Made by a program: the position numbers and the translations under genes
Shown here: positions 1 to 31,812 of the stretch, piece by piece
Position numbering within the stretch: position 1 is the first letter of the stretch
How the letters are laid out: the number at the start of each line of letters is the position of its first letter
The notes under the pieces: generated by a model
Databases searched by the model: none
The model's input: only the letters and a program-made list of their open reading frames with translations
What the model was told of the DNA's origin: nothing
Origin: Basidiobolus meristosporus CBS 931.73
Taxonomy: Eukaryota; Basidiobolomycota; Basidiobolomycetes; Basidiobolales; Basidiobolaceae
Assembly: GCA_002104905.1 (NCBI GenBank)
Contig: MCFE01000837.1
Coordinates: forward strand, 1 to 31,812
Length of the DNA stretch: 31,812 nucleotides
Direction: 5' to 3'

Positions 1-2575
1 CGGCAGAAAATACTACTTTCAAGCAGAGACGGAGCTGGATATGATGGAGTGGATAACCGCGTTACGCATACCGCACATTGGTAGCATCAACTACAATAGA
101 AGCGCATCCAATGTATGGTTCATGCGATATGCTGTCAAGCTAGGACACAAGAAACTCACCCTTTATCCATTCAGGCCGGGGCGGAGCTGATTAAGTCGGG
201 GACTGTCTATATTCGAGGTAGTTTACTCGTTCTTCTTATTGCATGCTGCTGGAAACTCAAGGTTCCCTAGAGGTGAAGAGCTCCAAGAACCCGCATTGCA
301 CTAAGGACCCCCTCTCCATAACCGGCAATTGGCGACGCATCGTCCTTATTATTCGGTCCAATGGCACTCTGTATCAGTTTGACGAGAACGTAAGTGTCCC
401 TTGTGAAAGCCCATCTTGCATTCATGCAAATCTCATTCCCTTTATTACTGCGTCTTCAGGACAAAACCGTGATTGAAAATATCAAGGTCAAGGAGGTTCA
501 GCGGAACCATATCAGCATGATAGACGAGTCCGCCCTCAAAAAGAAAAACTGCTTCATGTTGAAGTCGAAGCAGAAAACTCATTTTTTCATGACTGATGGA
601 CCAAACGAACGCAACGAATGGATCTCTATACTGAAGACTTTTGCTCAGCCAGAGGTGTTGGGCTATTCCGAGCCCCCCTACTTCTGCTACCGTCTGGATC
701 GTACCTTTTGGATCAGTGTCGTGGAAGGCCGTGGGCTCAGCCAATCGGACCCGTACTGTTATATCGAACTGGACGCAGAACGCAAAGGTAGAACAAGCAC
801 CAAGCCCAAGACGACGAACCCTGTCTGGGTAGAAGACTTCCTCTTTACGTAAGCCGCGTGACTGTTGGGGTAGTGTTAAGGAGCCATTGACTAATGTGTT
901 GTGCTAGGGATCTTCCTGCTCTTCGAAGAGGTGTTGAGGTCATTGTGATGAACAAGAATCGACTCCATAAGGATTCAACTATTGGTAAGTTACGAGTGAG
1001 TAATGCAGCGGAATCCAACCTTCTTTAACGCCATCCACCGATGCTTAGGCAAAGTACACCTTCCTATCTCATTCATACGACGGGGGGAGACTCATGAGGG
1101 GTGGTACCCAATAATGTACGAGTCTAAAGTGTCCGGATACCCTTCGGAGACGGCCGGAGAACTCCACCTTCGATTCAAATATGACGAGGTGGTTGTGTTG
1201 CCTTCTTCAAGCTACGACAGCTTACTCAAGGTAAGTGACCCCTTTTGCCGCATTCTGTTGGCAGCCCACCTAACGAGGTACGGTATAGCTTCTATTGGAC
1301 GTCGAGTCTCGATTGATTTTTGACCTGGTGAATGTCTCCAAGAATCTGGAATGGTTTGCCGAGAACATGATGCGGATCTACGCGGCCAAAAACATGGCGA
1401 TGGAATGGCTTTTGTTTCTTGCCCGCAACGAAGTGGAATCAACCGGTATGCGGATCCGCTAACTGTGACGGCTTACTCCGTTCTCATCCCTCCTTCATTT
1501 AGACGACGCCAACATCCTGTTTCGAGGAAATTCCATTTTCACTAAAGCCATCGATGGCTACATGAAGTTGATCGGACTTCAATATGTGGACGAGGCTATT
1601 GGGGAAATTGTCAGATCCATCTGCGACAACAAGGTGTACGTAGAGGTACCTGCCTGTCTTGCTCTCCCTCATGCTGCCTATGATTAAGGCTTTCCATTCG
1701 ATTAGGTTGACGAGCTCAAGTTGGAACGCTATGAGGATATCCGGGCCCACTGGAAGGTTTTGATTGGATATACTAAGATGCTATGGAAAAGTATCGAGAA
1801 AACTCAAGCCAAATGTCCCAGGTAGATTGTAGCGTCCATTAAAGTCCATTTTGCAGCCAGCTAACTTTCCACTTCCAGTGAGTTGCGTGTATTCTTCTCT
1901 GAATTAAGAGCCATAATCCAAGCCAAGTATTCGGAGCAAAACCAATCGGTTCGCTATACTTGTGTGAGCGGATTCATCTTTCTGCGCCTCTTCTGTCCGG
2001 CGTTACTTAATCCAAAGCAATTCCAACTCGTCAAGGAGCAGCCGGATGCTCGAACTCGTCGCACCCTGACGCTGTTAGCCAAGACCACTCAATCGCTAGC
2101 TAATTTGAGCGACTGCAACCCCAAAGAACCGTACATGGCGCAGATGAACGAGTTTGTCCGCCAGAACTCCGCTACGTTGATGGAATACATCGATTACATT
2201 GCTACTGGACAAACACATAATCCATCCTACCATAAAATTCAAGCTCTGCAGCCACCGGAAACCTTCTTCAAGCCCCCAGAGGTTCCCTATCTTATTGATA
2301 TAGACAAGAAACTCTCCAGCTTTTGTAGCTATGTCGTTCATAATCGGGAGCATTTGGAGGATTTGATTGCAGAAGGAAAGACCGCTTGCTCTCCTAAACT
2401 TCTGAGGAGATTGCTCTTCCATTGTAACGTGGCCGAGGAGAAAACCAGGCTAATTACGGAAGGACGCAACGGACGTTTGGCTAGTAGCATATCTAGTCTG
2501 TCAGATTCCAGCAGCCAACAAACACTTTCCTCACACCGCAGTCAATCCTCCTTCCAATCCAGCTCCTTTGTATAG
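1..2575 (+). CDS. Ras GTPase-activating protein, PH-PH-C2-RasGAP (5' end outside window)
   Basis: This protein should switch off Ras-type GTPases at the membrane by supplying an arginine finger. I read ten exons: 1-112, 175-217, 262-389, 460-848, 908-984, 1049-1230, 1289-1445, 1503-1645, 1706-1821 and 1879-2575. They join in frame into about 680 visible residues. In order there is the end of one PH domain (to about residue 35, with EWITAL in its last helix), a second PH domain (about 45-165, ending NEWISILKTF), a C2 domain (about 177-275, with SDPYCYIEL and NPVWVEDF) and the RasGAP domain. The GAP domain has the finger motif ILFRGNSIFTKA (Arg near 370) and the signature FLRLFCPALLNP (near 482). 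The C-terminus is Ser-rich. Introns are 44-70 nt. The start codon and probably part of the first PH domain lie upstream. A polyadenylation signal AATAAA sits at 2748-2753. The RasGAP call is firm; the in vivo target GTPase is inferred. Confidence 0.93.
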
Positions 2576-2616
2576 CGTTTTCACTCATTCCCCTAGTTTA
2601 AGACACAACTCACTGC

Positions 2617-2682
2617 TCACTATTCACTATTCATTATTCACTATTCACTATTCATTATTCACTATTCACTATTCATTATTTC
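2617..2682. repeat. Simple tandem repeat of CACTATT/CATTATT heptamers
   Basis: The 3' flank of the RasGAP gene contains about nine consecutive 7-nt units alternating between cactatt and cattatt, with a higher-order period near 21 nt. It lies between the stop codon and the AATAAA signal, so it is probably in the 3' UTR. It looks like slippage-prone low-complexity DNA, and no function is implied. Confidence 0.8.
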
Positions 2683-2947
2683 AGTAGTATTTTGTAAAAC
2701 TGATGGAATTTCCATGTCAAAGCATTGTTATCATACTTCATTCTCCTAATAAACGCAGTCCCAATTTTCATCATATCACGTGACTATCCAGTGCGGAAAA
2801 TCCCTCGATAAAAGTATTGTTTGATGTAAAAGCGGCTCTTTCTTTTTCGGAAATCCATCTTTCTACGTGAACAAGGTTTGATATGATCCATCCATCCGTA
2901 GCGTAGGCTTCAATATGTGCACCTAGTAACCACGGTCTTGATTTAGC
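2683..2947. promoter_or_regulatory. Intergenic region: RasGAP 3' end and eL32 promoter
   Basis: This stretch holds the RasGAP polyadenylation signal (2748-2753) and then the eL32 promoter. A palindromic E-box core CACGTG is present at 2777-2782. I see no TATAAATA box, unlike the metabolic genes of the window. A 5' UTR intron ending in the TTTAG just before the eL32 ATG is possible but unproven, because the best upstream donor is not a strong consensus. Confidence 0.45.
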
Positions 2948-3346
2948 ATGGTCTCCTCTACCAACAAGGTCGCTATCATCAAGAAGCGCACTAAGCCCTT
3001 CAAGCGTCATCAATCTGACCGCTACAAGACCGTCAAGGAGTCTTGGAGAAAGCCCAAGGGTATTGATAACCGTGTCCGTCGTAGATTCAAGGGCCAAATC
3101 CCCATGCCCAAGATCGGTTATGGATCCAACCAGAAAACCCGCCACCTTATGCCCAACGGTTTCAAGAAGTTCGTTGTCTCCAGTGTCAAGGAGTTGGAGG
3201 TCTTGTTGATGCAAAACCGTACCTACGCTGCCGAAGTTGCCCACAACGTCAGCTCTAAGAACCGTATTGCCATTGTTGAACGCGCTCAACAATTGAACGT
3301 GAAGGTTACCAACGCCAACGCTCGTCTTCGCACCCAAGAGAACTAA
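2948..3346 (+). CDS. RPL32: 60S ribosomal protein L32 (eL32)
   Basis: This is a structural protein of the large ribosomal subunit. The 132-residue intronless reading frame matches the family's usual length (about 130-135). Family hallmarks are KRHQSDRY (about residues 19-26), [18 protein letters not shown], the stretch [17 protein letters not shown], and the C-terminal [16 protein letters not shown]. The N-terminus ([11 protein letters not shown]) is the variable part of the family, and the ATG is the only one in a suitable place. AATAAA follows at 3413-3418. It is a highly conserved gene and the identification is secure. Confidence 0.98.
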
Positions 3347-3614
3347 GTGTCGAGGGCCGTTGTCAACTATCCTGAACATCCGTGTGAATGTTTCTTCCAT
3401 AAGGCACTCACCAATAAAATCTACCACTAGCATTATGGACTTGATATTGCATATATATTGTCGGATTACTGTTACGGATGGGTTGGAGTGCAGAGCAGGG
3501 TTTATGAGCTGTGTTTCACCATCTTTATGTTTATATATATCCATTTGATCTGGAATGCCACCTTTTTAAGGATTCACTACTTCTGCCTACACAACCCTTC
3601 TACCTACATTAAAC

Positions 3615-5052
3615 ATGACCACTATTGCTGTCACCGCGGGATTTCGCAAAAAGCGGAACTTCAAGAATCTAGAATTAGCGCAATCACTTCTTGTTTGTGA
3701 AAGTACTACCGCCGGAGCTCAATACAGCGGCAACTTATCAGGCGTAGACAGCGGCCAGTTGTATGAGCAGCTGGTCGACCTGGAAATAGGCCTGGAATTC
3801 AACCTGAATTTGCGTCAGGAAGACTTAAAGACCCTTGACGAACTGGGCTCTGGAAACGGTGGCGCAGTGTCTAAAATACTGCATATCCCTACCAAAACAA
3901 TCACGGCAAGAAAGGTGCGATACTTTCCTCACCTCTTCCTTGTTCTTCCAATGGCCGTTAAAACACAGACATATCCCCGTTGTGGACTCCCTCTAGATCG
4001 TCCACATCGAGGCGAAGACGTCGGTAAGAAAGCAGATCATTCGGGAGCTACAAATCCTTCACGACTGCAATTCCCTTTACATCGTATCTTTCTACGGTGC
4101 ATTCATGGATGAAAACGACATGAAAATCTCGATATGTATGGAGTACATAGACAAGGGGTAGGTTCAGATGTTTTATAGCACTTGGTGTGCGCAAGCTCAT
4201 TCCAAGAAGTTCGTTGGATCATTTATACAGAAGAATAGGGCCGATTCCTGAACCAATGATAGGAAGCATCACTTGCTCGGTACGTGATTCCTTTTTTTGT
4301 TGTTGTGAAGCTCACTAACTAGGAGCGTCAAGGTACTTCACGGACTTGCCTACCTCTATGACCATCATCGCATCATTCACCGAGGTAGATGGAATTATTT
4401 ACATTTCTGAGAATCAGTCCAATAAGAGCGCATCAATAGATGTCAAGCTATCGAACAACTTGATTGATTCGGCCAGATCTGTCAAGCTCTGTGATTTTGG
4501 CGTGTCTGGGATTCTTGTAGATTCAATTGCGGAAACCTTTGTGGGGACAAGCTGGTACATGTCGGTATGTTAAGCTTGAGACACACCGTTGACCCGTCCG
4601 GGTGCTAACCTCAACATTATCCCGAGAGAATCACTGGTGCTTCATACAGTGTGAAATCTGATGTATGGAGCTTAGGCGTCTCTTTGTTGGAGCTGAGCCA
4701 AGAGAAATTCCCGTTCCCACAACTATCGGTGTTCGAGCTGCTGCAATGTATCGTTGACGAGGATTTGCCGACTCTTCCGATGGCAATGTTTCCTACTGAT
4801 TTTCTTGATATGGTCAACTTATGGTTAGGATTTATTGCTTCCACCTCTGCTCTGTATTCTGGCTGATCTATCTTAGTTTGACCAAGGATCCCGAGGCTCG
4901 ACCCACACCCAGGCAGATCATGGTGAGGCGTTCGATTAGGATTGGCTTGTATCCATGTACTGACCTTCTTTTGCGAACACAAGGGGCATCCCTACGTAAA
5001 GCGAGTCACCAGCAAATATGTCAACTTGGCCAGATGGGTGAATTCTATCTAA
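3615..5052 (+). CDS. MAP kinase kinase (MEK/MKK family, STE7-like dual-specificity kinase)
   Basis: This is a dual-specificity kinase that would phosphorylate a MAP kinase on Thr and Tyr. Exons read as 3615-3914, 3997-4157, 4210-4279, 4333-4384, 4440-4564, 4621 or 4627 to 4823, 4877-4922 and 4984-5052, giving 339-341 residues. Visible motifs are the glycine loop [10 protein letters not shown], the ATP-binding lysine in ITARK (residue 100), NQ-type MEK helix [15 protein letters not shown], the catalytic loop [10 protein letters not shown] (Asp near 195), DFGVSG, and the activation segment [15 protein letters not shown] with the MEK phosphosite region. The C-lobe has VKSDVWSLG and [13 protein letters not shown]. 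The family normally has KPSN where this one has KLSN. The acceptor of the intron starting at 4565 is abnormal: see the finding on the Pro-Glu of the APE motif. Its pathway (cell wall, osmotic or mating) cannot be told from this sequence. Confidence 0.9.
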
Positions 5053-5263
5053 TATGCTGTGTGGTCCCTTGTATCTTTGGCCATTTCTTCGGCTCTTTCT
5101 TTGATAACATCAACACTATAATATAATGCTAATAACCTTGCAGCCTAATCCAATTTGTGCCGCATCTGAATAAATCATGCATATTGCGTTAATCCTGATT
5201 TGTTATTTGTTTGTTTGCATATACATACACCATGTTCCCTAAATTTCCAGCACTCTCTTTAAT

Positions 5264-8137
5264 ATGCTTCTCCCAACATGCTCTTTTACGAGAAGGGAAA
5301 CGAATCCGTGTTATCTGGTACTGAGGAACTGGGTGGTGAAAATAGAACATATCGAGAGTCACGTTTCACTTTCGACGAGTAGTTTAGCTTTGTTAGAAGA
5401 GCAAAAAGATTCAGTTGACTTTGAGTTTCTGCCATGTTTGCTAGTACCAAGTAAGAATCCATCCATCACCCACTCACTGAAGAACCTCGTTCAAATAATA
5501 AATACGCGGATATTCAATCGGAACCTTTGACTTAGCAGCTTTTCCTTTTATCTAATCTAGATATCAACAGAATCATCACTGCTAAAGTGCTATCGGAACT
5601 CGATTCGGGAAGGTAAGTTATCTTTGCATATAGATAAGCCGATAGCTCTCTCAGCAAGACTCAAGTCAGTAACCATGCGATAGTGAATTTGTATATATAC
5701 TAGGGACAGAGCTGAGCCAGGAAATAGAGCGATCTCTGGTTTTATTAAAGATTATCTTTTCTGAGAATGAAACCAGCTACGAAAAATACACCAAAGATCT
5801 AGAACCAAAGTATCCCATTCAAGGTTAGCAAGAAGAATTTCCCGCCAGCTTTGATCTTTGCCTCAACTCAACTTTGTAAAGAGATTGCACTCGCTCACGG
5901 GCCTGTAGTAAGCCTCTTCAGAGCCCATACAGCGTTGGACCATACGGGTGTCTTAGAAGATTTAAATCAGGAAGCCAACCTCGAACTATGGAAGATCACG
6001 AGCGTTAAGGCGATCAGCTTTCCCTTGATTTCCATCCAACCTTTGCGAATCTTCGGGATCACCAATATATACGAAGGAATTGCATTCATTTGCTCGGTAA
6101 AAAACCACGCAGAGGAAAACGAAATACAGTTGAGCTATATCGACATTAGCAATGAGGAAGCGAGCCCCAGACCTTTGGATATCACAATAGATCTGCCCAG
6201 CTATTTGGTGAGCATGATCAGCACCATTCAGATGAGCGGTATCCTGCTGGACGTGGTGGAAGGTACGGGCGTGGGATATGAATTAGATAATACATGGATT
6301 GGCACCAAGGCCGGAGAGATCATGAATCTGAAGTACAACAAGATTGACCAAGTCCAACAGATCCACAGCATTCCGCATCAGATAGAGTTTGCCTGTTTGG
6401 ATTCAGAAGGACTCACCCTCATTGTCGTTACTGGGGACAATACCTACTCGATCGTCAAAGAAAGAGCCTCCCCGAGCACACTGGAATCGGAATCAATTTT
6501 GCTCTTGAATCCTGGCAACCCCGAGTATGACTCGTTGTACTATCTAGATAGTGCCGAGCCCCGATTCAAACTATTTAAAGATCGCCAGCAGGAGCCTACC
6601 GGTAGTGTTGATAGCTCGATTACTAGATTGCTTCAAATCCATTGTTGACATGGCGTTGTTTGATCAGGGCATAGTGATGACGAGAACCTGACAGCGGTAT
6701 ATCATTCCTTGACCACCAGAATGCTTAACGGCGCGGCATCTTTACGTGAGCACGAGAGACTGGTAGGTGCACGATATAGATGATTTGGCGAAGCTGATGA
6801 TAACTGGTCCCTCTTGATTAGTTGAGCCAGAAAACTGCTCTGCTGGATAAATCATCTAAGTTGATAGAGGAATACGCGAGGATAATTGATTCCCGAGGAG
6901 CGGCGCAATGTGAACCGTGCAAGGCCCTACCTGACAGCAGCATGGTGCCACTCTTACCCGAACAATCGTCCAAACCGATGGAACAGCCACATTCCAACTC
7001 GGCCGAATCGGAATGGATCGACATCGTAGACTCAAACATAGTTCAGGACGAGCAATTAGCCCAACTAAATGTTACAATTAGAAATTTGTCAAGGTACTGT
7101 CGAACAACCATTGTCAGCATTTAAACGAGTGCTAATCTTTGTTCCGCCAAACTTGATGCAGTGCATCCATATACGACCCTCACATCATTCCCGTGATACA
7201 AGCCTTCTCTAAGGTGTCCATGCTAAATAGCACCATTCTGAACTCGCCCAGGGAAATGGCAAGCAGCGAGACCAGAGTTCTCTCAGCAATAATCGAGCTA
7301 CCTATGGAGTTGGTGGATACGTGTGACGAGATTTCTGCGATGTTACAGTGGAGAAAGCGAGATATCCGTGCATTTCCAGTAGAGCCAAGCCAGACTCAAC
7401 CTATACATGCCATTCGACCCGGCAATTTGTTCTATGAAGGTTGGTGCTGTCTGCCCCCCAAATTCCTTCTGCTTGGATATTCATGTGTTTTCGGCGGATC
7501 GTAGGCGGCCTTCCGAGCATATTGGACATCGAGCTCGTGTGTACGAACACTCAAGTAGAATACTCTTATTTCGACTCTCTCCCGCATGTATTCGCGGAGC
7601 ATTTACGCTTAAGAGAGTACCGAGAAAGTGTAGGTTGTTTCTCTTCCTTCTTGGCGAAAAATCACTTTTTTAACTTGAGTCAACTAGAATATCGAGTGTG
7701 TATTCTTGCCTCTGGACGAGAAGAAGTTCAGAAATCAAGATGGCTCCTTGGTTTTTATGTTCACCAAAACTGCCACCGACAATTCGCGTAGGATTCTCGT
7801 GAAAGGATTGACTGATCGGAGGATCGTAACTGCAATCAAGAAATTAACCAGAGTATTACCTGATGATATCCTTTGAAGAAATTGGATTCGTGTCCAATTG
7901 TTCACCTGTTGCTTTGAACTTTCCTTAACAATAATACATATCAGGCTCACGATAACTCCGAATATACTCTCCACTCAGGGCGCGAAGTCAGTGGAGCAAT
8001 CTATCATTGCTATGAAAGAGCTGTCTGGAATGCTTAACCGGCCCGAAGACATGAATGCCGACAGCTGGCTAGAAACAAGAAGTGAACTCAAGCGTATCGT
8101 CCAAAATATTCTCTCACAAACCGACGAAACAATGTAG
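5264..8137 (+). CDS. Unrecognised multi-exon protein, beta-rich N-terminal half plus helical middle
   Basis: I do not recognise this gene. The exons I trust run from about 5830 to 6601, then 6668-6762, 6822-7093, 7162-7439, 7505-7629, 7697-7865 and 7938-8137. All of these join in frame. The part from 5264 to about 5830 is clearly coding (for example LVLRNWVVKIEHIESHV and LSQEIERSLVLLKIIF), but its two or three junctions are not settled. The N-terminal half is rich in short hydrophobic strands and one GTKAGEIMNL motif of the kind seen in beta-propeller blades. Residues encoded around 6690-6900 are strongly helical, possibly coiled coil, with an acidic Ser-rich linker after them. The C-terminal region has alternating strand and helix (SLVFMFTKTA, RRIVTAIKKLTRVLPDD). 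Propeller, coiled coil and C-terminal domain is the order found in FANCB/FAAP100-type and BBS-type proteins, but I see no diagnostic motif for either. Its last intron is U12-type. Confidence 0.6.
7866..7937 (+). other. U12-type AT-AC intron (72 nt)
   Basis: The intron begins ATATCCTTT, which is the full consensus of a minor-spliceosome 5' splice site. It contains TTCCTTAAC at 7921-7929, the full U12 branch-site consensus, and ends in AC nine nucleotides after the branch adenosine. Removing it joins GAT-G to AT-ATC in frame (Asp-Ile) and bypasses an in-frame TGA at 7873-7875. The downstream exon then reads RLTITPNILSTQGAKS and continues for 60 codons. No GT-AG alternative that I could find keeps this frame. 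Confidence 0.85.
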
Positions 8138-8499
8138 ATAGCAGAGCATCCATCACCAAACCAACACCTAACCCTACCAGCCTCGCGTAATCCCTCACGC
8201 TCTCCTTGACTACCCCTAGCTATGATGATGACATTCCCTTCTAGGTAACCCTCCCCCCCCCCTTCGCATCCTACCAGATAGCCCCCTTCTCACATGAGAT
8301 AAGATGATTCAATAATTGAAACAATATAGCAATCCCAAGTCATGTTAGAAATACTTTGTGGCTCATTAAAAGCCGGTACCACGCCATTCATTGCTTCTGA
8401 ACTGGGACAACGGCCAATAACAGCTTTCATCCCTAAACCATTACGCACGATCAAATATAAATATTCGCCGCTTTGTTGGGATAATATCATTCCTTGGCC
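8138..8499. promoter_or_regulatory. Carboxypeptidase promoter with TATAAATA box and CCAAT
   Basis: The intergenic stretch contains a TATAAATA box at 8456-8463, 37 bp before the carboxypeptidase ATG, and a CCAAT pentamer at 8414-8418. A run of about ten C residues lies near 8250-8261. No small gene or RNA is visible. Confidence 0.5.
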
Positions 8500-9990
8500 A
8501 TGAAAGAGTGGAAGTTGTCAGTCTTCTTGATTTGTTTGTTCGCGGGATCATGCTGCGCTTATCAGCATGTCCTCCAATCGCCCCAGAGCTTGCTTCTCCA
8601 GTCAGAATCCTCGTTGCTGGATGAGCTAGAGAGTGAGTTTGGGATGACGCCCAAGAGTGAGCAAGTCAAAAGCAATCCATGGATTAGTGTGACCACACAT
8701 GAATCATTAGAAGGCTACTCGCTGCGAGTCAAACAACCACAACTTTGCGACACTTCCGTCAAACAGTACTCCGGCTACCTCGATATCTCGGATGATCGGC
8801 ACTTTTTCTTTTGGTTCTTCGAATCAAGAAACAAGCCCAAAAAGGATCCGATTATTCTCTGGCTCAACGGTGGCCCAGGTTGCTCTTCCTTCACAGGGCT
8901 CTTGATGGAGTTGGGCCCATGCAGGGTCAAGAAGGATGGCTCTGGGACTGAGTTCAACCCCCATTCTTGGAACAGCAATGCCAACGTGATCTTCCTAGAC
9001 CAACCGATGAACGTGGGCTTCTCCCACGGCAGTAAGACGTTTGGCTCGCTAGCAGCAAGCAAGGATGTTTACGCTTTCCTACAGCTATTCTTCAAGCAAT
9101 ATCCGGAGTATTCCGATCAGGAATTCCATGTCTTTGGGGAATCTTACGGAGGACATTACGTCCCCGCGATCGCCAAGACCATCCACGACAACAACAAGAA
9201 AGCCCACGGCAATTTCAAGCCGATCAATCTAAAGAGCATTGGCCTTGGAAACGGCCTCACTGACCCTCTAGTCCAGTACAAATACTATTCCAAGATGGCT
9301 TGCGATAACTCCTATGGCATTCAGGTTCTACCTCAATCGACATGCCGCCAGATGGATCAGTCGTACACACAGTGTGCGAACATGATCAAATCATGCTACA
9401 ATCGACCAAACTCGCTATCTTGCGTCCCACCTACATTCTATTGCAACAAGAACCTCGTTCAGCCCTTCCAGTCATCCGGGTTGAATATATACGACATTCG
9501 TACCAAATGCGAACCTGGTGCGGAGCTATGCTACTCCATCCTTAATGGATTGACCAAATACTTAAATCAGCCCGAGATCAGGTCAGAGCTGGGCGTTGAG
9601 GTTGACGGGTTCAAATCTTGCGACTCGTCCGTGTATTTCGGCTTCCTTTTGGCTGGAGACTGGATGAAGCCGTATCACCTCAACATTCCCGAATTGTTGG
9701 AGGACGGCATTCGAGTTTTGATTTATGCTGGGGATGCGGACTTCATTTGCAATTGGTACGGCAACAAGGCCTGGGCAATGGAGCTGGATTGGAGCGGCAA
9801 GAAGAAGTTCAACAAAGCTAAAGATTCCAACTGGACAGTTAATGGAGAGGCCGCGGGTGAAGTTAGATCCTCGAAAGGACTTACATTCTTGCGCGTGTTC
9901 GGAGCGGGCCACATGGTGCCCTACGACCAACCTGAAAACTCCCTTGCCATGATAAATCGTTGGATAAGGAAATCGAAATCCAAATTCTAG
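8500..9990 (+). CDS. Serine carboxypeptidase, carboxypeptidase Y type (MEROPS S10)
   Basis: This enzyme releases C-terminal amino acids from peptides, most likely in the vacuole. The intronless frame encodes 496 residues from the ATG at 8500; the frame opens two codons earlier but without an ATG. Residues 1 to about 21 form a signal peptide (MKEWKLSVFLICLFAGSCCA). The short propeptide is followed by the S10 fold. Substrate-binding NGGPGCSSFTG and the nucleophile motif GESYGGHYVP (Ser215) are present, as are GDADFICNWYGNKAW (catalytic Asp region, about 412-414) and GAGHMVPYDQP (His471). DQPMNVGFSHG replaces the usual DQPxNVGFSY. The pro-region is shorter than the roughly 90 residues of yeast CPY. 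It is convergent with EFL copy 1, with only 113 bp between the stop codons. AATAAA is at 10017-10022. Confidence 0.95.
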   Translation: MKEWKLSVFLICLFAGSCCAYQHVLQSPQSLLLQSESSLLDELESEFGMTPKSEQVKSNPWISVTTHESLEGYSLRVKQPQLCDTSVKQYSGYLDISDDRHFFFWFFESRNKPKKDPIILWLNGGPGCSSFTGLLMELGPCRVKKDGSGTEFNPHSWNSNANVIFLDQPMNVGFSHGSKTFGSLAASKDVYAFLQLFFKQYPEYSDQEFHVFGESYGGHYVPAIAKTIHDNNKKAHGNFKPINLKSIGLGNGLTDPLVQYKYYSKMACDNSYGIQVLPQSTCRQMDQSYTQCANMIKSCYNRPNSLSCVPPTFYCNKNLVQPFQSSGLNIYDIRTKCEPGAELCYSILNGLTKYLNQPEIRSELGVEVDGFKSCDSSVYFGFLLAGDWMKPYHLNIPELLEDGIRVLIYAGDADFICNWYGNKAWAMELDWSGKKKFNKAKDSNWTVNGEAAGEVRSSKGLTFLRVFGAGHMVPYDQPENSLAMINRWIRKSKSKF

Positions 9991-10103
9991 ATTCGTAGTA
10001 GTAATTCAATCGATAAAATAAACTAGTGTTGTAACTAGAGAGTACTTAGGTGTGGAGAGTTGATATGCTTTATTAACTTAGCTAAGGACTAGCTACGTAT
10101 AAT

Positions 10104-11501
10104 TTATTTGTGCTCAACGGAGACAACCTTGCCAAGCATGACAGCGGTGTTACCATCGAGGAAAGCAATACGAGAAAGACCCTCGCAGTTCTTGAAGCTG
10201 TCGACGATAAGGGGTTGGATGGGCTCGAAGACAACCTCGGCGGCCTCGGAAGCCTTGAGGGAGTGGGGGGACTCGAGCTTCTTACGGCCAGTCTCCTTAC
10301 CGATCTTCCACTTGAGCTCGGTGATCTTGCAGGCAGCGCGACCGCAACGGACGAAACCAATGGGGGAGTATCCGGGCTTGACTTCTCCTGGGATATCGAG
10401 GGTTTGGATTTGGGCAGTGAAGTTCTTGACGGGGCGGAGAGTGTTGTCGCTCTTGTAGACCATGACATCACCGGCACGGGGCATGTTACCCTTGTCAAGA
10501 CCCTTGATGTTCATACCGACGTTGTCACCGGTTTGGGCGAACTCGACACGCTTGTGGTGCATTTCGACGGTGAACACCTTACCGGTACAGGGGTTACCGG
10601 CGGTGTGGGTGGGAAGGAAGACAACTTCAGTGTTGGGGGTGACGGTACCTTGCTCGACACGTCCGGCAACGACATCTCCGACACCCTTGATCTTGTAGAT
10701 ACCGGAAACGGGGAGACGCATGGCGGCGTCAGCGTTACGGGAAGGAAGGACAACCATGTCGTTCAAGGCGGTGAGGAGGGTCTCGACGTGGATCTTGTCA
10801 CCGTTTTGGTTGATGACATCTTGTCCCTTCCACCAGGTCATCTTCTCGGACTTCTTCAACAAGTTGTCGCCTTGCCATCCGGAAATGGGGAGGATAGGAA
10901 CGGATTGCTCAACGAACTCCTTCTTCCATCCGACCTTGATAAGCATGTTGCGCATCTCATCACGGATTTCGTTGTAACGGTCCTCCTTGTAACCGGCGGT
11001 ATCGGAATCCATCTTGTTGACACCAATGATGAGTTGCTTGACACCGAGAAGGTTGAGGAGACGAGCGTGCTGGCGGGTTTGGCCTTGGATATCTCCGGCC
11101 TTGTGGTCACCCTTTTGGATGGCGGTGGTGAAGTTACCATCGGCGGGGACCATGAGGAGGGCGACATCAGCTTGAGCGGCTCCGGAAATCATGTTCTTGA
11201 TGAAATCTCTGTGTCCGGGAGCATCAATGATGGTGTAATGCCACTTCTCGGTGAAGAACTCCTTGGTGGTGCAGGAGATGGTCACACCACGTTCACGTTC
11301 GTCCTTTTGGCGATCCATGTAGAAAGCGAAGGCGAAGGAAGACTTACCGAGACGCTCGGCTTCTTGCTTCAACTTGTCCATTTCACGCTCGGGGATACCA
11401 CCGAGCTCGAAAAGAAGACGACCGGTAGTGGTAGACTTACCGGAATCGACGTGACCGCAAATAACGATGGAAAGATGGTTCTTGTTGTCAGTGGCAGACA
11501 T
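10104..11501 (-). CDS. EFL: EFL, elongation factor-like GTPase (copy 1)
   Basis: This translation GTPase is thought to do the job of EF-1alpha, bringing aminoacyl-tRNA to the ribosome as EFL-GTP. It is 465 residues and intronless. G1 is GHVDSGKSTTTGRL, G3 is DAPGHRDFIKNM, and G4 is GVNKMDSD. It is not canonical EF-1alpha: the N-terminus is MSATDNKNHLSIVICGH, helix A reads LLFELGGIPEREMDKLKQEA, and the effector region is TISCTTKEFFTEKWHY. The segment KGDHKAGDIQGQTRQHARLLNLLG is the EFL hallmark (shown here as KGDHKAGDIQ and GQTRQHARLL). The predicted protein is identical to copy 2 at 21712-23109 as far as I can compare by eye. A GATAAATA box is at 11564-11571 (minus strand), and AATAAA is at 10069-10074. 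Confidence 0.95.
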   Translation of the reverse strand: MSATDNKNHLSIVICGHVDSGKSTTTGRLLFELGGIPEREMDKLKQEAERLGKSSFAFAFYMDRQKDERERGVTISCTTKEFFTEKWHYTIIDAPGHRDFIKNMISGAAQADVALLMVPADGNFTTAIQKGDHKAGDIQGQTRQHARLLNLLGVKQLIIGVNKMDSDTAGYKEDRYNEIRDEMRNMLIKVGWKKEFVEQSVPILPISGWQGDNLLKKSEKMTWWKGQDVINQNGDKIHVETLLTALNDMVVLPSRNADAAMRLPVSGIYKIKGVGDVVAGRVEQGTVTPNTEVVFLPTHTAGNPCTGKVFTVEMHHKRVEFAQTGDNVGMNIKGLDKGNMPRAGDVMVYKSDNTLRPVKNFTAQIQTLDIPGEVKPGYSPIGFVRCGRAACKITELKWKIGKETGRKKLESPHSLKASEAAEVVFEPIQPLIVDSFKNCEGLSRIAFLDGNTAVMLGKVVSVEHK

Positions 11502-11985
11502 GACGAAGTGGACTTAGATAATGCTTGTCGATGTGACAAAGGATAGGAATATCCGATGACCAGTATTTATCCAACACTAAGCGAGGAAAAAAAAGCAAGA
11601 AAACTTGAACCAGGGTAATCTCCCCTGATATTGGTCCTGATGGAGTTTGTGAATGTTGACCTAGCATCCTGGAAATTACCCAACTTCTGTGGAAATTCAA
11701 AATTTTCAGCCAACCAGCGTTACAGAAGCCCTCACTGTTTGAATTGACCCCTATTTAATTTCGACCCACCGCAGACACTAATCACCGATTTACACATCTC
11801 CAGAGATTTCCTCAATACGGAATACACTTGGTTATCACTGATAAGCACCATAAGCTGATTTTAGATGATCTTTATTTGTGAATGATCATTGATTTCATCG
11901 AATAATGCAAAGACATGCTCTTTCATAATACAACGAACATTAAAAATCAATATCCTTGCGAGACAGAAGACGAAGTGACGTGCAA
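11502..11985. promoter_or_regulatory. EFL copy 1 promoter and RPS3 3' flank
   Basis: Both neighbours are on the minus strand, so this region is the EFL copy 1 promoter followed by the RPS3 3' UTR. A TATA-like GATAAATAC (minus) is at 11563-11571, about 65 bp before the ATG. An AATAAA signal for RPS3 (minus) is at 11871-11876. Nothing else is visible. Confidence 0.5.
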
Positions 11986-12948
11986 TTAGGCCTCAATGGA
12001 TTCTTCAGCGGGAGCGGCAGACTCCTCAGCAGCAGCGGGAGCAGCTGGCTTCTGGAAATCCTCAGAGATGGGCTCAGTGACAACGGCCTCTTCCTTGGGT
12101 TCCATGACAGTGATCATATCAGGAAGAGGGTTCTTGGGTCCAATCTTGCCTGAAGGATCCCAATCCAACATAATCTTAACCTTGATACCAAGAACACCTT
12201 GGCGAAGGAGAACGTGACGAACAGCGGTATCAATGTAATCACGAACTGGTTGACCAGAGTGAATCATGAATCCGTCAGCGAACTTCATGGCCTTGGCACG
12301 GGCAGCACGGAGTTTGCCGGAGATGACAACCTCAGCACCCTTGGCTCCAGACTCCATGGCGAAACGGAGGACAGAGTGAGCGGCACGACGGACAGCAAGA
12401 CCGGCGAGCAACTTGTGGCGAACAGCCTCGCATTGAGCGACGGCGCAGAGACCACGGTTGGCAACACGTTCGGCATAGAGCTCAACAGTGTTCTCGGGGA
12501 AGTTGAAGCGCTTTTGAACAACGGAAGTCAACTCACGGATACGACGACCCTTCTCACCAAGAACATCCTGGGTACGAGTGGCACGGATGATGATTTCAGT
12601 GCGAGCGGGGGTGACACGCACTTCAACACCAGAGTAACCCTCTTCGGCAAGTTCACGAGTGAAGAACTCATTAAGTTCGGCGTAGAAAACGCCATCAGCG
12701 ACGAACTGCAATCATCAAAGCTATTTAGTAAGAGTCATGGGAGGTTGGGACGTGGGTGTGTTGTCGGTGGGTTAAGTCAGAGATAGTCACAAGTACGTGC
12801 ATTATGCCACATTCCCGAAGGCAGGCATTCAAACAAGAGGTGTCAGAAATGATTTGGTATCATCATTTAACCCACCACATGCATCCATTGAAATAAACAC
12901 TAGCCATCCATACAATACCTTTCTCTTCTTGGAGATCTGAGCAGCCAT
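11986..12948 (-). CDS. RPS3: 40S ribosomal protein S3 (uS3)
   Basis: This is a small-subunit protein with a KH domain near the mRNA entry channel. Two exons: 12919-12948 encodes [10 protein letters not shown] and 11986-12705 the rest, starting [15 protein letters not shown]. They give 249 residues. The KH-type motif [13 protein letters not shown], the block [17 protein letters not shown], and [22 protein letters not shown] are typical. The C-terminus is an Ala/Glu-rich acidic tail ([16 protein letters not shown]), the variable part of the family. The phase-0 intron of 213 nt is three to four times longer than most others in the window and contains a box C/D snoRNA. The ATG at 12948 is fixed by homology of the first ten residues. 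It is divergent from the PP2A scaffold gene. Confidence 0.97.
12766..12876 (-). ncRNA. Box C/D snoRNA inside the RPS3 intron
   Basis: Read on the minus strand, a 10-base stem GGTGGGTTAA (12867-12876) pairs perfectly with TTAACCCACC (12766-12775). Directly inside the stem is box C ATGATGA (12860-12866, consensus RUGAUGA), and one base inside the other arm is box D CTGA (12777-12780). A D' box CTGA lies at 12843-12846. Candidate guide segments are the bases just before D' (ACCAAATCATTT) and before D (TTGTGACTATCT). The length is about 111 nt. Intron-hosted C/D snoRNAs in ribosomal-protein genes are common, and vertebrate RPS3 hosts U15, so a U15-like RNA is a possibility. I could not establish the rRNA target. 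Confidence 0.8.
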
Positions 12949-13399
12949 GTTCGATGTAAAGAAGGATTGTCCGAATCGAGCTTTTTTCGCAATTATACTC
13001 GACCGGTGCCGGGTGCCAAAATACCACCAGTCAAGTTGGCTTATTTCCATAATCATCACATTGTAGGGGGTCGGCAGAGGCTTGATTGGCCTGTGCCGTA
13101 GGCCCGCATCACGTGCCAGATCTGAGATTGGTTTTCCTTGACTTAAGCAACATTGAATTGGCATAGTTAATTCCCATTTTAACCAAACCGCACAACAATA
13201 TGCTGATTTTCTGGCATGGACAATCGAGTTTTCTTACGTAGTTTCGCAATTATTGATCATTTCCAAAAATGTCCACACAAATTGGGCTTACGTTACGAAG
13301 CCGCAACGGTGGTACTTTCATTTTTTCCTGTTCGAACGAACTTGAAAGGCTACTCGGTTGACACAAACCAAACCACTTCATACATAAGCTTTCGTTCAA
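12949..13399. promoter_or_regulatory. Divergent promoter region RPS3 / PP2A scaffold
   Basis: This 451-bp region separates two divergently transcribed genes and must hold both promoters. I see no TATAAATA box on either side, which fits housekeeping TATA-less promoters. The sequence tcacgtgcc at 13111-13119 contains a CACGTG core. The short frame starting at 13216 has no coding character. Confidence 0.4.
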
Positions 13400-15908
13400 A
13401 TGAATATGGAAGAAGGTGATGAGCTTTACCCTATTGCCGTGTTGATTGACGAGTTAAAACACGAGGATGTCACTCTACGTCTGAACGCAGTGAGACGCCT
13501 TTCTACAATTGCCCTTGCTCTTGGCCCTGAAAGAACACGAGATGAGCTGCTCCCCTTCCTTGATGGTAAGTGTTTCTATTGTTGCTGCGAGAATACGATC
13601 GTATATCCCTGTTCCATCCGACCTCTACATTCCAGCCCCACAAATACATCTCTTTGGTTTGAGTTTGACATTGTTTAACCTATACCTTGGATGTTTCACA
13701 GAGTCGATGGACGATGAGGACGAGGTGCTCCTGGTAATATCCGAGGAGCTGGGTAACTTTGTCGACTATGTTGGAGGACCCTCCTACGCACATCTTATAT
13801 TGAAGCCTTTGGAGAATTTGGCTGCTGTCGAGGAGACTGTTGTAAGAGAGAAGGTACCCCTTTCATTGTTGGCTTTCCATTCGAAACAAGTTTTACTGAG
13901 CCTTTCCTTACCCCAGGCTGTCGAGTCTCTTTCTAAAATCTGCGAATGCTTGAGTCGCGAGCAACTTGATCAGTATTACATCCCCCTTCTCAAAAGGCTT
14001 ACTGGCGGTGATTGGTTTACTAGTAGAACCAGTGCAGCTGGAATTTATTCTGCAGGCTATACTTTGGCCTCCCCCAGCACCCAAGAGGACTTGAGAAAGT
14101 AAGATTCTAAAGTTGGCGGCGGCTTTGATGTTGTTGCACTGATGACCTGACCCTCATATATTTAGGCTGTTTGCACAGCTTTGCAACGATGACACCCCCA
14201 TGGTTCGTAGGGCGGCAGCTACAAACCTAACTGTATGTATGAACCCTTAACTTCCACCCAGCCGACATGTATTCATCATCTGTCCCGTAGAAATTAACCA
14301 CCAAACTGTCGAAAGAGCATGTGGTTTCTGACGTTATCCCGCTGTTCACCACACTTGCACAAGACGAACAGGTAATATTGGCAGTTGTCAGAGTGACGCC
14401 ACCACAGCCTTCCTCACTCATCTCGACCATCCTTTCAGGACTCTGTTCGTCTGTTGACTGTTGAGAACCTGGTGACAATTGCCGAAGCTTTGACCAATGA
14501 AGAGTCTCACCAATACCTTATGGAATACTTGAAGGCCCTGTCCTGTGACAAGTCGTGGAGGGTTAGATACATGGTTGCCGAGAACTTCGTTAAGGTAGAG
14601 ACACAGTATGCAGTCTGATTTGCAGAGCTGTTGCTAATCTCCACCCTAGATCAGCAATGCCATAGGCCCGCAGGCCATCCAAGATGAGCTCATCAACCTT
14701 TTCGTGAATATGATCGGGGATAACGAGGCCGAGGTTCGTAGTGCGGCAGCAACCCAAGTTCCCGGTATTGACATCTCTTCAACGATCCTATTCTACTCGA
14801 TGCGTTCTTATCTCTATTGTTTCTAAACAGGGTTTGGCCAACTTATCGGTCACGACGGAATTCTCCAGCATATCTTGCCTCACCTTAAGGATCTCATCAA
14901 TGATACTTCCCAACATGTGCGTGCCTCTTTGGGTTCCAACATCAGTGGACTTGCCCCGATTTTGGGCAAAGAGGAGTACGTGGTTTTTACAATTATCTCG
15001 CAGTTTTTCGAAATATTCATTGGAATGCCACTAGCACCATTGAGCACCTCCTGCCCCTTTTCTTGAGACTTCTCAAGGATGAATTCCCCGATGTTAGATT
15101 GAACATCATCTCCAAGCTTGAAGGAGTCAATCAAGGTAGGCTTATATCAGCACTCAGCAGTAGCCAAAAGATTGTAACCAAATTGAAATGGAAGTTATTG
15201 GAATTGAGCTGCTCTCTCAATCACTACTACCTGCCATAGTCGAGCTAGCGGAGGACAAGCAGTGGAGAGTTAGATTGGCCATTATCGAATACATCCCTCT
15301 TCTTGCCAGCCAATTGGGCGACAGTTTCTTTGACGAAAAACTTGGAAACCTTTGCATGTCCTGGTTGGGCGACTCCGTGTTTTCCATCCGTGAAGCTGCT
15401 ACGATCAATTTGCGCAAGTTGACGGAGGTGTTTGGCGTTGAGTGGGCCAAGCAAACCATTATTCCAAAGGTTCTCGCAATGGGCTCACACCCCAACTATT
15501 TGTATCGTATGACAACCATCTTCTCCATCACAGTAAGTGGCGCTTTGAGTGTTGTTGTGGGTTCTCTATTCGCTAAATGGAAGCACGGTTTAGACTATCG
15601 CCAGTGCAGTATCGCCAGAGGTTATCAAGGAGCTACTCTTGCCCACCGTCTTGAAGTTAGTTAGCGACCCCATTCCTAACATTAGATTCAACGTCGCCAA
15701 ATCACTAGAAACCCTAAGTTCGATTCTGAAAGCAAATCCGGCAACAGCGCCCGTGGTCGACAGCGACATTCGTCCTGCATTGCTCAAACTTTCGGAAGAC
15801 ACCGACAAAGACGTGAAATACTTCACTCAGCGCGCACTAGCCAATGGTAGGTGATTAATAGGTCATCGATTGGGCCCAGCCATTGCTAATCTCACAACAG
15901 TAGCTTGA
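13400..15908 (+). CDS. PP2A regulatory scaffold subunit A (PR65/Tpd3), HEAT-repeat protein
   Basis: This is the scaffold that bridges the catalytic C subunit and a variable B subunit of protein phosphatase 2A. Exons read as 13400-13565, 13702-13853, 13917-14098, 14166-14232, 14291-14371, 14439-14594, 14650-14764, 14831-14975, 15035-15135, 15195-15548, 15610-15846 and a last tiny exon 15901-15908. The protein is near 580 residues, the family's usual size. HEAT repeats are obvious throughout ([112 protein letters not shown]). The junction near 15549/15610 was chosen because it gives the expected spacing between YRMTTIF and LLLPTVLKL; the stronger-looking donor GTAAGT at 15533 does not. If the last intron is not used, the stop is at 15852-15854. 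Confidence 0.93.
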
Positions 15909-18364
<2,456 letters not shown>

Positions 18365-19202
18365 GTGTAAATAGAAAAGGCGGATGCAATCACATCAACT
18401 TAATTTGATAAATAAACCTAATTAAAAGTAACCTCCAGTCATGTGTAGTTCAATTCATCAACGGGCGGCATAATCAGCGTCTATCGCATCATTAGAGGAT
18501 TGAAAATTCATTGAAGTTCCGTCCAGTTGGGGATATTTTCTGAAGGGATCGGGGGAATCGATGGGCATTGTCATGTACGTAATAAGAAAGGTCTATCGAC
18601 TTCGTCACGAACCTGATACGGTCGGCACCCAATCAGAAGTAGCGGCGGCCTTTTGCTTGATGAACAACAAATCCTTCCCCAGCCAAGCTGGCAAAGTTTA
18701 ATCCAACAAGCGGTTGTTGACAGCCCGAGTGATGTCACAGTCGAAGATCGCTCTTTGACGGAAATGGGGAAATCCGAGAAATCAACAATACCGGCTGGCC
18801 TTGCTGTCTGGATCCCAAGAGCCATGGAAAATAGAACGCGGACGAAAGAGAGCGCTCTCGATCCTTCCAGTCCTCATATGCATTTGGGACCAAGGCGGAT
18901 CGAAATTGGAAATCCGGTAATTTACCAATCGATGTATTCGGAACCCGAATTCTACGAACCGATCTGGCCAGATAATGCAAACATTCCCATATCCTTGATT
19001 GATTGTAGTGGGGGCACTCATTGGTAAATGCTGCTGTTCCTCGCAATACTGGGATTTCGGAGTGGGTCGAGATGGTTGGCTAGGACCAGATTCCAGTTGC
19101 GTAATCGCAGTGCATCGATGGACCATCTAGTATAAAATAGTGATGACGCCCCTCCTCGAAAGTCAGAATCGTTCTCATCGATTGATTTCTAACAGTTTCA
19201 AA
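18365..19202. promoter_or_regulatory. Intergenic region with enolase promoter
   Basis: This holds the GAPDH 3' end (AATAAA at 18411-18416) and the enolase promoter, with TATAAAATA at 19131-19139, 64 bp before the enolase ATG. The open frame at 18653-19027 lacks an ATG start and family resemblance, so I treat it as noncoding. Confidence 0.5.
19131..19139 (+). promoter_or_regulatory. TATA box of enolase
   Basis: TATAAAATA lies 64 bp upstream of the enolase ATG at 19203, the same distance class as the other metabolic genes of this window. Confidence 0.65.
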
Positions 19203-20513
19203 ATGGCCATCACTAAGATTCACGCTCGTCAAATCTTCGACTCCCGTGGTAACCCCACCGTCGAAGTTGAACTTACCACCGAAAAGGGTACTTTCCGTGC
19301 TGCTGTTCCTTCCGGTGCCTCCACTGGTATCCACGAGGCTTTGGAACTCCGTGATGAAGACAAGGCCAACTACCTTGGCAAGTCCGTCTTCAAGGCTGTT
19401 GACAACGTTAAGAACGTCATCGCCCCTGCCCTCATCAAGGCCAACATTGATGTCACCAACCAAGAGGCCATTGATGAGTTCATGCTCCAATTGGACGGTA
19501 CTCCCAACAAGAGCAAGCTCGGTGCCAACGCCATCCTCGGTGTTTCCCTTGCCGCTGCCTACGCCGGTGCTGCCCACAAGGGTATGCCCCTCTACCAACA
19601 CATTGCTGAGCTCTCCGGCTCCAAGCAACCCTTCGTCCTTCCCGTTCCTTCCTTCAACGTCTTGAACGGTGGATCCCACGCTGGTAACAAGCTTGCCATG
19701 CAAGAATTCATGATCCTCCCCACCGGAGCCAAGTCCTTCACCGAGGCCATGAAGATGGGTTCTGAGGTCTACCACGCCCTCAAGTCCGTCATCAAGTCCA
19801 AGTACGGACAAGATGCCACCAACGTTGGTGATGAGGGTGGTTTCGCCCCCAACATTCAAGACAACAAGGAAGGTCTTGAGCTCTTGAAGACCGCCATCGC
19901 CAAGGCCGGATACACCGGTAAGGTCAAGATCGGTATGGATGTCGCTGCCTCCGAATTCTACAAGGATGGCAAGTACGATTTGGACTTCAAGAACCCCGAC
20001 TCTGACAAGAGCAAGTGGCTCTCCGGTGAGGAGTTGGCCAAGCTCTACAGAGAGTTCGCCGAGGAGTACGGAATCGTCTCCATCGAAGATCCCTTCGACC
20101 AAGATGACTGGGAAGCCTGGACCCATCTTACCGAGCAAGTTGGTACCAACTGCCAAATCGTTGGTGATGACTTGACTGTCACCAACCCCGTCCGTATCCA
20201 AACCGCCATCGAGAAGAAGGCTTGCAACGGTCTCCTCTTGAAGGTCAACCAAATCGGTACCGTCACTGAGTCCATCCGTGCCGCCAACCTTTCCCGCGCT
20301 GACGGTTGGGGTTGCATGGTCTCCCACCGTTCCGGTGAGACCGAAGATACCTTCATTGCTGACCTCGTTGTCGGTCTCCGTACTGGCCAAATCAAGACTG
20401 GTGCTCCTTGCCGTTCCGAGCGTCTTGCCAAGTACAACCAAATCCTCCGTATTGAAGAGGAGCTTGGTGACAAGGCTGTCTACGCTGGTGAGAACTTCCG
20501 TCACCCTCTCTAA
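19203..20513 (+). CDS. Enolase (2-phosphoglycerate dehydratase)
   Basis: This converts 2-phosphoglycerate to phosphoenolpyruvate in glycolysis. It is 436 residues and intronless. The start is the ATG of [19 protein letters not shown]; the frame is open 21 codons further upstream, but that part runs through the promoter and is not conserved. Catalytic features are the [10 protein letters not shown] loop, [15 protein letters not shown], the acid in [10 protein letters not shown], and the Mg ligands in [19 protein letters not shown] and GDDLTVTN. The catalytic lysine is in LLKVNQIGT, and SHRSGETED carries the conserved His. The C-terminus is [10 protein letters not shown]. Codon bias is strong. 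AATAAA is at 20594-20599. Confidence 0.98.
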
Positions 20514-21711
20514 ATTTCTTAGAATAGAATAATCTAAGCAACGCGCTTACTGTAAAAAACTAAAATCCAATCTGGGATAATAGAGAATTTTTCAATAAAC
20601 AATCTTTTCTCGGAAATTATGGGCATTTTCACCTCAATATGGTTAAGATTCCCTGTGATACATGACACTCTTAATATAGAAATACTGCACATTGATGGAT
20701 TTCCCAGTTACCATTACATTGTTGACCTTGGCAATTTAAATCCGTCTGATTGATCAAGGAATTGGCCCATGCCTACAGATGCAGGATGATTCACTTATTG
20801 CGCGCACACTTGGGAGGTACCATTCACAAAAAGTGCTCGTGTAATGCGTTATTACAGAATACACTGATACAAAATACTCCACAAGCACCAACAATGGATC
20901 ATTTGCACCACACCATTCCAGCGCTTTTAGGAGGTATAATAGCGATGATAGACCCCGGACACTTGCCATTAGCGCTGAGTAGCTGGCTCCTTAAACGCAG
21001 CTTGTAAAGTAGGGCTGGTGAAAGGTTGTGAAGACAGTTGTGAGAGCTGGTAAGCATTGTCCATATCGGTAAATGCGGCTCAGTCTCGTGTTTTATTAGT
21101 ATATGACTGAAGTTATTAGTAACTAAAGATATGTTGCTAGTCGAGAAATCGAGGAGTCGCTATTGGCGTTTGATTGATTGAGCGACAGAGTACCGTTTGA
21201 GTGGGCGTAGCTGCGGCAAGACTAGTGATGACAGATGTGTCGGGCGAGCTGAAACGTAGCTGGATGTGTAATCTCATCGGAATCTATGCTGCACAATCGC
21301 CGTTAGCACTAAGTAGTTGGCACCCCAAATGCCGAGGTTTCAAAGGTTTGCGGGCACTATGGTCGCTCGCATAGGTTATCGGTAAATGTACCTCTGTCTC
21401 GTGCAGTGGTAGTAGTATACCACTGAAGTTACTAGTGCATTACTAATCGATGAGGACATTCGGGTGGTGATATACGCAGTTCGCCAAACAAGCACAAACC
21501 GAAGTCATCGTTAACACTGGTATGTTTGACAATACTTTCCGTATTTTATCATATCCATGCGTAGGGAAACCTGTAGACTAAAGAACAAGACAGCGTCAAT
21601 TCACAGAAGCCATGCCGAAAGCTTAATTTGAAATAAGATATATATAGCTACATTGCAACGACTTTATTAAATATTATCAAACATCGTTAAAGTAATTATA
21701 CCATAGTGCAT
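20514..21711. other. Intergenic region with a diverged internal duplication
   Basis: These 1.2 kb between the convergent enolase and EFL copy 2 genes hold both 3' flanks (AATAAA of EFL copy 2 at 21663-21668, minus strand) and no credible gene. Two blocks resemble each other: about 20963-21140 and about 21295-21445. Shared pieces are cca/cgttagc-ct-agtag-tggc, tatcggtaaatg and tctgtctcgtg followed by tatatgactgaagttattag versus tataccactgaagttactag. The spacing is about 320-330 bp, so this looks like an old tandem duplication. Confidence 0.5.
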
Positions 21712-23109
21712 TTATTTGTGCTCAACGGAGACAACCTTGCCAAGCATGACAGCGGTGTTACCATCGAGGAAAGCAATACGAGAAAGACCTTCGCAGTTCT
21801 TGAAGCTGTCGACGATAAGGGGTTGGATGGGCTCGAAGACAACCTCGGCGGCCTCGGAAGCCTTGAGGGAGTGGGGGGACTCGAGCTTCTTACGGCCAGT
21901 CTCCTTACCGATCTTCCACTTGAGCTCGGTGATCTTGCAGGCAGCGCGACCGCAACGGACGAAACCAATGGGGGAGTATCCGGGCTTGACTTCTCCTGGG
22001 ATATCGAGGGTTTGGATTTGGGCAGTGAAGTTCTTGACGGGGCGGAGAGTGTTGTCGCTCTTGTAGACCATGACATCACCAGCACGGGGCATGTTACCCT
22101 TGTCAAGACCCTTGATGTTCATACCGACGTTGTCACCGGTTTGGGCGAACTCGACACGCTTGTGGTGCATTTCGACGGTGAACACCTTACCGGTACAGGG
22201 GTTACCGGCGGTGTGGGTGGGAAGGAAGACAACTTCAGTGTTGGGGGTGACGGTACCTTGCTCGACACGTCCGGCAACGACATCTCCGACACCCTTGATC
22301 TTGTAGATACCGGAAACGGGAAGACGCATGGCGGCATCAGCGTTACGGGAAGGAAGGACAACCATGTCGTTCAAGGCGGTGAGGAGGGTCTCGACGTGGA
22401 TCTTGTCACCGTTTTGGTTGATGACATCTTGTCCCTTCCACCAGGTCATCTTCTCGGACTTCTTCAACAAGTTGTCGCCTTGCCATCCGGAAATGGGGAG
22501 GATAGGAACGGATTGCTCAACGAACTCCTTCTTCCATCCGACCTTGATAAGCATGTTGCGCATCTCATCGCGGATTTCGTTGTAACGGTCCTCCTTGTAA
22601 CCGGCGGTATCGGAATCCATCTTGTTGACACCAATGATGAGTTGCTTGACACCGAGAAGGTTGAGGAGACGAGCGTGCTGGCGGGTTTGGCCTTGGATAT
22701 CTCCGGCCTTGTGGTCACCCTTTTGGATGGCGGTGGTGAAGTTACCATCGGCGGGGACCATGAGGAGGGCGACATCAGCTTGAGCGGCTCCGGAAATCAT
22801 GTTCTTGATGAAATCTCTGTGTCCGGGAGCATCAATGATGGTGTAATGCCACTTCTCGGTGAAGAACTCCTTGGTGGTGCAGGAGATGGTCACACCACGT
22901 TCACGTTCGTCCTTTTGACGATCCATGTAGAAAGCGAAGGCGAAGGAAGACTTACCGAGACGCTCGGCTTCTTGCTTCAACTTGTCCATTTCACGCTCGG
23001 GGATACCACCGAGCTCGAAAAGAAGACGACCGGTAGTGGTAGACTTACCGGAATCGACGTGACCGCAAATAACGATGGAAAGATGGTTCTTGTTGTCAGT
23101 GGCAGACAT
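21712..23109 (-). CDS. EFL: EFL, elongation factor-like GTPase (copy 2)
   Basis: This is a second EFL gene, 465 residues, intronless and on the same strand as copy 1, 10.2 kb away. I see only about six base differences from copy 1 over 1398 nt, all synonymous, so the proteins are identical as far as I can tell. The ATG at 23109 is chosen by alignment with copy 1; the frame is open three codons further (MFI) without support. G motifs and EFL hallmarks are as in copy 1. The flanks are unrelated: here an AATAAATAC box lies at about 23167-23175 (minus strand) and a different 3' UTR follows. Sequence identity stops within a few bases of both ends of the coding region. Confidence 0.95.
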   Translation of the reverse strand: MSATDNKNHLSIVICGHVDSGKSTTTGRLLFELGGIPEREMDKLKQEAERLGKSSFAFAFYMDRQKDERERGVTISCTTKEFFTEKWHYTIIDAPGHRDFIKNMISGAAQADVALLMVPADGNFTTAIQKGDHKAGDIQGQTRQHARLLNLLGVKQLIIGVNKMDSDTAGYKEDRYNEIRDEMRNMLIKVGWKKEFVEQSVPILPISGWQGDNLLKKSEKMTWWKGQDVINQNGDKIHVETLLTALNDMVVLPSRNADAAMRLPVSGIYKIKGVGDVVAGRVEQGTVTPNTEVVFLPTHTAGNPCTGKVFTVEMHHKRVEFAQTGDNVGMNIKGLDKGNMPRAGDVMVYKSDNTLRPVKNFTAQIQTLDIPGEVKPGYSPIGFVRCGRAACKITELKWKIGKETGRKKLESPHSLKASEAAEVVFEPIQPLIVDSFKNCEGLSRIAFLDGNTAVMLGKVVSVEHK

Positions 23110-24377
23110 GATGAACAAAGTTAAACAATTGTCAAACGACGAACTTTTTGGATGGTGGATGCTAGTGTATTTATTAGACCAGAAGTTGTAAAAAAAAAAT
23201 CTTGGGGCATTGCGTCTCGGCCCCTAATATTTTTTTTTCTGGCTAGCTATGGTTACCACAATATGTTCAAGGGATGAGTAAGCTCTTCCTATATATGGTA
23301 GCCCTATTAATGAATCTCTCTATAATCCTATTGTTGATAATTTCAAGTGGCAGTGGTACTAAATTCTAATAGAAAGTATTGCATTTTTTGCTTATAGAAT
23401 TGATATCAAATCCAAACTTTGCTGATCGAATCAGTGGCCTCTGTTCAATTTAATTGGGGTTAAAATGATAAGCGTTTCAGTTGAGGGCATATCCGCTCAG
23501 CGGAAAACACCGTTTGATTTCCGCGCAGCATTATGAAAATTCTCGCCACATCAAATTTCGGTGTCCTATCGTCACTGCCGGAATTATCGGCCAGGTACGG
23601 TTAGTACCGTAAATCAAACAAGAGTTAGATTACTGGTGATAGTAGTGTCCTCAACATTGTCAGCACCCTGTTGATTGCTTTGAGGCGTGGCCTTGATTAA
23701 ATAACAATCCACCTACCTGCCCAGAATAAATAACAATTTACTTACCACCTCACGTACTTCCAACCTTCCGAGACATGACCTTTCTTATCTTTTAATAGTC
23801 CCACGTTCCTAATCCATACAAGATAGCTGCACTCCGACACTCTGAAATTGCTAACCAAATACGAGTGGAGTGGTGTTCTCATCGGAACGGAACGATTCAA
23901 CATGATTATGGACATCACATGTAAGATGAGCTCATCATAGTTACAGATGTATGATTTTCAACAACAACCGAATCAATTAGAATTCATTGACGGATGACGA
24001 ATCCCCTCACCAAGGATGGTGGGAACAAATTCCCAACATTTCGGATTCTTTATGTCAAACTTAAGCTCAGAATAAGTAACCACATTCTGTGTTTCCCGAA
24101 GGAATCATATGATCCTGAGGTGGTTGGCAAGCAGAGGCCGCTGCGTCACGACGAGTCACACTCACAAGCTGTCAAAAATGCTGCAAGTCCGCGGTCCATG
24201 GCCGTGCCAATCCATCTCTTTCCAGTTCTGCATTCTAGGGTGTTTCTGAAACCGGAGCGGTTAAATGTAGCTCAAGTGCTCCTTTTTCCCATCGGGGTTA
24301 TTGATAGTTCAGGGTTTTGTACAAAGCATTAGCATTCTCGTGTGTTTCGATCTTCCTCGTCCTTGGTTTCCTGCTTC

Positions 24378-24386
24378 TATAAATAC
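24378..24386 (+). promoter_or_regulatory. TATA box of isocitrate lyase
   Basis: TATAAATAC lies 72 bp before the isocitrate lyase ATG and matches the octamer before GAPDH and the carboxypeptidase. Confidence 0.7.
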
Positions 24387-24411
24387 GGGTGGTCTGTCCA
24401 GTCCGTAGTCA

Positions 24412-24447
24412 TTCCACTTCCACTTCCACTCCCACTCCCACTCCACA
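24412..24447 (+). repeat. CCACTT/CCACTC hexanucleotide run in a 5' UTR
   Basis: Five to six consecutive hexamers (ttccac then tcccac) sit between the TATA box and the ATG of isocitrate lyase. The pyrimidine-rich leader may simply be a start-site or low-complexity tract; no regulatory role is shown. Confidence 0.6.
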
Positions 24448-24457
24448 CCTCCCCATT

Positions 24458-26074
24458 ATGAGCAAAAATTTCGATGAACAGTCTCTTTTCGAAGAGGAGT
24501 GCGCTCAAGTTAGGCAGTGGTGGCAATCGGAGCGCTTCGCTCACGTGACCCGTCCCTATTCCGCCGAGTCCATTGTCGCAAAGCGTGGATCCCTTCGTAT
24601 CGAATACCCCTCCAACACAATGGCCCAAAAGCTCTGGAAGATTGTTTCGAACCATTTCCGCAATGGAACTACTTCGCATACCTTTGGTTCCCTGGACCCT
24701 GTGCAAGTTACTCTGATGTCCAAGTATTTGGAAACCATTTACGTTTCAGGATGGCAGAGCTCTTCCACCGCTTCCACTTCCAACGAGCCAGGCCCCGATC
24801 TTGCTGACTACCCTATGGACACTGTGCCCAATAAGGTGGAGCAGCTGTTCCTTGCACAGCAGTTCCACGACCGTAAGCAGCGTGAGCAAAGACTCAAGTT
24901 GGATCCAAAGGTTCGCAGTGCCACCGAAAACCATGACTACCTCAGACCTATCATTGCCGATGCTGATACTGGTCATGGAGGTATCACCGCTGTCATGAAG
25001 CTCGCCAAGATGTTTGTCGAACGCGGCGCCGCCGGTATTCACATGGAGGATCAGGCTCCTGGCACCAAGAAGTGTGGCCATATGGCCGGAAAGGTTTTGG
25101 TTCCCATTTGCGAGCATATTAACCGTCTTATTGCTGCCCGCGTGCAGTTCGATATTATGGGGGTGGACAACCTTATCGTTGCTCGTACTGATGCCGAGGC
25201 CGCCACTCTGATCACCAGCACCATCGATAAACGTGACCATCCCTTCATCTTGGGTACCAGCAACAAACACATCCGCTCTTTGGTGGAAGTGCTGGATGAG
25301 TCCCGTGAGGCAGGTATGACTCCAGGAGAGATTGGCCGCATCGAAGCCCAGTGGATGGACGATGCCCAGTTGAAGACCTATCCTGATGCAGTTGCCGAGG
25401 CTATTCGCCGTTCAGACAAGCCTGGAAAGGAGGATCTCATCAAGGCCTGGTATGCTGAGGTGAATGAGGCCTCCATTACTGAGGCACGCCGCATTGCGAA
25501 GTCCCTCGGTATTCACATTGAGTTCGACTGGGAGAAACCACGCACTGCCGAAGGTTATTACAGGTACCTAGGTGGCAACAAGTGTGGCATCGCAAGAGCC
25601 ACCGCCTTCGCTCCCTATGCGGATCTTTTGTGGATGGAGACAAAGAGCCCAATTATGTCTCAAGCCAAGGAATTCGCTGCTGGTGTTCACAAGAAGCATC
25701 CATGGGCCAAGCTTGCCTATAACCTCTCCCCCTCGTTCAATTGGGACGCTGCAGGCATGAGTGATCAAGAGATCCGCTCATTCATCTGGGATCTTGGTCG
25801 CTTAGGTTTCTGCTGGCAGTTTATTACTCTGGCAGGTTTCCATTGCAATGCTCTTGGCGTTGACCTCTTTGCTCGTGACTATGCCAAGCGTGGCATGTTG
25901 GCGTACGTTGAAGGTGTCCAGCGCAAAGAACGGGAGTTCGGTGTGGACACATTGCAGCATCAAAAATGGTCAGGCGCATACTATTACGATGAACTGATCA
26001 ACCTAGTTTCAGGTGGCGTAGCATCCACCGCAGCCATGGGCGCGGGTGCTACCGAGGAGCAGTTCAAGCATTAA
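24458..26074 (+). CDS. Isocitrate lyase (glyoxylate cycle)
   Basis: This cleaves isocitrate to glyoxylate and succinate, allowing growth on C2 compounds and fatty acids. It is 538 residues from the ATG at 24458 ([18 protein letters not shown]) and intronless. The catalytic cysteine motif [14 protein letters not shown], the metal and substrate regions [11 protein letters not shown] and [21 protein letters not shown], and the C-terminal [14 protein letters not shown] are all present. The length and the long insert between the barrel strands fit the fungal/plant class. The C-terminus is EEQFKH, which is not a recognisable peroxisomal PTS1 signal (SKL-like). The enzyme may therefore be cytosolic or imported another way. 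AATAAA is at 26145-26150. Confidence 0.97.
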
Positions 26075-26766
26075 ACTTAACCATTATAGCCAGCATGTCA
26101 CTATCTATATTCCATCCCATCTATCCAACATGTAATTTGCATTAAATAAAAGGTATTTCGATTAATCGAATGTATGAATTCCCGACCCTCGCAATACCGT
26201 AAAATGCGATATTCAGAAAGGGTGCTAAGATATTCTTTTCGTCTACGCTTATGTTGACGCTCTTAAACTACAGAGTAGTAACAAGCCTATGGTGCTAAGA
26301 GGCTTATGAGCAACACGGATTATAAGCGGTGCCGCACGATAGGTTGCACCGATGCCTAATTTGCTACTTTATACCCTAGCTGCTCAATATGGGAAGCACA
26401 TTATTTATCTGCTCACAAATAATATTATTTGATGTTAGTTACCTTTTTGATGATTGGTTGCTTGAGTATATGTGTATAAATATATTCCTCTCATTTACCT
26501 CTTTAGCATGCAGTAACACTCTTCCCATTTAAATTTCTGATAACAACGCTGCCAACTCAAACAGCAAAACAATGGTTCTAGTAGTTAAAATCCGCACTAA
26601 TCCGCACTAATCCACTGTCTTGGTTACGCACAGCTGATTGAAATATTCCATTTATTTCTTCTATAGTGGGTCTTCAGTCGGTTTTCTGAATGATAAACAA
26701 CTGAGTAACCTGACCATTGCACGGGTGCAAGAAAATCTATTGAAATTCAGTTTTGGCGTAATGCAA
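26075..26766. other. Intergenic, no gene seen
   Basis: After the isocitrate lyase polyadenylation signal (26145-26150) I see no coding region or RNA gene. There is a small direct repeat of aatccgcact (26588-26607) and AT-rich DNA. This is where the gene-dense block gives way to subtelomeric sequence. Confidence 0.5.
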
Positions 26767-27376
26767 CTAAGATGACTCGACACATACATTCCCCTGGAGA
26801 ACCACTGGCGGATCTACAGTCCACGACAGGTCTTGATTAACAGCAGAAATCTGTATGGGAATAATGTCATGAAAATGTGCAGAGATAGACCGAGATTGCT
26901 ATAGTTACCGCGAGATGATTATTGCAGCAGTGATACAGAAGTACGTTAGCATTTCACTTGTCACTATCCCCTTGGAGCAGGTTATCAATAGCTTCGGGGT
27001 GTGACAATAGGTGGGGTGTAACTTACTTGACATTCGCCAATGCATATTCGTTCCAGTCAACATTTGTAAAAGAATAACCTTGACCGTGGTGCATAATCTC
27101 CCACTAGATATTGTGTCCAAATATTTGGAGCCAGGTGGAAAGATGAATGTCCTTACAATACACACCATCTTGAGTGGTCCCGGGAGTTCCCAGGTTGCTG
27201 CAACATACACTTTGCCACCTTCAGCATAGCTCCGAAAGCTATGTTGTGATTGTACATTTCAAAATCCATATACGCACCAGAAGCTAGAAGCTCAGAAGTA
27301 ACTGCAATTGGGCCACTAACAAATGTGGTTATAAGGAGAATTGTAAATTTGCCAAATATTGAATGGTACAGAAACT
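26767..27376 (-). CDS. Possible small spliced gene for a secreted protein, unrecognised
   Basis: I do not recognise this product. On the minus strand, three exons join in frame with introns of ordinary size: an exon ending at 27278, then 27157-27218, then 27027-27103. The first encodes a hydrophobic stretch (FGKFTILLITTFVSGPIA) like a signal peptide core. Next come LASGGKVYVAATWELPGPLK and then WEIMHHGQGYSFTNVDWNEY. Introns 27219-27277 and 27104-27156 have GT-AG ends. I see no ATG in frame before the hydrophobic part; an upstream intron ending at CTAG (27376) could provide it. The 3' end is unclear: a possible last exon around 26767-26850 reads DLSWTVDPPVVLQGNVCVES then a stop. It may be a young, decaying or lineage-specific gene. 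Confidence 0.35.
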
Positions 27377-27389
27377 AGGCTCTGCTTAA

Positions 27390-27650
27390 CAACGTGGAGG
27401 TCACATTTCATTCCAACCTGTTCCTGCACCTAGTGTTGAGCGGGAATCTGCCAAGAATGCCATTGAAGCCACACTTCAATTGGAAAAGGATGTCAACAAG
27501 TCCATGTTAAACCTCCACAACATCTCTGCCAAGCAAGGTGACCCACGCTTATGTGATTGCTTAGAAGGACACTACCTCACTCAACAAGTTGAGGCCATCA
27601 AGAAAATTTGGATATGCTTATGCAATTGAACTGTGCGGGTGGTGGGGTTA
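27390..27650 (+). pseudogene. Ferritin fragment, truncated at both ends and frameshifted
   Basis: The frame from 27390 reads QRGGHISFQPVPAPSVE, then AKNAIEATLQLEKDVNKSML, then GDPRLCDCLEGHYLTQQVEA. This is the middle to C-terminal part (end of helix B loop, helices C and D) of a eukaryotic non-haem ferritin. The family pattern RGGR-(V/I)-LQ, ALELEK, NDPHLCDFLE-HYL and EQV-AIKK is clear. A TAA immediately precedes it, and helices A and B are missing. Near 27605-27611 the frame shifts, after which LDMLMQLNCAGGG follows, matching the family's GDM-TQL-RAGPG. Homology ends at about 27645 exactly where GGGTTAGG and a retroelement tail begin. It cannot make a working ferritin. Confidence 0.8.
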
Positions 27651-27703
27651 GGAGGGGGAAAGACCGTCAACAATAGGTGAAATATTTATTTCAGCTGAAA
27701 CTA
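27645..27703 (-). mobile_element. Diverged LINE/SINE 3' tail next to a telomere-like unit
   Basis: GGGTTAGG (27645-27652) leads into a 50-nt block that aligns by eye with the LINE 3' tail at 28068. The shared pattern is gggggaaagaccgtcaac, aggtgaaatatttatttcag and tgaaac. It is the most divergent of the five tails and so probably the oldest insertion. On the minus strand this is the 3' end of an element, facing the centromere. Confidence 0.65.
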
Positions 27704-28060
27704 AGACCCTATGAAAAGTCTCACAGTTAGAATTCATTGGATTTTAGCTGGTGTTTAGCTGGTATGCAGATGGGATTTTTCTGGCCTTTTGTTAATTTTT
27801 TTTCTTAGGTAAAAAGCTGTTGTAAGAGTTTGGGAGATTTTGAAAGCATTTAGGAGTGCAGGTAGATTATGTGGCTTTCACTTAATAATTTGCTACATGT
27901 AAGAGTGATATCATTACATCTATGTGGTCTTGGCAAAAAAAACTGTAGAATATGCTTAGAAAGGTCCTAAGAGCATGTGTACACAGTGTGTGGCTGTTTG
28001 GATAACTAATTGAAGTTTCATATTCAGGGTACCTGATATTTTGGTGAAAATATTTTAAGT
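27704..28060. other. Decayed retroelement body or spacer, no gene seen
   Basis: This AT-rich stretch lies between two element tails. By position it should be the body of the element whose tail is at 27645-27703, but I recognise no reverse transcriptase motif or promoter in it. Confidence 0.35.
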
Positions 28061-28067
28061 TAGGGTT

Positions 28068-29882
28068 AGGGGGGAGACAGTCACCAACAGGTGAAATCTT
28101 TATTTCAGTTGAAACAAAGAAGCCAGTGCTACTGTTGTAGCTTTGATACAAGAGTGTGTAGCTGAGTGGAATTTGTAGGTAAGTTTACAAGAAGTGATGA
28201 TAGTTCTTCAGTGCTCAAGAAACTGTTCAGGGGGAAGGGGGGTAGCAAGAGGGGTAAGAGTGATTTGTGAACAATATTAATGAGGGGAATATGATAAGCA
28301 TTGATATTCATCATAAAGGGAGTGTGCCGCTTCAGATATTGCTGCCAAAGGTCTGTCAAGTACTTCAGGTAGGCCAGCTTGGGTTTTTCTGACTGCAGAA
28401 TATAATGAGCAAACTTCTTGACTTCAGGATCTCCAAGTATAGTTCTCCAGCAGGAGCCAGGTGTAGTGTGGTGTGATCTCTTCCAGGTCTTGATCAGTGG
28501 GTTGTTGCAGTGGTGAAGTCTGAGATATAATCTGGTTCTAAGGTAGAGTAGTCTGATCTTAAAGGGCATAAACCCAAAAGCACCAAGAATGGCATGTCTG
28601 TAGGGGCATTCAGGCAGATGAGGCACCAGGGATGTAATGCACCAGACTGCAAGCTTGTCAAGTTCAGTGCAGTCTCTAGAAGTAAGAGAGAGAAGTGGTA
28701 AGCCAAATTCCAGGACAGGGGAGACAAACTGCCTGAGTAGAAGGAGGCAGCTGGGAGCTGAAGTTATAGGAGGAGTTACAGCCAGTAGCTTGTGGAGTGC
28801 TTGTCTTGCCAGGATAATTCTCTTCTTCAGTTGGGCTCCAGAGTCTAGTCCAGTAGGAAGGAAAGGAAAGCCAAGATATGTAGCAGAAACTTGGGCAGGT
28901 AGAGTGCAGTTGTCTAAGTTGATAGGACAACCCAAAGGTACTGTCTTTGCAATGGAAAGCTGGAGATTATTCTTCTGCAGATACTGGTGGATGGACTAGG
29001 AGTCTTGTTGCACATTGGAGGAGGATATTCTGATGTCATAAGCAAAGAGAGTAACCAGGCAGTCAGCTGAGAGTCTTGGGAAGTCATTCAGGAAGATGGC
29101 AAACAGCATAGGACCAAGCACAGAGCCTTGAACCACTCCATTAGGAACTGAGAACACAGCTGATTGCTCACTTGGGTGCAGAATTCTTGCTCAGAGTAGA
29201 GCTCCTGAGCAAGCAAAAGCTCAAACACCTTTCTGCTGATGAGCAGCAGAGATATTGGCCTGTAGGAGTTGGGATCCAGGTGCTTTCCTTTACCCATGTA
29301 CAGTGGCAGAACATTTGCAAAGGACCATTCCTCAGGAGGAGAAAGTTGAGCTGAGCATTGCTGAAACAGTGGAAGCAGAAGAACAGACATGGTCTTTGTA
29401 CTAGTCTTCAAAAGCTCATAGGAGATTGTGTCCACACCTGGAGCAGTAGAGTTGGGAAGCCTCTTGAGCACATTATGGACTCTCCCTTGATCAAGTGCAA
29501 GTGGGATGGGCAGAGTCTTGAAGTCAGGATGAAAGCCAGGAGTTGAGTACTGCTTTGTAGAGAAGAAGATGTTAGCCAGCTGTTCTGTTGAAGGTAACTT
29601 CCTGGAAGAGGGCCTCATTGCCCTGTGGAGTCTTGACACTGTTTGTTGTATTCAAGAGAAAAGTATAATAAAACTCTTGAATGAGTTAACTGAACCCAAG
29701 TGACAACTAAGTGCAGAATCTTAAAATTGTCAAGAGTGCCCAAAATATTAGCAGAGAGGTTCTGGTCTAATATTGGTCTTGGATATAGCTGGGTTGGCTA
29801 TAAAGACAATGATATTTGTTTGCTAGGCAGGCTAGGCTTGGTGTTCTTTGGAGTGCTAGATATACTAGGCTTGGATAGAAAC
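28068..29882 (-). mobile_element. Decayed non-LTR retrotransposon (LINE), 3' end facing the centromere
   Basis: On the minus strand this element runs from an undefined 5' end (after 29640) to a 3' tail at 28068. It contains reverse transcriptase remnants (separate entry) and a 3' tail with an AATAAA signal. Its last bases are a run of C (GTCTCCCCCC) followed directly by TAACCCTAA, that is, telomeric repeat. There is no poly(A) tail. The endonuclease region is not visible, so the copy is 5'-truncated or its 5' part is too decayed. The final 92 nt are repeated at 29890-29981 with one mismatch. Confidence 0.8.
28129..29639 (-). pseudogene. LINE reverse transcriptase, broken
   Basis: Two reading frames carry RT parts. 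29088-29639 has the fingers and palm start: RLPNSTAPGVDTISYELLK and WSFANVLPLYMGKGKHLDPN followed by SYRPISLL. 28129-28935 carries the post-RT region (ATYLGFPFLPTGLDSGAQLK and following). Between them the frame that reads VPNGVVQGSVLGPMLFAIFL is shifted relative to the first, and the usual 60-80 residues between these motifs are missing. The catalytic motif reads FAYD at about 29035-29046, where active LINEs have FADD. A TAG stop lies in frame at 28996-28998. The enzyme is therefore dead on at least four counts. The NSYRPISLL and FADD-type motifs place it with LINEs, not Penelope-like elements. Confidence 0.8.
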
Positions 29883-29889
29883 TAGGGTT

Positions 29890-29981
29890 AGGGGGGAGAC
29901 AGTCACCAACAGGTGAAATCTTTATTTCAGTTGAAACAAAGAAGCCAGCGCTACTGTTGTAGCTTTGATACAAGAGTGTGT
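29890..29981 (-). mobile_element. 5'-truncated LINE copy (92-nt 3' tail)
   Basis: This block is a near-perfect copy of 28068-28159 (one visible mismatch, GTGCT versus GCGCT). It is preceded by TAGGGTTAGG (29883-29892) and stops abruptly where the SINE tail begins. It is a classic 5'-truncated insertion, in the same orientation as the longer LINE. Confidence 0.85.
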
Positions 29982-30500
29982 AGGGGAGGAAAGTCACCAA
30001 GTGGTGAAATCTTTATTTACTTATGACAAGTATCTAAAGAAGCCAAGTTAATCTGAAGTAATTCCTAGAAAGCTAGGTCTGAGAGATATCTTCCTGGTAA
30101 GCCAGGTCTGAGAGTTGAGAAGCTAAGTGGTACTCTATTTCCTAGTTAGCTAGGTCTGAGAGAGGTTTCCTGGAAAGCCAGGCCTGAGAAGTGAGAATCT
30201 GAATATATCTGAGCTAAGTTATACTGGTTTGCGGTAGCTGAATTGTGGCCGGAATGGCCAGTAGACTGGGGGAACTGAGAGGAATTTCTGGGCGATCACT
30301 GGCCAAATTTACTAGGCAAATCTGGCCAATTAGCATTTCAAGGATTTCAGCCAATCAGAGCCTTTACTTTGCCTGATGGTTGATCAAGCCATCTCCCAAT
30401 GAGCACACATCAATTTATTAATCAAATTTTGCTGGATCCAGGATTTGAACCCACAACCATGGGTATGGAAGGGTTAGGGATAACCACAAGGCTAAGTGTT
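29982..30500 (-). mobile_element. tRNA-derived SINE sharing the LINE 3' tail
   Basis: Read on the minus strand, the head has a pol III box A (TAGCCTTGTGGTTA, 30481-30494) and box B (GGTTCAAATCC, 30441-30451) about 30 nt apart, as in tRNA genes. The body holds four short hairpins (30064-30182). The 3' end (29984-30030) contains AATAAAGATTTCACCACTTG and GTGACTTTCC, which matches the LINE tail over the AATAAAGATTTCACC core and the GTGACT stretch. Sharing a 3' tail is how SINEs borrow a partner LINE's reverse transcriptase. The 5' limit is estimated from box A. Confidence 0.65.
30064..30182. repeat. Four tandem hairpins with compensatory changes
   Basis: Four units of about 25-45 nt each contain a perfect 5-bp stem with a 4-nt loop: cctag-aaag-ctagg (30064-30077), cctgg-taag-ccagg (30093-30106), cctag-ttag-ctagg (30141-30154) and cctgg-aaag-ccagg (30169-30182). 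Each is followed by TCTGAGA or CCTGAGA. The fourth stem position is A:T in two units and G:C in two, so pairing is kept despite the change. This points to selected RNA structure in the SINE body. Confidence 0.8.
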
Positions 30501-30549
30501 CTTGGTTAGGGTGTAGGTGTTATAGTAAGGGCTAGGAAAAGGTTAGAAG

Positions 30550-30621
30550 AGCAGGGGGTCTGGGGGACGCAGTCCCCTAGAGAATAAAAAAGCAGGGGGT
30601 TTGGGGGATGCAATCCCCCAT
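30550..30621. repeat. Duplicated GC-rich hairpin (two copies)
   Basis: The sequence agcagggggtctgggggac followed by gcagtcccct is repeated 41 bp later as agcagggggtttgggggat followed by gcaatccccca. Each forms a stem: GGGGAC-GCA-GTCCCC (30563-30577) and TGGGGGAT-GCA-ATCCCCCA (30602-30620). The C:G pair next to the loop in the first is T:A in the second. This may be a small mobile hairpin or a duplicated structural RNA piece. Confidence 0.7.
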
Positions 30622-31150
30622 ACTGCTCTTATACTCTTTAAATTCCCGTTGGATTACTTTTCTCTCATTCTTGGTTCTGGTCCCTTAGGGTTAGAATTCC
30701 TCCTCCTAACCCTTATCACCCTAACCATAAATATTTTTACCCTACAATTGGCACATTGTCTGCTCATATGGTGGGCATGTCTGGGCCAATATTTGTCTCC
30801 CTATACTGTCCATACACTCTGTATAAGTCTTGATGACTATTTAATTAATAAATTGTTATTTTTAATATATATCTAATAATTAATGGGATTCATCCCAATC
30901 TGACCACAATCCCATATTTTGATAAGCTTCGGGCACCATAAATTGCGCGGCCCTAATATGATAAAAAAATTCATGGCCAATACAAATTTTCTGTAACCCG
31001 ATTGCTTTTACCAAATATAAAGTGTATCCAAAAGTTCAATATATATTATGGCTATAATAGAAACTTTATTGGACACCATCGCAACTACTATTTATGTTCT
31101 ATGCGCACATGTATCCCGCGGGAATTGTAAAACTTAGCCACGTGGTACAA
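30622..31150. other. Subtelomeric spacer, no gene seen
   Basis: This AT-rich sequence contains scattered telomere-like words on both strands (cttagggttag near 30687, ctaaccctta near 30703, accctaacc near 30717) but no gene. A possible partial copy of the 155-bp repeat may lead into 31150. The scattered telomeric words suggest former chromosome ends. Confidence 0.4.
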
Positions 31151-31160
31151 AAGTGCTTTA

Positions 31161-31500
31161 ATTTTTCATCATGATAGTTTTACATGAGTTCCTAACGCAC
31201 TTTGAAAGTACGCAGTAGCCATACCCCAACAGGTTTTAAGGATGTCCACTAGCTACGTCTACTTGTGTCTATCGGGAGCCATCAATCATCAGCCGCGCAA
31301 TACTGAAATGCTTTTATTTTTCATCATGCTAGTTTTGTATGAATCCCTAACGCACTTTCATAGTGCGCGGTAACCATACCCCAACAGGTTTTAAGGATAC
31401 CCACTTGCTACGTTTACTTGTGTCTAGCGGGAGTCATCAATCATCAGCCGCGCGGTAAAAAAGTGCTTTTATTTTTCATCATGATAGTTTTACATGAGTT
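31161..31500. repeat. 155-bp subtelomeric tandem repeat (2.2 copies)
   Basis: Units start at the word atttttcatcatg at 31161, 31316 and 31471, exactly 155 nt apart. The first two units are full length with roughly 85-90 percent identity by eye (shared runs: cataccccaacaggttttaa, catcaatcatcagccgcgc). The third breaks off after acatgagtt at 31500, where a LINE tail begins. The period is close to a nucleosome repeat. Confidence 0.9.
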
Positions 31501-31550
31501 AGGGGGGAGACAGTCACCAACAGGTGAAATCTTTATTTCAGTTGAAACAA
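31501..31550 (-). mobile_element. 50-bp LINE 3' tail fused to the telomere
   Basis: This is an exact copy of the LINE tail from its 3' end (aggggggagacagtcaccaa onward) for 50 nt, then it stops at gaaacaa. The subtelomeric repeat ends immediately before it and TTAGGG repeats begin immediately after it. The junction with the repeat itself creates GTTAGGG. Confidence 0.9.
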
Positions 31551-31812
31551 GGGTTAGGGTTAGGGTTAGGGTTAGGGTTAGGGTTAGGGTTAGGGTTAGG
31601 GTTAGGGTTAGGGTTAGGGTTAGGTTAGGGTTAGGGTTAGGGTTAGGGTTAGGGTTAGGGTTAGGGTTAGGGTTAGGGTTAGGGTTAGGGTTAGGGTTAG
31701 GTTAGGGTTAGGGTTAGGGTTAGGGTTAGGGTTAGGGTTAGGGTTAGGGTTAGGGTTAGGGTTAGGGTTAGGGTTAGGGTTAGGGTTAGGGTTAGGGTTA
31801 GGGTTAGGGTAG
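31551..31812 (+). repeat. Telomere, (TTAGGG)n
   Basis: About 43 TTAGGG units run to the end of the window in the orientation expected for a right chromosome end. Two TTAGG units (31620-31624 and 31697-31701) interrupt the register, 77 nt apart. The last bases are ggtag, probably a read-end error. Confidence 0.98.

What the first reader, a model, noticed from the sequence alone, without database searches (positions are those of the whole stretch)
28068..31550. Telomere-directed LINE/SINE family with all 3' ends facing the centromere
Five element tails (27645, 28068, 29890, 29984, 31501) lie in the same orientation. Four begin directly at or within one or two TTAGGG units, and none has a poly(A) tail or an obvious target-site duplication. 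On the minus strand the LINE 3' end reads CCCCCC followed by TAACCCTAA. This fits elements whose RNA 3' end is copied onto a G-rich chromosome end. It resembles in principle silkworm TRAS/SART or Magnaporthe MoTeR elements, but it is a different family as far as I can see. An early-diverging fungus with its own telomeric LINE plus a SINE would be a new case.
Basis: partly seen in the sequence, partly recalled or inferred. Interest (0 to 1): 0.88.

Follow-up and report, generated by a model that had tools for sequence, protein, structure and literature searches.

The report
Chromosome-end LINE and SINE retrotransposons
In a Basidiobolus fungus, a small community of mobile elements (LINEs, an element that seems to carry only the first LINE gene, and a short SINE) lies at chromosome ends, apparently copied directly onto broken or nearly exhausted ends alongside ordinary telomerase.

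Summary
The window is the right end of one contig of an 89 Mb assembly, inferred to be Basidiobolus meristosporus CBS 931.73. The LINE tail core occurs 645 times exactly; of the 100 copies listed, 94 have TAGGG within 7 nt upstream. On contigs of 100 kb or more with known length, 38 of 38 listed LINE tails and 19 of 19 listed SINE tails lie within 18.4 kb of the contig end their 5' side faces. At 115 distinct joints the telomeric stub is at most 25 nt (median 9), while 17 terminal arrays have a median of 196 nt; 0 of 115 show poly(A). The LINE encodes ORF1, a TGA-CTA stop, and ORF2 with APE-type endonuclease and reverse transcriptase, so it is not of the MoTeR/FoTeR (REL) type. A second LINE, an apparently ORF1-only element and one copy of a third LINE show similar tails. 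A TERT domain is present. Best explanation: a hairpin plus C-tract RNA end is primed by GGG-3' of a broken or very short chromosome end, then telomerase caps it. New variant of a known kind.

The parts
31550..31812 (+). terminal telomere, about 43 TTAGGG units, right end of the contig
   Evidence: Tandem Repeats Finder row 31550-31810, 43.8 copies; contig C1132 is 31,812 bases
31499..31550 (-). LINE-1 stump: one TTAGGG unit, then about 50 nt of LINE 3' end, then the telomere; simplest end product
   Evidence: 98% to LINE over 54 nt; in a paralogous chromosome end (L114) the satellite runs on past this point
31149..31498 (.). 155-bp tandem satellite, broken inside a unit where the LINE stump attaches
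   Evidence: TRF; 97% to L114 2531-2880
29983..30505 (-). full-length SINE-A: tRNA-like head (by eye) at the 30505 side, tail GGGGAGGAAAGTCACC at 29983; followed at its 5' end by TTAGGG 30506-30511 and then other repeat DNA
   Evidence: 98.7% over 528 nt (29984-30511) to another copy; intact 5' end followed by TTAGGG in 15 of 15 rows, 12 distinct
29884..29982 (-). 5'-truncated LINE-1 stump (98 nt) on AGGGTTAGGG
   Evidence: 99% over 99 nt
29644..29880 (.). fragment of another repeat (LTR-like by position, inferred) next to the LINE; broken where the next stub begins
   Evidence: 92-96% to L100, L030, L014, L001, L040
28058..29643 (-). 5'-truncated LINE-1 copy with ORF2 remnants (28129-28935, 29088-29639) and its 3' tail on TTAGGGTTAGGG
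27644..28058 (-). diverged element tail of the same kind (GGGGTTAGGAGGGGGAAAGACCGTCAACAATAGGTGAAAT...); how far this element extends is not known
   Evidence: 84% over 62 nt to LINE tail; 27814-28058 has 18 matches in held loci, six printed, at 78-79%

Best explanation
These are chromosome-end-dedicated non-LTR retrotransposons of a fungus that also has a telomerase gene. Shown: among listed copies they sit at contig ends, often in arrays, with the 3' end toward the interior, on a stub of at most about four TTAGGG units. They are often 5'-truncated and capped by a long telomere or by the next element. Inferred: the RNA ends in a hairpin plus a C-tract; the GGG-3' end of the G-rich strand at a broken or nearly exhausted end pairs with the C-tract and primes reverse transcription. 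The copy becomes the new end, telomerase caps it, and after later loss the cycle repeats. LINE ORF2 proteins would also serve the SINE and the ORF1-only element through the shared hairpin tail.
For: Geometry: 38 of 38 listed LINE copies on contigs of 100 kb or more face the nearer end within 18.3 kb, 3.56 expected by chance; 19 of 19 listed SINE copies likewise, at most 18.3 kb. Stubs: 115 joints, at most 25 nt; 30 in one unit, 64 in two, 21 in three to five; 17 terminal arrays 49-259 nt, median 196, as assembled. The G-run varies from 3 to 10, as expected if GGG pairs in several registers with a C-tract. Two of 61 LINE joints have only 1 nt of telomeric match (by these are L013 and L022); in L022 (C36) a flank ending GAGAA runs straight into nine Gs with no TTA. 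Breakage: for 71 of 104 flanks another held copy runs on past the joint (rough), among them the satellite under the window's stump. Two LINE 5' ends (L070, L082) and two full-length SINEs (L030, L050) are capped directly by long TTAGGG arrays. A telomerase RNA-binding domain is present. The LINE-1, SINE-A, B and C tails share TCACC-loop-GGTGA.
Against: Short stubs may be survivors: in MoTeR arrays longer interstitial telomeres break (PMC7367193, passages). ORF2 keeps a conserved endonuclease domain (identity 51-54% to metagenomic relatives P0001, P0003, P0004 and 43% to P0007; RT 55-69%), which pure end priming would not need. 7 of the 100 listed copies are reverse; five of them lie in short contigs (C27, C217 twice, C284, C142) whose left ends show no telomere, and the left end of C291 shows none either. 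Nine of 29 right ends read are not telomeric. One array copy lies 96 kb inside C558. 6 of 100 listed tails lack TAGGG nearby. The tail fold clearly beats shuffles only for LINE-1 (z -3.5; others -0.74, -1.84, -1.55), and the best fold of tail B is not the simple hairpin.
Confidence: 0.72

Rival explanations
1. Endonuclease-dependent insertion into intact telomere: the APE domain nicks the G-rich strand inside TTAGGG arrays, ordinary target-primed reverse transcription follows, and long interstitial stretches are later lost by breakage.
For: ORF2 has an APE-type endonuclease domain with GDLN, VDW and SDH kept and 43-54% identity to relatives. FoTeR insertion is read that way, and MoTeR interstitial tracts of three or more units break.
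Against: Uniform insertion into arrays of about 196 nt would leave stubs of about 100 nt on average; 115 of 115 are at most 25 nt, also at 8 of 12 distinct intact SINE 5' ends, which have one or two units before the next tail. The motif II glutamate is Asp in LINE-1, P0001 and P0003, and Asn in LINE-3. Many flanks are broken DNA (rough count).
Confidence: 0.2
2. Stub and arrays arise by template jumping: the enzyme reaches the 5' end of one RNA and jumps to the 3' end of the next, whose RNA carries UAACCC, giving head-to-tail arrays in one event.
For: One-unit stubs between an intact SINE-A 5' end and the next tail in 7 of 12 distinct cases, and five SINE tails in C96 spaced 525-534 bp.
Against: For 71 of 104 flanks another copy runs on past the joint, so most joints lie on truncated elements or other DNA (rough); the stub varies from 1 to 5 units. 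It cannot explain single stumps such as 31499-31550.
Confidence: 0.15
3. Subtelomeric recombination spreads old end blocks; transposition is no longer active.
For: The window shares a block of about 1 kb at 95-97% with C269.
Against: 115 distinct joints differ in flank or stub. By my count of the listings, 42 of 150 RT rows have an open frame of exactly 922 aa and 30 of 98 ORF1 rows one of 523 aa.
Confidence: 0.08
4. Assembly artefact.
For: Telomeres are oddly confined to right contig ends (5821:62), and many of the contigs seen are only 12-20 kb long.
Against: Intact frames, repeated 5' ends and 115 distinct joints are hard to get from misassembly.
Confidence: 0.03

Closest known systems
Athena, endonuclease-deficient Penelope-like elements of bdelloid rotifers (PMC5537684, passages)
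   Different: Penelope-type RT; here a LINE RT with APE domain and LINE/SINE partners
HeT-A/TART/TAHRE of Drosophila (PMC5537684, passages)
   Same: head-to-tail arrays, 3' ends to the centromere, end addition (inferred here), a partner that depends on another element for its RT (PMC4700185, passages)
   Different: Drosophila lacks telomerase and has poly(A) or oligo(A) joints; here TTAGGG, a TERT domain, C-tract and hairpin, plus a SINE
MoTeR (PMC7367193, passages) and FoTeR (PMC12857005, abstract and sections 18, 19 and part 1 of 23)
   Same: fungal telomeric non-LTR elements, TTAGGG between or beside copies; MoTeR 5' ends face the tip; FoTeR has tandem repeats upstream
   Different: REL endonuclease, CRE-type clade; FoTeR has one large ORF and 3' stubs of 3-7 units (3-8 in truncated copies), MoTeR tracts half a unit to more than 20. 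Here APE type, two ORFs, stubs mostly 1-2 units, SINE and ORF1-only partners
SART1/TRAS1 of silkworm (PMC7265360, passages)
   Same: telomere specificity; APE-type endonuclease (recalled)
   Different: SART1 needs three or more repeats and a poly(A) tail and inserts into the array rather than at its end
GilT/GilM of Giardia (PMC5537684, passages)
   Same: between subtelomere and telomere, same direction, 5' truncations
   Different: no SINE mentioned in the passages read; protein relationship not tested
UnaL2/UnaSINE1-type LINE/SINE pairs (recalled, no call)
   Same: SINE and LINE share a 3' hairpin
   Different: not telomeric

Membership tests
APE-type LINE (non-LTR retrotransposon) | reverse transcriptase domain in ORF2 | tested here: met
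   RVT_1 E 2.7e-25, residues 466-678 of 922; model of the relative P0001 matches human L1 ORF2p best
APE-type LINE (non-LTR retrotransposon) | N-terminal APE-type endonuclease domain | tested here: met
   Exo_endo_phos_2 E 1.7e-4, but 21.9 bits is below the curated 27.4; AP endonucleases are among the matches of the P0001 model, from rank 46
APE-type LINE (non-LTR retrotransposon) | catalytic glutamate of endonuclease motif II | tested here: not met
   Asp in LINE-1, P0001, P0003; Asn in LINE-3, by alignment only; activity unknown. Motif names are recalled
MoTeR/FoTeR (CRE-type telomeric elements) | REL endonuclease | tested here: not met
   an APE-type domain was found and no REL match was listed (I did not check that Pfam holds a REL model); REL in MoTeR/FoTeR
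MoTeR/FoTeR (CRE-type telomeric elements) | telomeric position, 5' end toward the tip | tested here: met
   38 of 38 listed copies on long contigs face the nearer contig end; telomere actually read at 5 of those 23 contigs and absent at 3, the rest not read
SART/TRAS | insertion inside arrays with three or more repeats; poly(A) tail | tested here: not met
   94 of 115 stubs at most 2 units, 0 of 115 with poly(A)
Drosophila telomeric elements | replace telomerase | tested here: not met
   TERT RNA-binding domain found and long TTAGGG arrays; end addition itself is inferred
Athena-type Penelope-like elements | Penelope/TERT-like RT without endonuclease | tested here: not met
   RT fold closest to L1 and R2, telomerase ranked lower, endonuclease domain present; no Penelope RT was compared
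tRNA-derived SINE (SINE-A) | A and B boxes of a pol III promoter | tested here: inconclusive
   TAGCCTTGTGG and GGTTCAAATCC read by eye against a recalled consensus; ARAGORN and Rfam find nothing
tRNA-derived SINE (SINE-A) | 3' tail shared with a LINE | tested here: met
   36 of 38 nt with the LINE-2 (C) tail, 32 of 36 with LINE-1
HeT-A-like ORF1-only element (family B) | ORF1 without RT, 3' UTR and tail directly after ORF1 | tested here: inconclusive

The most novel reading that the evidence does not exclude
A fungus with telomerase runs a second chromosome-end repair route made of a retrotransposon community: LINEs whose endonuclease has lost its motif II glutamate, an ORF1-only element and the first telomere-dedicated SINE, all tied together by one hairpin plus C-tract 3' end that is primed directly by GGG-3' chromosome ends.
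Probability: 0.45. Interest if true: 0.88.

Novelty: new variant of a known kind. Interest (0 to 1): 0.73.

Why it matters
Telomere-associated retroelements are listed from insects, a green alga, Giardia, a lizard, rotifers (Penelope type) and, among fungi, MoTeR1 (passages), to which FoTeR was added in 2025. Here an APE-type LINE lineage of Basidiobolomycota lies at chromosome ends together with a SINE and an apparently ORF1-only element, while telomerase is kept. In the open-access library, five phrases for a telomeric SINE gave 0 papers, and Basidiobolus with telomere and retrotransposon gave one paper, on DNA methylation in Mucorales, seen as a listing only; other listings showed no such case by title or the start of the abstract. 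Subscription papers and preprints elsewhere are not covered. The shared hairpin and C-tract make the priming step directly testable, and hundreds of copies with near-identical tails would allow one to measure how often ends are healed by a retroelement and how often by telomerase.

Tried and rejected
Considered and rejected or left open: (1) SINE-A as partner of LINE-3 (L107): the match turned out to be an internally deleted SINE-A beside LINE-3; what I take for LINE-3's own tail is AACCGGTGGTTT plus ten C. (2) A dead endonuclease as a shown fact: only the Glu to Asp/Asn change is seen; the other motifs are kept. (3) Rfam and ARAGORN for the SINE head: nothing. (4) Naming the LINE clade: no clade-labelled references were at hand. 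A 62-row RT tree puts LINE-1, LINE-3 and six database proteins on one long branch (100/99), but 60 rows are hits to my own query, taken from the top of the list, no CRE-type or Penelope RT was knowingly included, and P0006 is a very long row. (5) Selection: of five ORF2 loci tried, three gave comparable frames; pairs differ by 16-18 synonymous and 13-19 nonsynonymous codons. About one to one is below the roughly three to one expected without constraint (recalled rule), so it hints at constraint, but the numbers are too small. (6) (598 rows) lists some sites twice, so I did not use it as a fraction of 645; I compared the 100 rows with it by eye (94 of 100). (7) The 71 of 104 is rough: at least one row is a true 5' end, and flanks that are themselves family members may be truncated copies rather than breaks. 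(8) Strand counts alone (766:78) were not used as evidence, because contigs are oriented with telomeres to the right.
Full report
Setting. The window is contig C1132 (31,812 bases) of an 89,006,234-base assembly in 1311 contigs. Two of the best protein matches to the LINE ORF2 are annotated proteins of Basidiobolus meristosporus CBS 931.73 (P0005, 97% over 26% of the query; P0006, 64% over 44%). That the assembly is this strain is my inference. The taxonomy places it in Basidiobolomycota. The right 260 bases are a telomere of about 43 TTAGGG units.

The observation. The LINE copy spans 28058-29643 with 228 nt missing inside; 29644-29880 is a different repeat; 29884-29982 is a 98-nt LINE stump; 29983-30505 is a full-length SINE; 31499-31550 is one TTAGGG plus about 50 nt of LINE tail directly followed by the telomere. 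Under that last stump a 155-bp satellite is broken inside a unit; in a paralogous end (L114) the satellite runs on past this point.

Genome-wide copies. The 48-nt tail with up to 3 mismatches occurs 766 times forward and 78 times reverse; (TTAGGG)8 occurs 5821 times forward and 62 times reverse. Contigs are thus oriented with telomeres to the right, and strand counts alone are not evidence. I therefore used positions. Of the 100 exact-core copies listed (645 in all: 602 forward, 43 reverse), 97 have known contig lengths; 38 lie on 23 contigs of 100 kb or more. All 38 face the contig end nearer to them, at most 18.2 kb away (median 4.2 kb); 3.56 would be expected by chance. The other 59 lie on contigs under 20 kb, where position says little; 54 of 59 are forward. 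For SINE-A, 19 of the rows listed lie on contigs of 100 kb or more whose length I know; 19 of 19 face the nearer end, at most 18.3 kb away.

Limits of that test. Facing a contig end is not facing a telomere. Of 29 right contig ends held in my loci, 20 are telomeric and 9 are not; of the 23 long contigs above, C1, C2, C25, C36 and C136 end in telomere, C91, C147 and C236 do not, and 15 were not read. Of 12 left ends fetched, 10 of contigs with reverse-oriented LINE copies or pieces and two of contigs with interior ones (C558, C746), only C419 begins with telomere. Reverse copies in C27, C217 (two), C284 and C142 are therefore unresolved. Seen exceptions inside contigs: a copy 96 kb inside the 218-kb contig C558, still with CCCCCCCTAACCCTAA at its 3' end and with a SINE-like tail in the same direction nearby, and a 224-nt internal LINE scrap inside what reads like a copia ORF in C746.

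The joint. Of the 100 listed copies, 94 have TAGGG within 7 nt of the tail core; 6 do not (C3:164591, C22, C36:168711, C45, C95:15586, C168:14629) (compared by eye). Four of the six were read: C3 has TTAAGGGG, C45 has TTAGGGTTAGGA, C22 has TTAGGG a little further off, and C36 has no TTA. In the loci held, 102 of 103 tails could be parsed; the G-run is 3-10 long, and each has at least 1 nt of ...TTA before it. In 115 distinct joints the stub (including GGG) is 25 nt at most, median 9: 30 in one unit, 64 in two, 12 in three, 7 in four, 2 in five. Seventeen terminal arrays are 49-259 nt, median 196, as assembled. None of the 115 joints has a T-run of 6 or more within 12 nt, the mark of a poly(A) tail. 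For 71 of 104 flanks another held copy runs on without TTAGGG at that point (rough). So elements mostly stand on DNA that ended there, with almost no telomere left, and not inside long arrays.

The elements. LINE-1 has a 523-aa open frame for ORF1 (Cys-rich N-terminus by eye; coiled coil only by Pfam matches below cut-off) and a 922-aa open frame for ORF2 in the same frame, parted only by TGA CTA. TGA was present in 10 of 10 distinct contexts found with a pattern that fixed the CTA side. TGA CTA is a known readthrough context (recalled), so ORF2 is probably made by readthrough (inferred). ORF2 has RVT_1 (E 2.7e-25) and a weak Exo_endo_phos_2 match below the curated cut-off. A model of the 62% relative P0001 (mean pLDDT 80.4) matches human L1 ORF2p best, then R2 and others, and AP endonucleases from rank 46. 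The GDLN, VDW and SDH motifs are kept; the motif II Glu is Asp in LINE-1, P0001 and P0003 and Asn in LINE-3. By my count of the listings, 30 of 98 rows matching the ORF1 start have a 523-aa frame, and 42 of 150 rows matching the RT piece have a 922-aa frame (the tool scored 150 of 1015 candidates). The 5' end reads CCTCTTTAAATTAG... in many of 20 copies, with a repeated block of about 100 nt in some, and all 20 carry CCCTAACCCTAA inside the 5' UTR; two (L070, L082) are capped there directly by long TTAGGG arrays. Whether every one of these copies is intact to its 3' end was not checked.

Partners. The exact 32-nt SINE-A tail core occurs 370 times forward and 21 times reverse. Full-length SINE-A is about 520 bp. 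Its intact 5' end is followed by TTAGGG in 15 of 15 rows, 12 of them distinct: 7 with one unit and the next tail, 1 with two units, 1 with an odd stub (L032), 1 with other DNA (the window) and 2 with a long terminal array. Family C is the 3' end of a second LINE. Family B carries an ORF1-like frame that ends about 118 nt before its tail, hence ORF1-only as far as seen. L107 holds one copy of a third LINE with its own hairpin-like tail and ten C followed by TAA. LINE-1, LINE-3 and six database proteins form one group in the RT tree (100/99) on a long branch.

Tail. The four main tails have AAATAAAGATTTCACC, a short loop, GGTGA, then a C-rich run. The fold beats shuffles clearly only for LINE-1 (z -3.5); SINE-A, B and C score -0.74, -1.84 and -1.55, and the best fold of B is not the simple hairpin. 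The stem letters do not vary among the four, so there is no covariation evidence.

Mechanism. Shown: position and orientation of listed copies, short stubs, flanks that run on elsewhere, truncated 5' sides, capping by long telomeres, and a telomerase RNA-binding domain in the genome. Inferred: the C-tract at the RNA end pairs with GGG-3' of the G-rich strand, the LINE enzyme extends it, telomerase caps the product, and LINE protein serves the SINE and family B. Whether the stub is made by one round of telomerase, was left over, or is templated by UAACCC at the RNA end is open. The main rival is endonuclease-dependent insertion into intact arrays with later loss of long interstitial tracts, as MoTeR data would allow.

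Comparison and novelty. The geometry equals MoTeR and FoTeR, whose endonuclease is REL; FoTeR 3' tracts are 3-7 units, MoTeR tracts half a unit to more than 20. The stub and truncation pattern is closest to Athena, and the division of labour to HeT-A/TART. A 2023 paper on telomere-associated elements names MoTeR1 as the fungal case (passages). My searches of the open-access library for telomeric SINEs and for Basidiobolus with telomere and retrotransposon found nothing relevant.

Noticed in passing
L064:4789-4793 (-): ORF1 and ORF2 of LINE-1 are in one frame, parted only by TGA CTA; 10 of 10 distinct contexts found carry it, suggesting programmed stop-codon readthrough.
   Followed up: partly
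whole assembly: (TTAGGG)8 is 5821 forward against 62 reverse: telomeres lie almost only at right contig ends, an odd assembly property, and the number of ends looks large.
   Followed up: partly
window 10104-11501 and 21712-23118 (-): Two near-identical elongation factor 1-alpha-like ORFs about 10 kb apart (named by eye).
   Followed up: no
window 30512-31498, L114:1894-2880, L092:1-400: A subtelomeric block including the 155-bp satellite is shared between three contig ends at 95-100%.
   Followed up: partly
G000:C880:173109-173423 (-): Telomerase RNA-binding domain in two pieces, one with a stop inside: TERT gene candidate.
   Followed up: no
L101:1018-1241: A 224-nt internal LINE-1 scrap without tail inside what reads like a copia ORF, perhaps filler at a break.
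   Followed up: no
L107:428-4383 (-): One copy of a third, divergent LINE near a contig end, tail AACCGGTGGTTT plus ten C plus TAA, Asn at the motif II position.
   Followed up: partly
window 2617-2680: Exact 21-bp tandem repeat, three copies.
   Followed up: no
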